A stretch of DNA of 64,000 nt from Fulvivirga marina (GTDB lineage: Bacteria; Bacteroidota; Bacteroidia; Cytophagales; Cyclobacteriaceae): assembly GCF_016775155.1 (NCBI RefSeq), contig NZ_JAEUGD010000066.1, positions 2,763-66,762 on the forward strand, given 5' to 3'. Below, piece after piece: positions 1 through 64,000 of this stretch. The translations under genes were made by a program, and so were the position numbers. The first letter of the stretch is position 1, and every line of letters begins with the position of its first letter. The notes under the pieces are model-generated. The model saw only the letters and a program-made list of their open reading frames with translations, made no database searches and had not been told where the DNA came from.

Positions 1-319
1 AATAGAACGGCACACTTTGGCTGGTTTTTAGCATTGTGCGACAAATTCAAAGTTGCCATAAGTTACCGGCATTTGCTTAACATAAAACCCTAACGTTATC
101 GCACTGAAGTGACGATAACGGGTTTTATATTAAATACTTCGCTACGCTGCGTATTGCGCAAATGTCTAGTTTTGTTATATAATTTATATTATGTTAAATA
201 GATATTTTAACTCCTCCCTGCTCTACGCTAATCTATAACTGCTGATATTCTTCTTCTTGTCTAAAATTCTTACACCAATAAGTACTACCCCGTTAATGCA
301 TACGCATCTCATAGATTAA
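1..319. other. Non-coding stretch with hairpins, upstream of a truncated gene
   Basis: All frames are broken by frequent stops and I see no gene. The stretch holds a long hairpin (82-128) and a short palindromic GC-richer run around 140-160. It ends at the stop codon 317-319, after which the frame of a T9SS cargo fragment opens abruptly. This is the pattern expected if a foreign or rearranged segment replaced the 5' part of that gene, but no transposase or target-site duplication is visible. Confidence 0.5.
82..128. repeat. Long imperfect inverted repeat (hairpin)
   Basis: The left arm (ATAAAACCC at 82-90 plus GTTATCG at 95-101) pairs with CGATAAC at 113-119 and GGGTTTTAT at 120-128. That is 16 base pairs with one 4-nt bulge (91-94). 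The loop (102-112) can itself form CAC/GTG pairs. No T-tract follows, so it is not a typical terminator. It could be the end of a mobile or repeated element, or an RNA structure; nothing here decides between them. Confidence 0.6.
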
Positions 320-1147
320 GCTCTTTACACGTCGGCTCAGACTTGCAGCACTTGCACCGACCCTAACAATGACATCACCCGAAGCGGCTCTACACTTACC
401 GCCCGAAGTGCTCAGGCTTACTACTGGCAGGTTTGCAGTGGTTCCGCTACTATCTCAGGTTCGAATACCAGCCGTACGATCACACTGAACCTGCCCTCAT
501 GTACATCCTCTACCAGCAAGGTACGGCTGGTTAGATTTACGAATGGTAATTGTGTTGAGTCCTGCCAGGTAATTAGCACTTCCAGTCCATCCTGTCCTCC
601 TTCCAGCGCGTTGTATGTTGGCAATGAAGGTGGCGGTGGGTTATGCACTACCGGCTATGCCTCATTATCCAATGCATATACCAGCTGCGTCGCCTATGTA
701 GACTGGACGTGGGCTCTGGGCGGCCACTCAGGCTCTGCCGGCAGAACCACCACTACACATTGGGTGCCTATTTATTACCCTTCCGGAAACTGGAATAACT
801 ACTACCTTGTGGTATATGCAAAGGTAACTTTGGTCAATGGTACTGTTTGTAAACTCAGCAAAAGTTTGTTGCTAAACTGCGGAACGGGTCCTAACCCACT
901 AAGACAAGCTGAACCCGATCAATCTTCCATGTACCCCAACCCTATTAAGGTGCATGGAACTTTAAACCTGAATGACGTAGATGACGTCACCAATCAACTG
1001 GAGATTTTTGATATGAATGGCGATTCTAAAGGCACTTATGATATCATCGATAAGTCCATTGACATTGGCAACCTGGAGCCTGGCCATTACTTTATTTTGT
1101 ATATGAACCAAAAAGGTATTCATAGGAAACATTTCATTGTTGAATAA
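320..1147 (+). pseudogene. 5'-truncated T9SS cargo protein (C-terminal remnant)
   Basis: The frame is open from 320 to the TAA at 1145-1147 (275 codons) but has no ATG; the only plausible internal start is a TTG at 611. The conceptual product starts with an Ig-like or PKD-like stretch (YYWQVCSGSATISG, several paired Cys) followed by a second Gly/Thr-rich module. The last ~75 residues are a T9SS type A sorting domain, with the MYPNPIKV motif and the usual closing beta strands ending in HFIVE. Such domains normally sit at the end of much longer secreted adhesins or enzymes with a signal peptide, and none is present. I read it as the surviving 3' end of a larger gene. A live gene starting at TTG 611 (178 residues) is possible but would lack an export signal. 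Confidence 0.6.
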
Positions 1148-1165
1148 AGTAAAAAATTGACATAA

Positions 1166-1197
1166 GAAGTCAGACAGAACAGTCTGGCTTCTTTTTT
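1166..1197 (+). terminator. Rho-independent terminator
   Basis: GAAGTCAGAC (1166-1175) pairs with GTCTGGCTTC (1182-1191) with one G-U pair and a 6-nt loop, followed directly by TTTTTT. It lies 18 bp after the T9SS remnant's stop codon, so the remnant still carries its original terminator. Confidence 0.85.
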
Positions 1198-1376
1198 ACT
1201 GCTCCCCTTCTATCGCGCGGTTAGTGACTTTTCTATTTAACATAATATTTAGCTTTCAGATCAACAAGTATCTGTATAAATTCCTGACTTAACCTGCACA
1301 TTAATGCAATGCCTTCGACTCCCTCCATGAAGCACGTAAGAAGAGCTATAATAAAAACGATTAGTAATTTTAAGAT

Positions 1377-1796
1377 TTATTTGGCGGGTAACGGTCCGGT
1401 ATGCCAGGCTCGCATACCTCCGTCAAGATCATAAATTTGCTTGAATCCCATTTCCTGAAGTTTTGAGGCTGCCTTGGCACTACGACGTCCGGCAGCACAA
1501 TAAACGGCAACCGGTTTGTCTCTATTCAAATTACTTACCTGACTGTTAAAATCATCAGACCAGTAATCTATATTTATTGCTCCGGGAATTTTGCTCAAGT
1601 CGAATTCTTTGGGTGTACGCACATCTACAATTTGCAAGTCTTCCCTCTGCTTCATCAGCTCATGAAACTCAACAATATTCACCAGAGTAATGATCTGCGA
1701 AGTTGTATCTGTAAAATTCTTCTTCTGCTCCTTGTGAGAGCCACATGCACCCAATAAACTAGCTAACAAAATCGGAAGCAATACTTTTTTCACCAT
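1377..1796 (-). CDS. Rhodanese-domain lipoprotein
   Basis: 139 residues. The N-terminus is a lipoprotein signal with lipobox LLGAC, so the mature protein begins at Cys18 and should be anchored in a membrane facing the periplasm. Residues ~40-135 form a single rhodanese domain: DVRTPKEFDLSKIPGAINID, then the active-site loop YCAAGRRSA with the catalytic Cys, then LDGGMRAW. Such proteins carry persulfide sulfur or act in sulfur and thiol stress; the substrate cannot be told. It is a stand-alone gene, about 200 bp downstream of the large sensor kinase on the same strand. Confidence 0.85.
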   Translation of the reverse strand: MVKKVLLPILLASLLGACGSHKEQKKNFTDTTSQIITLVNIVEFHELMKQREDLQIVDVRTPKEFDLSKIPGAINIDYWSDDFNSQVSNLNRDKPVAVYCAAGRRSAKAASKLQEMGFKQIYDLDGGMRAWHTGPLPAK

Positions 1797-1995
1797 AACT
1801 TAAGACATTAATAAGAATAATCAATTTATGGTATTTTTTTGCTTCACATATAATGGAAACCCTTAGATGGGCATTTTTTTTCTGGTCATGATTACAAAAA
1901 CGATCTCCCCCCCAGCTGGAGAATAAATGGTAATTTGCTACCCAAATCAGGTTCACCATTCATTATCAGGGGATTGCTTTATAATGACGAAATAT

Positions 1996-4900
1996 TTAAG
2001 GTAGCCATACCCGAAAGGTAGTGACATCATGGTTTGTCAGATCAAGTTGAAGGCTACCTTTAAGTTTATCAATAATGATCTTGGATTCGTACAGTCCTAA
2101 CCCCACACCCTTTGACTCTGTAGTACCTTTTACAAACATTTTAAAAATGTCGTCAGTCAGCATTTCATTAACTCCAACTCCATTGTCTGATATTTCAAGT
2201 ATTAATTCACTTTGCTGTCTGAATATCTTGGTTCTTATGTATTGTTCCTTTTCCTTCGGGTCTGCATATAGCACTGCATTCTCATAGAGGTTTTCCAATA
2301 GCAATAACAACAGCTTAGGGTCGGTTTCTACGTTATCCATTTCTCCGCCAAAAATCTGAAAGTCAATTTCTGATGTATTGATCCTATCCGACACTGATTT
2401 CCAGGAGCTTTCAATTGTCGCCATAACGGATGCTTCCTGAATGGTCGGCATTCTCATTTTGATATCATGAATTCTTAGAAGCCTGGACAGCATCTTTTGC
2501 ATATCACTGGCCGTGTTTTCCATTTTACCCAAATATTCTTCCAGCTTAGGTCTGAACCGGGAGCCCTCCCGCTCCAAAGACTCTTTAATGTCGAGCCGGC
2601 ATGCATAGCACAACCCCAACAGTCTGGTAATGGGACCTTTAAGGTCATGAGCTGAGCGATAGGTCAGGTGATTGAGTTCCCGGGTCCTTTGCTCGACCAT
2701 TTCTTCAAGAATTTCATTGGTATTCGAAAGTGACTCATTCTGTTTCCTGATCAACTTTTGCGCCTTTTCCAGGTCCTTACGCTGATTATTGATCTTGCGG
2801 TATGCGCCGGCATTATCAAGGGCAATAGATACATATGACGCAAGGTTTTTCAATAGGTCCAGCTCATGCGTAGAATAAACGTTCTTTTCTTTGCTCTGTA
2901 CCCAGATTAGTCCGGTTACTTGTTCACCCGAAACAAGTGGTAGCACAATTAAAGCACTTAACAGCTCCTCGTGGTAACCTGTATTACCTGATTTTGCATA
3001 TTCCAAATATTCTTTTTGAACATCTCTCATGAATATTTCCTGCTTATTCAACACGCATTGCACTGATAAGCGGTGTTTTTCGGTTACAGAGATAGGTCTG
3101 TGAGACTTACTTTGATATCCACTAAAGATTGCTTCAAAAATGATCTCCCCAAGGCTTTCATCATATCTTCCTACACCAAATTCATCTACGCGCATCAGGG
3201 ATTGTACATTGTGATATACCTCCCTGATCATTTCTCCCATGGACAATTGCGCTGTGATGTGCTGGCCTATGGTACTCAAAAGGGCTACATTTTGATAGGC
3301 CTTTTCTAACGCTTCATTTTTGTCTTTCAGCTCATCGTTAACCTCTTGTATAAACTCCGACTGGCTTAGAACCTCACTGTTGCGCTCTTGGATTTCCAAA
3401 TTCATTTTTATAAGGTTCTCCGCCTGGCTTTCCATCTCCTCCTTCTGCTTCATGATCTCTCGTGTACGTGAGGCCACTTCATGCTCCAAGGTTTCCTTTT
3501 GGCTGCTCAGGTTATTCACGCGAACTTTGTAAATCGTCCAGAGTAAACCCATGGCTATACCTGCCCATAGTACTTTTGCCCAGGGTGTCAGCCACCAGGG
3601 AGGTATAATGACAATTCTAATAGAGGCTCCTTTCTCATTCCAGACGCCGTCATTATTTGAGCCTTTTACATGGAATACATATTCACCATGAGGTACACTA
3701 GTGTAATAGGCAGTCCGTCTGTTTTTCACATAGTTCCAATCGTCTTCAAGACCTTCCAGGTAATAGGCATATTCGTTTTGCTCCGGTTGCTTGTAATTGA
3801 GTGCCGCATAATCAAATGAGAAAAAAGCCTGATCGTATGCCAGTGTTATTTCATGGACTCTTGAAATGTTTTTGTTTAGGTAAAAACCATCCGCTCCCTT
3901 CTGTTTGCCAATTGGAACACTTTTATTGAACAATTTAAGATCAGTTACATAGACCGGAGGCACCTTATTGTTGCTTTTAATTTCTGCTGGATCTATGATA
4001 TTAAACCCATTTATTCCCCCGAAATAAAGCATACCATCTTTACTTTTATAAACAGCACCATGGTTAAACTCATTGCTTTGAATACCATCTTCCAGATAAA
4101 AATTTAAAAAAGACTGATCACTGGGGTTAAACCGGGAAAGTCCATAAGTAGTAATCATCCACAGATATCCAAGGTCATCACCGATTACAGAGTATACCGT
4201 ATTTTTAGCAAGCCCATGCTCTTCATTGTAATTCCTGAAAACGGGTTCCTTCCCTGTTAATAGCACCTCATCAACTCCCCATGCTGTTGCCACCCATAAA
4301 GTATCGGGGTGTCTGCTATATACCCCCCATACAGTACTATTAGACAATGAATTATGTTCCTCACTTGGCATAAAGTGATATACTTTCCCTGTTGCCCTAT
4401 TATAACTAAACAAACCTTTATCCATGGTTCCTACCCAAAATTGGTCATCAGAAGTTTTAGTTATAGAAGTCACAAACCCTGGTATTTCCCGGATATGTTC
4501 GAAAACACCAGTTTCTGAATTCAAAATATCCAGCCCCATTCCCCAGGTAGCTACGAATATGGCTCCTGAATCATCATCAATTAAGACATCTATAGCCAGA
4601 TTATTAGCTATGCTCGTACTATCCTGTGGGTCGTGAACGTAGTGTGTAAATGTATTACTTACAGGATCATACATATTAAGGCCCCCAGCAAAAACTGCTA
4701 TCCATAGATTACCATTCTTATCCTCAGCCATATCCCAGATCCTGTTACCACTTACCGAAGCTTCTTTGTTCTTTGGGTCAGGCAGCCAATGGCTTACATT
4801 TTCCATATTCTTGTCAAAGCGTGTAATGCCTCCCCCACCTGTTCCAACCCATAGCTCACCATTGTCCCATTTATAAAAGCTCCAGGCAGATGGATCATTG

Positions 4901-6015
4901 AGACCTGCTATACTTTCAGGAGTCTCTTTATAATGTTGAAATTGCGATCCGGCCAGGTCCAACTTACATACACCTCCAATGGAAGTACCCACCCAGAGCA
5001 TATTGGAGTCATCTTCAAAAAGAGTGTAAATCACGTTATCGCTAATCGAATTTTCATTTTGCGGATCACTTTTGTAAACATTAAATTGAAAAACATTATT
5101 TTCCGTATCTATTTGTTTACTTCTATATAGTCCAGCCCTCGTACCAACCCAAAGCGTACCAGCATGGTCCTCAAGTATGGCCTGTACTACTTTTGCATCA
5201 GGATCATTAGATTCAGCCGCGGCATGATCCACCGAAATAAAATCGTCCTTTGCTTCATTATAAAGGTATAGTCCGTGGTCCGTTCCTGCCCATATATTTC
5301 CAGATCGATCTTCATAAATACCTGCAACTCTATAGGATAAAGCTGTTGAAATAGAGCCTTTGCCTTTACAAAAGTAATTACTAAAACTTTCTTCCCCCAT
5401 CCTTTTACGGCTCAGCCCGTTTTCAGTCCCTACCCATAAGTCCCCTTTACTATCCTTCAATATTCCATGAACCATATCATCAACCAGACTACTTTTGTCT
5501 TTTGGGTCATGTTTGTATTGTTTCTCTACTTTACCGGTTAGGATATTGAACTTGTCAAGTCCCTTGACGGTACCTACCCATATTATCCCAGAAGACAAGC
5601 CATGAAAGACATACACATTATTGTCAGATAAAGTAGTGGAATCTCCCGGCACATGCTTATATCGTACAAATACTTCCTGTTCTACATCCATCTTATTGAT
5701 ACCGCTACTGTTGGTTCCCACCCAAATACACCCTGACGGGTCTTCCCAAAGTGCATTGGTATACTGATCTCCAATGCTGGTAGTATCATTCTTATCATAA
5801 TTGAAATTAAGAAATTGGTAACCATCATAACGGTTAAGGCCTTCTTCAGTTGTAACCCAGATAAACCCCTGGCGATCCTGAATAATCTGTCGAACGGAAG
5901 ATTGTGAGAGGCCTTCTTGCAATGAGAGTCGTGTAAAGCGCAGGTCCTGAGTTCTGCCCAAACCACTCCACAGTAAAACAAAAAAAAGAATCAACCACTT
6001 ATAGAGCTTTCTCAC
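1996..6015 (-). CDS. Large propeller-type sensor histidine kinase (Reg_prop, Y_Y_Y, GAF, HisKA, HATPase)
   Basis: 1339 residues. A signal peptide (~1-22) precedes about 14 beta-propeller repeats of the two-component-regulator type (repeated IWVGT- or LWVGT-like strands, ~25-690). A Y_Y_Y domain (~720-790) and one membrane helix (~810-832) follow, then a long coiled coil, a GAF domain (~912-1060), a second coiled coil, and the kinase core. The H-box is SAHDLKGPITRLLGL with His1123; the N-box is NLYENAVLYAD; the ATP-lid glycine motifs are DNGVGV and GVGLGLYESK. Unlike the Bacteroides hybrid systems of this shape it has no receiver and no AraC-type DNA-binding domain, so it must signal to a separate regulator not seen nearby. 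The ligand is probably periplasmic and is unknown. Confidence 0.9.
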   Translation of the reverse strand: MRKLYKWLILFFVLLWSGLGRTQDLRFTRLSLQEGLSQSSVRQIIQDRQGFIWVTTEEGLNRYDGYQFLNFNYDKNDTTSIGDQYTNALWEDPSGCIWVGTNSSGINKMDVEQEVFVRYKHVPGDSTTLSDNNVYVFHGLSSGIIWVGTVKGLDKFNILTGKVEKQYKHDPKDKSSLVDDMVHGILKDSKGDLWVGTENGLSRKRMGEESFSNYFCKGKGSISTALSYRVAGIYEDRSGNIWAGTDHGLYLYNEAKDDFISVDHAAAESNDPDAKVVQAILEDHAGTLWVGTRAGLYRSKQIDTENNVFQFNVYKSDPQNENSISDNVIYTLFEDDSNMLWVGTSIGGVCKLDLAGSQFQHYKETPESIAGLNDPSAWSFYKWDNGELWVGTGGGGITRFDKNMENVSHWLPDPKNKEASVSGNRIWDMAEDKNGNLWIAVFAGGLNMYDPVSNTFTHYVHDPQDSTSIANNLAIDVLIDDDSGAIFVATWGMGLDILNSETGVFEHIREIPGFVTSITKTSDDQFWVGTMDKGLFSYNRATGKVYHFMPSEEHNSLSNSTVWGVYSRHPDTLWVATAWGVDEVLLTGKEPVFRNYNEEHGLAKNTVYSVIGDDLGYLWMITTYGLSRFNPSDQSFLNFYLEDGIQSNEFNHGAVYKSKDGMLYFGGINGFNIIDPAEIKSNNKVPPVYVTDLKLFNKSVPIGKQKGADGFYLNKNISRVHEITLAYDQAFFSFDYAALNYKQPEQNEYAYYLEGLEDDWNYVKNRRTAYYTSVPHGEYVFHVKGSNNDGVWNEKGASIRIVIIPPWWLTPWAKVLWAGIAMGLLWTIYKVRVNNLSSQKETLEHEVASRTREIMKQKEEMESQAENLIKMNLEIQERNSEVLSQSEFIQEVNDELKDKNEALEKAYQNVALLSTIGQHITAQLSMGEMIREVYHNVQSLMRVDEFGVGRYDESLGEIIFEAIFSGYQSKSHRPISVTEKHRLSVQCVLNKQEIFMRDVQKEYLEYAKSGNTGYHEELLSALIVLPLVSGEQVTGLIWVQSKEKNVYSTHELDLLKNLASYVSIALDNAGAYRKINNQRKDLEKAQKLIRKQNESLSNTNEILEEMVEQRTRELNHLTYRSAHDLKGPITRLLGLCYACRLDIKESLEREGSRFRPKLEEYLGKMENTASDMQKMLSRLLRIHDIKMRMPTIQEASVMATIESSWKSVSDRINTSEIDFQIFGGEMDNVETDPKLLLLLLENLYENAVLYADPKEKEQYIRTKIFRQQSELILEISDNGVGVNEMLTDDIFKMFVKGTTESKGVGLGLYESKIIIDKLKGSLQLDLTNHDVTTFRVWLP

Positions 6016-6452
6016 AATAAAACGAGACTTTAAGACTACTTATCAATTTAGCAAATAATTCGAAAATGCCTTAGCTTTTCTTATAACTGTTGCCCATAAT
6101 TCACTGATTAATAATAATTGAATAGCTGCAACCATTATGACGTACGAGCCTATAAGGGCCTTGATTTTCAAAAAAAATTGAATTTCCCAGATTAAAATTT
6201 CAGGGAGCGAAGAGCCTCTATGACAAAAAGAGTTAATTAATCCATAACACACATTTGTATTAACTAATTGATTGTCAGTGTCTTCTGGTATTAACTGTCA
6301 GCTACTCACTTCTCCAATAACTCATGAAAAGAACATGAGGTTTATATAAAAATTTACTTTTAATAAACGTAAATAACTTACTGAAAATAAGACAAATAAA
6401 AAGGCCACACTTCACAGTGTGGCCTTCTCTAAAATCAATGGGTTGTTAATTA
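6016..6452. other. Intergenic region of 437 bp
   Basis: It lies between the sensor kinase and the TPR gene, both on the minus strand, so it should hold the kinase promoter on the 6.0 kb side and the TPR-gene terminator at 6395-6426. A 69-codon minus frame inside it has no plausible composition or neighbours and is not called. Apart from the terminator I see nothing. Confidence 0.5.
6395..6426 (-). terminator. Rho-independent terminator after the gyrA-TPR pair
   Basis: On the minus strand, AAGGCCACACT pairs perfectly with AGTGTGGCCTT around a 4-nt loop and is followed by TTTTTATTT. It sits 27 bp past the TPR gene's stop codon. Confidence 0.9.
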
Positions 6453-7640
6453 TTAGCCTTCCTCATCTCCAAGAGACTCAAGCTTCTCAGTCACTTTAAG
6501 AGCCTTCTCGTTCATTTTCAATTGGCTATAAGTATATTGTAAAGATTCAAGCGCTACTCTGTTGTTAGGCTCTATCTCAATTACTTTCTCCCAGTAAGGC
6601 ATAGCCTCTTTTAACTTAGTATTAATGGTTGTCTGCATTTCCTTAGCTTTTTTCAGGTCTGCAGAAGTAATACCCAGGTTATTTTTAACTTTAATCAACT
6701 CAACAGCCTCGTTGTAGTTAATTACTGCCAGGTTAAATGTTGCATTGAAGTTTGTAGGATCGAGCTCAACAGCTTTGGCATAAGCTTTTTTAGCTTCTTC
6801 TTTATTGTCTAACTCTTCCTGCATTACCCCTAAGGTAAAGTACAAATTGCTGTTATCTGGTTCTTTGGCAATTGCAGACTGTAACTCGGTTTTGGCCTCA
6901 TCTATTTTATCCATCTGGATTAGAGCATTAATCTCTGATTTTGCAAAGTCTACATTATCAGGGAAATGCTTTTTAGCTTTGCGGATCATCTCAAGAGCCT
7001 TTTCGTTATCTTCATTTACAGTACCCTCAATATAAATCAGGTAGTTGTAAACATCTTCACTATGATAATCCAACTTATTGATGAGCTTATAAAAGTTCTC
7101 AGATGCTGTTTTATAGTCCTGACCAGACTGAGCAGCTAAACCTGCATAAATATAACCTGTAGTATCTGCTGGCTTTATAAGTTGAGTTTTTGTGAAATAT
7201 TTAACTGCATCTTCCGTATTCTGCGACTGATAACCTTCTACACCCTTATTCAGGTAGTGACCCCATAATGTTTCCAACTGCTGACTTTTCAGGATAGGCA
7301 GCCCGTTAGCATCAGAAATATAATAATCACTTTTTCCTTTATTCATTTCCTCCGCCTTATCAAATGCTTCCATAGCAATCTTTAACGGATTATTCGCCAG
7401 GTTTTTATACTGAGGGTTTGTAGTTGTATCTAATGAAGCATAGATCAGGCCTCTGTAGTACCATGTTTTTCCATCATCCTTGGTTTTTTCATGCTCAATA
7501 GCCTCATCTATAATTTCTTTGGCCTCTCCAAGATTTCCCTCACTTCTTGCCTTTTCAGCTTGATTAATTTTAGGCTTCTTCTGGCCGAAAGAAAAACCGG
7601 CTATAGCGCAAGCAGCCAGTAATAAAATGAATCGTTTCAT
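6453..7640 (-). CDS. Periplasmic TPR protein, downstream partner of gyrA
   Basis: 395 residues. A cleavable signal peptide ends near GFSFGQ (residue ~20), so the protein is exported. The mature part is mostly tetratricopeptide repeats, clearest at DNSNLYFTLGVMQEELDNKE with a second unit straight after it, and near residue 360 (NNRVALESLQYTYSQLKMNE). A Lys/Glu-rich insert lies at ~305-335. It begins 43 bp after gyrA and shares its terminator, so the two are probably co-transcribed. TPR folds bind other proteins; the partner is unknown, and nothing links it to DNA topology except position. Confidence 0.85.
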   Translation of the reverse strand: MKRFILLLAACAIAGFSFGQKKPKINQAEKARSEGNLGEAKEIIDEAIEHEKTKDDGKTWYYRGLIYASLDTTTNPQYKNLANNPLKIAMEAFDKAEEMNKGKSDYYISDANGLPILKSQQLETLWGHYLNKGVEGYQSQNTEDAVKYFTKTQLIKPADTTGYIYAGLAAQSGQDYKTASENFYKLINKLDYHSEDVYNYLIYIEGTVNEDNEKALEMIRKAKKHFPDNVDFAKSEINALIQMDKIDEAKTELQSAIAKEPDNSNLYFTLGVMQEELDNKEEAKKAYAKAVELDPTNFNATFNLAVINYNEAVELIKVKNNLGITSADLKKAKEMQTTINTKLKEAMPYWEKVIEIEPNNRVALESLQYTYSQLKMNEKALKVTEKLESLGDEEG

Positions 7641-7683
7641 AATCTATTTGTTCTGTTTTAAATCTATTGGTTTTGGTATAAAG

Positions 7684-10254
7684 TTATTCTTTTTCTGAGT
7701 TGTTTTCCTCTTTGTTATCCGCCTCTTCCTCTCCTGCTCCTTCGCTATCTACGGAATTTTCTTCCGGAAGTATTGGGTTACCATCCTCATCCAATTCTAC
7801 TTCTTCTTCAATCTTTTCGATCTTTTCAACGGATGAGATCTCATCATTTTCGTTCAACCTGATCAGCTTCACTCCTTGTGTAGCCCGTCCCATTACCCTT
7901 AAAGCACTGACTTCCAGTCGAATTGTAATTCCAGATTTATTGATGATCATCAAGTCATCAGAGTCAATTACTTCCTTGATTGCAACAAGCTTGCCAGTTT
8001 TCTCTGTGACGTTAATGGTTTTCACTCCTTTACCACCTCTTTTGGTGATTCTGTAGTCTTCTACAGGTGAACGTTTACCATAACCTTTTTCAGATACTAC
8101 TAACAAATTGGCCTCCTCCCTATTGATACATACCATACCAATAACTCTGTCGTCATCATCTTCCAGCGTAACGCCTCTTACTCCGGATGCCGTTCTACCC
8201 ATGGAGCGCACGCCCCCCTCGTGGAAATGTACAGCTTTACCGTTTCTCTTGGCTATAACTATATGGTTGTCTCCATTAGTAAGTTTTACATCCAGCAGGC
8301 GATCCCCTTCCTTCACGGTAATTGCATTGATACCATTCTGCCTTGGTCTGGAATAAGCTTCAAGGGCAGTCTTTTTAATGGTACCGTTTTCGGTACACAT
8401 CATTACAAAGTTATTGCTAACGTACTCCTCATCGGTTAGGCTATCTACATTGATTACCGCACGTACTGTATCTCCGGATTCAATATTGATCAGGTTTTGA
8501 ATAGCTCTACCTTTAGAAGTCTTACCTCCTTCTGGTATGCCATAAACCTTTTTCCAGAATACTTTTCCGAATTCGGTAAATATCAACAGATAGTTATGTG
8601 CTCTTGCTATGAATAAGTGCTCTGTAAAGTCATCATCTTTTGTAGACACACCTCTGGAGCCTACCCCTCCCCTGCTTTGAGTTCTGTATTCAGACAAAGG
8701 AGACCTCTTGATATATCCCTGATGCGAAATAGTAATTACCATCTCATCATTGGGTATCATATCCTCTATAGAGATATCATCTGCACTGTGTACAATATCG
8801 GTGCGTCTTTCATCACCATATCTATCTTTCAGTAAGGTAAGCTCATCTTTAATGATCTGCATTCTTCTGTCTTCGTCAGCAAGTATGTCTTTCAAGTCTT
8901 TGATCAAAGCTTGTACTTCAGCATATTCTTTCTGGATCTTGTCTCTTTCAAGTCCTGTTAACCGCTGAAGTCTCATTTCAAGGATAGCTTTAGCCTGGAT
9001 TTCAGAAAGGCTAAATTTCTGGATTAAACTATCGCGAGCTTCATCAGGATCCTTTGAGTTTCTGATCAGTTCTATTACCTCATCCAGATTGTCAAGAGCA
9101 ATAAGATACCCTTCCAGAATATGTGCTCTTTTTTCAGCTTCATCAAGCTCAAACTCTGTTCTCCTGATCACGATCTCATGACGGTGATCTACATAATGCT
9201 TGATGATATCTTTCAGGTTCAGCGTTTGTGGCCTTCCTTTAACAAGAGCGATATTGTTCACCCCAAAAGAAGACTGTAACTGAGTGTATTTATATAAGTG
9301 GTTAAGTACAATATTAGGAACAGCATCCTTTTTCAGATCATAAACGATCCTCATACCGTTTCTGTCGGACTCATCCCTGATATCGGAGATGCCATCTATT
9401 TTTTTATCATTGACTAAAGCAGCAGTTTTTTCAATCATGCTAGCTTTGTTCACCATATAAGGTATTTCAGTCACGATAATCTGCTCACGGCCTGTTTTTG
9501 TGGTTTCGAACTCAGCTTTGGCTCGCATAACAATACTGCCTCTACCGCTTTCATATCCGCTTTTCACGCCAGAATAACCATATATGATACCACCTGTCGG
9601 GAAATCAGGAGCAGTGACATGCTCCATAAGTTCGGCAATGCTGATATCATTATTATCAATATAAGCAGAAATACCATTCACCACCTCTGTCAGGTTGTGA
9701 GGAGCCATGTTGGTAGCCATACCTACGGCAATACCCGATGTTCCGTTCAAGAGCAGGTTAGGAAGTTTACCAGGCAGAACAGTTGGCTCTTTAAGGGAGT
9801 CGTCAAAGTTAGGCTGAAACTCTACTGTATTCTTGTTGATATCGGTGAGCATTTCTTCAGCTATGCGCTTCAACCTTGCCTCAGTATACCTCATCGCCGC
9901 CGGGGAGTCACCATCTATGGAACCAAAGTTACCCTGACCATCCACCAATGGGTACCTAAGCGACCAAGGCTGGGCCATACGCACCATAGTAGAATAAACA
10001 GCCGCATCACCATGCGGGTGGTACTTACCCAGTACTTCCCCTACAATTCTGGCAGACTTTTTATAGGGCTTATTATAATTTACTCCCAACTCGAGCATTC
10101 CATAAAGGATCCTTCTATGCACTGGCTTTAAACCATCCCTTACGTCCGGTAATGCCCGGGAAATAATAACCGACATAGAATAGTCTATGTAGGCTCCACG
10201 CATTTCATCCTCTATATTAATAGGGATGATATTCTCATTTGCTCCTTCAGCCAT
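7684..10254 (-). CDS. gyrA: DNA gyrase subunit A
   Basis: 856 residues, a usual length for GyrA. The N-terminal breakage-reunion domain begins [19 protein letters not shown], and the catalytic tyrosine is Tyr123 in [10 protein letters not shown]. The C-terminal beta-pinwheel (~510-815) has a degenerate GyrA box ([10 protein letters not shown] rather than QRRGGKG), and the last ~45 residues are very acidic. It introduces negative supercoils with GyrB, which is not in this window. The quinolone-resistance region reads [17 protein letters not shown], giving Ala84 and Ser88 where E. coli has Ser83 and Asp87. The start [13 protein letters not shown] matches the usual Bacteroidota N-terminus. Confidence 0.97.
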
Positions 10255-10633
10255 ATATAATGTTAAAGTCCTTTGTTATCAAAAAAATCATGGCGAATTT
10301 AAGCAATTCAATCAGCAATTAACAACGTTTCCGTACAATTATTACCTACCACAGTCTTATTGTCTTTTGATGCTCTATATGAGGCTGTAAATGCGTTAAA
10401 AACATACTTCATTTTAATGCTCATACCCTATCATTGTAAAGCTTATTCACTTATCCGTATATCCCCAAAAAGTACAATCTCTAAATGTGTATTTTCACCC
10501 TATAGGCCTACTTTATTTTCACTGAATAGCTGTACATGGATGGAAAATTCAAATTCAGTTTGTTATACATCAGCCAACTCATCCCAACAAATTAATAATA
10601 AGTAAGTTACGTGGAGCTAAAATAGATCACCGA
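10255..10633. other. Intergenic region of 379 bp upstream of gyrA
   Basis: AT-rich and should carry the gyrA promoter. I could not find a convincing Bacteroidota TTTG / TAnnTTTG pair. An 81-codon plus frame (10360-10605) is judged spurious. Nothing else seen. Confidence 0.4.
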
Positions 10634-11698
10634 TCAATAGGCATGCATCTTCTTTCTGTTCTTTTTCTTGTATTTGATCAGGCGTGGGTAGTTTTCCCCA
10701 TGGTGTGGGTTTTGCTTTTTATAGAACGGGTGCACTCTGCTTCTATACTCCCTATTTCCGTGCTGATGGTTGATCTGTGTTGTGCATTGTTTCAAAAAGC
10801 ATTTTCGAAGTTCCGGAATACGATAGGTAAACCCAAAACCAATGTAAAAGGCATTCATAGACTGACTTATGGACAGGTCTGTTTCCGGAATGTTTAAGGT
10901 AAAGCTTTTGATATCAAAACTGGGCCTGACGAAAAGTCTGAAATACTCAGACATATCACGTTCTATGGTTGGTCCTATGTTAACATAAATGCCTTTCTGA
11001 ATTATACTTTTATTGAACTTTTTGGTAAGGTTAAAAGCACCAATGTTGGCATCTATTGACAGGCTGTACTCATAATAACGATATACCCTAACCCCCAGCA
11101 AGGCATAATATTTCTTATAGAAAACACTTCCGAAATTGGGCTTGTAAGTACCTATCTCATCTTCAAAGTCAGAGGGTTTAAATTTTCCAGGTCTATGATA
11201 TTCAAATGTAGCTCCCCCTCCTATTTTATACCTGTCAAACTCCAGATGTATAGACAGATTCAGAGGGATACTCATTCCTGAAGCCTTAAACTTCAAATCA
11301 GCAGTATCTGCTTGTACTAAAAAAGAGCTAGCCGGATCAAAGCTAATATTACTGTCGCTTTCAATATCGTTGAACCAATAAGTATAGCCAGTGCTGACAT
11401 TACCTCCTGCTGCATTAAGTTCTTTATTAAATATTACAGGCGTATTGCCAGGCTGTTGCAATACAGAAAAGTCTGAGAGATCCTGCCTATAAAATGTATT
11501 TCCGTATCCTGTTGAGAAAGTAAAATGCAACTTGCTGAGCAGTTTACGTAAGCCGTTGTTATATTCCGGGTCTACATAAAAGTGATCCAATGGAATAGAT
11601 ACATTCTTCTTATCCTGCGCCAATATAGGAGTAGTCGCAGCAAAAGAGAGCAAGTACAAACAAGCCAAAAAAAGTATACGTAAGCCGTTTTTGATCAT
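10634..11698 (-). CDS. Outer-membrane beta-barrel protein with a basic, His-rich C-terminal tail
   Basis: I chose the ATG at 11698 (354 residues) because it leaves a normal signal peptide (MIKNGLRILFLACLYLLSF, cleavage near ILAQ); an ATG 33 bp upstream adds eleven residues ahead of it. Residues ~30-290 are alternating short strands rich in Tyr, Phe and Gly with turns, as in small outer-membrane barrels. The last ~60 residues are quite different: no strand pattern, many Lys, Arg, His, Tyr and Asn, with motifs CTTQINHQHGNREYRSR and NYPRLIKYKKKNRKK. I know no function for that tail; binding to LPS, peptidoglycan or nucleic acid is a guess. No obvious operon partner. Confidence 0.7.
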   Translation of the reverse strand: MIKNGLRILFLACLYLLSFAATTPILAQDKKNVSIPLDHFYVDPEYNNGLRKLLSKLHFTFSTGYGNTFYRQDLSDFSVLQQPGNTPVIFNKELNAAGGNVSTGYTYWFNDIESDSNISFDPASSFLVQADTADLKFKASGMSIPLNLSIHLEFDRYKIGGGATFEYHRPGKFKPSDFEDEIGTYKPNFGSVFYKKYYALLGVRVYRYYEYSLSIDANIGAFNLTKKFNKSIIQKGIYVNIGPTIERDMSEYFRLFVRPSFDIKSFTLNIPETDLSISQSMNAFYIGFGFTYRIPELRKCFLKQCTTQINHQHGNREYRSRVHPFYKKQNPHHGENYPRLIKYKKKNRKKMHAY

Positions 11699-11816
11699 TT
11701 TACGTGTCTTAGGAATCAAAACCAGTGCCACTTTTTATGTCAAGGGCTAATGTAAGGTTTCAATTAGAACTGGCAATATTAAAAAATATTATGCTCACCG
11801 CATCACAAAAGCCATG

Positions 11817-12428
11817 CTATTTAATATCAAATGTCCTGCAAAAGGACTCAAAAACAGGAAGGTCACTGATTCCCAGTTTACCACCAATATCTGAAATCTT
11901 ATCATATTCCACCTGAGAAATACTGCGGTGATCTACGATATCGGCTTCATCATTTAACACCATGGTGCTTAAAAATCGCACGAAGATGTAAGGTACAGTC
12001 ATCAAATCCCTGGCAAAGCTTTTGACAGGATCCTCAAGCTTGTTGCCTTTTAATTTCCTCAATCGATCCATATCAAAAGTCGCATCCATGGCAATACTGA
12101 TAACTTTCAGGAATCTATCTTCCCATGCATCGAAGTTTTTTAAGGCATATTTCATAGCGTGCGCTACAGGGTCTACCTTAAGGAAATACCCACCTTTCGA
12201 CATTTTTCGAGCCATTTTATTCAATCCCAACTCCTCAAATAAACTAACACTTCCATTAGCCAACGTCAGACCCATTGCGGGTGTCATCATTATGAGTGAA
12301 AGAAAATCGTGTTCCGAAATCTCCAGCATGCTGGCCTCTGAAGTTTTGAAATCTTTTCTAGCTTCGAGTGTGGCCTCATGAATCGCCGGGATCTCAATCA
12401 TTGTAGCTATTTCATTCTCTGAAAACAT
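11817..12428 (-). CDS. Hypothetical all-helical cytoplasmic protein
   Basis: 203 residues, no signal peptide or membrane helix. It is predominantly helical with several Met-rich amphipathic segments (FLSLIMMTPAMGLTLANGS, FLKVISIAMDATFDMDRLR). I do not recognise the family. It is transcribed toward the barrel gene with ~120 bp between them and has no clear partner. Composition is like its neighbours and a start with A-rich leader is present, so it is a real gene; any function would be invented. Confidence 0.65.
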   Translation of the reverse strand: MFSENEIATMIEIPAIHEATLEARKDFKTSEASMLEISEHDFLSLIMMTPAMGLTLANGSVSLFEELGLNKMARKMSKGGYFLKVDPVAHAMKYALKNFDAWEDRFLKVISIAMDATFDMDRLRKLKGNKLEDPVKSFARDLMTVPYIFVRFLSTMVLNDEADIVDHRSISQVEYDKISDIGGKLGISDLPVFESFCRTFDIK

Positions 12429-12593
12429 ATACTTAAGCAGTTATCAATGGATAATTATTCAATATAGTACTTTTTTAAATAAAACAAGGACGGAATAAAG
12501 TGCCAAACGGTTTACTCAACTTCTTCAAATAAAAAAAACAAATCATTAAGTACTACAACAAACCAGTTTAATGGTGAGTGATGTGGTCCATAA

Positions 12594-12619
12594 TAAAAAA
12601 AGCCTGCATATCTGCAGGC
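12594..12619 (-). terminator. Rho-independent terminator
   Basis: On the minus strand GCCTGCA pairs with TGCAGGC around a 4-nt loop, followed by seven or more T. It lies 30 bp past the stop of the helical periplasmic gene. Confidence 0.9.
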
Positions 12620-12648
12620 CTTCCAATATCTCTGGAGTTATTCAGTGA

Positions 12649-13128
12649 TTAGGCATCACCGTCTTCTTGTAATTTCATTTGAGCTTCGATCTTCTCATAC
12701 CTTGCTTTCAAAGACTCATCAGAAGCCAACCCTGATTTGATTGCCTTATAGGTCTTTCCACCACCAGGCAACATTTTTGTAGCTAATACCTGCACAACGT
12801 CACCAATGGCTTCTTTTCTTTCATTCTGCTGCTTAGTAATAACTTCCATAAATTTCTTTTCAAACTCCTTTGCACCAAGCTCATTAAGTTTAGCTTCATC
12901 TCCTTTAGCGGCCGCCAACTCCATATATCTCTTTCCTGTCATACCTTCCTGATTTTTGATCATATCATTGGTAATGTCACTTATTTCTTGCTTCATAGCA
13001 TCAACCACCTCCATCATCAGGGCATATCTTCTCAAATCCTCGTTGCTAATCTCCTCATCCTGGGCTACTGCTGTATTACCAGCAACAAACAACATAAATG
13101 CAACGAATAGATAACTTAACTTCTTCAT
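12649..13128 (-). CDS. Small periplasmic helical protein
   Basis: 159 residues with a clean signal peptide (MKKLSYLFVAFMLFVAGNTA, cleaved near AVAQ). The mature part is a charged helical protein (LRRYALMMEVVDAMKQEISD, then a Lys/Glu-rich middle) with a Gly-rich hinge MLPGGGKTYK. It vaguely resembles DUF4168-type proteins, but I would not assign it. It sits between the barrel region and a lipoprotein pair and has its own strong terminator. Confidence 0.7.
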   Translation of the reverse strand: MKKLSYLFVAFMLFVAGNTAVAQDEEISNEDLRRYALMMEVVDAMKQEISDITNDMIKNQEGMTGKRYMELAAAKGDEAKLNELGAKEFEKKFMEVITKQQNERKEAIGDVVQVLATKMLPGGGKTYKAIKSGLASDESLKARYEKIEAQMKLQEDGDA

Positions 13129-13253
13129 GTGTCAATCTCTTTAATGGGTAATTAAAATATATTTTTATTATTATAACTTCGAATAAAGGCCTTTTAACCT
13201 AGTAAATCAAATTTTACAGCCAAAAAAAACCGAAAAAAACGACATTTAAAGCC

Positions 13254-14663
13254 TCACCAATCCGGTACAGATTTGTAATCTAAGGCTGAATACGTCTGAA
13301 AAACAGTTTCTCCTTTTTGTACCTGATAATCAAAAACTTCTTCGTGTTCAGCTCCTGTTTGCGGAGATTTCAGTTTCAATGTTACCTTCTTTTGCCCTTC
13401 ATCCAGTGGCACTCGAGTATAATAAATACTATGAGGCAGTGTCTGCCAATTTCTGGTATCTGCTTTTTCAGTTAGCGCATTAAAAAAACCTACCGCGGCC
13501 CCCAGTCCTTCATCTTCCTTTCTTGCCCCATGCTCTGCTGCCTTTTTCAGTGCAACCCTTAGCAGTGCCTTCCCAAACTCCTTCAACATTCTCTCTTTCA
13601 AACTTCTGAATGCTATGGCATTAACATCCTCAGCAAGCTCTAGCTTGTAACTTCTATTATTGATTTGAAGTGCTCCTTCAGTGTAGTACTCAGGTCTTTC
13701 CGTATACTTGGGAAATGCTACACGGAAAAATTCGAGGTCTTTCAGACTTGTAGATTGATCCTGTTCGTTATAAGGCACTGCAAAGGGAAAATTAAGCCCA
13801 TATTCCTCATTAGTGAAGTTCACCATACCTCCTGCTCCATGCACCACTGCAAAATTGATACTCCACTCGCTCTTAACAGGCCCCAGACCATTGTTCCAGA
13901 AAAAAACAAGGCTACCACCATCGGCAGGCTTGTATCTATAGTCCTCCATACCAAATTCCTTCTTATACAAATCATACTCATCCATAAACCCGGTTAAGTA
14001 GGCCGTTCTTAACAGGTCCTCTTTCAACTGCCTGGGTACACTCAGGTTAAACATCTCCTGGTAATCATCGCGATAGATGCCTAATGCATTTCTATAAGCA
14101 ATAAAAGCATTGTTATAATCTCTCTTAGCATCATAAATAATACCCATCAGGGTATGAATGAAGGCATCTTGTTGATACTTTTTCTCGCTTTTGTATTTAT
14201 CACTCAGTTGATTAAGCCGAATATTAAGTCTACGACATTCCACAAGGGCATTATCATATTCACCGAGCTTCATAAAATTCATGGCTTTATAATAAAGCAC
14301 CATCAGATTTTCATGGTCCTCCCCTCGGTATGCCGTGAAGGTGGGGTTGCTGAGCATAGCTGCTGCTTCATTCAAATAATTAGTACGATAATCTTCTGCA
14401 TACAAATAGGCTTTTTCCAGGTATTTATTACTCTCACGGTATTCTCCCATAAGTGAAAGTACCACACCCCGGTTTAGGTAGTAAAGCAGACGCTCTTTAC
14501 TTTTTTCAATCTTTTTCTCCTTTTTGGCCAATACTTTTTCAGCTTCCTCAAGTCTGCCTTTTTCAAAATTGGCATTAAACTCACGGTTAACTTCATAGTA
14601 AGTAGCACACGAAGTAAGCAAAATTAAAAGACTGAAAATGAGACTTTTATATAAACTTATCAT
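13254..14663 (-). CDS. TPR lipoprotein (COG3014-like)
   Basis: 469 residues. The signal ends in lipobox LLTSC (Cys19), so it is a lipoprotein. Residues ~30-230 hold TPR-like helical pairs (RLLYYLNRGVVLSLMGEY; GIIYDAKRDYNNAFIAYRNA). The rest (~240-469) is a mixed alpha/beta domain with a strand-rich end. This matches the COG3014 class of uncharacterised lipoproteins as I remember it. Those genes often neighbour LpoB-like genes, as here: the LpoB-like gene lies 130 bp upstream on the same strand. A role in peptidoglycan-synthase regulation is an inference from that neighbour. Confidence 0.7.
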   Translation of the reverse strand: MISLYKSLIFSLLILLTSCATYYEVNREFNANFEKGRLEEAEKVLAKKEKKIEKSKERLLYYLNRGVVLSLMGEYRESNKYLEKAYLYAEDYRTNYLNEAAAMLSNPTFTAYRGEDHENLMVLYYKAMNFMKLGEYDNALVECRRLNIRLNQLSDKYKSEKKYQQDAFIHTLMGIIYDAKRDYNNAFIAYRNALGIYRDDYQEMFNLSVPRQLKEDLLRTAYLTGFMDEYDLYKKEFGMEDYRYKPADGGSLVFFWNNGLGPVKSEWSINFAVVHGAGGMVNFTNEEYGLNFPFAVPYNEQDQSTSLKDLEFFRVAFPKYTERPEYYTEGALQINNRSYKLELAEDVNAIAFRSLKERMLKEFGKALLRVALKKAAEHGARKEDEGLGAAVGFFNALTEKADTRNWQTLPHSIYYTRVPLDEGQKKVTLKLKSPQTGAEHEEVFDYQVQKGETVFQTYSALDYKSVPDW

Positions 14664-14724
14664 TCAAAGAGTATGGCTAACTTTTATAAATAGACGAACA
14701 GATGCCCAATGGTGCGAGTAGAAA

Positions 14725-14765
14725 GCAGCAGGCTATTACCTGATAGGTCAGCTTTAACCTGCTGC
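14725..14765 (-). terminator. Hairpin after the LpoB-like gene (probable terminator)
   Basis: GCAGCAGGCTA (14725-14735) pairs with TAACCTGCTGC (14755-14765) with one G-U pair. On the minus strand it is followed only by TTTCT, so the T-tract is weak. It lies between the LpoB-like and TPR lipoprotein genes and may reduce read-through rather than stop it. Confidence 0.45.
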
Positions 14766-14792
14766 AATGATTTTTAAAACGGAAGTATCAAA

Positions 14793-15383
14793 TTAGTTTT
14801 CGATATACTTCTTAATTTCTTCCTGGCCATACCAAACTCTCTTGTTGGTTTCCATATCAGTAAGGTAAAGAGTGGTAATGTAGTTAACCACTTTCTTCTT
14901 GTTGTAGGTGTCTGTTTCAGAAGTCATAGTACCAAAAAGCATGAGGTCTGCACCATACTCTCTACCCCATCTGGCAGCTGTTTCAGGAGAAGCAAACTCT
15001 TGCTGATCGGCTCTTTCCTCTCTAAGCTTTTCACGGAACTCAGGAGATTCAACAAGATCAGCCAGCCCTGAATTGAATATTTCCAATTCAAATTTCTTGA
15101 TATAGTTGTCGGAATCTATGTGCTCGCTGGTCTTGTTTTTAATATAACCAACAATGATAGCAGGTGTCTTACCATTATCACTGGCATACTGCTGATAGCG
15201 CGGGCTGTTCAGGAATTGCTGCACCATTTTGTTTGCCACCATCTTAGAATCCACATCGTTCCAGCGTCCACTAAGATCTATTTGCTGGTCTGGACTAACA
15301 CGGGTAACGGATCTCTGAGAGCAACCAAAGGCTATCAGTCCGATTATAAATAAATACGAAATGCTCTTTAGTGAATTTTTCAT
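14793..15383 (-). CDS. LpoB-like lipoprotein (penicillin-binding-protein activator family)
   Basis: 196 residues, lipobox IAFGC (Cys21). The mature domain fits the PF13036/COG3417 LpoB fold: it begins with IDLSGRWNDVDSKMVANKM, then PAIIVGYIKNKTSEHIDSDN, then RWGREYGADLMLFGTMTSE, and ends KRVWYGQEEIKKYIEN. In E. coli LpoB reaches from the outer membrane to activate PBP1B; in Bacteroidota the partner is not established. The TonB receptor gene ends 9 bp upstream on the same strand, so the two may be co-transcribed. Confidence 0.8.
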   Translation of the reverse strand: MKNSLKSISYLFIIGLIAFGCSQRSVTRVSPDQQIDLSGRWNDVDSKMVANKMVQQFLNSPRYQQYASDNGKTPAIIVGYIKNKTSEHIDSDNYIKKFELEIFNSGLADLVESPEFREKLREERADQQEFASPETAARWGREYGADLMLFGTMTSETDTYNKKKVVNYITTLYLTDMETNKRVWYGQEEIKKYIEN

Positions 15384-15392
15384 GATTAACAG

Positions 15393-17753
15393 TTAAATTT
15401 TAATAGAAAGCTTTACATTCAAAAACCTTGCCGATAATGTATTGGGTACGGCAAATTGGTTATTGCTCACATCTGTAACCCAGGTATAAGATATGGCATT
15501 GGACACAGCCAATACATTCAATATCTCAGCACTTAAAGTCAGTAGTCGCTCCTCATCATACTTTTGCCTATTGAGGTAAAACAGTTTTGAGAAGCCAATA
15601 TCCAATCTTCTATACGTATCTCCATTAAATACGTTTCTCTTTTCAAAGTTTTGCGGAGGGCCGAACGGTAAGCCACTGCCAAAGAATAAATTCAAGCTAA
15701 CACGAAATGTTGGATTATTGGGCAAATGATCTTGAAAAAATACAGCAACGTTCAACCGCTGATCTGTTGGCCTGCGGATATACCCCCTTCCATCGCCTTC
15801 CACGTCTTCACGCGCATTCAACAGTCCGAGGCTAAACCATGACTCCGTGCCTTCTATAAACTCACCACTAACCCTCAGATCAAGCCCTGTAGCATAGGCC
15901 TTAGCATTGTTATTGGCATAGTAACGTACTTTAACATTGTCTATATCATAAGCTACAACATCACGTAGCCTTTTATAATAAAGCTCACTAATAAATTTAA
16001 AATCCCTGCCCCACCATTTAAAGTTATAATCCATACCACCGATGAAGTGTATCGATTTCTGAGCTTTAAGATCCTTATTAAGTACTCCGTCCGGACCTCT
16101 GAGTTCACGGTAGAAAGCTGGTTGCTGATAAACACCAACAGCAGCCTTGAACACCACATCTCTTACCCAATCAGTTCGATACGATACCTGCCCCCGCGGA
16201 CTTACCAGTAGTTGATTATTTAAGGTCCAGTAGTTTAGCCTGACCCCATAGGTTGTAGTTACTCTTTTGGTAAGATCACTAGTATGCTGCACAAACCCAG
16301 TGTATTGTTGGCTGGAAGTTTCATTATCTGCCTGTAGAGATTCTATATCAATTACAAAATCAACAGAGTCCCTGAAAGTGTATTCATTAAGCTGATCATC
16401 AATATTTTGATAAGAGTACCCAAGACCAAACTCTACGGTATTTTTGGAATCAACCGAGTATACATTTCTGTTTTCCAGGTTAATTATGTTGGCCTCCAGA
16501 TTATTTCTGCCATAGTCATAATTACTACCAATGCCTCTTACATAAACACACTCGTTGAAAGTATCAGACCCCAGGTTCTTATCTACATCACATAGCCTAT
16601 AGGCCCCTTCCACATCAGTATATTCACGTTCAAGCGCATAGACTCCTGAAGCTATAAGCTCAGACTTAAATCGGTCTGAAAGCTTTCTTGTCAGTTTCAA
16701 TCCTCCCTGATAGGTATCATACTCTAAAATCTCACGGCCAGCAAACCCTACAAATAGCCTGAAGGAACGATCAAACGTTCCAAACTCAGTTTCACGGCTT
16801 TGAGGTTGAACGAAATAGCGATTTCGGGCATATGAGGTTAATACGCCTATCGAGGTCTTGTCATCCAGTTTATAACTGACATAGGCCTGAAGGTCTGTAA
16901 ACTTTGGCAGATACTCTCCCTGAGTTTCAAGCGTATTGAGTAAATATTGTGCAGATTTGTGCCTCACACCGGCTACATATGTAAATTTCTTAGATTTGGA
17001 TGCCCCTTCTGCATGAGCCATTCCGCCTAGCAATCCTAAAGTAAGGGATGCTCCAAACGCCGAGGGCTTCTTGTAATCAACATTTAGTGCAGATGAGAGC
17101 TTATCTCCATATTTCGGCTGCCAGCCTCCGGCAGAAAACTCGACAGACTCAACCAGGTTGCTATTAACAAAACTTAACCCTTCCTGCTGTCCGTTACTAA
17201 TTAAAAATGGTCTGTAAACGGGGATATCATTTACATAGATGAGGTTTTCATCAAAACTTCCACCTCTCACCGAGTAGGTAGATGACAATTCATTATTACT
17301 CACTACACCTGGTAATGTAGATAGTATTTTATTGAAATCACCAAAGGCCGTTGGCAGGCTTTCTAATGATTTGGGTTTGATTTTAGTGATACTGACCTCA
17401 TCACGGTTATCCCTTTCTCCTTCTATTTGCACACCGGTAAGTACCTCAGTAGTTTCTACCAATATTACATGGAGTTGAAGAACTTCTCCTTCCTTAACTG
17501 TAACAGTACGTTTTTCCGGGGTATATCCAACGTGGGTGAATAATAATATGGCGGGTTCATTGGCTTCTATACCAATCTTAAACCCGCCTGATTTGTCTGT
17601 AAAAACACCAGAAGAAGAGCCTTCTTTCTGAATATTCACTCCCATGAGCGGCTTACCCTCACCATCTTTGACTATACCGTTAACTTCACCGGTTTGAGCC
17701 AGTAGCCCAGGAGTTAGTAATACAAAAAGAGAGAATATCAGTTTAAATTTCAT
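15393..17753 (-). CDS. TonB-dependent outer-membrane receptor
   Basis: 786 residues. Signal peptide ends at LLAQ (~20). Residues ~22-105 form a carboxypeptidase-regulatory-like domain (GIVKDGEGKPLMGVNIQKEG), residues ~125-235 the plug (STYSVRGGSFDENLIYVND; FSAGGWQPKYGDKLSSALN), and the remainder a 22-strand-type barrel ending in an aromatic-poor terminal strand. There is no SusD partner, so this is the plain receptor type rather than a glycan-utilisation SusCD pair. The barrel is fairly short for the family. It ends 9 bp before the LpoB-like gene and starts 20 bp after rpe. The substrate cannot be read from sequence. Confidence 0.92.
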   Translation of the reverse strand: MKFKLIFSLFVLLTPGLLAQTGEVNGIVKDGEGKPLMGVNIQKEGSSSGVFTDKSGGFKIGIEANEPAILLFTHVGYTPEKRTVTVKEGEVLQLHVILVETTEVLTGVQIEGERDNRDEVSITKIKPKSLESLPTAFGDFNKILSTLPGVVSNNELSSTYSVRGGSFDENLIYVNDIPVYRPFLISNGQQEGLSFVNSNLVESVEFSAGGWQPKYGDKLSSALNVDYKKPSAFGASLTLGLLGGMAHAEGASKSKKFTYVAGVRHKSAQYLLNTLETQGEYLPKFTDLQAYVSYKLDDKTSIGVLTSYARNRYFVQPQSRETEFGTFDRSFRLFVGFAGREILEYDTYQGGLKLTRKLSDRFKSELIASGVYALEREYTDVEGAYRLCDVDKNLGSDTFNECVYVRGIGSNYDYGRNNLEANIINLENRNVYSVDSKNTVEFGLGYSYQNIDDQLNEYTFRDSVDFVIDIESLQADNETSSQQYTGFVQHTSDLTKRVTTTYGVRLNYWTLNNQLLVSPRGQVSYRTDWVRDVVFKAAVGVYQQPAFYRELRGPDGVLNKDLKAQKSIHFIGGMDYNFKWWGRDFKFISELYYKRLRDVVAYDIDNVKVRYYANNNAKAYATGLDLRVSGEFIEGTESWFSLGLLNAREDVEGDGRGYIRRPTDQRLNVAVFFQDHLPNNPTFRVSLNLFFGSGLPFGPPQNFEKRNVFNGDTYRRLDIGFSKLFYLNRQKYDEERLLTLSAEILNVLAVSNAISYTWVTDVSNNQFAVPNTLSARFLNVKLSIKI

Positions 17754-17773
17754 CCAGTGCTTTTAGCTGATAA

Positions 17774-18427
17774 CTAAACGTTCTTCAGGTTAGTTATTGT
17801 GTCTTTAGGATCAGAAGATTTGAATACGAAGCTTCCGGCTACAAGAATGTCGGCCCCTGCATCAAGAAGCTGTTTAGCGTTTTGCTGGTTTACTCCGCCA
17901 TCAATCTCGATTAACGTATGAGCTCCGGCACCAGCTATAATTTTCTTTAATTGTCTAACCTTAGCATAGGTATTTTCTATGAATTTTTGCCCTCCAAAGC
18001 CAGGATTCACTGACATCAGACATACAATATCAATATCACGGATAACGTCTTCCAACAACTGTACATTGGTGTGAGGGTTGATTGCGACTCCTGCTTTACA
18101 GCCTAAATTTTTTATCTGCTGCAAGTTACGGTGTAAATGTGGGCATGCCTCATAATGTACTGATATGGAGGCCGCTCCGGCTTTATGAAAGGCTTCGACA
18201 TAATTTTCAGGCTTTTCAATCATAAGGTGCACATCTAATGGCTTTTTTGCATGTGCATTGATAGCTTCAGTAACTGGTATTCCGAAAGAAATATTAGGCA
18301 CAAATATTCCGTCCATAATATCGACGTGAATCCAATCCGCGTCGCTTTCATTAAGCATTTCAACTTCTTGCTGTAAATTGGCAAAATCAGCTGCCAATAT
18401 TGATGGGGCTATTATCGGTTTATCCAT
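17774..18427 (-). CDS. rpe: Ribulose-phosphate 3-epimerase
   Basis: 217 residues, the usual length of this TIM barrel. It interconverts ribulose 5-phosphate and xylulose 5-phosphate in the pentose phosphate pathway, in the cytoplasm. Signature segments are all present: APSILAADFANLQ, WIHVDIMDGIFVPNISFG with the metal-binding His and catalytic Asp, LDVHLMIEKPENY, MSVNPGFGGQKF for phosphate binding, and IEIDGGVN with the second catalytic Asp. It starts 24 bp after the subtilase gene's end and runs into the TonB receptor gene. Confidence 0.97.
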   Translation of the reverse strand: MDKPIIAPSILAADFANLQQEVEMLNESDADWIHVDIMDGIFVPNISFGIPVTEAINAHAKKPLDVHLMIEKPENYVEAFHKAGAASISVHYEACPHLHRNLQQIKNLGCKAGVAINPHTNVQLLEDVIRDIDIVCLMSVNPGFGGQKFIENTYAKVRQLKKIIAGAGAHTLIEIDGGVNQQNAKQLLDAGADILVAGSFVFKSSDPKDTITNLKNV

Positions 18428-18451
18428 GCCGCAAAGATAGAAAAATATGAT

Positions 18452-20050
18452 TTAGTATCTTACAATTCTGTAACTCTCCACATTCTTCCCAGAATTGAGT
18501 TCAAGCAGGTAAAGTCCCTCTTTCACCCCATCCAACGAAATAGTGGATGGCATGGACACTGATGGTGCACCAACCTTATAAGTCCTGATCAATGAACCGG
18601 AAACATCATACAATTTTATATCTACACTTTCAACTTCGCTGGTCATTCTTATATTTAGCAAGTCTGAAGTAAGCGGGTTAGGGTAAACAGAGAAATCATG
18701 GGTCACTCCGTCCGCAATACTTGAAACAATGAATCTATAACTGGGAACACCATAACCATATTGATTATCAGGAACCGTGGTATTACTGCTGTTCTCCAGT
18801 ATAAAAGAGATCAATTCAGTGTTAGTAAGGTTAGGGTATAACTGCCAGAGTGTAGCCGCAAACCCGGTGATCAACGGTGTAGCAAAGGAAGTACCCGTAC
18901 CATTGATAATACTACCAAAGTCGTTAACCACGGCGGTAGCTCCTCCATAAGCCATTACTTCGGGTTTAATGCGACCATCTGATGAGGGCCCTAAAGAACT
19001 AAAGTTACTTATACTACCATTACTATCTACAGAGCCCACTGAAAGTATGTTTTCAGCATCCGCCGGTGCAGTAACATATTTCCATGTTTTGTTACCTTCG
19101 TTCCCGGCACTTACCACTACCAATAGCCCTCTATCCGATGCAAACTTGGCTGCCTGGCTGATAATGGTAGTTTTTCCATCCATATCTTTATAGGTATAAT
19201 TCATACCGGGATCATCAAAATCAAAGTACCCAACCGAGCCATTAATGATATCCACTCCGGCACTATCTGCCTTTTCAGCAGCTATCAGCCAATTATACTC
19301 TTCTATTCGATATTCAGAACTGGCATCTTCTGTAACAAACAACATAAAGTCCGATTTGTAGGCACTACCCTCATAGGCGCCCGTCAGAAACCCTGCTGTT
19401 GCAGAAAAAACCCTGGTACCATGAGTGCTGTATTGATATACATTATTATTATTCTCTACCAAATTCCAGGCATAAAGCAACCTGTTCTCATTATATATAT
19501 GTTGAAAAGCCTCAACCGTATTTACCCCTTTATAACCTCCGTCAAAAAAAGCTATCATCACCCCCTCACCTTTATATCCCTTTTCATGCAATAGGTCAAG
19601 GCCAAGCATTCCCAATTGAACAGCTGTAGATCCTTCTGTTTGATTTTCTTCTCCAACTTCTAATAACCTTCCTGATGACATGAGCTTTGATCCGGGGGCT
19701 ATGTAAACTACAGAATCAACATAACCTAAAGCTTCTATTGAACTAATTAATCCTGCATCAGCCTGTATAAGTGCACCATTTAGCCATTTGGTGGTATAAA
19801 AAACCTCTGCACCAACACCATTAACACCCGCTATATAAGCCGGATCTACAGGCAGATCCGTAGTAGTTATGGGTATACCCTGGTCTTGTCTTCTGCTTAT
19901 AGCCCTCGATGACAAAAATGCCTCAGGACTGCCCACGGTATATGGTGTATTTGCTTTGTCACTAAAAAAGACCATATATCGGTTTACCTGAGCATAAATA
20001 CTTACGCTAAAACAAACAAGCAAAGCTGATATCAGATGTTTCTTCAACAT
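18452..20050 (-). CDS. Secreted subtilisin-like (S8) peptidase with T9SS sorting domain
   Basis: 532 residues. A signal peptide (to ~20) and a propeptide-like segment precede the S8 domain. The catalytic triad is visible: Asp at ~170 (MIAFFDGGYKG), His at ~209 (YSTHGTRVFSATAG), and Ser at ~386 (GTGTSFATPLITGFAA); the Asn of the oxyanion hole is likely in VVSAGNEGN. Residues ~455-532 are a type A sorting domain (FSVYPNPLTSDLLNIRM, ending ESYRIVRY), so the enzyme should cross the outer membrane by T9SS and be attached or released. It probably degrades extracellular protein. The lipoprotein gene just upstream may be in the same transcript. Confidence 0.93.
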   Translation of the reverse strand: MLKKHLISALLVCFSVSIYAQVNRYMVFFSDKANTPYTVGSPEAFLSSRAISRRQDQGIPITTTDLPVDPAYIAGVNGVGAEVFYTTKWLNGALIQADAGLISSIEALGYVDSVVYIAPGSKLMSSGRLLEVGEENQTEGSTAVQLGMLGLDLLHEKGYKGEGVMIAFFDGGYKGVNTVEAFQHIYNENRLLYAWNLVENNNNVYQYSTHGTRVFSATAGFLTGAYEGSAYKSDFMLFVTEDASSEYRIEEYNWLIAAEKADSAGVDIINGSVGYFDFDDPGMNYTYKDMDGKTTIISQAAKFASDRGLLVVVSAGNEGNKTWKYVTAPADAENILSVGSVDSNGSISNFSSLGPSSDGRIKPEVMAYGGATAVVNDFGSIINGTGTSFATPLITGFAATLWQLYPNLTNTELISFILENSSNTTVPDNQYGYGVPSYRFIVSSIADGVTHDFSVYPNPLTSDLLNIRMTSEVESVDIKLYDVSGSLIRTYKVGAPSVSMPSTISLDGVKEGLYLLELNSGKNVESYRIVRY

Positions 20051-20080
20051 ATCATTTTCTTTTAAGATCCAGTGTTCAGG

Positions 20081-20782
20081 TTATTCACTACCATAAACGG
20101 TTAAATACTGACGGTACTCATGACCAACTTCTATCTGCTGTTGTCCCAAACAATCAGTGTCCGTACAAAACTGAAGAAAAACGTCCTCCTTATATACTAA
20201 TCCAATATTCAGCCCGTATATTTCATACTTCCTATTAAGATCCACCACGAAGTCCTCATCATTCTCTTGAATAACCGTAAGGGTATTTTCAATAGTATCC
20301 TGAGCTGGTGTAATATACTCACTATAAAGGCTATCCATTTTATACTCAATAGAGTCTAATGAATTTAAAGCATTACCATTCCATGTCTTTCCAGTTTCAA
20401 TCGGAAAAGAAATTTTAATATAAGGTATATTATCTTCAATGAGGACAACCTGATTACCATCCTTTCGAGCGGTCCACGCAGTTGAAAACTCCCATGGATC
20501 AGCCTCCGTATCCCGTTGCGAGTAATGAACTATATACGATATCGTACCTGCCTGATTTTCAAATGAGTCAACCACCGCAACCTTTCTCTGAAAATGAGAA
20601 GTTATCACCTCCCCTGTTATCTTATAATCGATGTTCTCCACTTCATAAATGCTATATGAACCTACGCTCAAAGGAAAAAAGGTAGTACCCAAGCGTTCTT
20701 CATCGGGCTCGATTGTATCTGTATCACAGGCCCAAAAAATCATCAAGAGAACAACAAGTAATAGAGAAAAGGTTCTATTCAT
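20081..20782 (-). CDS. Hypothetical lipoprotein
   Basis: 233 residues from the ATG at 20782. I prefer this to the ATG 39 bp upstream because it puts a short basic end directly ahead of the hydrophobic stretch and lipobox IFWAC (Cys19). The mature part is beta-rich, with many Asp and Thr, no membrane helix and two Cys near the end (FCTDTDCLG). It opens with a segment (FFPLSVGSYSIYEVENIDYK) that I have seen in Bacteroidota lipoproteins of unknown role. It lies 30 bp before the subtilase gene, on the same strand. Confidence 0.75.
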   Translation of the reverse strand: MNRTFSLLLVVLLMIFWACDTDTIEPDEERLGTTFFPLSVGSYSIYEVENIDYKITGEVITSHFQRKVAVVDSFENQAGTISYIVHYSQRDTEADPWEFSTAWTARKDGNQVVLIEDNIPYIKISFPIETGKTWNGNALNSLDSIEYKMDSLYSEYITPAQDTIENTLTVIQENDEDFVVDLNRKYEIYGLNIGLVYKEDVFLQFCTDTDCLGQQQIEVGHEYRQYLTVYGSE

Positions 20783-21043
20783 ATATAAATTCAATCGTCT
20801 TTTCAGCTTCACACTATTCAAATATAACTAAACTCTGCTAAACCTATCTATATATAACAATGAAAGCTCATTAACCCTATGGAAACATTTTTATAAGTTC
20901 TTAGTCATTAATAAGGTTATTTAAAAAAATTAATGCACTATGCCTTTAACTTTTTCGGAGTTATTGGTGTTTGAGCACAAACCCCTTGCTAACTCTTTGA
21001 AATAAGTACATTTAGCAAACCAGTTTGGGTAAACATTACAACT

Positions 21044-21904
21044 TTGATATACGTGATAAATAATTTCAACCTTACTCTCTGCGGTATATTTTTTCTGATA
21101 TTTTCATTTTTTATTAGCAATGGGCAGACACTTTCCGGGCCTGAAGTAACACAAAAAATGTTTGCAGCCACCAAGGATATAAAGACGCTAATTTACAGAA
21201 TGAAGAAAATAGAGCGTATAAAAGGAGAAATGACCACACAGGTCTCCTTTGTGAAGCTCATAAGAGAGCCCTTTAAAGTTTACACCAAACAAGAATATCC
21301 AAACGATGGCCTTGAGGTACTTTTCAAAGAAGGTGATAATTCTGCACTAATTAACCCTAATGGGTTTCCATGGTTAAACCTGAAACTTGATCCGCATGGA
21401 AATAGAATGAGGAAAGAGCAACATCACACCATCCATAATGCAGGGTACGATCATGTGGTATCTATACTAGAACACTTGTTTACCAAATACAATGCCGAAA
21501 TACATTCACTAACATCCCTTGAGTCCACAATATGGAATAGCAAACCCTGCTGGAAAGTGGAGTTTCAAAACCCCAACTTTAAATATTCGAAATACACTGT
21601 TGGCCCAAATGAAACTGTTAATTCAATAGCTGATAAATACAAGCTCAGCAGCTACATGATATTAGAAGTAAATAAGAGCATTAATGATTACGATGATATC
21701 ACTGAAGGGCAGATTATTACTATCCCCAATGATTACTCACCAAAAATGTCGTTAATGATCGATAAAGAAATAATGGTTCCACTGGTAATGAAGGTATACG
21801 ATGACAAAGGCTTGTATGAACACTATGAATTCTCTGATATTAAAATAAATCCGACCATTACCGACGCCGAGTTTACGGAGGAATATCCCGATTATGGCTT
21901 TTGA
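21044..21904 (+). CDS. DUF1571-type outer-membrane or periplasmic protein with an inserted LysM domain
   Basis: 286 residues from TTG at 21044; GTG at 21053 is an equally possible start and neither is strong. Both leave a signal peptide ending near FISNGQ. Residues ~30-180 are the DUF1571-like part: MKKIERIKGEMTTQVSFVKL, then FKVYTKQEYPNDGLEVLF, a lipoprotein-carrier-like half barrel. Residues ~182-232 are a LysM domain (KYTVGPNETVNSIADKYKLS ... ILEVNKSIND ... EGQIITIPN). The final ~50 residues then return to the carrier-like fold (MVPLVMKVYDDKGLYEHYEF). It could bind peptidoglycan by the LysM domain and a lipid or glycan by the other part. It is divergent from the 20.1 kb lipoprotein. Confidence 0.75.
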   Translation: MIYVINNFNLTLCGIFFLIFSFFISNGQTLSGPEVTQKMFAATKDIKTLIYRMKKIERIKGEMTTQVSFVKLIREPFKVYTKQEYPNDGLEVLFKEGDNSALINPNGFPWLNLKLDPHGNRMRKEQHHTIHNAGYDHVVSILEHLFTKYNAEIHSLTSLESTIWNSKPCWKVEFQNPNFKYSKYTVGPNETVNSIADKYKLSSYMILEVNKSINDYDDITEGQIITIPNDYSPKMSLMIDKEIMVPLVMKVYDDKGLYEHYEFSDIKINPTITDAEFTEEYPDYGF

Positions 21905-22007
21905 TAAAAGTATTTCCTACCCATCAACTTATAAAACAGGTAATTTCAAAGCCATACTTTCATGCCCTCTATCAGAATATCATAATCACAAAACACTACA
22001 AACCAAA

Positions 22008-22038
22008 AAGTTAAATATAAATTAACTTGAGTTAACTT
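22008..22038. promoter_or_regulatory. Operator-like cluster of TTAACTT repeats
   Basis: Three copies of a 7-mer lie in 31 bp: AAGTTAA (22008-22014, inverted), TTAACTT (22022-22028) and TTAACTT (22032-22038). The last two are exactly 10 bp apart, one helical turn, and the middle pair also forms the palindrome TTAAC-TTGA-GTTAA. They lie ~150 bp upstream of the first short ORF. This is what a cooperatively bound operator looks like, but the region is AT-rich and chance is not excluded. Confidence 0.35.
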
Positions 22039-22189
22039 AAATATTCATCAGTAAATCAATGTTACAACGTGTACTAAATCAACTATCTCTAGTATCTCAT
22101 CGATTTCTACCAGTCAATAGAAAAAATTTAAAATTTCATTTGTTTCAAAAAAAATATTTTCCAATAATTGCAACATCAACGAAACAAAA

Positions 22190-22267
22190 ATGGAAATGAA
22201 CAAACCAAATATCAAATTTACGGAGTCAGGCAGCTTTGTCTGCGCTAGGTATTACGGTTTGGGATAA
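22190..22267 (+). CDS. Short ORF 1 (25 codons), candidate leader peptide or small protein
   Basis: ATG at 22190 (or 22196) with an A-rich leader gives 25 residues starting MEMNKPNIKF and ending FVCARYYGLG, then TAA. A terminator hairpin follows 28 bp later. No homology is recognised. The same ORF-then-terminator layout is repeated at 22336-22500, and the two peptides share a GF/SF-(V)C-(A/S) stretch near the end. This supports a real element, but whether the peptide or the RNA is selected cannot be told from one genome. Being short, it could also be chance. Confidence 0.35.
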   Translation: MEMNKPNIKFTESGSFVCARYYGLG

Positions 22268-22295
22268 TATAAATTATTAACAAAATATTATATAG

Positions 22296-22322
22296 ACCCG
22301 GCTCGTAAGAACCGGGTTTTTT
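22296..22322 (+). terminator. Rho-independent terminator 1 (between the two short ORFs)
   Basis: ACCCGG (22296-22301) pairs with CCGGGT (22312-22317), with a further TC/GA pair inside the loop, and runs into TTTTTT. Its internal layout is the same as that of terminator 2. Confidence 0.85.
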
Positions 22323-22335
22323 ATTATAAGAAAAT

Positions 22336-22446
22336 ATGATTTACACAAAAGATCCAATAGCGCTCAATGCAATACAGCTTCATACCACATTCTTTTTATG
22401 GGGTTTCTGTAGCTACATTAGGATCGGTAAGTTTTATATACATTGA
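22336..22446 (+). CDS. Short ORF 2 (36 codons), candidate leader peptide or small protein
   Basis: ATG at 22336 with a leader of A and T, 36 residues, TGA at 22444-22446. The N-terminal half is polar (MIYTKDPIALNAIQLHTT). The second half is aromatic and hydrophobic with one Cys (FFLWGFCSYIRIG) and ends KFYIH. A terminator follows 24 bp later, then the TPR gene. It may be a small membrane-active peptide or a leader peptide whose translation governs the following terminator. I do not recognise it. Confidence 0.35.
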   Translation: MIYTKDPIALNAIQLHTTFFLWGFCSYIRIGKFYIH

Positions 22447-22470
22447 TTTAGTTTTATTTCAACTATATAA

Positions 22471-22500
22471 AGCCCGGTCCTCTCAGATCGGGCTTTTTTT
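22471..22500 (+). terminator. Rho-independent terminator 2 (upstream of the TPR-TPR-rtcB genes)
   Basis: AGCCCG (22471-22476) pairs with CGGGCT (22489-22494), with TC/GA pairs inside the loop, and runs into seven T. It lies 93 bp ahead of the first TPR start codon, a position suited to attenuation of the operon as well as simple termination. Confidence 0.85.
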
Positions 22501-22592
22501 ATTTAACTATAATCAATGTTTCATTATTTATAGTTATTGAAAGTGCGGTCTTTAAAATATAAGTGTTCAACTATTTAATAATTTTAGAAATA

Positions 22593-23090
22593 ATGACTGT
22601 GCGAGTATTACAACAGTATGTTTTTGATGCCGAAAAGGCCTTTGAAAGACAGGAATGGCTCGAAGGGAAAGACCTTTTGCATGAAGCTCTTGAAATGGAG
22701 CCGGTTTATGCAAAAGCTCACAACCATCTTGGTTGGCTGCACCTTTACTATATAGTGGACTTTAAATTAGCCGAAATGCACTTAAAGTTAGCCTTGAAGT
22801 ATGCTCCTGATTATCATGCTCCTTATATGCACATGGCACAGCTACTATTCGACATGGGAAAATGGCAAAAATTAGAACAATTACTAAATAAAGCCATGCA
22901 CGTAGCTGGTGTTCAAAGGTCATTTATTTACAATGACTTAGGAAGGCTATACGAAGTACAAGGTGAATATAGCAAAGCGATAGACCATTACAAGTTGGCT
23001 GCACGCCATACTTTGGATAATCAGGAGATTGATGGCATACGTGGTAACATTAAGCGAACACGTAAAAAGAGATGGATGCTATTTTGGTAA
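22593..23090 (+). CDS. Small TPR protein A
   Basis: 165 residues from ATG at 22593, preferred over the in-frame GTG 30 bp upstream, which adds an unusual hydrophobic run. No signal peptide, so cytoplasmic. The body is four or so TPR-like helical pairs: AFERQEWLEGKDLLHEAL, KAHNHLGWLHLYYIVDF, APYMHMAQLLFDMGKW, VQGEYSKAIDHYKLAARH. It ends with a very basic segment (KRTRKKRWML). It is a paralogue of the next gene (shared pattern AxxHxxLGWxxxxxxxxxxxAExHxKxAxxxxP). It lies 76 bp before that gene and is probably transcribed with it and rtcB. Confidence 0.8.
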   Translation: MTVRVLQQYVFDAEKAFERQEWLEGKDLLHEALEMEPVYAKAHNHLGWLHLYYIVDFKLAEMHLKLALKYAPDYHAPYMHMAQLLFDMGKWQKLEQLLNKAMHVAGVQRSFIYNDLGRLYEVQGEYSKAIDHYKLAARHTLDNQEIDGIRGNIKRTRKKRWMLFW

Positions 23091-23166
23091 AGCCAGGCTT
23101 GTAATGTCTGGCAAAAATTAACCCGATTGTCCTCATAAGGGACATTAACCGAACAAAAGAAATGTA

Positions 23167-23700
23167 ATGGACGATATTTTACTCAATACAGAAGAATACA
23201 TACTTAAAGCAAAGGATCACATAGACAGCTGGGATTACATCCAAGCCAAAAGGCTATTGATGGAGATACTTGAAGATCAGCCCGATAACGGGCGAGCTCA
23301 TCAATTGCTTGGCTGGATCTATGCCTCTCAGCTCAACCAATATGACATGGCTGAGATCCACTTTAAGATGGCAATCCGTTTTGAACCGTATCATACTACC
23401 ACTTACAGTGATTACATCTATCTTTTAAAAATGACCTCTAGGTATAAGGAGATGGTTGAATTCGCTGAAAAAGCTGAAAAAATAAGAGGTATAAACCTAG
23501 CCTATATACAAAGGAACAAGGCTGAAGCATTTGAAATGCTTCGTGATTATAATAATGCAGCTTCCACTTACAGCGAGGCTATTATCAATGCTCTTGATGA
23601 GGATCTGATCAGTAGCTGTGAACGCGGAATAGAACGAATTGCCAGAAAAATAAAAATTAAAGAGCAACTAGACTACAATGCTACTCTTGATGTAGCCTGA
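23167..23700 (+). CDS. Small TPR protein B (paralogue of A)
   Basis: 177 residues, cytoplasmic, TPR-type throughout: GRAHQLLGWIYASQLNQYDM, AEIHFKMAIRFEPYHTTT, MLRDYNNAASTYSEAIIN. It aligns with TPR protein A along nearly the whole length, so the pair arose by tandem duplication. It lacks A's basic tail and ends in an Ile/Lys-rich helix. It is followed after 32 bp by rtcB. A role as adaptor for RtcB or for RNA-damage signalling is only suggested by position. Confidence 0.8.
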   Translation: MDDILLNTEEYILKAKDHIDSWDYIQAKRLLMEILEDQPDNGRAHQLLGWIYASQLNQYDMAEIHFKMAIRFEPYHTTTYSDYIYLLKMTSRYKEMVEFAEKAEKIRGINLAYIQRNKAEAFEMLRDYNNAASTYSEAIINALDEDLISSCERGIERIARKIKIKEQLDYNATLDVA

Positions 23701-23732
23701 TGTAGTCGCTCAGGAAACGTTAATGAATAAAA

Positions 23733-25154
23733 ATGGCAACTACAAAAATATCAGGAAAGGAACTCAGGCAACTGGGTTATCCTGAAGGCAAAGTAATAGG
23801 CATTGCTATCAAAGTGCTTGAGGGTAAATACAAAGGAAAGAGTAAAAAACACAAGCTTGAGTTACTGGGCAGTGTAATAAAAGCCCCGGAGTATTACCTC
23901 AAACATGATTCTCTGGCCCCTATTGCAAAAAGTCTGATTATAAAAACTGAGCATAACGAAACCGTTGAGCTAAACAAAAACCGGCTTGATTATCACATAT
24001 ACGGAGCTGAGGGCATCGAGCCTGGTGCAATCAACCAGATGGAGATAGCTATGAAGCTCCCTGTAACCAAGGCTGGTGCTTTAATGCCTGATGCTCACCA
24101 GGGGTATGGTTTACCTATTGGCGGTGTATTGGCTACTGACAATGCAGTTATCCCTTACGCTGTAGGGGTAGACATTGGCTGCAGAATGTGCATGACAGTA
24201 TATGATATTCACCCTGAGTTCTTAGAGCAAAACAGTGAGAAGCTGAAAAAGATGCTCATAGATAACACAAAGTTCGGCAATGAGGTTTTTAAGCGCCCAA
24301 TGGACCATGAAGTGCTGGAAAGAAATGACTTCAATGAGATAAACATTCTCAAATCACTGAAAGACAGAGCTTACAGCCAAATTGGAAGTTCTGGTGGCGG
24401 TAACCACTTTGTAGAATTTGGTGTAGGAGAAATCACTGACGCAGATAATGAATGGCAACTGCCAACAGGCAAATATCTGGCGGTGCTCTCCCACTCCGGT
24501 TCTCGCGGACTGGGTGCCAATATAGCCCGTCATTATACCAAACTGGCTATGGATAAGTGCAGGCTTCCAAAAGTAGCTCAGCACCTGGCCTGGCTAGGAC
24601 TGGATACCGAAGATGGTATTGAATACTGGAACGCAATGAACCTGGCAGGAGATTATGCTTCAGCATGCCATCATCAAATCCATGACAGGCTATCTGCCTC
24701 CATAGGAGAAAAACCGCTAATGATGGTTGAAAACCATCACAACTTTGCGTGGAAAGAGCTTGACAGGTTTGACAATGAAGTGATCGTTCACCGAAAAGGT
24801 GCAACCCCTGCAGGTAAAGGCGTATTAGGTATTATCCCTGGCTCCATGACATCTCCAGGCTTCATTGTAAGAGGTAAAGGACTGGTCGATTCTCTTAACT
24901 CGGCCTCTCACGGAGCCGGAAGGGTCATGTCAAGACGTAAAGCCAAGGAGACATTATCTAAAAACGAAGTAGACAGACACCTGAAACAGGCTGGAATTGA
25001 GGTGATAGGTTCAGGACTGGATGAAGCCCCAATGGTCTACAAGAACATCTATCAAGTAATGGCACACCAAACTAAGCTTGTTGATGTGCTTGGCACTTTT
25101 ACACCGCGTATCATTAGAATGTGCGGTGATAAAAGGTTTGGAGAGGTTGATTAG
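23733..25154 (+). CDS. rtcB: RNA-splicing ligase RtcB
   Basis: 473 residues. RtcB joins RNA 2',3'-cyclic phosphate (or 3'-phosphate) and 5'-OH ends using GTP and Mn2+, through a guanylylated His. Family segments are in order: MPDAHQGYGLPIGGVLA, VGVDIGCRMCM with the metal-binding Cys, GSSGGGNHFVEFGV, LSHSGSRGLGANIARHY, VENHHNFAWKE, VHRKGATPAGKG, IPGSMTSPGF, and ASHGAGRVMSRRKAKE with the nucleophilic His. No archease, RtcA or RtcR is nearby; instead two TPR genes precede it. The likely task is repair of cleaved tRNA or rRNA under stress. The N-terminal ~60 residues (KYKGKSKKHKLELLGSVIKA) appear to be a basic extension. Confidence 0.96.
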   Translation: MATTKISGKELRQLGYPEGKVIGIAIKVLEGKYKGKSKKHKLELLGSVIKAPEYYLKHDSLAPIAKSLIIKTEHNETVELNKNRLDYHIYGAEGIEPGAINQMEIAMKLPVTKAGALMPDAHQGYGLPIGGVLATDNAVIPYAVGVDIGCRMCMTVYDIHPEFLEQNSEKLKKMLIDNTKFGNEVFKRPMDHEVLERNDFNEINILKSLKDRAYSQIGSSGGGNHFVEFGVGEITDADNEWQLPTGKYLAVLSHSGSRGLGANIARHYTKLAMDKCRLPKVAQHLAWLGLDTEDGIEYWNAMNLAGDYASACHHQIHDRLSASIGEKPLMMVENHHNFAWKELDRFDNEVIVHRKGATPAGKGVLGIIPGSMTSPGFIVRGKGLVDSLNSASHGAGRVMSRRKAKETLSKNEVDRHLKQAGIEVIGSGLDEAPMVYKNIYQVMAHQTKLVDVLGTFTPRIIRMCGDKRFGEVD

Positions 25155-25208
25155 CCCTGATCTGATACCAGGTGTATTATCTGATGCAATACACACCTCA
25201 GACAAAAA

Positions 25209-25245
25209 AGGACCCGCCTGAATCTTAAGCGGGTCCTTCTTTTTA
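25209..25245. terminator. Bidirectional terminator between rtcB and the endonuclease gene
   Basis: AGGACCCGC (25209-25217) pairs perfectly with GCGGGTCCT (25229-25237). T-rich runs follow on the plus strand (TTCTTTTT) and on the minus strand (TTTTTTGTC). It separates two convergent genes. Confidence 0.9.
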
Positions 25246-25262
25246 TCTCATTTCTGTTCTCC

Positions 25263-27182
25263 TTAATCTTCAATGATCAGCTTTCTGCTCATCACTTTAT
25301 CAGCGGTGAATACCTTAATGATGTAAAGAGAATCTCGTTTTAGGAAAACAGGGATATCTGTAACCGGAGATTTATCTCCTGCACATTTAAAATTAATAAC
25401 CTCTCTGCCTGAGGCATCAAAAATAGTTACATTAACAGGATTAACGTGTCCGTGATTTACCAACAAATGTTTCTCAGAATAAGAGGTAGTAATTGAAGCT
25501 ACATCCTCTTCACCTGCAGTTCGTGCCAGTAAAGAGCCTCCTCCCCATATGCTTGCAACATATTCAGGGTGATCAACAAACGGGTTTCTATTACCCTGAT
25601 GTGCATAGGCTGCTTCATTCCTGGCAATCTCTTTCGCACTTACAGGATCGGCATTATGCCATGCTATAAACATATTAAGCGCCCAAGTTTCAAACACCTT
25701 GTTGCTCGTCCCATCAAGAACTGCATTACCGTAGGTGCTGTTAGTTTGCCATGAACCTATGGCATTCTCATAACGCGTAGCCATATAAAATGCAGCTCTT
25801 GCTAAATCTCCTTTAAACTCATCGATGGGTTCGAACACGGTACCACTATACCCAAGACCTGCTGCGGCGCTACCTAATTTACTTCCGTTGGAAGAAGTAT
25901 AGCTAGCAGAACCTACTTCGCCATAAGGGTAGCTGCTACGCCTTCCATTTACATATCCATCAGAAGCAAAAATATGGTGTACATCCGAATTCATTGGCTC
26001 AATAGAACCACCAAACCAGCTTCTAGGGAAAGAATGCTCTCTGTTATAGCATGATCCCTCACCTGAGTAAGTACCACACTGGTCATTTGACTTGGTATAA
26101 TTATAAGGGTCATTGCCATTCGGGTTTTCAGAGTAGATATCGAGGATAGTGCCATCATTCTCATAGTAATTATCCAACTCATGAGAATTATAGAATGTCC
26201 AAAGTGCGCCGTACCCTTGAGCTGAGTGACCTTTAATGATGTTATACAATGCAGTTTTTAATGTATAGCCAGTTAATCCTGATGCACTACTATAGTAGTC
26301 TCCAGGATTTCCGCCTCCACCTCCACCTCCTCCACCGGAGGAACCTATGGTAAAAGAGGTAGTCTCAGAAGAACCGAATGCCCCTCCAGATGCCAGCGTT
26401 GTGCCTTCTGATGTTAAAGCATAAGAACCATTACCATATGAACAGCAAATACCATCTCCATAAGAATCGTAAATCACAAAATCATAATTACCTTCTTCAA
26501 GGCAGAATGTGCCTGTATAGGTTGTATTGTTGCTGTAGTTATCACCAGAATGCAAAGTGGCACCGGCCCCACTTTTAATAACCCAGCTTGTTTCTGATCC
26601 ATAGCTATCTGTTTTTAAGGTAAGAACCACATCGGTGCAACCGCCAGTACCGCCACCGGTACCACCACCGCCGCCGCCGCCGGAAGTTGATGTAGGTTCA
26701 AAAAAATCAGTATAAACTACCTCAGAACCATCAAACCCTGACACATCATAGAACCTTAAGCCCACTTCTATGCTTGACGATGATGGCGTGTAAGCAAATG
26801 AGATCTGCTGCCACTGATTGATGATTGACGGATCAGAATAATTCTGATATCCATCTACATACAACCGAGCTCTTACGTTACCTTCAGTATGGTATACCCA
26901 TACGGAAAAGGTATAATTTTGCCCAGAAGTTACACTTACGGTTTGTCTCAGGTCTGTATTTCCCTGAGTAGAAGTGTTCACGGTAATTTTAGCTGAGCTA
27001 CTTCCTTCTTTCGTAACTGAAGTGTTTTCGCTTATTGAAATACCTCCATCAATGGTGGTCCAACCATCAGGTGTAGTACCTGTCCAGTTTTCAAAAGAGC
27101 CGTTCGTTACTTGAGAATAAACGGAATGAAAAGAAAGAAAAGAAAGAAACAGACAGACTAAGGTCTTGTAAATGTTTTTCAT
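25263..27182 (-). CDS. Secreted multidomain endonuclease I with T9SS sorting domain
   Basis: 639 residues. Signal peptide to ~24 (FHSVYSQ). Residues ~25-165 are a carbohydrate-binding-like jelly roll (NGSFENWTGTTPDGWTTIDG). A poly-Gly linker leads to a Cys-containing beta domain (~180-275, VIYDSYGDGICCSYGNGSY) and a second poly-Gly linker. The endonuclease I domain (~290-530) has NREHSFPRSWFGGS with the catalytic His near 384 and DVHHIFASDGYVNGRRSSYP. The last ~80 residues are a sorting domain (VNVTIFDASGREVINF, ending SRKLIIED). It should be an exported, possibly cell-surface nuclease for nutrient DNA or biofilm DNA. The Gly runs are encoded by near-perfect GGN repeats and could vary in length. 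Confidence 0.93.
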   Translation of the reverse strand: MKNIYKTLVCLFLSFLSFHSVYSQVTNGSFENWTGTTPDGWTTIDGGISISENTSVTKEGSSSAKITVNTSTQGNTDLRQTVSVTSGQNYTFSVWVYHTEGNVRARLYVDGYQNYSDPSIINQWQQISFAYTPSSSSIEVGLRFYDVSGFDGSEVVYTDFFEPTSTSGGGGGGGTGGGTGGCTDVVLTLKTDSYGSETSWVIKSGAGATLHSGDNYSNNTTYTGTFCLEEGNYDFVIYDSYGDGICCSYGNGSYALTSEGTTLASGGAFGSSETTSFTIGSSGGGGGGGGGNPGDYYSSASGLTGYTLKTALYNIIKGHSAQGYGALWTFYNSHELDNYYENDGTILDIYSENPNGNDPYNYTKSNDQCGTYSGEGSCYNREHSFPRSWFGGSIEPMNSDVHHIFASDGYVNGRRSSYPYGEVGSASYTSSNGSKLGSAAAGLGYSGTVFEPIDEFKGDLARAAFYMATRYENAIGSWQTNSTYGNAVLDGTSNKVFETWALNMFIAWHNADPVSAKEIARNEAAYAHQGNRNPFVDHPEYVASIWGGGSLLARTAGEEDVASITTSYSEKHLLVNHGHVNPVNVTIFDASGREVINFKCAGDKSPVTDIPVFLKRDSLYIIKVFTADKVMSRKLIIED

Positions 27183-27485
27183 TAGGTTTAGGTTTTAGTT
27201 TGAATTCTCGTGCAATATAAAAAAATATTTTTGACATTAAATCAATATATTGTATTAAGCATATATGAAGGTATTGTAACGAAAAAGACCACATAACTAA
27301 TAACTGCCTAATAACCGTCCCAAACATAGCCTAATGCCGTATCAACATTAACTACGTCACTGCGTTGAAATAACGCGAAGAGAGCGACGCCCCCGATCAC
27401 AAAGAAAGACCCATTAACGATTAAACTCGTTATCCATGATCAGAAGAATTCCCGTCGCCCTCCAGCGCAATAGCATATAAGATTG
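27183..27485. other. Intergenic region of 303 bp
   Basis: It separates the endonuclease gene from the hydroxylase gene, both on the minus strand. The half near the hydroxylase end (27355-27470) is richer in G and C than its surroundings and has short inverted repeats such as AACGA...TCGTT (27416-27431). No gene or clear terminator is seen. Confidence 0.35.
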
Positions 27486-28724
27486 CTAGCTGCGAGCCAT
27501 TGCTCCCTCCCTAGCCACCGCTATTGAAAAGTATAATATACTTATGCCTGAAAGCATCAGTATCACTATGGTTGTCCAAGTTTGATAGTTAGATACTCCC
27601 GAATCATGTAAAACATATACCAGACTTATTGCTGTGGCTAGTATACGGACAACTTCCAGTGACTTAGCCCAGGGTTTAGATTCCAGAATTGCTCCCCAGC
27701 TAATGATCATCATAAAGATGTTTACAGACAGTATAACTCTGTGCCAGTATTCAAATGGTAACTGCAGGCTGATAGTGAGGTATAGTACAACCAACCCTAA
27801 CCCTATCTGAGCTATGAGGTACTCTTTAGACTTTTGCAGCGGTGTGCTGATATATTTGGTTTGCTCGGAACGGTTATAACCAATACGTCCTCCCTTAAAG
27901 TGTGGTTCCAGATCTCTTGGGCGCCAGCCTATTGGCATAAACCATATCCTGATCTTATCCCAGAAATATTTAGTGGCTTTTGCATCATTCCAGAGCTGAC
28001 TCCAGTATTGAAAATTGATATGTATAGGGTCCCATGTTCGGGGTGGATGCGTTACGCCATAACACACTTCCTCCACCTCTTCCTCGTAGGATCCAAATAT
28101 CTTGTCCCAGATGATTAAAAATTCTGAGAAGTTCTTATCAATATATTGTGGGTTTACACCGTGATGCACTCTATGGTGTGAAGGGGTAACAAAGTACTTT
28201 TCCCACCACCCCATTTTATTAATAACTGCAGTGTGGTGCCAATATGCCAATAGCAAATGTACAGCTGCCATAGAGTACACTGCCTCCGGACTAAAGCCTA
28301 CTACAACCAATATCCAGTCAAAAAACAGAAACTGAAACAGTCGTTGTGTAAAGCTAGCCCTTATGCCAACCGATAAATTCATTTCTTCTGATGAGTGATG
28401 AGGCATATGTGCAGCCCAAAAGACATTGATGGTATGCCCTAAGCGGTGAAACCAATAAAAGACGAAGTCCTGTAGTAAAAGTAATAAGATAAGGGTATAC
28501 CATGTGGCAGGAATACTTAAAGGTGTAAGCTCATAGAGCCAGCCATAAAATTTATATACAAAAAAGGCTACTGCCAGGTTTACACATTGGTTGCCAATAC
28601 CTGTTCCCAGATTAGTAACTGTATCCTGAAAGGGATATTTACCATTGTTAGCCCTGGCACAGTAAATTATTTCAGCAACAAGAAGAATCACCACAATGGG
28701 TGTGATAAAAGCGTAGACATTCAT
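27486..28724 (-). CDS. Sterol desaturase / fatty acid hydroxylase superfamily membrane protein
   Basis: 412 residues, with about seven hydrophobic helices. The di-iron histidine clusters of PF04116 are complete: HRLGH (~92-96), HMPHH (~105-109) and HHRVHH (~180-185), with HH in LAYWHHTAVINK between. This makes it an integral membrane oxygenase that hydroxylates or desaturates a lipid, perhaps cleaving an ether or hydroxylating fatty acids. The extra C-terminal membrane helices (~290-405) resemble the alkylglycerol-monooxygenase-like branch. The substrate is not determinable. It is a stand-alone gene. Confidence 0.9.
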   Translation of the reverse strand: MNVYAFITPIVVILLVAEIIYCARANNGKYPFQDTVTNLGTGIGNQCVNLAVAFFVYKFYGWLYELTPLSIPATWYTLILLLLLQDFVFYWFHRLGHTINVFWAAHMPHHSSEEMNLSVGIRASFTQRLFQFLFFDWILVVVGFSPEAVYSMAAVHLLLAYWHHTAVINKMGWWEKYFVTPSHHRVHHGVNPQYIDKNFSEFLIIWDKIFGSYEEEVEEVCYGVTHPPRTWDPIHINFQYWSQLWNDAKATKYFWDKIRIWFMPIGWRPRDLEPHFKGGRIGYNRSEQTKYISTPLQKSKEYLIAQIGLGLVVLYLTISLQLPFEYWHRVILSVNIFMMIISWGAILESKPWAKSLEVVRILATAISLVYVLHDSGVSNYQTWTTIVILMLSGISILYFSIAVAREGAMARS

Positions 28725-28828
28725 ATAGTAAAAACGGTTTTATTATTAAGCTAAATTTAAACCGCCACCCATTGAATAATCAATACACAATCGGTCTTTG
28801 TGGCCAATGAACCCCGTTTTGTGGTGAA

Positions 28829-29647
28829 TTACCCCTTAAAAAGGAGGTCTTTAATATTGTTATAATATGTTTTGGACAATGGAATTTCCTCTTCAAGTCC
28901 GCTCAATTTTATGGAAGCCTTCTTCTGACTCCCTTCCACATCAACCAGGTGTAACGGGTTGATAAGGTAACTTCTATGACATTTCAGCAACGCAGGAAGC
29001 TGCCCCTCTATCTGCGCCAGGGTGCTTCGTAGTAATGTCTCTTTTAAGTCAAAGTCTGAATCTATATATTTTATGACTACATAATTATCAGATGATCTCA
29101 CATATAGAATTTTACGCTGATCCATTTCCAGAACATCGGCCTTAACATTTCCTCTTATAGTAACATGAAATAGGTCGGACCGCTCATATACTTTGCCATA
29201 ATAATACCTTAACCAGCCCACGCCGGGTAAGAATATAATTGTAAACGGAAGTGTGACCCGACCGGTGAAAGACAATATATCACTCCAGTAATAAGCCGTG
29301 CTTTTTATAACAACCAGATCATACCAATAGACAAAGATGGCAGACAGGACAAAAAACAAAATATACATAAGGGTTTCATCCCTAAGTGTCCACTGTTGCC
29401 TGCTTTGAAATAAAACCGATTCCGACAGCAATACGGTCATATAGGCCAGAAAAACCCCTGAGCTATACCCCAAGACCAGTACTTTGGGACTCTCACCAGT
29501 TTTAAATGGTTCCAAAAACAAAAGCACAAAAGAGATAGTTATAAAGAAAAACAAAGCAACCTTCAGCTTGGTCCTCCAACCTTTTACATAAGGATGTGGG
29601 TTTATCAAAATTTGAATGTCCCGGATACGGTTCAATGATAAGATCAT
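28829..29647 (-). CDS. Membrane-anchored LytTR transcriptional regulator
   Basis: 272 residues. Four membrane helices (~28-150: LKVALFFFITISFVLLFL, VFLAYMTVLLSESVL, LMYILFFVLSAIFVYWY, TLPFTIIFLPGVGWL) are followed by a C-terminal LytTR DNA-binding domain (~175-270; ILYVRSSDNYVVIKYID, LLKCHRSYLINP). There is no receiver domain, so it senses through the membrane part instead of phosphotransfer. Targets are unknown. The hydroxylase and esterase genes on either side are candidates by position alone. Confidence 0.88.
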   Translation of the reverse strand: MILSLNRIRDIQILINPHPYVKGWRTKLKVALFFFITISFVLLFLEPFKTGESPKVLVLGYSSGVFLAYMTVLLSESVLFQSRQQWTLRDETLMYILFFVLSAIFVYWYDLVVIKSTAYYWSDILSFTGRVTLPFTIIFLPGVGWLRYYYGKVYERSDLFHVTIRGNVKADVLEMDQRKILYVRSSDNYVVIKYIDSDFDLKETLLRSTLAQIEGQLPALLKCHRSYLINPLHLVDVEGSQKKASIKLSGLEEEIPLSKTYYNNIKDLLFKG

Positions 29648-29891
29648 TTATATTAGATTACCTGAAATGTTAATATAAAGAAATCTTTAGAATCTTCACC
29701 CCTATCCTGAAAGCAGTATAGGTGATGGGTTAAAATTCATTTTCACACAACCGTAATTATCATCGAGAACCTGACTTTTATGAAATCAACAGAAAATTAT
29801 CATATTAAATAACTTTTCGCTCTAATGTCAAATTAAAATCTCAATAAGGCGAAGTTAGGCTCTGCTTTGGTTCCTAATAGATTGCACATGA

Positions 29892-31127
29892 TTACTTCAA
29901 CTGTCTCAGCTGCGCCCGGTACTTTTCCAACTTAGAGTCATTATTCTCTTCGGCTTCTGCCACTGCCTTTTTATAATTCTTAATGGCCTGCTTCTTATCA
30001 CCTTTACGCTCATAAGCATGACCCAGGCCACAAAACATTTCTGCCATATACGCTTTATTCGGATATTTTGTAATACCATGATTGAAATAGCGAATAGAAT
30101 TTTCGAGGTCATTATGTTTAAGGTAGAATTGCCCGAATCTGTTTTGCCAATAAGCTGAGGCATATCGTCTTGTTGTAAGCACATCTGCAAATTCGGTCAT
30201 AAACAGTTCAAAGGCTTTGAAATTATCACGGTGCCAGGCAAGCCATATCAAGCTGTTTTTGGTATTGTTATCTATTTCTGTTGGCAACCCAAACCGCTCT
30301 CCCCGATCTATATAATACTTCTTGATTTCAGGAATACCTCCGAATGTATTAAACTCATCGATACTGCTGAAAGCCAGTGAAGCGAAATTGTGATAGTAAA
30401 ATTTAAGCCCCTCATAAATAGATACATAAGCCAAAGACTCATGCACCTCTTCATTAAATAAACGGTACTCCCATACTAAGTTTGGTAAATTGCTTTGACC
30501 AAGAACTACAGCAGCCTGGTTAGAAGCATCAATATTGTAAATATCCTTGATGGTATTGGCTATGTAAAGATACTTTTTGCTTTCTGCTTCCTGGGTGGCC
30601 AGAGCATTAGCCATTTCTGGGGTAATGTACGTGCCATTTGTGGCAATACCCCCCTTGAATGTATCGCCTTCACCGAACAGGATATCCGTAACCAAAGCTG
30701 CACTACTCTCCCAGCCAAAGAGTAAGCGCTCATCGGAAGTACGGTATTTATCATCAACAAAAGAAACTACTTCATTCCCAACAAACTGCTTAAGCTCCTG
30801 CCAGTGGTAAATAAACAGGCTATCCCGTTCAGGCCTGGGCATATTTATACCTACGATAAGCATCTCGGGAAGCACTAGTTCACTTCTTAGTGTTTCTTGA
30901 ATGGCGATGCCATTGTAGAAATACCACTGCCCATCCATGATATAAAGTGTAGGGTAATGTTTGTCTTTATTCTTATCGTAACCCGAAGGAAGATAAATGA
31001 AAATATCCCTTTCTGAGTTTAATATCTTTGAGGTTATTGAGTGAGTTTCTATAACAGGGTGAATACCTTTTGTATAAGCTTTTGAAGCTATCAGAATAAG
31101 GATAAAGGTGATTAGGGTTTTGTTCAT
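29892..31127 (-). CDS. Secreted esterase-like (PF00756) protein with C-terminal TPR
   Basis: 411 residues. Signal peptide to ~19. Residues ~25-270 are an alpha/beta-hydrolase of the putative esterase family (ERDIFIYLPSGYDKNKDKHY; TLYIMDGQWYF). TPR units follow (~330-405: FGQFYLKHNDLENSIRYFNH; GLGHAYERKGDKKQAIKN). The nucleophile elbow reads LFGWESSAAL, which lacks the usual G-x-S-x-G spacing around the serine, so activity is uncertain. No operon partner. The family includes feruloyl esterases and siderophore esterases; nothing here picks one. Confidence 0.78.
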   Translation of the reverse strand: MNKTLITFILILIASKAYTKGIHPVIETHSITSKILNSERDIFIYLPSGYDKNKDKHYPTLYIMDGQWYFYNGIAIQETLRSELVLPEMLIVGINMPRPERDSLFIYHWQELKQFVGNEVVSFVDDKYRTSDERLLFGWESSAALVTDILFGEGDTFKGGIATNGTYITPEMANALATQEAESKKYLYIANTIKDIYNIDASNQAAVVLGQSNLPNLVWEYRLFNEEVHESLAYVSIYEGLKFYYHNFASLAFSSIDEFNTFGGIPEIKKYYIDRGERFGLPTEIDNNTKNSLIWLAWHRDNFKAFELFMTEFADVLTTRRYASAYWQNRFGQFYLKHNDLENSIRYFNHGITKYPNKAYMAEMFCGLGHAYERKGDKKQAIKNYKKAVAEAEENNDSKLEKYRAQLRQLK

Positions 31128-31300
31128 GTTAATTAGATTTCCCCTTAATATATCCCTTCCGTGAAGAAAACCACATTTCCAAAAGAGTGTTTAACAAATA
31201 GTTAACAACTATTATGGTAAAACTAACGGTATTCCGGCACACCTAATCATTATACTTTATGAAGAAGAGCTCAAAGAGTCTCCGAACTCTGTGGAATTAA

Positions 31301-31344
31301 GACAAAGAAAGCAAAGCCTACCCCTTTCAGAAAAGCTCTGCTTT
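31301..31344 (-). terminator. Probable terminator after the ABC permease-peptidase gene
   Basis: AAAGCAAAGCC (31308-31318) pairs with AGCTCTGCTTT (31334-31344) with two G-U pairs over 11 bp. The following minus-strand tract is only CTTTG, so it is weaker than others in the window. Confidence 0.4.
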
Positions 31345-31369
31345 CTAGTTAATCACAAGAATTATCAAG

Positions 31370-34300
31370 CTACAGTTCCTCTACATTGTCAAATAAGTTT
31401 TCATCACTGCGGGTACCATAAGGATCGATAGCTACATGCGTTGGGGCATTATCAACGATAATACTCAAATGAAGTTCATTTGAATTAACCCGATGTGGTT
31501 TCATATATAGCACTGATTGCTCTTCGGTAATTTCTTTAGGGTGCTTTGTGAAAATTCCAACCATAATTGGTTCATTAATTGACACAGGCCGCGGCTCACC
31601 ATCTTCGTCTGTCTTAAATCGACTTGTAGCAACATCTATATCTACTTTGAATTGGCCGTTTTCCAAAGGAGTAACTGAAGCATCCTTAACGGACAGGTTG
31701 TAGGTAATCACTCGCTTGAACCAATCATCTACCAATGAATGATATTGCTGAGGAGTTACTTTGTACAGTTCTTCCATCAGATCCAGAGAGGTTACGAGTA
31801 GTTCATCTTTTTTCCTGTAGCGTTCTGTAATGGTTTTAAGCACTTGATTAAGCTTACCTTCACCTATCAGGTCTCGTATAGCCATCATAACGGTAAAGTG
31901 CTTCCCATAGGCCAGATAATTCTCTCCACCCTCGAGGTAAATTGGGGGTTCTGGTTCTGATGCAAAAGCACGCCCCTTGAAATAGCTATGGTTAGCCGTT
32001 TCGCTTATTTGCCAGGTAGCTCCTTTACCATACATTTTTTCCATTACCACCGCTTCAGTATATTTTGCAAAACCTTCAACAAAAATGGATCCCCCTTCTA
32101 CTATTCTAGGAGTTAATATCATTCCCCACCATTGATGTGCTACCTCATGTATAGTCCGTTTGCTTACCAGATCAAACCCGCGTGTATCCCGAATATCCAC
32201 AAGGTAAAGCCTATCTTCCACCATGCTTATCACCCCCGGCATAGCCATTCCTCCAAAGGATCGATATGCTGGAATTTCAGCGATGCGAACATGCCCAAAA
32301 GGGTAATCTCCAAAATGCTCAGTGCAATACTTCAGGGTTTGTTTCGTGCTTTCTTCTATCTTATCCAGATTATATTCATGCCCACGATGATAATATTGCT
32401 CTATAGCTATGTTATTAAAGTTGCTCTTTCGTACTTCATAGCCGGCAGATAAATAAGCTATGGTGGGCAAAACATTAAAAGCGGCTTTATAATGAAAATA
32501 TTTCCTTCCCTGATCTTCCCATTGCTCAATCAGTTGCCCTGTAGAAATAGCGGTCTGATCACTCTCTGTTGAAATAATAGTTTCAAATGATGTTTTGCTG
32601 ACCTTAGTATCAGTTTTAAGCAAATGACTTTCTGTATCATCTTCAGATTCCCTTTTGGGTAACTTTCGCTTTTTCCTCTCAAAGTCATCATAAATTTCCA
32701 TACTGCTGTTATACCCCAACTTAGGCTCATAGTCTCTAAATGAAACGTAAGTACCATTGTTAACAATGGCATGATCTACCCTGTACGGAGATGATATTCT
32801 TTCAAGGCTATAAGTCATTACTAGATCCTGTCCGGGCTGGATAGCCGGATCAAACTCAAAAAGATATGCTCCACAAATGGTATCACGGATTATTAACTTA
32901 CCCTCTCCAAGTGCTAAAGATGTTAGAGGTATCCTTTCATTGATAAAAACTTCACTTAAAGCTTGCTTATTGTTATTTCTTAGTATATGCTGCCCATATA
33001 TGGTGTATCTGTTCTCAGAAGGGTAAAGGTCAACCTCAGTATAAACATCAACATAACTTAATCTATCCAGACTGTCATAGTGCTTATACTCCCTCTCATA
33101 ATGTTCCTTGATATCCAAATTTTCGGTAGAGCTGATATATTCCCCTTCAACACTAGTGTTATAGTAAATCTTAAAGGCTGACGTCAAAAAGGCAAAAGCA
33201 AACATTACAAGTGTCAAACGCTGCTTCCTTGTCCATCCATGAAGTATGTTAGCATACTTGAATTTTATATCAGATATTACGCCACGCTGTAACCATCTGA
33301 AGGATAATAATGCTAATAAGCCACCTAACGCCCACCAGTATACCGTATAATCATGAAATGCTGCCACCTGTACTGAATACCCATTCATTTCAGTGTACTT
33401 GGGTATAGGGTTTATCCCCAACCTAAACATAGGGTATTCAATACCAATGTATGTGGAAAACGTTCCTAACATTAGGATCAGCAAACCAGAAAGTCCCATC
33501 GCAACATACTTATTAGGAAGTACGCTTTGTATAAAAAGTGTAAGCAAGCCATAAAACAGCAGGCTGGAACCCTGATAATAAAACATTAAAAGGTACAAGT
33601 CCCACTCAAAGTTATAATACCCTGTATACCATTGGAAAAGTACACATATCAATATCCCTGATGATATTAAAATAAACGGCAAAGCTAGCACTGAAATCAG
33701 ATTTGACAGGAAAAATATGGTATTCGAGACAGGCGTAGCATCTATAACGCCTTCAAATTTGAATTCCCTGTTTCTCCAAACAATCTCCCCGCAATAAAAA
33801 ACAATTAGTATCAACGCCAGTATTCCCAATGGGCGAGAAAGCAAGTCTATTAATTGACTTGTTGTAGCATATAAGCTGTCGTGGTAGTCCCCACCTTCCA
33901 CAACTCTGAAATAAATTTCTGAAAATTCGATAACTGACCAGACTAACATAACGCCGACAAATGGCAGGCTTTTAAAGACCCCTTTCAGGTTACTGATGAC
34001 TAAAAACCTGAGTGCTGACCACTGAAAAAAATGATTAAAACTTAGGTGTGCGGACTCGTAAGGCCTGACCATAACATTCTCCGATCTCTCATCGTTTTTC
34101 TTTTCTTTTTTTTCGCCAGGCCTGCGGAAAGAAAAAGCACGGTAAGCCACAACCAGGCACAAGATAGCAATACACATCCAAAGCAGCCTGTTCAGGAAAA
34201 GAAGGCCTGTAAAGGAAAGTACCTCATTGTTCTTCTGGTAAGCGGTCCAAAATTGTGTCTGCTCAAAGAAGGCAGCTAACCCAAACGGATCGGCCAATGC

Positions 34301-34930
34301 AGCCATCATCAACCCATCAGGTGTAGCTGGAACGGACGCAGCCATAAGAGGTGAGTTCAAAACCATAGAGCTGACCATATAAAGCATATAAATAAAAATA
34401 CCACTAGCATAAGTTGCCAGGTTATTCTTAGTTAGAAGTGCTACCGAAAAAACCAATGCTACGCAAATAAACATATTGGGCATTACAAATATCACCCAAG
34501 TTTGTAGGTAATCTAAAAAGTTAAACGGCATTACTCTGGATGGATCTAATGAAGGTGAAAAAGTACCTGCTACGTGCCCAATCAGGAATGCAGCAAAGGT
34601 CAGCAGACTAAAAGTGTAAACCCCTACAAGCCTACTCAAAAAGTATTGCCACTTGGATATGGGCGTACTGTATAAAATACTCTCCATGGTATGCTTTCTA
34701 TCCCTTATTACCCCACTGATAGCAAAGAACATAACGATAAATACGCCACCTAAAGTCATGAGCCCCGTGTAGAAATGCAGTTGATAACCCGAATTAAAAT
34801 TAACGTTGGCCGGTGCATGTCCCATACTTCCTATAAGCAGCCCATAAGACAAAAACACCAAAGACAGCAGTAACAAAGCACGTTGCTTACGTTGATACAA
34901 GCTTTCGAATTTTATCAAATCTAAAATCAT
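31370..34930 (-). CDS. ABC-2 type permease fused to M1-family aminopeptidase
   Basis: 1186 residues. The N-terminal ~575 residues hold about a dozen membrane helices in two ABC-2-permease-like halves. After a short linker, a large domain facing the periplasm (~600-1180) is M1-peptidase-like. The zinc site HEVAH is at 928-932, and the third ligand is probably Glu952 in FVEGFAKY, one residue further than the usual 18-residue spacing. The substrate-binding GAMEN motif is replaced by GGMAMPG, so typical aminopeptidase specificity is doubtful. The ATPase gene lies 3 bp upstream, and the pair forms one transporter. Its cargo is unknown; coupling export to peptide trimming is plausible. Confidence 0.93.
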   Translation of the reverse strand: MILDLIKFESLYQRKQRALLLLSLVFLSYGLLIGSMGHAPANVNFNSGYQLHFYTGLMTLGGVFIVMFFAISGVIRDRKHTMESILYSTPISKWQYFLSRLVGVYTFSLLTFAAFLIGHVAGTFSPSLDPSRVMPFNFLDYLQTWVIFVMPNMFICVALVFSVALLTKNNLATYASGIFIYMLYMVSSMVLNSPLMAASVPATPDGLMMAALADPFGLAAFFEQTQFWTAYQKNNEVLSFTGLLFLNRLLWMCIAILCLVVAYRAFSFRRPGEKKEKKNDERSENVMVRPYESAHLSFNHFFQWSALRFLVISNLKGVFKSLPFVGVMLVWSVIEFSEIYFRVVEGGDYHDSLYATTSQLIDLLSRPLGILALILIVFYCGEIVWRNREFKFEGVIDATPVSNTIFFLSNLISVLALPFILISSGILICVLFQWYTGYYNFEWDLYLLMFYYQGSSLLFYGLLTLFIQSVLPNKYVAMGLSGLLILMLGTFSTYIGIEYPMFRLGINPIPKYTEMNGYSVQVAAFHDYTVYWWALGGLLALLSFRWLQRGVISDIKFKYANILHGWTRKQRLTLVMFAFAFLTSAFKIYYNTSVEGEYISSTENLDIKEHYEREYKHYDSLDRLSYVDVYTEVDLYPSENRYTIYGQHILRNNNKQALSEVFINERIPLTSLALGEGKLIIRDTICGAYLFEFDPAIQPGQDLVMTYSLERISSPYRVDHAIVNNGTYVSFRDYEPKLGYNSSMEIYDDFERKKRKLPKRESEDDTESHLLKTDTKVSKTSFETIISTESDQTAISTGQLIEQWEDQGRKYFHYKAAFNVLPTIAYLSAGYEVRKSNFNNIAIEQYYHRGHEYNLDKIEESTKQTLKYCTEHFGDYPFGHVRIAEIPAYRSFGGMAMPGVISMVEDRLYLVDIRDTRGFDLVSKRTIHEVAHQWWGMILTPRIVEGGSIFVEGFAKYTEAVVMEKMYGKGATWQISETANHSYFKGRAFASEPEPPIYLEGGENYLAYGKHFTVMMAIRDLIGEGKLNQVLKTITERYRKKDELLVTSLDLMEELYKVTPQQYHSLVDDWFKRVITYNLSVKDASVTPLENGQFKVDIDVATSRFKTDEDGEPRPVSINEPIMVGIFTKHPKEITEEQSVLYMKPHRVNSNELHLSIIVDNAPTHVAIDPYGTRSDENLFDNVEEL

Positions 34931-34933
34931 ATC

Positions 34934-35824
34934 TTATTGATTTACAAAATTTTTATTATCATATATTGAAGTAAAATACACATCTTCCAACCCAGGCGTA
35001 CCTGGTTCAAAATCATAGCCCGGTGCTGAAGATGATCTAACCCTTACCTGAGTTTTGCCTGAAACCAACCGGGTAGATATAACATTAAGACACTGCCTAG
35101 AGCTTTGTAATTGTGCTTTATCCATAACCCTGATCCACACCTGCCCCTCAAGCTCCGCAACTAGTTCTGCGGGTTCTCCTGCCTTAATGATACGCCCACT
35201 ATCCATGATGGCCATTTTAGAGCATAAACCATGGACATCCTCCACGATATGAGTAGAAAGTATGACTATAACATTCTCCCCTATTTCACTCAGTAAATTA
35301 AGAAAGCGGTTACGCTCTTCCGGGTCGAGGCCTGCGGTGGGCTCATCTACGATTATGATCTTTGGGGCTCCCAAAAGTGCCTGAGCAATACCAAAACGCT
35401 GCCTCATGCCTCCTGAAAAGGTATGCACTGACTTCTTTCGGTGTGTATACAGGTTAGTTTGTTGAAGAAGGCTTTCTACTTGATTCTTACGTTCTGTTTT
35501 ACTACTTATACCCTTTAATACCCCTATATGATCCAAGAGCTTTTCTGCAGATACTTTCGGGTACACGCCGAACTCCTGTGGCAAGTACCCCAGCCATTTT
35601 CTAATTTCCTCAGGCTTTTGCTGTATGTGATGTTCATTGAAACTGACCATTCCTTGATCAGGTTGTTGCAAAGTAGCTATGGTACGCATCAATGAGGATT
35701 TACCTGCGCCATTAGCACCAAGAAGACCAAACATTCCATTAGTAATGGTGAGCGTAACACCATCGAGCGCCTTAACCCCATTAGCATAAGTCTTTGTCAA
35801 ATTTTCAATTTTCAGAGTATTCAT
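34934..35824 (-). CDS. ABC transporter ATP-binding protein
   Basis: 296 residues, cytoplasmic nucleotide-binding subunit. Walker A is GANGAGKSSLMR (~35-46), the Q-loop YLPQEFGV, signature TFSGGMRQRFG, Walker B IIIVDEPTAGLD and the switch His in STHIVED. All catalytic residues are intact. A C-terminal ~70-residue beta domain (VWIRVMDKAQLQ) is of the kind seen in ABC-2 exporter ATPases. It lies directly upstream of the permease-peptidase gene and is divergent from the LytS-type kinase gene, 217 bp away. Confidence 0.95.
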   Translation of the reverse strand: MNTLKIENLTKTYANGVKALDGVTLTITNGMFGLLGANGAGKSSLMRTIATLQQPDQGMVSFNEHHIQQKPEEIRKWLGYLPQEFGVYPKVSAEKLLDHIGVLKGISSKTERKNQVESLLQQTNLYTHRKKSVHTFSGGMRQRFGIAQALLGAPKIIIVDEPTAGLDPEERNRFLNLLSEIGENVIVILSTHIVEDVHGLCSKMAIMDSGRIIKAGEPAELVAELEGQVWIRVMDKAQLQSSRQCLNVISTRLVSGKTQVRVRSSSAPGYDFEPGTPGLEDVYFTSIYDNKNFVNQ

Positions 35825-36040
35825 AGCAGTTTATTAATTGATCAAATGAATTTTGATCGAATGTATACTCTCCTCTTGAGGCTTGCTAAAAAGTGTGATC
35901 AGTTCAAGGCATTCAATAACAGACAGCTCTGCTTTCTAAATCAATATCAATTCAACATAAAATCAGTTTTATTCATATCGATAATAACCATGTTCATCAA
36001 GTTAATTAGGTAGTTCTTGTATACCTGCTAATTTTGAGGC

Positions 36041-37168
36041 ATGATTAAATGGTTAAAGCAATACAAGGGTTTCTTTATAGGCCTGATAGTAACCTGCATC
36101 CTTATTGAGGTATTAGTTGCTATTGACTTCATACTGATAGATAAAAGTGAGGTAGCAGTCAATATTTTGCTATTTCTATTTTGGTGGATCATTATCTCCT
36201 TGCCATTTCATTTTAGTGGGTATTTAAAAAAGAAGAAAAAAATAGTTTTTAGGATCATTGGTCTTATTTCACTCTTGGTCTTTACCTTATGGATTGATTC
36301 ATACCTGAGTATTCCTGACAACCCGATATCGATATTCTTGATCATTACTTTCTGGATGGGCTTACTTTATTTACTCGCTCCTATCTTTTTCAGCAAGTAC
36401 CGATTATACATCCTAACTCTTTACATCTTTTTGTTTAGTTACTGGACATATGTCAGGTTATTTTCTGAAAACTTTGAACACTATCTTAAGTTTGAGAAAG
36501 GCTTTGCCTTTACCTTATTAGTGCTTCCCATACCTATATTTTTTATTCTTTGGGGGTATGAGCAGTGGAAATGGTTAAAATCACTGAAAGCAGATAAAGC
36601 CGCAGCTGAGCTGGCCTTACTTAAAACCCAAATCAATCCACACTTCTTCTTTAATACCCTGAATAACTTGTATTCGCTTACAGTCAAACATTCTGATGAA
36701 GCACCAAAGGTGATATTAATGCTTTCAGACATGATGCGCTATACCATTTATGAAGGCAAAAAGAGCTTCGTGCCTATTCAGGAAGAGATTAAATACCTCA
36801 ATAACTACATTGACCTGCATAGAATCAGGTATCATAAGAAGGTAAATATTAATTTTGAACATGATGTCGGAGATGACGATCAAATCGCTCCCTTACTTTT
36901 CATTATACTGCTTGAAAATGCCATTAAACATGGAGTGGAGTCCTTATCAGATGGGGCATATATTAAAATGAACCTGGTTAGCAACGGCAAAACAATGCAT
37001 TTTTGTATCCAGAATAATTTTGACCCGACCATAAAAAGTGAGGAATGCGGCATCGGTTTAGAAAACTTAAAACGTAGGTTAGCCTTGATATATCCTGAAG
37101 AGTATAAACTTACAGTAACCGAGCGGAACAATACCTTTAAAGTTGACTTAAACATAAACATCAAATGA
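36041..37168 (+). CDS. LytS/YehU-type sensor histidine kinase
   Basis: 375 residues. Five or six membrane helices (~10-175) form the sensor; no extracellular domain is present. The kinase part is the His_kinase family: LKTQINPHFFFNTLNNLYSL with phospho-acceptor His201, then MLSDMMRYTIYEGKKSF, and the ATP-binding N-box LLENAIKHGVESLSDG. It overlaps the regulator gene by 4 bp (ATGA), which suggests translational coupling. It is divergent from the ABC transporter pair, the likely target, as in many antibiotic- or peptide-sensing systems. Confidence 0.93.
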   Translation: MIKWLKQYKGFFIGLIVTCILIEVLVAIDFILIDKSEVAVNILLFLFWWIIISLPFHFSGYLKKKKKIVFRIIGLISLLVFTLWIDSYLSIPDNPISIFLIITFWMGLLYLLAPIFFSKYRLYILTLYIFLFSYWTYVRLFSENFEHYLKFEKGFAFTLLVLPIPIFFILWGYEQWKWLKSLKADKAAAELALLKTQINPHFFFNTLNNLYSLTVKHSDEAPKVILMLSDMMRYTIYEGKKSFVPIQEEIKYLNNYIDLHRIRYHKKVNINFEHDVGDDDQIAPLLFIILLENAIKHGVESLSDGAYIKMNLVSNGKTMHFCIQNNFDPTIKSEECGIGLENLKRRLALIYPEEYKLTVTERNNTFKVDLNINIK

Positions 37169-37863
37169 TCAATTATATTATCGTGGATGACGAGCCTCTT
37201 GCTCATGAACTTATAGAAGAGTTTTGTGGCATGCTGCCCCACCTTAACCTAAAACAGCACTGCTACAATGCTATGGAAGCAATGCAATACTTAAGCAGTG
37301 CATCCGTGGATATTATGTTTCTGGATCTTAATATGCCAAAGCTTAAGGGTTTTGATTTTTTAAGAACGCTGCCCAATCCACCTCAAGTTATAGTAACTAC
37401 AGCATATAAAGAATTTGCCCTGGAGGGGTATGAACTTAATGTTGTAGACTATTTACTGAAGCCCTTTAGCTTCGAAAGGCTGGTACAAGCTGTAAACAAA
37501 GCAGTTGGTACAATGCCCTCCGTATCTCCCGTAGCTAAACAGGTGCCTCCCCCTGCTTTGCAGTCTAGTTTCTTTATTAAGGGCGACAAAAAATACCATC
37601 AGGTTTTCACTCAAAATCTCCTATTTGTAGAGGCATATGGAAACTATACCAAGCTACATTTAACGGATAGCATGATCATCAGCCATGAGAAAATTTCTCA
37701 CTTCGAAACGCTACTACCTGAAGGTCAATTCTTAAGGGTGCATAAGTCATTTATAGTGTCTTTGGACAAAATACAGACCATTGAAGGCAACAGAATCAAA
37801 ATAGGGCAGCACGAAATACCTATCGGACAGACGTACCGAAGTGTTATCAGCAGACTTTTATAA
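37165..37863 (+). CDS. LytTR-family response regulator
   Basis: 232 residues. The receiver (~1-115) has acidic pocket Asp8/Asp9, phospho-acceptor Asp54 in MFLDLNMPKLKG, Thr/Ala switch TTAYKEFA and the conserved Lys of YLLKPFSF. A Pro/Val-rich linker leads to the LytTR DNA-binding domain (~130-230; LLFVEAYGNYTKLHLTD, FLRVHKSFIVSLDKI). It is paired with the kinase by a 4-bp overlap. The gene ends 13 bp from the convergent thiolase gene with no terminator between. Confidence 0.94.
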   Translation: MINYIIVDDEPLAHELIEEFCGMLPHLNLKQHCYNAMEAMQYLSSASVDIMFLDLNMPKLKGFDFLRTLPNPPQVIVTTAYKEFALEGYELNVVDYLLKPFSFERLVQAVNKAVGTMPSVSPVAKQVPPPALQSSFFIKGDKKYHQVFTQNLLFVEAYGNYTKLHLTDSMIISHEKISHFETLLPEGQFLRVHKSFIVSLDKIQTIEGNRIKIGQHEIPIGQTYRSVISRLL

Positions 37864-37876
37864 GAGTTACCCTCTA

Positions 37877-39061
37877 CTACAACCGGGTAAGCACGGATGC
37901 ACAATTGGATGTACCAGACCCACCAATATTCATAACCAGCCCGGATTCTGCACCGGATACGCTAAGCCCCATAGGCTGATCAGTCAACTGCTTATAAATA
38001 TATGCATGCATTGACACTCCCGTTGCTCCTATTGGGTGCCCTTTGGCTTTCAATCCACCTGATGCATTTACAACGCATTTTCCGTCAGGGAATACAGTTT
38101 TATTTTCAATAGCCTCAAACTCTCTTCCTGGTTCTGCCAAACCCAGGGCGCTATACAAAAGCATTTCCGTAATGGTAAAGCAGTCGTGAACCTCTGCTAG
38201 CTGTATATTTTCTATAGTCATACCTGCTTGTTGTAAGGCATTTTTAACAGCAAAAGATGCTCCTTCAAGGAAATGATCAGATTTATGCACTCCAAAAGTA
38301 TCCAGATAATCACTGGCATTATAGAAGCCTTTTAAAGCCACTGCTGAACCGGAAGATTCTCCTTCTGCTTCCAATACAAGTGCCGCCGAACCGTCGGAAA
38401 TAAGGGAGCAATCATGCAGTCTTAGTGGAGTATTGATCATAGGATTTTTTTCATCCGGTATCCCCATAATTTCTTCTGCTGTTCTGGCCTTTTGCAAATG
38501 TGCCAAAGGGTTTTGGGCTGCATTGGTATAGTTCTTTGAGCCTATTGCGGCCAACCATGGTCTTACCTGTTCTTCACGAAAACCATACTTATTCATCCAC
38601 CCGTTAGCCAACTGGGCAAACATACATGGAGCAGTTACATCTCTCGCACCTTCCTCAGGCCAGTAAGTAGCCAAAGCCAAAGATCGGGTTACTCCTTTTG
38701 TATCTAGTTCAGTCATTTTTTCAAGCCCGACAACCAGTGCCCGCTTTATAATACCTGATTGAATGGCCATAGCAGCCATATGAACCGCTGAAGAGCCAGA
38801 AGCACATGCATTTTCCGTGCGATACATGGGTTTGTGACGAAGGCCGGGCATAACATTCACACCATAAGAAGCTATATTTTCCTGGTTATTAAAACTGCCT
38901 CCACTAAAATTGCCAACGAAAACAGCGTCTATATCCTCTGCCTTTCGTTGTGCATCCTCCAAAGCTCCTTTAATTGCTTTCTCATACAGACTATAAAGTG
39001 ATTCTTCTTCAAGTTTTCCAAACGTGGAATTATATGCGCCAATGATGTTTACTGCTCTCAT
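37877..39061 (-). CDS. Thiolase-family acyltransferase (SCP2/acetyl-CoA acetyltransferase type)
   Basis: 394 residues from the ATG at 39061, which begins MRAVNIIGAYNSTFGK as thiolases do; an ATG 72 bp upstream would add an unrelated stretch. The nucleophilic Cys is in RTENACASGSSAVHMAA (near residue 87). The second active-site motif GHPIGATGVSMHAYI is present, and the C-terminal loop reads NIGGSGTSNCASVL, where biosynthetic and degradative thiolases have CxG. It probably condenses or cleaves acyl-CoA; the substrate is unclear. No lipid-metabolism genes are adjacent. It converges on the LytTR regulator. Confidence 0.9.
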   Translation of the reverse strand: MRAVNIIGAYNSTFGKLEEESLYSLYEKAIKGALEDAQRKAEDIDAVFVGNFSGGSFNNQENIASYGVNVMPGLRHKPMYRTENACASGSSAVHMAAMAIQSGIIKRALVVGLEKMTELDTKGVTRSLALATYWPEEGARDVTAPCMFAQLANGWMNKYGFREEQVRPWLAAIGSKNYTNAAQNPLAHLQKARTAEEIMGIPDEKNPMINTPLRLHDCSLISDGSAALVLEAEGESSGSAVALKGFYNASDYLDTFGVHKSDHFLEGASFAVKNALQQAGMTIENIQLAEVHDCFTITEMLLYSALGLAEPGREFEAIENKTVFPDGKCVVNASGGLKAKGHPIGATGVSMHAYIYKQLTDQPMGLSVSGAESGLVMNIGGSGTSNCASVLTRL

Positions 39062-39327
39062 AAAATATGGGTTTATTTCAAATATAAACCAACCTTTAGC
39101 TAACCTGAAAGAAGATGTAAACTTTAATTTCACTTAGATACTAATATGTGGTCAATGCCTTACTATTACTTAACAGAAATAATCCATTTTATAAGTGCTC
39201 ACTAATAAATGATATTGAAAACCTGCTAACCCCAGAATGAACGGTTTGCTTAAATTTTAACGTTGCCTGAATACATGGTCACTCACATACTTTTTTATAC
39301 TTATAATTGCAAACACATACGCAAAGC

Positions 39328-40005
39328 ATGGAGCAGCTCTTAAGTCAGGAAGAAACGTACAATATGATCAGGCGCCTGAAAAACAGTGAGCTTATCTGGC
39401 ACTATGATCAGAAGAAACACCGCATAACTATTGAAGCTGACCCGACCAGTGAAGAAAGTATCGGACTACGCCTTCCTGTAAATTTTCCACATATTGACAA
39501 TCTTGATGCTTGGGATAGTACTGAGGAGAGTGTTGGCTATATACTCATCCTCATTCAGGCCGGTAAAGCTGCATTAGGGTACTTTGATGATGATATCATG
39601 ATTGATCATAAGGTATTTAAATCGTATATGGTTAGAAAGAAGCAAGGTAAGAGTCAGGTTAAATATTTAAAATCCAAGGGAAAATCCCGAGCGGGTTCAC
39701 GCGTAAGATTAGCCAACACAGTTCACTTTTTCGAAAGCATTAACGAAAGGCTTCATGAGTATTTTGATGACTATGAAATTAACAGAATAGGATTAAGTTG
39801 TTCTAAAACCCTGCTTCCATACTTGTTCAACTCTAAGGTCGACTGCCCGTTTGGCAAGAAAGATGAGCGACTGTTTAAAATTCCAAAGCACATAAATACA
39901 CCTGGCTATGAGATATTAGCAGAAACCCAGGAGTGGCTGCTTCAAGGTGAAATAAAATATTCGAAGATATATCAATCTCAAATTGACTTTCTATTAAACC
40001 ACTAA
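39328..40005 (+). CDS. VLRF1-type (Vms1/ANKZF1 release-factor-like) peptidyl-tRNA hydrolase homologue
   Basis: 225 residues from the ATG at 39328; the TTG 21 bp upstream is less likely. Residues ~66-170 follow the VLRF1 pattern of Vms1 and ANKZF1: a hydrophobic strand YILILIQAGKAALGYF, then HKVFKSYMVRKKQGKSQ with the Gln (Gln110) equivalent to the catalytic Gln of Vms1, then a basic loop KSKGKSRAGSRVRLANT matching the eukaryotic SAGAxLRR-like segment, and a closing strand before LLPYLFNS. In eukaryotes this domain releases nascent chains from stalled 60S subunits. In bacteria such proteins are presumed to act in ribosome rescue. It is a stand-alone gene, ~270 bp upstream clear, with a terminator shared with the convergent barrel gene. 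The family call is by motif reading. Confidence 0.72.
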   Translation: MEQLLSQEETYNMIRRLKNSELIWHYDQKKHRITIEADPTSEESIGLRLPVNFPHIDNLDAWDSTEESVGYILILIQAGKAALGYFDDDIMIDHKVFKSYMVRKKQGKSQVKYLKSKGKSRAGSRVRLANTVHFFESINERLHEYFDDYEINRIGLSCSKTLLPYLFNSKVDCPFGKKDERLFKIPKHINTPGYEILAETQEWLLQGEIKYSKIYQSQIDFLLNH

Positions 40006-40021
40006 TAAAAGATATAATTAT

Positions 40022-40079
40022 AAAGAGCATCCGGGTACTTTAAGCCCCCTAGCCTTTCAGTACCCCGGAATCGCTCTTT
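40022..40079. terminator. Bidirectional terminator between convergent genes
   Basis: AAAGAGC (40022-40028) and CCGGGTACT (40031-40039) pair with AGTACCCCGG (40059-40068) and GCTCTTT (40073-40079), with small internal bulges. The outer A/T pairs supply short T runs on both strands. It lies in the 85 bp between the VLRF1 gene and the barrel gene. Confidence 0.75.
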
Positions 40080-40090
40080 AACATCAAATA

Positions 40091-41209
40091 CTATTGATTA
40101 GCATTGAAAATATTACTTACCTGGTTCATTTTATGAAACCGATAAACTACTCCTACATTAATGAGATAATCTGCAAATGCAGCATCGCCATGTCTCGGTT
40201 CTCCTGTTTCACGCTCACGTTTTTTATCCAGATAGCTTTGAGTTCTGTTCCTTTCTATAGCAACCGGTATACTTGCGGTTAGCAGGAAATTTCTCAACTG
40301 GTAGTTTAAACCAGGTTCTACTGAAATGGCATAGCCGGGCCTTCTATATGCATCGCTCCCTCCTATGAGGTCATAAACTGGCACACACTCCATGCGACCT
40401 CCCACCGACAGGCCCAAACCATTTAGAGGTGTAGCATATACCATGCTCAGCCTGGCAGCGTATTGATCAGGAGCTGCATACGGAGTGGATCCTTCCCTTC
40501 TTCTGGTACCATTGTCTTCCTTTGGATTAATTAAATAGTAAAAGCTTCCATTCAAAATGAGTTTTGAGCTAACCTGATAGAAGGTCTGAGTTTCGACTGT
40601 AAGACCCAAGCCACCGTCTCCTGGTTGTATGGATTGGTCTAACGGGCGTGTAACCATTTCCCTGTCTGGCCCTACATTGTAGAACTTACCTTCCGCATCA
40701 TAATCTCCTGTAGGAAGCTTTAGTCCCATGGCCAACGCCACGTTGACTATAGGATGCTTTTTCGGGTCCAGAAACCAATGTCCCACTGCGAAACGAATAT
40801 CAGCCAGCCCTTTTGAATAGGTCTTATGCCGATCCCCCAGGCTATTTCCTCCGTGCTCATACATAGAGGAGCGTTCGTGATAAACAAATGGTATGGTAAG
40901 GGAAGCATAATACCTCCTGGCAAACGCATAGGTGTAGGAAAAGTCAGCAAAATAAGAGTCATTAATAACTTCAGTTCCAAGTTCCAATCGCTCCTTTTCC
41001 TCTTCTGTTCCTCTGAAGTGCCTAAATGAATGAAAATATCGGAAGTTCATGCCAGCTGTGGATTCGCCCGGAAGTAAAATGGCCCCTCCGCCTACTCCGG
41101 TACCACACCCGGAAAACGAACGAATGGCAACACAGCCTTGGCCGTGCAAATTAATATAAGGAAACAAGCCTAAAAAAAATATTATTAGGGTTAAGTTGAT
41201 TTTTTTCAT
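40091..41209 (-). CDS. Outer-membrane channel-like beta-barrel protein
   Basis: 372 residues with a signal peptide ending INLHGQ (~23). The mature part is strand-rich with regular aromatic residues (YASLTIPFVYHER, KGLADIRFAVGHWFL, LILNGSFYYLINP) and ends in a strand with terminal residues RFHKMNQ after GVVYRF. It resembles the PF13557 group (putative outer-membrane channels of the MetA type): short positive loops, GLKLPTGDYDAEGKFYNVG. Two Cys near the start (GCVAIRSFSGCGTG) might form a disulfide. Function is not known. Stand-alone. Confidence 0.72.
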   Translation of the reverse strand: MKKINLTLIIFFLGLFPYINLHGQGCVAIRSFSGCGTGVGGGAILLPGESTAGMNFRYFHSFRHFRGTEEEKERLELGTEVINDSYFADFSYTYAFARRYYASLTIPFVYHERSSMYEHGGNSLGDRHKTYSKGLADIRFAVGHWFLDPKKHPIVNVALAMGLKLPTGDYDAEGKFYNVGPDREMVTRPLDQSIQPGDGGLGLTVETQTFYQVSSKLILNGSFYYLINPKEDNGTRRREGSTPYAAPDQYAARLSMVYATPLNGLGLSVGGRMECVPVYDLIGGSDAYRRPGYAISVEPGLNYQLRNFLLTASIPVAIERNRTQSYLDKKRERETGEPRHGDAAFADYLINVGVVYRFHKMNQVSNIFNANQ

Positions 41210-41415
41210 AGTAAATAAAATATCTTATATGGGTTAACAGCACTGCACATAACAGTGTACCTTATTCAAACCAAATTAATGAACAGGTATATCAGGAATC
41301 ATGCAAAGCACTATGCCCTACTACGTGATTAGATAAAGGGTTAATACAGAATTAGTATGTTAAAGGCTAATTATCCAGCATGCATTGAATAATTCAATAG
41401 AATTTAATTAACCTG

Positions 41416-41958
41416 TTAGCCTATTTTGGGAGGGGGCGACGGGACTTGAATAAAGAGAGACAACCATCTGTCTAAGTAACCGTCAAAGGTACCTAACCAG
41501 TCAACACCGTTGGGTGCTTTCATAGCCGAAGCAAGCCAGAATATAAAATCTTTAGACATGGATTTCCACAATTCCACACTTCCATTTTTGGATATAGGAA
41601 TACTAGTGAATGATACAGCCCAATCACGTAAAACATTATGAAGTTGCTCCATCTTATTGTCCTTAACATAGAGCAGATGAAGGGAATCCTGAGCATAGCG
41701 ATATTTCACAAACCGGTAAAACTTTCCTTCAATTTGGATTGAGCCAGAAGCCTCCTGATACTCTTGCTGATCAGGGCTATAGGGTAATGATAATGGCGTT
41801 GATATTTTGTTGAGTTCATGAACACTGAGACCCGCCCCTGACACTTTTTGCTTCCACTGGCTCTCTATTTTGTACCACATAACCAGATAAACCCCATAGT
41901 AACCAATATGATAGGTCAGGAATATGCTAAGAAATACTATGGAGATATACCTCTTCAT
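41416..41958 (-). CDS. Hypothetical membrane-anchored periplasmic protein
   Basis: 180 residues from the ATG at 41958, chosen because MKRYISIVFLSIFLTYHIG is a standard N-terminal anchor; an ATG 18 bp upstream is possible. One membrane helix (~4-25), then a soluble part with amphipathic helices and strands (YQEASGSIQIEGKFYRFVKY, then LHLLYVKDNKMEQLHNVLRD). The C-terminus is amphipathic and ends VPSPPPKIG. Not recognised. It could be a small gene downstream of a sensor or channel system, but no partner is adjacent. Confidence 0.6.
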   Translation of the reverse strand: MKRYISIVFLSIFLTYHIGYYGVYLVMWYKIESQWKQKVSGAGLSVHELNKISTPLSLPYSPDQQEYQEASGSIQIEGKFYRFVKYRYAQDSLHLLYVKDNKMEQLHNVLRDWAVSFTSIPISKNGSVELWKSMSKDFIFWLASAMKAPNGVDWLGTFDGYLDRWLSLFIQVPSPPPKIG

Positions 41959-42041
41959 ATCTAACAGATGATACATATTAGAGATAAATTCTAACTTTTA
42001 AAAGTATAGCATTGCCTTTCTCTTAGCCTATGTGATGTACT

Positions 42042-43664
42042 CTATGCCTTAAATACATCGGTGAACTCAAAGCGATTGCCCTCAAAAAGGCCCTTATCAC
42101 TTAATTTTAAAGAAGGAATCACCAATAAAGCCATAAAGGATAGGGTCATAAATGGTGAATTAAGTTTGCAGCCTAGTTCCTTGGCCATTTTATCTATTGC
42201 TTTATATTGCTTAGCCACTTCATAGCCATCTTCAGGAGACATGATCCCTGCCACGGGAAGTTTCACGATCATACTTTTATCCCCACCTACAGCAGAGACT
42301 CCCCCCTTGGCCTCAATAATCATATTAACAGCTATGGCTATAGAGTCATCATCAACACCCACCGCTATAATATTGTGTGAATCGTGCCCTACCGATGATG
42401 CTATAGCACCTTTTTTGAGACCAAAGTTTTTTATAAATGCAATTGCAGGGTCAGCGTTTTCATAGCGGTTGACCACAGTTATCTTCAGTATATCATCATT
42501 TATATCTGAAACAGCATGGCCATTATTAGTCTTAAGTTTATGGGATAACTCATTGGTGATCAATTGCCCATCCAGTGCCTCAATCACTCTGACATCATTT
42601 CCTTTGGCTTCGAGAGCAAAATCAGAGGTCTTCTTAAGTTTTGTATTGAAATTATTGATTACCTTATTTTCAACCCTCAGAATTTTTGTAACGCCATCCT
42701 CAGCCACCAGTTCTCCATTGATAAAAGTTTTGAGTACTTTAAAATCATTCGGATTATTAACTACTATAAAATCAGCAGGATCACCTATTTTTAATTTCCC
42801 CACCTTCATACCATAATGTTCAATAGGATTGATACAAGCAGCTTTCAATACTTTAAATAAGTTTATACCCTTAGCCAAAGCCCGTTTTACCAGAAGGTTA
42901 ATATGCCCCTCTTCCAGGTTATCGGGGTGTTTATCGTCAGAACAGAACATCATGTGCTCCCAATGGTCATTCATCAGCTCAATCAAGGCTTCAAAATTCT
43001 TGGCAGCACTCCCTTCCCGGATAATCACCTTCATGCCATACTTGAGCTTATCAGCCGCCTCTTCAGCAGTAAAGCACTCATGGTCAGTGCTTATTCCGGC
43101 TGATATATATTGTTTTGCCATGTCTCCTTTAAGTCCTGGGGCATGGCCATCCACTACTTTGCCATACTTTTGAGCCAGTGATATTTTTGCTTTTACAGTG
43201 GGGTCATCATTCAAAACCCCTGGCCAATTCATCATTTCAGCTAAGTAGCGTACTTCTTCTTTTTTCAATAACTCCTCAACACCAGCAACATCTATTTCTG
43301 CTCCAGCTGTCTCAAAAGGTGTTGCCGGAACACAACTTGGGGCTCCAAAATAGAACTTAAAAGGCACTTGCTTCCCATTATCAATCATATAATTAACACC
43401 TTCAACCCCTAGCACATTACCTATTTCATGTGGATCAGAGATGGTCGCCACAGTACCATGTACTACTGCCATGCGAGCAAACTCGGAAGGTACTACCATA
43501 GAACTTTCAACATGCACGTGAGCATCAATAAATCCCGGAAGCAAGTACTGCCCATCCACATCATCTTTTTCATTGATAGCAGTAATCACTCCACCTTCAA
43601 CCACTATTTCCCCTTTAAAGATTTTTTGATTTTCAATGTCGATGATACGTCCTGATATCTGCAT
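42042..43664 (-). CDS. ade: Adenine deaminase
   Basis: 540 residues, the family's usual length. It converts adenine to hypoxanthine plus ammonia in purine salvage, using a bimetal centre. Amidohydrolase motifs are present: [16 protein letters not shown] (first two metal His), [36 protein letters not shown], and [18 protein letters not shown]. The C-terminal domain (~400-540; [32 protein letters not shown]) is typical of bacterial adenine deaminase. Stand-alone gene. Confidence 0.95.
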
Positions 43665-44627
43665 GTATATATGATTTAGTTAGGTGTTTAATATTACAGT
43701 TGCTTAAGCTAGGGCCATTCCAAGATTAACATTCCATTCGAACGTTAATGGCTATATCAATGGTCAACCAGAACTAAAACTGGTTTAATTCCGAATTCAA
43801 TAATAACAATAACTCCCCAATTGACATGGAAAATCAGGAAGTTAATATCAAATAAAATTAATGATACGAGAATGCTACTTTTTCTAATTTATCCGAAATT
43901 AAAATGTAGTCTCCTGACAACCAGGCACTGCCATCAGTTTATAACCAAAACATCCGGTTACGCACCATTTTTGCGCTGGAGAAATGGTCAATATAGATGT
44001 TCAAGCCTGATTCCAACTTAGCGGATAAGTGCAACAACCTGAGGCAGAACAATGTAAGTAAAATAGTTTTATTGTAAAAAAACCGATCCATTTTATTGTA
44101 TATTCTTAAGTAACTTTTTGATGATGACAAAAAAACATTCACTCTGGAACCCCTAGATGCTTGTAAATACCTCAATTTAAATACTTAAACAAACGGCTCT
44201 CATACACCTTTCATAATATCCGTCTCATCAGGTTTAGTGTCTCACAAATTCCATATAATCAACTCCTTATTCTATCATAAACATTATGAAGCAATAACCT
44301 GTTATACTTTATATGAATTGTAGAGCGCTTAACTCTCCATTACGCACCTGCTTACTACTAATATAGATTAATGACTTATATTTTTAACTTATTACATATG
44401 TACCAATATGAACGTTTTTCATAAAAAAATTAAGCTTGAGATACCCATTTTCTTGCTTCTCATCAAAGAATTGTTTAGCTTTTAATATAGTTAAACGGGC
44501 AAAAGTGTTGGGATGAAAATCAACAAATATCCGTTCAGAAGGCTTTGAAATGAATATTGGGTAATTGTGTAGAGATATTTGTTTAAATGTATAATAAACA
44601 TGACTCTAAACAGAAAGGAATACCATT
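43665..44627. other. Long intergenic region, 963 bp
   Basis: The longest gene-free stretch. It is AT-rich (promoters for ade and the ferritin-like gene must lie in it), with a less AT-rich island at ~43905-44060. Two frames (43821-44021 plus, 43939-44175 minus) cross that island, but neither shows credible protein composition. A small RNA or a decayed gene is possible; I see no T-tract hairpin to define an end. Confidence 0.4.
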
Positions 44628-45134
44628 ATGAAGAAGATCACCAATATGAAGGACATGATGCTGCAACAGATTCGCTCATTATATGATGCAGACCGGACCA
44701 TATACAAATCACTACCATTACTCAAAGAGAAAGCATATTCTAATGATTTGAAAGAGTTAATCGATGAGGAAATAGAAGAGAAGCTTCGCCAACAGCACCG
44801 TATGGAAATTATTTTCACAATTTTGAAGGAAGATACGGAAGGCCAAATTGATGATGTAATGCGTTGCATGACAAAATCTCAAAGAAAGCTTACCAATCAA
44901 TGTACCGAAACTGAGCTTTCTGATACAATGATGATTATCACTGGTCGTGCTATGGCAACGCATCAGATTAATGGCTATCAAACTGCAATAACCTGTGCTG
45001 TCTCTGCCGGATGCCCCGATATCACAAGGCTATTGAGACGAGCCTTGCGTGAAGAAAAGGGGATGGAGAAAAAATTGGGATTATTAGAAGAAATGCACCT
45101 CCAATCGGAGCCTCTCGTTAAAGTCTGCCATTAA
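44628..45134 (+). CDS. DUF892 (YciE/YciF) ferritin-like stress protein
   Basis: 168 residues, a four-helix bundle: MLQQIRSLYDADRTIYKSL, then LIDEEIEEKLRQQHRMEII, MIITGRAMATHQINGYQT, and LREEKGMEKKLGLLEEM. Glu and His at positions suited to a di-iron site appear in the second and third helices. The family is induced in stationary phase and by osmotic or oxidative stress in other bacteria. Its stop codon overlaps, within the palindrome TTAA (45131-45134), the stop of the convergent universal stress protein gene, so the two transcripts must overlap. Confidence 0.85.
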   Translation: MKKITNMKDMMLQQIRSLYDADRTIYKSLPLLKEKAYSNDLKELIDEEIEEKLRQQHRMEIIFTILKEDTEGQIDDVMRCMTKSQRKLTNQCTETELSDTMMIITGRAMATHQINGYQTAITCAVSAGCPDITRLLRRALREEKGMEKKLGLLEEMHLQSEPLVKVCH

Positions 45135-45982
45135 TTAAAATGATCCATTGTCTTCCCCAGATGACATGTCCAAATAGGGCACCTAGCATGATTTACTAAA
45201 TTTTCGGCTACGCTGCCGGTTAAAAAATGTGGTAACCCTGTTCTTCCATGTGTACCTAGAGCTATCAGGTCTGCATTAACAGATTTCCCAAAAGCCAATA
45301 TACCTTCATCCTCATGCTTATTTTTATAGACATTCAGCGTGTAATTCCTGAATTTATACTTCGAAACTATCTCTTCCATACTTGCCAACTCATCTTCTTC
45401 ATCAGCATGCCCACCTGTATCAATTTTTACTATATGCAAATGAGCATGAAATGCCTTTTGCAAATGCTTTAATTTTTGCATCAATTCATCGCTCTCTTCT
45501 CTTAAATCGGAAGCAAAGACTATATTTTCAATCTCAGTGGCCTCTGCTTCCTCGTGTATGGTAATAACAGGGCATAATGAGTTGCGTACTACTTTTTCGG
45601 CATTGGAACCAATAAAAATTTCTTTGAGTCCAGATGCTCCTCTGGTACCCATTACTACCAAGTCAATACTTTTATCCTGAATAGCCTCCTGAATTACAAC
45701 TGAAGGACTGCCTATTTGTACATCGTAAGTAGCCTCCAGCTCCAGTTCGCGGATCAAAGCTTCCATTTTCTTTAAGGAGTTTTCCTTAAGCACATTGACA
45801 AAATCCAGATCTGCAGGTACAGGAACCATCATTCCCATGGCATCTACCATTGCCCCTGATGGGTATTCAACAACATGTAAAAAATGAACGTGTGCTTTTT
45901 CTATAGTCGCTAAGGCCAGAGCAAAATCTGTTGCATAGCCTGCATATTTTGAAAAATCAGTTGGAACCAGGATTTTGTACAT
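45131..45982 (-). CDS. Tandem-domain universal stress protein
   Basis: 283 residues with two UspA domains. The first (~1-145) begins MYKILVPTDFSKYAGYATDF and has ATP-site motif MGTRGASGLKEIFIGSNAEKV. The second (~150-280) begins IENIVFASDLREESDE and has LGTHGRTGLPHFLTGSVAEN. Both keep G-x2-G-x9-G-S/T, so both may bind ATP. Such proteins act in starvation and stress survival. It is transcribed away from the glycan operon and toward the DUF892 gene. A second tandem Usp gene is at 58227-59057. Confidence 0.94.
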   Translation of the reverse strand: MYKILVPTDFSKYAGYATDFALALATIEKAHVHFLHVVEYPSGAMVDAMGMMVPVPADLDFVNVLKENSLKKMEALIRELELEATYDVQIGSPSVVIQEAIQDKSIDLVVMGTRGASGLKEIFIGSNAEKVVRNSLCPVITIHEEAEATEIENIVFASDLREESDELMQKLKHLQKAFHAHLHIVKIDTGGHADEEDELASMEEIVSKYKFRNYTLNVYKNKHEDEGILAFGKSVNADLIALGTHGRTGLPHFLTGSVAENLVNHARCPIWTCHLGKTMDHFN

Positions 45983-46447
45983 CTGCCGTATGTTTAATAA
46001 TGAACCAATTATACTATTAATTTAACGAAAAGCTTTCAATAGTTCTTACAATTAATAATAAGATACCTAGCACTTTTAAACAAAAAATACAGCTACCAAA
46101 ATCGGTATGGTCCCTATTATAAAACCTCCTCTTTTGAAATAAGCCATTGAAAAAGACATAATATCGAAGATGACAATTTCCTGATTAGTTTTTAACTAAA
46201 AAACATTAGGTTATAAAACTTTGGCTATGGCAAATATTTTCACTCAATAAACCACTCATCATCAGTAATTTTTCCAAAAACCATCTCACAACTTAACGTT
46301 TTCACAAAACAACTTGATCATGCCTGTGTTTATTAGAGCATACAACACGGTATTATGATTACGATCAGAAGTGATAAATGACCGAAGTCATCGCGATTCG
46401 GCTTAAAAATATATTTTTTGAGAGTTATCCACTAAAACCAACCAACC
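45983..46447. other. Intergenic region of 465 bp between divergent genes
   Basis: It must hold the promoters of the universal stress protein gene (minus) and the alpha-glucan operon (plus). Very AT-rich. No ORF longer than 20 codons looks credible, and no clear promoter pair could be assigned. Confidence 0.4.
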
Positions 46448-48448
46448 ATGTCGTATATCAAATTGACCAAGCCTTTACTTAATGACATTTCTTATTCGAA
46501 AGAAAAAGAAATTTTGCTGACCAACTGTCTCGGAGCTTACTGCTCTACGTCAGTTTCTACCTGTAACACTCGGAAGTATCACGGGCTTTTGGTAATTCCT
46601 CAACCCAAAATCGATGACCAACACCATGTGATGATTTCCAATATCGACGAAACAGTGAAGATAGGTAAAACAGGGTATGCTCTTGCTGTTCATCAGTACC
46701 CCGGGGTACACTTCCCTGAAGGACAGCAATACATGAAGAGTTTTCTCCTTGAAAAGGCCCCTAAGTGGACCTTTTACATAGGTGAGGTTATACTGGAAAA
46801 GGAAATCATCCTTAGCCGTGAGTCTAATACATTAATGATCAGATATCATATCCTGGAGGGCAAGGGGAAAATAAAGTTGCAATTAAGGCCATTTATCGCC
46901 TGCCGAAATTACCACACCTTGCGAAATGCAGACAACCATTCACAGGCTACCTTTAAGGAAGCTAATAATGGGGTTAGATTCAGTATGTTCCGTATGTATG
47001 ATCCTTTATTTTTCCAAAGTACAAGAAAGGGTACCTTCTCCCCTTCACCGGATTGGTACCATAATATAGAATACTATAAAGAAAAAGAAAGAGGATATGA
47101 CTATACAGAATCACTTTTTGTACCCGGTAATTTTGAATATACACTTCACAATGGTGATGAATTAATATTTGCTGCTGGCACCCGTGAGGTTAAACCCCGC
47201 TTACTCAAGCGCACCTTTCAGAGTGAAAGGGAAAGGATTATCCTGAGGAAAGACTTTGGGAGCTGTCTGCAAAATGCTGCTGAACAGTTCATTGTCCATG
47301 ATAACCAAGGCGCATATATCATTGCCGGATGGCCTTGGTTTGGAAAGTGCAGGAGCCGCGACACCTTTATAGCCCTACCTGGCCTAACTCTTACCACTGG
47401 AAAACCAGCTCTCTTCAAACTGATAATGGACTCCATGTTGAAGAAGTTAAAAAGAGGTTTTTTCCCTAATACCGGAAAGGGTAAACATAACGGCTACAAT
47501 GCTGTTGATGCCCCTCTATGGTGTATTTGGGCATTGCAGCAGTATGCTATACAAACCGGTGACAGTAAAATTGTATGGCAAATTTATGGTCACTCTATTA
47601 AGTCTATATTAAAAAACTTTAAAAACGGCACGCATTATAATACTCACATGCTGAAATCCGGCCTGATTAGTTCTGAGCATACAAATCACGCCTTAACCTG
47701 GATGGACGCGGAACAAGACGGAACCCCCATAACCCCTCGCTTTGGCATGCCAGTTGAAGTTAACTCCTTATGGTATAACGCAGTAAACTTCGCTTTGCAT
47801 TCTGCTGAACAATCAGGTGATAAAACCTTTGTTAACCAATGGTCTAAATACCCCGAACTTATAAAAGGTTCATTTATTTCAGCGTACTGGAACGAGGCCA
47901 AAGGCTACCTGGCTGATAATATAGATGGAGAAAATGTGGACTGGTCATTCAGGCCAAATCAACTATTCGCCATTTCGCTACCCTTTAGTCCTTTGAATAG
48001 TGGCATGAGCGAAAGTATCATAGATCAGGTAAAAGATGAGCTGCTAACAACCAGGGGTGTGAGGACGCTATCCCCCTCTGACCCTAATTATAGAGGCACT
48101 TACTTCGGAGATCAATCCAATCGAGATCTGTCATACCACCAAGGTACCGCATGGATATGGCTCTTAGGGCCATTTATAGAGGCCTACCTTAATGTAAAAG
48201 GAACAAAAGGCATCAGTTTTGTTAAAAAGATATATAATGACCTTGAGCCCGCCATTATTGAGCTTGGACTTGGAACACTTTGCGAAGTTTACAATGGCAG
48301 CAATGCAGTGCCAGGCGGTGCTATTTCTCAGGCTTGGAGCATCGCCGAAGTACTCAGGGTAAAACAACTTATAGCACAATACTCAACCCAAAAGAAAAAT
48401 ATATTGAAAAATAAATCTTCAAAAATAAAAGAACTCTATAATCTATAA
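46448..48448 (+). CDS. Glycogen-debranching-type enzyme (amylo-alpha-1,6-glucosidase family)
   Basis: 666 residues. The N-terminal GDE_N-like beta domain (~20-240) begins TNCLGAYCSTSVSTCNTRKY, as in archaeal and bacterial debranching enzymes, followed by the (alpha/alpha)6 catalytic barrel (~270-640). Motifs: GWPWFGKCRSRDTFIALPGL, TWMDAEQDGTPITPRFGMPV with the catalytic Asp, VNSLWYNA, and SYHQGTAWIWLLGPF. It hydrolyses alpha-1,6 branches in glycogen-like polymer, in the cytoplasm (no signal peptide). The stop overlaps the next gene's start by 1 bp (TAATG). First gene of a three-gene operon. Confidence 0.93.
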   Translation: MSYIKLTKPLLNDISYSKEKEILLTNCLGAYCSTSVSTCNTRKYHGLLVIPQPKIDDQHHVMISNIDETVKIGKTGYALAVHQYPGVHFPEGQQYMKSFLLEKAPKWTFYIGEVILEKEIILSRESNTLMIRYHILEGKGKIKLQLRPFIACRNYHTLRNADNHSQATFKEANNGVRFSMFRMYDPLFFQSTRKGTFSPSPDWYHNIEYYKEKERGYDYTESLFVPGNFEYTLHNGDELIFAAGTREVKPRLLKRTFQSERERIILRKDFGSCLQNAAEQFIVHDNQGAYIIAGWPWFGKCRSRDTFIALPGLTLTTGKPALFKLIMDSMLKKLKRGFFPNTGKGKHNGYNAVDAPLWCIWALQQYAIQTGDSKIVWQIYGHSIKSILKNFKNGTHYNTHMLKSGLISSEHTNHALTWMDAEQDGTPITPRFGMPVEVNSLWYNAVNFALHSAEQSGDKTFVNQWSKYPELIKGSFISAYWNEAKGYLADNIDGENVDWSFRPNQLFAISLPFSPLNSGMSESIIDQVKDELLTTRGVRTLSPSDPNYRGTYFGDQSNRDLSYHQGTAWIWLLGPFIEAYLNVKGTKGISFVKKIYNDLEPAIIELGLGTLCEVYNGSNAVPGGAISQAWSIAEVLRVKQLIAQYSTQKKNILKNKSSKIKELYNL

Positions 48449-49755
48449 TGAAGGTACTCATGTTTGGGTGGGAATTCCCACCACACATTTCAGGTGGGCT
48501 GGGCACGGCTTGCTACGGTATTGTTACAGGGCTTCTCCGAGAGGAAGTAGAAGTAATTTTTGTCATTCCAAAGCTTTATGGAGATGAAAACAGTGAAGCA
48601 TTCAGACTGGTCAGTGCCAGCGATGTATTGATAAATACGAATAAACCAGTGACCAGGAAATGGTCAGAGCGGCTTCAGTATATTGAAGCACAATCGCCTT
48701 TGGCCCCTTATACTTCATTTGATCAGCCGGAAGTTAAATGCACCGAAACAGTGGAGATACGCGAGACTGAAGTAATGGAAAAATATCCACTTCAACGCTT
48801 TGAAATGACCGGCAAGTATGGTACTGAGCTAATGCAAGAGGTACACAAATATGCCGTTGTTGCATCAGAGATCGCAAGTACATATAATTTTGACATTATC
48901 CATGTGCATGACTGGCTTACATTTCCGGCTGGCATTGCCGCCTCGGAAGCAAGCGGAAAACCTCTGATCGCACATATCCATGCTACAGAATATGATAGGT
49001 CTGGCATAAATATTAACCAAGCCGTATTTGATATAGAAAAAGAGGGTATGCAGCAGGCAGACCATGTCATTGCTGTAAGCGATTATACTCGAAAAATAAT
49101 CATTGATAAATATGAAATAGATCCAAACAAGGTCAGTGTTATACACAATGGGATCTCTTCAAAAGACAATGAAGCAGTTCATTCATCAAAGGGCATTCAG
49201 GAAAAAGTAGTGACCTTCATGGGTAGGATCACTTACCAGAAAGGCCCTGAATACTTCGTAGAAGCAGCCAGAAAAGTGCTGGATGTAATCCCCAATGTAA
49301 GGTTCGTAATGGCCGGCGGTGGCGACTTAATGAACACCATGATTGAGCGGGTTGCTGAATTAAAGATGAGTTCCAGGTTTCACTTTACAGGTTTTCTAAA
49401 TGGAAGCGAAGTGGATAAAATGTATGGCATGAGCGATGTTTTTGTCATGCCCTCTGTATCCGAACCCTTTGGAATAGCCCCATTGGAAGCAATAAAAGCC
49501 AATGTACCCGTGATCATATCCAAACAATCGGGAGTTTCTGAAGTGTTAAAAAATGCAATAAAGGTTGACTTTTGGGATGTGGACGCCCTTGCCGACGCCA
49601 TAGCCGCACTCCTACAATACAACAGCCTTTCCGGTTTATTCCGGGACCACGGAAAGAATGATATTAAAGTGCTGAACTGGCAGAGGTCAGCATCCGTTAT
49701 AAAAGAGGTTTATATCCGACAACTCAAGTCTTCTTCCCCGGAAATAAGTCGATAA
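48448..49755 (+). CDS. Glycosyltransferase, glycogen-synthase-like
   Basis: 435 residues, GT-B fold. Starts MKVLMFGWEFPPHISGGLG, the glycogen-synthase-type N-terminus with the KxGG-like loop as ISGGLG. The acceptor half includes IHVHDWLTFPAGIAASEAS; the donor half includes TFMGRITYQKGPEYFVEAA and the E-x7-E motif SEPFGIAPLEA. It probably adds glucose to an alpha-1,4 chain using a nucleotide sugar. It lies between the debranching enzyme and GH57 genes, an arrangement also known in Bacteroides, which supports glycogen or maltodextrin turnover. Confidence 0.9.
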   Translation: MKVLMFGWEFPPHISGGLGTACYGIVTGLLREEVEVIFVIPKLYGDENSEAFRLVSASDVLINTNKPVTRKWSERLQYIEAQSPLAPYTSFDQPEVKCTETVEIRETEVMEKYPLQRFEMTGKYGTELMQEVHKYAVVASEIASTYNFDIIHVHDWLTFPAGIAASEASGKPLIAHIHATEYDRSGININQAVFDIEKEGMQQADHVIAVSDYTRKIIIDKYEIDPNKVSVIHNGISSKDNEAVHSSKGIQEKVVTFMGRITYQKGPEYFVEAARKVLDVIPNVRFVMAGGGDLMNTMIERVAELKMSSRFHFTGFLNGSEVDKMYGMSDVFVMPSVSEPFGIAPLEAIKANVPVIISKQSGVSEVLKNAIKVDFWDVDALADAIAALLQYNSLSGLFRDHGKNDIKVLNWQRSASVIKEVYIRQLKSSSPEISR

Positions 49756-49783
49756 ACTTTACAACTATAAAACCAACAACTGT

Positions 49784-51061
49784 ATGAGCGCCATTTGTTT
49801 TTACTTTCAGATTCACCAACCTTTCAGGCTTAGACCTTATCGTTTTTTTGACATAGGTCGTAACCATGATTATTACGATGAGACAACCAACCCTGCTATT
49901 ATTAAGAAAATTGCAGAGAAATGTTATTTACCTGCAAATGAGATCATTCATAACCTCATTTGCAGGCATAACGGAAACTTTAAAGTAAGTTTTTCCATAT
50001 CTGGTTCTGCACTTGACCAGTTTGAACGATATGCACCAGAAATTCTCACTAGTTTTCAAAAACTCGTTGATACCGGATGTGTAGAACTACTGGCTGAAAC
50101 ATATGCCCACTCGCTAGCCTCGGTAGCTTCGAAAAAGGAATTTAGACGCCAAGTGAGTCAGCATGTAGGGAAAATCTACAACATATTTGGACAGCACCCA
50201 AAAGTTTTCAGAAATACAGAACTGATTTATAATGATGCTGTTGCTCATCAAGTGGCAGACATGGGCTTCAACGGTATCCTCACTGAGGGTGCTGATAGCA
50301 TATTAGCCCATAAAAGCCCCAATTATGTTTATCTAGCTCACACACCCTCAGAGCTTAAAGTTCTACTCAAAAACTATAAACTTAGTGATGACATTGCATT
50401 CCGTTTTTCTGACCAGTCATGGAACCAATGGCCACTAAGTGCGGATAAATACGTCCATTGGCTAAACCGATTGCCTGAGCAGCACCATGTGATTAATCTC
50501 TTTATGGACTATGAGACCTTTGGAGAACATCAATGGGCAGATAGTGGCATATTCAATTTCTTACAGGAATTGCCTGAGCAGATTCTTTCTTCATCAGGAT
50601 TCAGTTTTGTTCACCCTTCAGAGGCCTTGAATAAGTTTGAACCGATTGATATCCTTTCTGTACCACATACTATTTCTTGGGCTGATGAAGCCAGGGACTT
50701 GAGTGCCTGGTTGGGCAATTCGCTACAATGCGATGCCTTTGAAAGCCTTTATAAATTAAAGAAAAAAGTCAGGAGATGTGAAAACCCTGAAATACTCAGA
50801 GACTGGCAATACCTTCAGGCCAGCGACCATTTTTATTATATGAGTACCAAAGATTTTGCTGACGGGCAGGTTCACAACTATTTTAATCCCTATCCTTCTC
50901 CGTATCTGGCCTTCATCAACTACATGAATGTGCTTAGTGACTTTGAAGTAAGGCTTAATAAGTGCTTACGTACAAAAGCCCGTCTTATAAAGCACAAGCA
51001 GTTGATTGAAAATCTATTAAGGGATGAAAAAAGAAGTCTGGAAGCTTCCGTAAAGGTTTAA
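49784..51061 (+). CDS. GH57 alpha-amylase or glucanotransferase
   Basis: 425 residues, cytoplasmic. GH57 regions are visible: region 1 ICFYFQIHQPFRLRPYRFF, region 2 near LLAETYAHSLAS, region 3 FRNTELIYND with the nucleophile Glu, region 4 NLFMDYETFGEHQ with the acid/base Asp, and region 5 PHTISWADEARDLSAWLGN. It hydrolyses or transfers alpha-1,4 glucan. It follows the glycosyltransferase after 28 bp and closes the operon. Family members in this position are annotated as alpha-amylase; transglycosylation is also known in GH57. Confidence 0.93.
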   Translation: MSAICFYFQIHQPFRLRPYRFFDIGRNHDYYDETTNPAIIKKIAEKCYLPANEIIHNLICRHNGNFKVSFSISGSALDQFERYAPEILTSFQKLVDTGCVELLAETYAHSLASVASKKEFRRQVSQHVGKIYNIFGQHPKVFRNTELIYNDAVAHQVADMGFNGILTEGADSILAHKSPNYVYLAHTPSELKVLLKNYKLSDDIAFRFSDQSWNQWPLSADKYVHWLNRLPEQHHVINLFMDYETFGEHQWADSGIFNFLQELPEQILSSSGFSFVHPSEALNKFEPIDILSVPHTISWADEARDLSAWLGNSLQCDAFESLYKLKKKVRRCENPEILRDWQYLQASDHFYYMSTKDFADGQVHNYFNPYPSPYLAFINYMNVLSDFEVRLNKCLRTKARLIKHKQLIENLLRDEKRSLEASVKV

Positions 51062-51077
51062 GTCTGACTTGCTCCCT

Positions 51078-51103
51078 CATGGGCAGGCGGCAGCCCGCCC
51101 ATG
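51078..51103. repeat. GC-rich palindrome after the GH57 gene
   Basis: CATGGGC-A-GGC pairs with GCC-C-GCCCATG around a 4-base loop (10 bp with one mismatch). It stands out in AT-rich DNA. No T-tract follows, so it is either a weak terminator or a REP-like dispersed element; other copies in the genome would decide. Confidence 0.5.
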
Positions 51104-51249
51104 AACACTCTCCCTACTATGGCTATTTATCTCACTATTTTTAAGGTAGTCGCAAAATAATAGAATCCCACCATCACCATTGCAAACTGCCAAATATAAA
51201 TAGTTACCTTAGCGTCGGGTTTTCTTAACAAATTAAAGACGACGAAAAA

Positions 51250-52194
51250 TTGATAAACATAATCACTAAAGAAAATGGCAAAATAGTCGTAGAACCAGAC
51301 GTTAAAGTTTTACCTGACTCATTAAATAACCTGCTATGGATAGATCTGCTTTCTCCTTCCAAAGAAGAAAAGGCTCTAATAGAAAAAGTCATGGAAATAG
51401 AACTCTTTACCCGCCAGGAAAGTAAAGAGATAGAAAGCAGCTCCCGATACCTTGAAAATGAGGAAGAAGTTGGCATCAACCTTAATTTTCTTAAACGCAA
51501 TATAGAAGGAGGATTTGCCAATGAGCCTGTCTCATTTATTCTAAAGAACAACATTCTTATAACACAACGTTCGGGAGAGTACAATACTTTTACTGACACC
51601 CTGAAAAAGATCAACATATTCAAACCCAAAACAGGTGCCAATATTATGTTGACTTTATTTGAAACCAGAATTGATTTTGATGCAGATCTCATTGAAAACA
51701 TAACTGATCATATAACTGGTATCAGTAGAGACCTGGTAAAAGACAAGGATTTGGAACGCGACCTATTGATCCGAATCACTTCTCTTCAGGAAACCACAAT
51801 TGCCATACGCGAAAATATTGTGGAAAAGCAGCGCATACTTTCTTCCATACTAAAGAGTCGATTTTTTCCAAAAGACGATTATGAAACGATCAGGGTAATG
51901 ATCAAAGACGTAGGTTCATTACTTGACCATACCGCCTTTAGTTTTGAAAGATTAGAGTTTCTTCAAAATACTTTTCTGGGCTTAGTGGATATGGAGCAAA
52001 ACCGGATTATCAAAATCTTTACAGTAGTAACAGTGGTATTTATGCCACCAACACTAATCGCCAGCATGTACGGTATGAACTTTGTTTTCATGCCCGAGCT
52101 GGATGAAGTCTGGGGCTATCCTTTTGCCATTTTACTGATGATACTTTCTTCCGCTGCCACGCTACTTTTCTTTCGACGAAAGAAGTGGCTCTAA
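51250..52194 (+). CDS. corA: CorA-type magnesium/cobalt transporter
   Basis: 314 residues from a TTG start at 51250, the only in-frame start that keeps the conserved N-terminus; the next ATG is 141 bp in. A cytoplasmic alpha/beta domain (~1-230) and long stalk helix are followed by two membrane helices at ~258-310. The pore signature YGMNF is at the end of the first helix, and the short C-terminus is basic (FFRRKKWL). Functions as a homopentamer in the inner membrane. Stand-alone, between the glucan operon and a lipoprotein gene. Confidence 0.93.
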   Translation: MINIITKENGKIVVEPDVKVLPDSLNNLLWIDLLSPSKEEKALIEKVMEIELFTRQESKEIESSSRYLENEEEVGINLNFLKRNIEGGFANEPVSFILKNNILITQRSGEYNTFTDTLKKINIFKPKTGANIMLTLFETRIDFDADLIENITDHITGISRDLVKDKDLERDLLIRITSLQETTIAIRENIVEKQRILSSILKSRFFPKDDYETIRVMIKDVGSLLDHTAFSFERLEFLQNTFLGLVDMEQNRIIKIFTVVTVVFMPPTLIASMYGMNFVFMPELDEVWGYPFAILLMILSSAATLLFFRRKKWL

Positions 52195-52285
52195 TGCACT
52201 TATATAACATAAGGAACTAACAATATTTCTGGTAAAAGCATCATGATATTTATATATTGATTTTTAGAATATCTCCGAAACTCCA

Positions 52286-53347
52286 ATGAAAAGAACGGTT
52301 ACAAAATATCTTAGTTTTATATTATTAGTCTGCATGATAGCCCTTGGTGCTTGTTCTGGTACACGCATCGTAACTATGAATGCCATGCGACCGGCAGAGA
52401 TCACATTTCCATCATATGCCAATACTATTGTAATTGTAGACCGCTCAAAATTCGACAAAAATGCAGTCAATATTGTAGAAGGCATATTGACCGGTGAGAT
52501 GCCCGGAGAAGATAAGGCCGGTGTGCAGGCCACAATGATGGCATTTCAAAACCAACTTATGGCTTCACCTCGTTTTCATACTAAGGTGGCCAGTGAACAA
52601 CTGATCGGGAATAGCATCACTTCTGCTTTTCCTGCAGCACTTCCCTGGCTTAAAGTTGAGCAAATGGCAAGTCGATATGGTGCAGAAATATTAATAGCCA
52701 TAGAAATATTTGATACTGACTTTGTAATAACCAACGGCAAAAGAAAAGTTAAGAAACAAATAGAAGAGGACGGTGTGAAAAAGGAAATCGAAGTAGATGA
52801 ATATTATGCAGAAGGTGTAGGCAACCTTACTATCGGCTTTAGGGTCTACGATCCCAAGGAAAAAACAATTGTTGACCAACAACTCTTCTCTAAGTCAAAT
52901 ACTTGGCAGGCAGCAGGAAAAAGTGCTAAAGATGCTCTGGCTGGCCTTATAGCCAAGTCTGACGCAACCCGCTATATGGGCAAAATAGCTGGTTCTGATT
53001 ATGCCTACAAAATCGCTCCTATGCCAATCAGGATTTCGAGAGAGTTTTACAGCAAGTCAAAAAAAGTACCTGAAATAGCTGCGGGCTCCCGATTAGCCGA
53101 TATCAATGACTGGCAAGGGTCAGCAAATAAATGGGAAAGCGGACTCAGCCATGCTGCTACAAAGGAGGCCGGGTATCTCTGTTATAATATCGCAATATCT
53201 TACGAGGTCATGGGTGAGCTTGAAACCGCTAAAACATGGGCAGACAGGGCCTATGTAGATTATGGTAACAAAAAAGCACGAGATTACTCAGCCACTCTGA
53301 ATAGACGTATGTACCAAGAGCAACGTGTTCAGGAGCAAATGAAATAA
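52286..53347 (+). CDS. DUF6340-like lipoprotein
   Basis: 353 residues with lipobox IALGAC (Cys22). Residues ~40-210 resemble the DUF6340 type (TIVIVDRSKFDKNAVNIVEG, MASRYGAEILIAIEIFDTDF), with the same ordering as the LpoB-like gene at 14.8 kb. Residues ~270-345 look TPR-like (WESGLSHAATKEAGYLCYN, AISYEVMGELETAKTWADRA). A charged beta-hairpin (KKQIEEDGVKKEIEVDEYY) is inserted. Function unknown; probably an outer-membrane lipoprotein. It is separated from CorA by 90 bp. Confidence 0.75.
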   Translation: MKRTVTKYLSFILLVCMIALGACSGTRIVTMNAMRPAEITFPSYANTIVIVDRSKFDKNAVNIVEGILTGEMPGEDKAGVQATMMAFQNQLMASPRFHTKVASEQLIGNSITSAFPAALPWLKVEQMASRYGAEILIAIEIFDTDFVITNGKRKVKKQIEEDGVKKEIEVDEYYAEGVGNLTIGFRVYDPKEKTIVDQQLFSKSNTWQAAGKSAKDALAGLIAKSDATRYMGKIAGSDYAYKIAPMPIRISREFYSKSKKVPEIAAGSRLADINDWQGSANKWESGLSHAATKEAGYLCYNIAISYEVMGELETAKTWADRAYVDYGNKKARDYSATLNRRMYQEQRVQEQMK

Positions 53348-53503
53348 TGACTTCTCACCACTGATTTAATTTAATAAACCCTTCAACAAGTTGAGTAAAA
53401 ATTTTCCCAAAAAGTTGAGGAAATACTTCCCTGAGGCAGACACACTATAAGGCTTGCAAGCAGTTTTACGCATTGGCACAGTTATTCCAATACTGTAACA
53501 GTA

Positions 53504-53938
53504 ATGCAAAAATTGACCGCCATGGAAAAGTCTATATTATTGGATTCCATCTATGAATGTGTTGAGGCTTGTGAAAACCTAACAACCACATGCGCACAGT
53601 CATCAAATAAAACATTTGGAAAGAGTTGCTTAAACCAGGCACTGGCTTGTACTGATGCAGGAATGATCCTTATCATCAAGCTTAACGAAGAACCTAACTC
53701 ACTTCATAAAAACCTTTTTATACAATTTATAAAATGCTGTCAGGCATGTATAAATGCTTGTGTAGGGTACAGAATCTATCAAACTTTAAGTGTAATTATG
53801 AAATGTAGAAAAGCCATTGAATACTGCTCACACTACATTGTTGGACAGCACCATACCAATACCTATCAATTCACTCCCCCTTCTCACTCGTTAAAAAAAT
53901 ACACCCAGCTCATGAAATCAATTACTCCTCAATCGTAA
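53504..53938 (+). CDS. Cys-rich four-helix-bundle protein (copper-storage/DUF326 type)
   Basis: 144 residues, no signal peptide, so cytoplasmic. Eleven Cys at 19, 23, 30, 42, 49, 78, 79, 82, 86, 101 and 108, spaced 3-7 apart along helices (YECVEACENLTTTCAQ, SCLNQALACTDAG, KCCQACINACVGY, MKCRKAIEYCSHY). That is the pattern of Csp-type four-helix copper-storage proteins, which line a bundle with Cu(I)-binding thiolates. The tail (~115-144) is polar with several His. It converges on a sensor kinase with a Cu-type ethylene-receptor domain, which makes a copper-related role attractive but unproven. Confidence 0.75.
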   Translation: MQKLTAMEKSILLDSIYECVEACENLTTTCAQSSNKTFGKSCLNQALACTDAGMILIIKLNEEPNSLHKNLFIQFIKCCQACINACVGYRIYQTLSVIMKCRKAIEYCSHYIVGQHHTNTYQFTPPSHSLKKYTQLMKSITPQS

Positions 53939-54043
53939 TACATAACTGAACCTAAATAAATTCTCCATCGGCCATTACCAAGCCCTTTTGCAATCTTTTT
54001 TATTATTTATACATTTTATTTTATAATCACTAGCTTGTTTCAC

Positions 54044-55687
54044 TCAATTCTGTTGCGAAAAAGGTAATATAAGCGAAAAAGTTGCCCCCTCTCCCAGCGT
54101 ACTTTTAACCTTTATTATTCCACCATGCTGCTTGGCTATTTCCTGAGAAATGTACAATCCCATGCCCAAACCATTCGCACTTTTTGCAGCATCTGATGAC
54201 CGGTAAAACTGATCAAAAAGCTTGTCTTGTTCCTCAACAGGAATACCTACACCAAAGTCCACTACATCAATCCGAACATGCTCAGTTCCTTTTATGGTTC
54301 TTATAATCACTTTATTAGCTTTCGGTGAGTATTTAATAGCATTGGATAATAGATTATTTACTATTTGCTCAACTCTACCTCTATCCGCAATTATCAGGTT
54401 ATCCATCCCTCCATCAAAAGCGATTTCATGTGTTGGCGTATCATGTTGAAATATCTCTATTACATCCTGAACCATATCATCAATGTCAAATTCACTTTTG
54501 TTTAATACAACCTTGCCTGATTGTATTCTGGATACATCCAAAAGCTCACTTATCAGTGCATTTAATTTTTCTGTACTCCTGTATGCTTTATCAAGATAAG
54601 AAGGCACCGGCTCAAACTTGTGCTCGCCAAGTATTTCCCTAAGCAGCTCAATGTAAGCCTTTACGCTGGTTAGAGGCGTTCTCAGTTCATGACTTGCTAT
54701 GTTGAGAAAGATATCTTTTCTGTGCTCACTTTCCTTCTGTTCATGTATATTGGTATCAGTACCTATCCATTTAATGATGTTGCCTTGATCATCCTTTATA
54801 GCGATAGCCTTGATTAGAAACCATTCATAATGTCCATCTTTTGCTGCCAGTCTTTGTTCTAAAATAAAATCCTGCCCGGTTTTCACACAATGCTTCCATA
54901 GCTTCTCACCTATCTTCAGGTCATCGGGGTGAACCGTCTTGCGCCAACTTTCATCATCATTAGATTCCAAACCCGTGTATTCCTTCCAACGCCCATTTAC
55001 ATAGGTTGACTCTCCTAAGGGATCGGCACCCCAGGCTATTATTGGTAATGACTCTAATAGTAACCTCCCTTCTTTCTTGACAGCCTCTTTCTCACTAATC
55101 TCTTTTTCCAGGCTCTGATTGACACGCTTAAGCGCCTCAGTTCTTTCCTCCACTATTTTCTCAAGTTCTTGGGGGCTTCTGTATTGTATAACCCTGGGGG
55201 CAACCTTGATCAAAGCAAAAACGGTACCTATAGAAATAACAGCAGTTAAGAACCTAACCATTGCACTGAGTTTATAGACAGGTTGCCAAAATATAACAGC
55301 GTCAATCAGATGTGTGAGGCCACAAGATAGAATAAGTGCCATAAATAATAGCATAATACCCGAAAACGGAAGTCCTGTGCCATTCTTTTTATACAAGAAA
55401 AAGCCAAGTATAATGGGTATGGCAAAGTAAGCCAGCCAGATACCTATATCGGATAAAATATAGGTCCAGCCATGAACCGCACTCCATGAACCACACTGCC
55501 ATCGTGGAGGCCACTTACTTGTGTCAAAGATACTTGCAAAAAAACCAGAATACTGCTCATTAGAAACTGAAGCTGGTATGCAAGAAATAACTTCACCTGT
55601 TGAATTGCAGCGAGCAATGGGCTCAGTATGCCCCTTAAATGTTATCAGTACTGTAAAGAAGAGTATAGTAATTGCTTTTGTTTTCAT
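54044..55687 (-). CDS. Sensor histidine kinase with ethylene-receptor-like membrane domain
   Basis: 547 residues. Signal-like helix (~1-20), then a Trp/Cys-containing extracytoplasmic stretch (~55-75) and three membrane helices (~78-175) matching the ETR1 ethylene-binding domain. These include SDIGIWLAYFAIP with Asp80, Tyr87, Ile90, Pro91, and LSCGLTHLID with Cys122 and His126, the Cu(I) ligands in ETR1. A coiled coil leads to a PAS domain (~205-310; LPIIAWGADPLGESTYVNGR), then the kinase: H-box ASHELRTPLTSV (His333), NNLLSNAIKYSP, DFGVGIPVEEQDKLF, GLGMGLYISQEIAKQHGG. The kinase core is complete; no receiver is attached. Bacterial homologues include Synechocystis Etr1. Whether it senses ethylene, copper or something else is not known. 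Confidence 0.88.
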   Translation of the reverse strand: MKTKAITILFFTVLITFKGHTEPIARCNSTGEVISCIPASVSNEQYSGFFASIFDTSKWPPRWQCGSWSAVHGWTYILSDIGIWLAYFAIPIILGFFLYKKNGTGLPFSGIMLLFMALILSCGLTHLIDAVIFWQPVYKLSAMVRFLTAVISIGTVFALIKVAPRVIQYRSPQELEKIVEERTEALKRVNQSLEKEISEKEAVKKEGRLLLESLPIIAWGADPLGESTYVNGRWKEYTGLESNDDESWRKTVHPDDLKIGEKLWKHCVKTGQDFILEQRLAAKDGHYEWFLIKAIAIKDDQGNIIKWIGTDTNIHEQKESEHRKDIFLNIASHELRTPLTSVKAYIELLREILGEHKFEPVPSYLDKAYRSTEKLNALISELLDVSRIQSGKVVLNKSEFDIDDMVQDVIEIFQHDTPTHEIAFDGGMDNLIIADRGRVEQIVNNLLSNAIKYSPKANKVIIRTIKGTEHVRIDVVDFGVGIPVEEQDKLFDQFYRSSDAAKSANGLGMGLYISQEIAKQHGGIIKVKSTLGEGATFSLILPFSQQN

Positions 55688-56313
55688 CTATATGGGGAGC
55701 TAACTATAATACAAAAACTAATTTCAAAAAATAAGAGCCAAATTGCCTATCCGTTTAGTACACAATACACAAAAGGCAATGTCTTGAGAATCATAAATAT
55801 TTATAACCTGATGTACATATTTATGAGAAAGCTGCCATTTCAAGTCACCATATTTTCCTTTCAGAGTAAATGGCATATGCAATGGAAATATATTTCAAGA
55901 TTCCCGGCCTCTTCGCTAGTCTATAGCACAACCTCAGTTTGCCTCTACTGCCTCCAGATTTGAAACAATAAATGACAGATCGTAAACTAAACCAAACCAG
56001 TACATATACATAGTGCTTCTACCCGACATTACATTTAACTTTAGAGTTACATTTTAGGCATTATTGTTACATTAATAAAATTAGACAATAATTTACAGCT
56101 AATCATTTAGAAACATGTAATATCTTACACCGTACGTTTTAATTGAATTTTAATTATTGGTAGTTGCAACGGCTATCAAATAGCAACTTTTAAGGCACCT
56201 TAAGTCACTGACCTTAAGCAGGTAAAAAAAACGTAAAATTATTCTCCAAAACAGGCATTATTTCTCTAATATTTTATTAAATTATATAGAACTAATCAGC
56301 TAATAACATATAC
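55688..56313. other. Intergenic region of 626 bp between divergent genes
   Basis: It contains the promoters of the ethylene-receptor-like kinase (minus) and of the small ORF at 56314 (plus). Very AT-rich, with TTACATT-like repeats at ~56030-56075. Small ATG-started frames of 13-18 codons are not convincing, nor is a 111-codon frame that runs antisense into the kinase gene. Nothing else seen. Confidence 0.4.
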
Positions 56314-56595
56314 ATGAAATTAAATGATGAATACCACAATATTTTAAGGTATACACGCAGGTTAAAAGTGAAGTCGTATGACCTTCGTTCCAAGCTCACG
56401 GCTTTAGTATTGTTTACTGAAGAATCAGAGAATTTGACGCAGGAGCAAAAGAATTGCATTCTTCAAATTTGCGAAACAATAGGAAAGAAAAATGATGAGC
56501 TCATTTATTCCGAAAAGCAACTGGAAGAGGTGCTCGACCAGCTGTTTCCGGACAGTACCAGGGCTCCATATATTCATTCCGCATTAGAAGGCTAG
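56314..56595 (+). CDS. Small helical protein, degenerate DHp-like
   Basis: 93 residues, all predicted helix with a loop around residue 40. The segment SYDLRSKLTALVLFTEES followed by EQKNCILQICETIGKKNDEL resembles the dimerisation helices of HisKA kinases (SHDLRxPLTxI ... helix 2 ending in L-I), but the phospho-acceptor His position is Tyr22 and the following Pro is Lys27. No ATPase domain follows. It may be a stand-alone four-helix bundle that competes with a kinase; it is divergent from one. This is a pattern match only. The ATG has a good A-rich leader. Confidence 0.6.
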   Translation: MKLNDEYHNILRYTRRLKVKSYDLRSKLTALVLFTEESENLTQEQKNCILQICETIGKKNDELIYSEKQLEEVLDQLFPDSTRAPYIHSALEG

Positions 56596-56846
56596 TGATA
56601 GCTTGTGTGTTTCATCAATATAAGCATACTAATAGCTAAGTGCCCTGGATTAAAATTCAGGGCATTTTTATTGATAGCCTCAGGATTAATATAAGGAAGA
56701 AGCGACATACCACTTAACCCAATATGGGGATGATATAAGTCATGTTTCGCATTGACCGTCGTTATTGTCCGAAACAAGTGTTAGTAACTAAATTTAACTC
56801 ATTCACTGTTTGGTTTGTTATTATTAAACAGACATTAAGGCTCAAT

Positions 56847-57785
56847 ATGGAATACAAAGACTATTATAAGATATTAGAAGTTGATAAAACTGCATCTGCA
56901 AATGATGTAAAAAAGGCTTATAGAAAACTGGCTGTTAAATATCATCCGGATAAAAACCCTGATAACAAGGTTGCTGAGGAAAAATTTAAAGAAATAGGCG
57001 AAGCTTATGAAGTTCTGAAAGATCCGGAAAAAAGAAAGAAGTATGACCAGCTCGGTAGTAACTGGAGGCATTTCCAGCAGTCCGGTGGGCATGATAGTGA
57101 CTTCGACTGGTCTAGGTATGCCTCAGGTCAGCAAGGCCAGGGCTACTCATATTACCAGGGTGACCCTAATGACATATTTGGAAACACAGACTTCTCAGAC
57201 TTCTTCGAAACCATTTTTGGTGGTAGTAGCAGGGCCACCGGTGGAAAAAGAAGACATAGAACTCCGGCAGGACAAGATTTGCATGCCGACCTTCATATCA
57301 GTCTGGAAGATGCATTTCATGGTGGTCCAAAAACATTCAGTATTAATAGTGAAAAGATAAGGATAAAACTTAAACCTGGTGTAAATGACGGTCAAACACT
57401 AAGGCTCAAGGGAAAAGGTGCTTCAATTGTCCCTAATGGTCCCCGAGGAGATCTCTACCTGAAAATAATTATTAACCCTCATCCATTGTATCAAAGAAAG
57501 GGTAATGATCTCTACCACGACCTTGCCGTTGACATTTATACTGCTATACTTGGTGGAAAAGCAACTGTACGGACTCTACATGGAGCAGTGAACATAACCA
57601 TACCTGCCGGAACTGCCAACGGTAAAGTTCTTCGAATAAAAAGTAAAGGTATGCCTACCGGAAAGACGTACGGGGATTTGTATTTGACCATCAATGTACA
57701 GATTCCTACTCAACTATCAGAGGAAGAACAAGACCTTTTCAAAAGGTTGCGTGACATGCAAAAGCAAGATACTTATGTAAGCTAA
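56847..57785 (+). CDS. CbpA-type J-domain co-chaperone
   Basis: 312 residues from ATG at 56847; the upstream in-frame extension is hydrophobic and poorly conserved-looking, so it is rejected as start. The J domain (~1-68) is classical ([17 protein letters not shown] motif in [11 protein letters not shown]). A Gly/Phe/Asp-rich linker follows (~70-130), then two DnaJ C-terminal beta domains (~145-300), without a zinc finger, which makes it CbpA/DnaJ type II. It works with DnaK in folding under stress. It is followed after 18 bp by a small hypothetical gene, where gammaproteobacteria have cbpM. Confidence 0.92.
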
Positions 57786-57803
57786 AACAAACCCGTTAAA
57801 ATC

Positions 57804-58178
57804 ATGGAAATATCAATCACATCATTAGAGAGAGTACCAACTGAAAGTGCTGTTTTGCTACGTTTTCTGGAAGCATTGAATGATCATGAATTAAGATACT
57901 ATGCTCAGGACTGGATGAAGTCTATTGGTTATGAAAATGTAGATGAGCTTAATAGTGCTATTTCGCCACTGATTGATGCTATGAACAGCGTGCATATGAG
58001 CACCTCTGAAAATATTAAACCGGTGTACATATGTAATAAAGGGAATGTCTATAGAGACTGGAAACTGTCACGTCTTGGGCTGACTTACCTTGCTTTAAAC
58101 TCACCACACAAAACAAAGAAAATCAGTCAGTTACAACTTAAAATCTTATCAAAATATTTTAATAGTGAAGTACACTGA
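57804..58178 (+). CDS. Small hypothetical protein downstream of the J-protein gene
   Basis: 124 residues, no export signal. Helical with two notable segments: ESAVLLRFLEALNDHELRYY at the start and a MSTSENIKPVYICNKGNVY beta turn followed by WKLSRLGLTYLALN. I do not recognise it. Its 18-bp spacing to the J-protein gene suggests co-transcription. In E. coli cbpA is followed by its modulator cbpM; this protein does not look like the MerR-type CbpM, but a modulator role is a fair hypothesis. The Usp gene starts ~50 bp further on. Confidence 0.65.
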   Translation: MEISITSLERVPTESAVLLRFLEALNDHELRYYAQDWMKSIGYENVDELNSAISPLIDAMNSVHMSTSENIKPVYICNKGNVYRDWKLSRLGLTYLALNSPHKTKKISQLQLKILSKYFNSEVH

Positions 58179-58226
58179 TGCACTCTAAAAAATAAATAGC
58201 TAAAACTGATTAACCCCTTAAAAGTT

Positions 58227-59057
58227 ATGCTCAAAATATTAATGCCAATTGACTTTTCTGAAAGCTCATTGAATGCCATGTCTTATGCAGCTCAAATGAC
58301 CAAGGCCTTTCATGCCAAACTTATATTAATGCATGTTGTGGAACCAGTCGGTGGTGATGCCACCATGTTTGTGGATGACCATATCATTACGGAAGAAACG
58401 TCGGAGGCCAAAAAGAAATTAGAGAATCTTACCAATGAGCTTGATGATATCAACACTCCTTATATTGAAACATTAGTTTGCGTTGGTTTCCCTGTAGACA
58501 AAATATTGGCCACGGCAAAAGAACAGCAGGTTTCGCTAATAGTTATGGGTACAACCGGTACAACCAACAAGTTTGAGGATATTTTAGGCAGCAACACCTA
58601 TAAAGTAGTAAAGAACACTAAATGTGCAGTGGTAACGATCCCCCTGGAATCAAAAAAATTCAATATCAAAAAAATTGCTTTGGCAGTGGATCTTCACAAA
58701 AAGGAAAACATCCACCTTCTCACTATTTTGAGACACTTTTTAAGGCATTTCAAAGCGCAAATCTTTTTTCTACACGTTTCAAAAGGTGAACACCCATCGC
58801 TGGCAGATGATGCTCATTCTGACGCTGTATTATGGCTTGCTGAAAAATTCAGAGAGTTTGAGCATAGTTTTGTAAACGTATCGTCTGAAAATGTTGCCGA
58901 AAGCATTAATGAGTACGCTTATCAGAATGACATCGATATGCTGGCCTTAAGCCCTGAAAGTCACAATATTTTTGGGCAGTTGTTTAAAGGGAGCACCACC
59001 CGAAATCTAGTACTACATAGCCATGTACCTCTATTAACCCTACCAGCCGATTACTGA
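58227..59057 (+). CDS. Tandem-domain universal stress protein (second copy)
   Basis: 276 residues with two UspA domains. Domain 1 (~1-145) begins MLKILMPIDFSESSLNAMSY and has MGTTGTTNKFEDILGSNTYKVV, a good ATP-site motif. Domain 2 (~150-276) begins FNIKKIALAVDLHKKENIHL but has LSPESHNIFGQLFKGSTTRN, in which the first glycines of the motif are missing, so only domain 1 is expected to bind ATP. It is distantly related to the Usp at 45.1-46.0 kb. It lies downstream of the J-protein and hypothetical genes on the same strand, so probably in the same stress transcript. Confidence 0.92.
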   Translation: MLKILMPIDFSESSLNAMSYAAQMTKAFHAKLILMHVVEPVGGDATMFVDDHIITEETSEAKKKLENLTNELDDINTPYIETLVCVGFPVDKILATAKEQQVSLIVMGTTGTTNKFEDILGSNTYKVVKNTKCAVVTIPLESKKFNIKKIALAVDLHKKENIHLLTILRHFLRHFKAQIFFLHVSKGEHPSLADDAHSDAVLWLAEKFREFEHSFVNVSSENVAESINEYAYQNDIDMLALSPESHNIFGQLFKGSTTRNLVLHSHVPLLTLPADY

Positions 59058-59198
59058 CGAATTTTATACATACTACATATACAATTGCTTTTCAAGCATA
59101 TGCCCTTTATTTGTGTTCCTTTATCAGATCACTTAGAGTTCTGGAAACTTGTTGATAAAGCTTTCAAAATAACATACCAGGTGACCTGGTTACCTAGG

Positions 59199-59606
59199 TC
59201 AAAACACAACAGGCCAAAGTATGACATCAACCCTCCGGTTCATGATACGGCCGTTATGTGATGTATTAGTATAAAGTGGATTAGAAAGACCAAAATCCCG
59301 AATTTTGATCATCTCCCGAGGCACGTCTATTTCCATTAATTTCTCAATAACAGCCATACTGCGCATTCTGGATAACCAAAGATTATATTCGCGCCCCCCA
59401 ATATTATCGGTATGACTAAAGATGATCACTTCATAATTCTCCAACCGTTCCACTCTCTGAATGAACTCCTGCAACTTTTCTACCTGTAAATCATCAATAT
59501 AGTATCTTCCACCATCAAAATAAATACTCATCTTTATGAGTGAGTCCTGAGGTAGTACCTCGAAACAGGAGAAGATCAGGATGAGAAGTACAAGAAGCCT
59601 TTTCAT
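59199..59606 (-). CDS. Small OmpA-like domain protein
   Basis: 135 residues. Signal peptide MKRLLVLLILIFSCFEVLP (cleaved near residue 20), then one OmpA C-terminal-like domain (~28-130): IYFDGGRYYIDDLQVEKLQE, IFSHTDNIGGREYNLWLSRMR with the diagnostic HTDxxGxxxYNxxLSxxR core, and NRRVDVILWP. This fold binds peptidoglycan. With no beta-barrel attached it is a short stand-alone OmpA-like protein, probably periplasmic. A single gene between the Usp and peptidase genes. Confidence 0.85.
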   Translation of the reverse strand: MKRLLVLLILIFSCFEVLPQDSLIKMSIYFDGGRYYIDDLQVEKLQEFIQRVERLENYEVIIFSHTDNIGGREYNLWLSRMRSMAVIEKLMEIDVPREMIKIRDFGLSNPLYTNTSHNGRIMNRRVDVILWPVVF

Positions 59607-59692
59607 ATTGATGCGGTTATCCTTACAACATAGTTAACGACATGAAAACCATCATGGTTTATCTATGGATGGATTTACTCCTTTTTCTTAAA

Positions 59693-59733
59693 TAAAAAAT
59701 CCATTCATCTTCCATCGATGGAAAATGAATGGA
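59693..59733 (-). terminator. Rho-independent terminator
   Basis: TCCATTCAT (59700-59708) pairs with ATGAATGGA (59725-59733), extended inward by CTTCCAT/ATGGAAA, and on the minus strand is followed by TTTTTTA. It lies 28 bp past the stop of the S9 peptidase gene. Confidence 0.92.
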
Positions 59734-59760
59734 CTTTATCTTAAGTCTCAGGCTTAATGC

Positions 59761-61968
59761 CTATTTTAAATACTGATTCAGGTAATTAACATATTGTGAG
59801 TATAGCAAGACGTAACTTACACCATCATAAGCCACGCCATGAGCACCAGGAGGATAGATTCTAAGATCGGCATCCTTTCCATAGTCAATAAGCGCTTTTA
59901 CCAATTGCATCGTATTTTGCATATGAACATTTTCGTCCATCGCAGAGTGTGCTATAAACATCTTCCCTTGTAGGTTACCGGCAGCCGTGGTAGAGGCGCT
60001 TCTTTTATAGCCACCTTCATTATCCGCCAACAGGTCCATATAGCGCTCAGCGTAAATACTATCGTATAAACGCCAGTCGGTAACAGGTGCCCCTACTAGA
60101 GATACCTTAAACACATTAGGGTGATTTAGCATGGTGTAACTTGACATATACCCTCCATAGCTATGTCCTCTTATGGCCATCCTTTCCCCATCAACCCAAG
60201 GCTGGGAGGCCAGATATTTGGCTGTTTCAACAAAATCTTTGCTTTCGATCTCACCCAGGTTCCGATATACAACTTTCTCAAATGAACTACCATAACCTCC
60301 AGAACCTCGGTTATTAACACTAGCAATCACATACCCTTCCTGAGCCAGGTATTGCTCCCAGCCATTAGAAGCAAACTCATTGTATACAGACTGAGCTCCT
60401 GGGCCTCCATAGATATTCAATACCAGTGGGTATTGTTTATTTGGATCAAAATCTTTTGGTTTAATTACATAGCCATCAAGCTTTTGCCCATCAGACGTAG
60501 TAAAGCTGATGAGTTCTTTAGGCGCATAGAAGTTGTCAGAAGTAAATGCTTTAACCTCATCATTACTTTCAAACTTTTTGAGCATTTTCCCCTTGATAGA
60601 TAATAATTCTACCTGTAATGGTGTATTTGAATTAGAGTAAGAATCAATGTAATACTTACCATTTGGAGCAACGTTGAGGTGATGACGTCCCAGAGCTGTA
60701 GTCAGTTTCTTTTTATTTTTACCATTAAAGTCAATAGCATATAGATGTCTCTCAAGTGGAGATGCCTCTGTACTGGTATAATATATTACGTCACCTCTGG
60801 AATCAACTGCCTCAAAACGGGTTACTTCCCATTCACCTTGTGTAACCTGATTAAGCACCTTGCCTTTGTAATCATATCGGTAAATATGGCTCCACCCATC
60901 TCTGTCTGATATCCAAAGGAACTCTTCTTTATCTTCAGGAAAGAAAAAAAGATGCATAATACCTGCGAAAAAATCAAATACATCTACCCATACCTCAGAT
61001 TCTTCTTCCATAATCAACTTTCCCACACCAGTATCAGCATCATTAAAGAAGAGCTTAAGGTGGTTTTGTTTTCTATTCAGGTGTACTATAGCTAGCGTAC
61101 CTGGCTTCGAAGTCCAGTAAAGCCTGGGAATGTATCCTCCATCAAGCTTCACATCCATCCATTGGTTACTCTTTTTAGCTATATTGATCACCCCTATCCG
61201 TACTGAAGGGTTAGTGTCTCCAACCTTTGGGTAGGGAACATTAACATACTCAGCATGCTGCCCTGAATAGTCAGTCATCTGAAAAATGGGTACTTCTCTT
61301 TCATCCGACTGCCAAAAGGCAATATACTTGCTATCAGGTGACCATATCCATGCCTGTGCAAGTCCAAATTCCTCCTCATAGGCCCAACCAAAGCGCCCGT
61401 TGTAGAAATAGTCTTCTGCATCAAAGGTAAGTTGTGACTCTTTTTGTGAGGCAAAGTCAAAAATATAGAGATTTCCTCCCCTCTCATACCCCACTTTGGT
61501 ACCATCTGGAGATATCTCTGCAGTCTGTGCATCCTTGGCTACTAGTTTAAGTGATTTGTCCTCTAGGGAATAGAAATAAAAATCAGAAATACCCGATCTT
61601 CTCCAAACCGGTCTAAAATTAGTTTGAAACAGAATGTACTTTGAGTCCTTTGACCACTGAAATGAAGTATACTCAAAGTCTTTCTCCTGTCCTGGGAATT
61701 TTACCCCTTCCGCCTTGAAGACAAGCTCATCGCTCTGCGTTTTAGGGTTAAAAGATCTTATTTCAGGTACTTCCGCCTCACTGGCTATATATGAAAAACG
61801 ATCTCCACCATCTATCCAGTTGACGCTGCGAGGTCCAGCGTCTCCAGACAGGGTTCTTCCTGCATATATAGCCTCCTTCAGATTTTTATACTCTTTCTTA
61901 TCTTGTGCAGAGCTTAAGCCGTAACACATGAAAAAGATAAGTAGTATACATAACTTTCGGTTTATCAT
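59761..61968 (-). CDS. Secreted dipeptidyl-peptidase IV-type S9 peptidase
   Basis: 735 residues, signal peptide ending GLSSAQ (~22). The N-terminal eight-bladed propeller (~40-480) includes RFGWAYEEEFGLAQAWIWSP, where the EE pair binds the substrate N-terminus in DPP-IV. The C-terminal alpha/beta-hydrolase (~490-735) has Ser ~602 in GHSYGGYMSSY, Asp ~677 in AHSAMDENVHMQNT and His ~711 in PPGAHGVAYDG. It cleaves X-Pro (or related) dipeptides from peptide N-termini in the periplasm. No neighbours suggest a dedicated pathway. Confidence 0.95.
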   Translation of the reverse strand: MINRKLCILLIFFMCYGLSSAQDKKEYKNLKEAIYAGRTLSGDAGPRSVNWIDGGDRFSYIASEAEVPEIRSFNPKTQSDELVFKAEGVKFPGQEKDFEYTSFQWSKDSKYILFQTNFRPVWRRSGISDFYFYSLEDKSLKLVAKDAQTAEISPDGTKVGYERGGNLYIFDFASQKESQLTFDAEDYFYNGRFGWAYEEEFGLAQAWIWSPDSKYIAFWQSDEREVPIFQMTDYSGQHAEYVNVPYPKVGDTNPSVRIGVINIAKKSNQWMDVKLDGGYIPRLYWTSKPGTLAIVHLNRKQNHLKLFFNDADTGVGKLIMEEESEVWVDVFDFFAGIMHLFFFPEDKEEFLWISDRDGWSHIYRYDYKGKVLNQVTQGEWEVTRFEAVDSRGDVIYYTSTEASPLERHLYAIDFNGKNKKKLTTALGRHHLNVAPNGKYYIDSYSNSNTPLQVELLSIKGKMLKKFESNDEVKAFTSDNFYAPKELISFTTSDGQKLDGYVIKPKDFDPNKQYPLVLNIYGGPGAQSVYNEFASNGWEQYLAQEGYVIASVNNRGSGGYGSSFEKVVYRNLGEIESKDFVETAKYLASQPWVDGERMAIRGHSYGGYMSSYTMLNHPNVFKVSLVGAPVTDWRLYDSIYAERYMDLLADNEGGYKRSASTTAAGNLQGKMFIAHSAMDENVHMQNTMQLVKALIDYGKDADLRIYPPGAHGVAYDGVSYVLLYSQYVNYLNQYLK

Positions 61969-62030
61969 AACTATTATAAAGTTTAGAATTTAGAACCCTT
62001 AAAAGTAATACTTTTTCGGCCCCCTCAGAA

Positions 62031-62073
62031 ACAAAAAAGGGAGAGTAGCAATTACCACTCTCCCTTTTTTGTT
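62031..62073. terminator. Terminator, symmetric, after the processing protease gene
   Basis: GGGAGAGT (62039-62046) pairs with ACTCTCCC (62057-62064); on either side lie runs of six A or six T, so it would work in both directions. It sits just past the stop of the Prc-type gene (minus) and before the S9 gene promoter. Confidence 0.93.
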
Positions 62074-62091
62074 TAATTTTACTTACAATTT

Positions 62092-64000
62092 TTACCCTAT
62101 GTCGGAAATCATTTGTGTCAAAATGATAACCCCTTCTTTTAGGTATTGATCTTCTATATTAATTTCATCAGAACTGCCTTCCCCTTCCTTCTGTATTTGA
62201 GCCCCTGACAAGCTTACACGTTTTGCTTCACGCTTTTCTGCTTCATCAATCTCTTTTCTTCTTTTCTCTTCATTTAACGAGATTTGCGTTTTAGAGAGAT
62301 TGAGTTTGAGTTCTTTGGTATCCTCTACCAACGCTTTTAATTCAGCACTGGTTTCAAGTCTCTTGGCGTATTCATCATTCAGTTTAAGTACCAACTGTGG
62401 TGATACTTCCTGGGTCATATTAAAAGTTGTGCTGTTGATCTGATCCCAAGGTAGAGCACTTTTGCTTGCGCTTTCTCCAAACTCTTCAGCATCAAAGGCA
62501 GAAGGAAGGTTAACATCAGGACTTACCCCTAAGTGCTGTGTGCTGCTACCTGTAACCCTGTAAAATTTCTGAAGTGTTAATTTCAACTGACCTACCTTTT
62601 CGCCCTCCGGCACCTGCAAATATCTCCCCAAGTCTATTACACTTTGAACAGTCCCTTTTCCAAAAGTTGGTTCTCCTATCACCACCCCCCTATGGTAATC
62701 CTGAATAGCTGCAGCAAAAATCTCGGAAGCAGAAGCACTAAATCTATTGATCATAACTGCCATCGGTCCATTATATATAATCTCAGGATCTTCATCTTCA
62801 CCAACTTCCACTTTATTGGTAGAAGTTCTCACCTGAACCACAGGACCATTTTTTATAAACAATCCGGTCAAGTCTATAGCTTCAGCCAGCGATCCCCCTC
62901 CATTGTTTCTAAGATCCATCATCAGGCCATCAATACCCTTCTTTTCCAACTCTTCAACCAACCTTTTAACATCTCGGGTTGTACTGGTGTAATTTGGATC
63001 TCCTTGTTGATAGGCATCAAAATCCATATAAAAGCTCGGAAGTGTAATCACCCCGATCTTATATTCCTTACCATTCTTCATCAGAGGAATCACATCGGCC
63101 TTCGCCTGCATATCCTCAAGCTTAATTTTATCGCGTACAAGTGTGATCACCTGAGAGGGACCATTTACGCCGGTTTCGGCTGGTAATATTTCTAATCTTA
63201 CTGTAGTACCTTTAGGCCCTTTGATGAGCTGCACCACATCATCTATTCTCCAACCTATAACATCAACGATCTCTCCATCTTCACCCTGTGCAACACCTGT
63301 AATGCGATCATTCTCATGCAACAGATTACTTTTTTCGGCAGGCCCTCCGGGTAATATCTGTACTACTTTAGTAAAATCAGCCTCGGTTTGCAACCTGGCA
63401 CCTATACCTTCCAAAGAAAGGCTCATGTTTTGTTTGAAGCGGTCAGAAGTTCTAGGTGAAAAATAATTAGTATGCGGATCAAACGCCTCAGCCACGGCAT
63501 TCATAAACACCTCAAAGACATCTTCCGAACGGTGCTGTTGAGCTGCCTTACTAAATCGCTCATAACGCTTCTTAATAGTTTCCTTTATACCTTCCTTGTC
63601 TTTTCCATTAAGTTTCAATGATAAAGTCTGACTCTTCACCATTTTCCTCCATAGATCATCAAGCTCCTTTTCTGATGTAGCCCATTCTCCCTTTGAGCGA
63701 TCAGTATTATAATACTCATCTACCGAATAATCAAAGTCCATATTGATCATACTGTCTAATACAAAAGTCATACGGTTATCAAAACGCTCCTTAAACACAT
63801 TGTAGATTTCATAGGCGGGATTGACGTTGCCTCCTTCCAGATAATCATCAATCTTAGTTCTGTATTTCTCAAATTTTTCAATATCAGATTTTAGAAAATA
63901 CGACTTGTTGTTATCCAGTGTCTCAATATAATCAGTGAGTATAATTGATGACAGGGAATCGTTGAGCTTTATTTTTTTGTAATGATAGGTATCGAGAATT
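62092..64000 (-). CDS. prc: Tail-specific protease Prc-type (S41), 5' end beyond the window
   Basis: 636 codons visible. The frame stays open to the right edge (about 67 codons upstream of the GTG at 63798, a run matching the Prc N-terminal domain: ILDTYHYKKIKLNDSLSSI), so the start lies outside. Domains: a helical N-terminal domain, a PDZ domain (~SLSLEGIGARLQTEADFT), the S41 serine-lysine protease domain with Ser in FSASASEIFAAAIQDY and Lys in TFGKGTVQSV, and a C-terminal helical DUF3340-like domain rich in Lys/Glu. It degrades or trims periplasmic proteins with non-polar tails. The catalytic pair is intact. Confidence 0.95.
   Translation of the reverse strand, partial: ILDTYHYKKIKLNDSLSSIILTDYIETLDNNKSYFLKSDIEKFEKYRTKIDDYLEGGNVNPAYEIYNVFKERFDNRMTFVLDSMINMDFDYSVDEYYNTDRSKGEWATSEKELDDLWRKMVKSQTLSLKLNGKDKEGIKETIKKRYERFSKAAQQHRSEDVFEVFMNAVAEAFDPHTNYFSPRTSDRFKQNMSLSLEGIGARLQTEADFTKVVQILPGGPAEKSNLLHENDRITGVAQGEDGEIVDVIGWRIDDVVQLIKGPKGTTVRLEILPAETGVNGPSQVITLVRDKIKLEDMQAKADVIPLMKNGKEYKIGVITLPSFYMDFDAYQQGDPNYTSTTRDVKRLVEELEKKGIDGLMMDLRNNGGGSLAEAIDLTGLFIKNGPVVQVRTSTNKVEVGEDEDPEIIYNGPMAVMINRFSASASEIFAAAIQDYHRGVVIGEPTFGKGTVQSVIDLGRYLQVPEGEKVGQLKLTLQKFYRVTGSSTQHLGVSPDVNLPSAFDAEEFGESASKSALPWDQINSTTFNMTQEVSPQLVLKLNDEYAKRLETSAELKALVEDTKELKLNLSKTQISLNEEKRRKEIDEAEKREAKRVSLSGAQIQKEGEGSSDEINIEDQYLKEGVIILTQMISDIG

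Follow-up and report, generated by a model that had tools for sequence, protein, structure and literature searches.

The region upstream of rtcB in Fulvivirga marina raises the question of why two short open reading frames (ORFs), each closed off by an intrinsic terminator, should stand one behind the other in front of a gene for RNA repair. The window analyzed here, i.e. the whole stretch of 64,000 nucleotides to which all coordinates refer unless another locus is named, carries on its forward strand genes encoding a first TPR protein (22593..23090, Pfam TPR), a second TPR protein (23167..23700, with Pfam TPR matches that mostly lie below the curated cut-off, one being above it only at the level of the cut-off neighbourhood) and the RNA ligase RtcB (23733..25154, PF01139, E 1.1e-80). 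A preliminary description of this DNA had placed two ORFs of 25 and 36 codons that start with ATG, with an intrinsic terminator behind each, in series before an operon TPR-TPR-rtcB that ends in an RNA ligase gene, with the second terminator 93 bp from the first gene, and had offered tandem attenuators, a pair of small RNAs or small-peptide genes as possible readings. ORFs, terminators and distance were all confirmed, and, among the three readings, our analysis supports the attenuators and speaks against small-peptide genes and independent small RNAs.

Organization of the two units

The leader ORF of unit 1 (u1), MEMNKPNIKFTESGSFVCARYYGLG (22190-22267, forward strand, 25 codons, ATG to TAA), has counterparts in the 23 tandem loci described below and is followed by terminator 1 (22295..22322), which consists of the paired segments 3:4 and a T run. 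Thirteen nucleotides behind this T run, the leader ORF of unit 2 (u2), MIYTKDPIALNAIQLHTTFFLWGFCSYIRIGKFYIH (22336-22446, 36 codons, ATG to TGA), begins; its terminator 2 (22469..22500) ends with a T run at 22500, and the first TPR gene behind the putative switch starts with the ATG at 22593. The similar nucleotides that had been pointed out near both ORF ends are real and represent the strands of a predicted antiterminator. In u1, segment 2 (TTACGGTTTGGG, 22252..22263) comprises the last codons and is able to pair with segment 3 (CCCGGCTCGTAA, 22297..22308), the 5' arm and loop of terminator 1. In u2, the upstream strand (22420..22440) is composed of segment 2 (AGGATCGG, 22420-22427) and an inner helix strand (22431-22440), and the downstream strand (22464..22481) of an inner helix strand (22464-22472) and segment 3 (CCGGTCCT, 22474-22481). 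The proposed common GF/SF-C pattern of the two peptides, in contrast, did not hold as a conserved peptide motif: 11-14 of 25 (u1) and 18-24 of 36 (u2) residues are identical in comparisons between the three closest genomes. Judged from the sequence, a short, apparently translatable ORF and an intrinsic terminator are thus located before structural genes, as is the case in an attenuator.

Promoter-like elements, as judged by the Bacteroidota promoter consensus, occur directly 5' of u1 (22137..22172, forward strand), with TTTG at 22139-22142 and a -7-like element, TAATTGCA, at 22165-22172. A TA-N(0-3)-TTG box is found 15-37 nt 5' of the u1 start in 19 of the 23 tandem genomes; in G138, G127, G377 and G035, TTGCA or TTTG without the TA is located 22-26 nt 5' of the start. 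A known Rfam leader (riboswitch, T-box or other) was rejected as an explanation: no match reached the gathering score in the window, and the region 22000-22650 gave sub-threshold matches only, such as Trp_leader (21.4 bits, 41 being required) and Thr_leader (25.6 versus 55). ARAGORN found no tRNA in the window.

Recurrence of the units at rtcB loci

The preliminary description had made its proposal depend on conservation in sister species, and the units indeed precede the corresponding genes at the equivalent position in G014, F. kasyanovii JCM 16186 (G001) and F. imtechensis AK7 (G002), the window genome being designated G000. In a DNA search of 15 genomes of the genus, the four closest were matched clearly and all further matches were short and weak; similarly, a search with the u2 peptide of G014 clearly returned G014, G001 and G000 and only two weak others (E 0.3 and 0.4). 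A covariance model of u1 reached further. Across the 15 genus genomes it matched, besides these four, the region 5' of slipin-TPR-rtcB in G006, G004 and G007 (E 1.5e-4 to 1e-3), where two units of largely different sequence are present, and two units also occur at the slipin-rtcB locus of G012. Five other matches of the model were opened, of which three proved to be amino-acid leaders of the genus and two, in G009, terminators behind genes.

Tandem units were identified in 8 of the 15 genus genomes, 10 of which have rtcB at E 1e-20 or better. In the family, rtcB was searched in 148 genomes, and the upstream regions of 34 of 57 places were found to hold tandem units (8), a single unit (7) or none (19); in the order (291 genomes), 20 of 56 places examined gave 7, 1 and 12, respectively, where none found does not equal absence, as the terminator script misses weak or unusual hairpins. 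Tandem units thus lie 5' of rtcB and on the same strand in 23 genomes of the order, at distances of up to several kb. Sixteen of these entered the main statistics and seven order genomes were held out; shuffles and draws treat related genomes as independent. Start codons were chosen by position, which led to GTG for u1 of G127, TTG for u1 of G099, and at several loci to an ORF other than the longest one beginning with ATG. Counted from the first base of the start codon, CATAT or ACATA recurs at an offset of 15-19 nt in u1 of 16 of the 23 genomes, and CATATC was seen by eye also in leaders of the PrfH type (see below).

Predicted antiterminators overlap the ends of the leader ORFs

Well-conserved blocks close each ORF in the four Fulvivirga genomes and show complementarity to the 5' arm of the following terminator. 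When segment 4 was withheld, segments 2 and 3 paired in the lowest-energy fold of seven of the eight units, and in all eight when the first 30 nt of the ORF were kept unpaired, as under a ribosome. The exception, u1 of G001, folds segment 2 with the start of the ORF and forms 2:3 once these 30 nt are unpaired. Pairing of segment 3 with the 80 nt 5' of it, scored against dinucleotide shuffles, gave a mean z of -2.47 over 32 units of 16 genomes, 22 of them below -2, compared to a mean of -0.03 and 4 below -2 among 48 control terminators (Mann-Whitney p 8.6e-11, with related sequences counted as independent). The first control set had comprised 67 other strong terminators of the same loci (mean z -0.71), and its best-scoring members were mostly further rtcB leaders or duplicates of loci already included; 17 loci with 19 terminators, 7 of them non-leader, were removed whole after that result, and returning these 7 (55 controls) yields a mean of -0.05. 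The 14 units of the seven held-out genomes reached a mean of -2.18. The agreement extends to the group and not to every unit: 6 of the 46 units score above -1 (u2 of G159, G084, G395 and G400, u1 of G269 and G035). Over the 23 genomes, a unit's own segment 3 pairs better than those swapped in from other clades (Wilcoxon p 1.9e-4 for u1 and 2.3e-6 for u2) and is the best of all swaps in 7 (u1) and 11 (u2) genomes.

For the window itself, pairing in u2 is beyond chance, being matched by 1 of 300 and 0 of 1000 shuffles, and pairing in u1 is not (37 of 300 and 147 of 1000); nor does its own u1 segment 3 pair better than swapped ones. With the upstream 70 nt shuffled, 0, 3, 1 and 41 of 1000 shuffles match the u2 pairing of G000, G014, G001 and G002, respectively, and 147, 73, 54 and 13 that of u1. 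The covariation suggested as a check was found in part: in the Fulvivirga alignments just one base pair of 19 and one of 15 changed on both sides, so that the proof by covariation within the genus is thin. The inner helix of G001 u2 has C-G in place of a U-A pair. In F. imtechensis, the reading frame of u1 is shifted by a single inserted base; the block is kept and still pairs with a changed terminator loop.

The position of these elements relative to the ORF is similarly regular. In all 32 units, segment 2 starts 1-31 nt 5' of the end of the stop codon, and in 31 of them the terminator starts 19-29 nt 3' of the stop codon (44 nt in one). A ribosome that has reached the stop codon would thus occupy segment 2 or lie next to it. 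A protector of the classical kind, in which a segment 1 pairs with segment 2, is not obligatory in every attenuator. As a general feature it was rejected here (mean z -0.08 over the 32 units), values of -1.5 or lower being confined to u1 of G014, G004, G006, G007, G098 and G151. The behaviour in the absence of initiation is therefore uncertain, and the simplest logic would be that the antiterminator is free to form whenever the ribosome fails to arrive, for whatever reason. Taken together, we regard it as very likely that the two units constitute a tandem ribosome-dependent attenuator.

The leaders resemble neither small-protein genes nor separate small RNAs

Genes for small proteins with ordinary terminators would explain the ATG-started open frames of conserved length, and the synonymous bias that had been named as a check shows a slight excess at the third position for u2 in two of three comparisons between the three closest genomes (changes by codon position 13,9,18; 14,11,16; 9,6,7). 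For u1, however, the changes are spread evenly (6,7,9; 7,7,6; 5,9,6), as opposed to 22,9,72 and 20,4,63 in the neighboring first TPR gene, the peptides look unrelated between clades, and the frame shift in G002 lies within a conserved block. Since the peptide sequence is not conserved, small-protein genes do not fit; we rejected this explanation and consider it the least probable of all. Hardly more credit is due to a pair of small regulatory RNAs which end in the intrinsic terminators and contain the ORFs by accident. Two short terminated transcripts would indeed be made, and nucleotide blocks are kept where the peptides change. In contrast, only 7-29 nt separate the T run of terminator 1 from the start of u2 in each of the 16 genomes, so that a promoter of unit 2 would find little space, and neither the similar size of the ORFs, nor the fixed distance of the stop codon from the terminator, nor the linkage to rtcB is expected of independent RNAs. 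This explanation was therefore rejected as well, and the terminated leader RNAs would be by-products.

Leader peptides contain a near-complete mixture of amino acids

Leaders of amino-acid biosynthetic operons are marked by a run of the regulating codon. None of the 46 leaders has such a run; they show the opposite, a high diversity. The longest run of a single amino acid is 1 in 9, 2 in 36 and 3 in one leader, this sole run of three being arginine encoded by different codons. Together, u1 and u2 encode 20 of the 20 amino acids in 10 and 19 in 6 of the 16 genomes (the missing ones being V, A, T, W, V and A), and 19 or 20 in all 23 genomes (20 in 10). The mean number of distinct amino acids in the 16 genomes is 16.69 for u1 (14.42 in windows of real proteins and 14.26 in chance ORFs), 17.69 for u2 (16.01 and 15.80), 19.62 for their union (18.10 and 18.32) and 14.75 for those common to both leaders (12.32 and 11.74), each of which was reached in 0 of 1000 draws of either null. 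Relative to length-matched chance ORFs from these loci, z amounts to 5.8 for u1 and 4.9 for u2. After thinning to 11 genomes, chosen by our judgement of closeness, the sums were still reached in 0 of 1000 draws and the 20/20 count in 2 of 1000 chance-ORF draws.

The idea of diversity arose by eye on the first 7-8 genomes, all of them within the 16, and only the seven order genomes are held out. There, the union is 19 of 20 in every genome and sums to 133, compared to 126 in protein windows and 125 in chance ORFs (reached in 21 and 23 of 2000 draws). The u1 leaders sum to 113, compared to 97 and 94 (0 of 2000 each), the value for u2 was reached in 64 and 12 of 2000 draws, and that for amino acids common to both leaders in 1 and 0 of 2000. 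For the pair of the window taken by itself, the full set of 20 does not reach significance (P 0.06 and 0.125), and when only codons are counted whose stall would free segment 2 according to our 14-nt rule, the union ranges from 14 to 20. Diversity of this kind is the expected look of a leader that reads any tRNA; it is also compatible with a general sensor of elongation selected against codon runs.

tRNA genes and partner genes behind the proposed switch

In 13 of the 23 loci, the interval from terminator 2 to the first protein gene contains same-strand tRNA genes. These 31 operon tRNAs comprise Gln (6), Tyr (5), Asn (5), Ile-UAU (4), Lys (4), Cys (3), Phe (2), His (1) and Met (1); the loci include L117 2493-3044, L131 (reverse complement) 3058-3208 and L088 1422-1581, along with those of ten more genomes. 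In 6 of the 13 the tRNA genes begin within about 35 nt of the terminator, leaving little room for a promoter of their own. Five of the eight operon tRNAs of three genomes were compared with same-anticodon genes elsewhere in the genome and are divergent copies (59/85, 50/79, 45/75, 54/85 and 50/72 identical positions). The comparison covers tRNA genes in the regions fetched, which do not include all tRNA genes of these genomes and contain no gene for the same amino acid as the other three. The interval is free of tRNA genes in G000, G014, G001 and G002, whose TPR gene starts within 100 nt, and ARAGORN found none in the interval between switch and protein gene of G004, G383, G269 (about 680 nt covered), G417, G377 and G035; in L164 of G383 a tRNA-like stretch was detected by Rfam.

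With respect to the partner genes, a Band 7 (slipin-like) protein was confirmed in G006 and TROVE (Ro60-like) proteins in L137 and L180; other partners were named by eye. A conserved stretch of about 130 nt was observed by eye between u2 and the tRNA genes at about 1250-1420 of L088 and at the same place in L089 and L090 (reverse complement). Its ends, GGTAAACC...GGTTTACC, pair, and it is perhaps a tRNA-like or Y-type RNA. The tRNA behind it in L089 (G004) looks degenerate.

Other leaders in front of rtcB genes

A different leader is located about 105-165 nt 5' of another rtcB group in six genus genomes (L122 5937-6037, L123 5939-6039, L125 5594-5699 and, as reverse complements, L124 5305-5404, L126 3559-3658 and L127 2177-2269). 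These second-type leaders contain an AAGGAG-type Shine-Dalgarno sequence, which is unusual in this phylum, an ORF of 10-19 codons and a GACCGG-type segment facing the terminator. As the next gene in L127 holds an RF-1 domain and appears PrfH-like, this group may belong to RtcB2-PrfH ribosome repair, and it might be speculated that a leader depending on a Shine-Dalgarno sequence could act as a reporter of 16S rRNA damage. A third type, a single leader of about 22-26 codons with a terminator some 110-250 nt 5' of rtcB, was seen in six family genomes (L150, L154, L156, L157, L159 and L161) and, at a greater distance with another ORF in between, in L155. Five of these leaders are of the MLK/MLI...FS/FR type, and the six that were scored have pairing z values of -2.8 to -5.2. 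A further group of rtcB paralogues (L118, L119, L120 and L121) stands beside a gene which by eye resembles a 3'-5' exonuclease; the terminator script found no leader terminator at these four copies.

Discussion

Two ribosome-dependent transcription attenuators in series are proposed to govern TPR-TPR-rtcB. Transcription would start just 5' of u1. A ribosome that promptly translates u1 to its stop codon would cover segment 2, allowing segments 3 and 4 to pair and transcription to stop, and u2 would then pose the same test; with a ribosome that is delayed, stalled or missing, the 2:3 antiterminator would form and the polymerase read on. A delay might result from translation being generally slowed or from almost any tRNA being short or broken, the latter because the leaders lack a codon run and hold a near-complete mixture of amino acids. 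As gates in series act as a logical AND, an amino acid encoded in only one leader would not open both. The output would consist of the RNA ligase, its neighbors and, in many related loci, spare tRNAs, i.e. a response to RNA damage under failing translation. We infer that the leaders are translated, that the switch works in the direction described and that leaders and genes share a single transcript, several kb lying between switch and rtcB in some loci; likewise proposed are the trigger, which may be tRNA damage or a failure of translation of any kind, and the advantage to the cell. We assign a probability of roughly 0.8 to this reading, a mixed-codon sensor of translation status whose serial attenuators control an RNA-damage operon.

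What the sensor responds to is the point at which explanations diverge. Attenuation specific for one amino acid, for example cysteine, might be suggested by the presence of Cys in u1 of 15 of 16 genomes, by the over-representation of Cys (2.8 vs 0.7 percent) and Trp (2.3 vs 1.3 percent) in the leaders relative to the window proteins, and by genuine amino-acid leaders of the same build in the genus. The latter, however, have runs of 5 and 7 Tyr (G012 and G007) and of 3 and 3 Trp, as opposed to 1-3 in the 46 leaders; neither leader of G383, G417 or G377 contains Cys; and rtcB is no biosynthetic gene. Lacking a codon run and showing high diversity, the leaders do not fit this explanation, which was rejected and ranks only just above that of small-protein genes. 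The two Trp-run leaders, MKNNSLHNAWWWHYTRNW and MKTLININKAWWWHFLDFKE (G001, L093 1840-2070), also stand in tandem with their own terminators, before a gene that by eye is trpE-like.

A more serious, though still unlikely, alternative is that the leaders sense ribosome-targeting drugs or a global slowdown of elongation, like leaders of the ermC and toiL type, and that their diversity is a by-product. Such a role agrees with the absence of codon runs, with the proposal that toiL responds to stalling anywhere in its ORF (PMC12121999), and with the link between rtc expression and survival of ribosome-targeting antibiotics described in PMC12606134. In contrast, the number of distinct amino acids per leader exceeds that of chance ORFs of equal length, again in held-out genomes, and the tRNA genes that follow the switch at 13 of the 23 loci point to loss of tRNAs. 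The narrower version of the mixed-codon sensor would be a cis-encoded general alarm for tRNA damage: the leaders would have been selected to contain all, or nearly all, twenty amino acids, and the loss of any tRNA would stall the ribosome and switch on the RNA ligase, partner proteins and divergent replacement tRNAs, as a defense against anticodon nucleases that has spread through one order of the Bacteroidota. To this version we give an even chance.

Attenuators of the trp/his/phe type have a leader ORF and an antiterminator competing with a terminator before structural genes. The rtcB leaders share these parts with them (cf. PMC1183508) and differ in lacking a regulatory codon run and a general 1:2 protector, in standing two in series and in targeting RNA repair. 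Two leader ORFs within one leader reportedly control the Salmonella mgtCBR operon by transcription attenuation and read ATP and proline additively (Lee and Groisman 2012, PMC3641672); in our case, both leaders are of the same mixed type and each has its own intrinsic terminator, in series. The toiL uORF of topAI-yjhQ has been proposed as a multipurpose sensor of translation stress that reports stalling anywhere, which the rtcB leaders would have in common with it; unlike these, toiL unmasks a ribosome binding site and acts through Rho termination, without an intrinsic terminator and with a different output (PMC12121999). The Salmonella rtc operon is tied to damaged tRNAs through the CARF activator RtcR, where we propose a leader acting in cis, and the words attenuat, leader and Bacteroid were not found in the main text as available (Hughes 2020, PMC7790460). 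In Anabaena, loss of TrcR reportedly leads to higher expression of the trn tRNA operon, rtcB and a slipin gene, with derepression under translational stress (PMC10272220). The combination of a spare tRNA operon, rtcB and a slipin gene is thus shared, but Anabaena uses a protein repressor and genes at separate places rather than one attenuated operon. As far as their accessible text goes, a Flavobacterium transcriptome study mentions leader-peptide attenuation for amino-acid operons, and a survey of premature terminators from 2010 contains neither the word rtcB nor Bacteroid. Among the matches listed in a search of the open-access literature there was no report of an attenuated rtcB. Hence, the kind of switch is known, and its use and design appear to be new.

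The switches of RNA repair with which we compared the locus, RtcR and TrcR, are dedicated protein sensors; in the present case, translation itself would take the part of the sensor. Leaders in which nearly every amino acid is represented are the reverse of the textbook amino-acid attenuator, and they offer a testable answer to the question of how a cell could detect damage to any of its tRNAs. The switch would tie rtcB, slipin, TPR and Ro (TROVE) proteins and spare tRNA genes into one regulated unit, and the tandem mixed leader may serve as a recognizable signature by which RNA-damage operons can be found.
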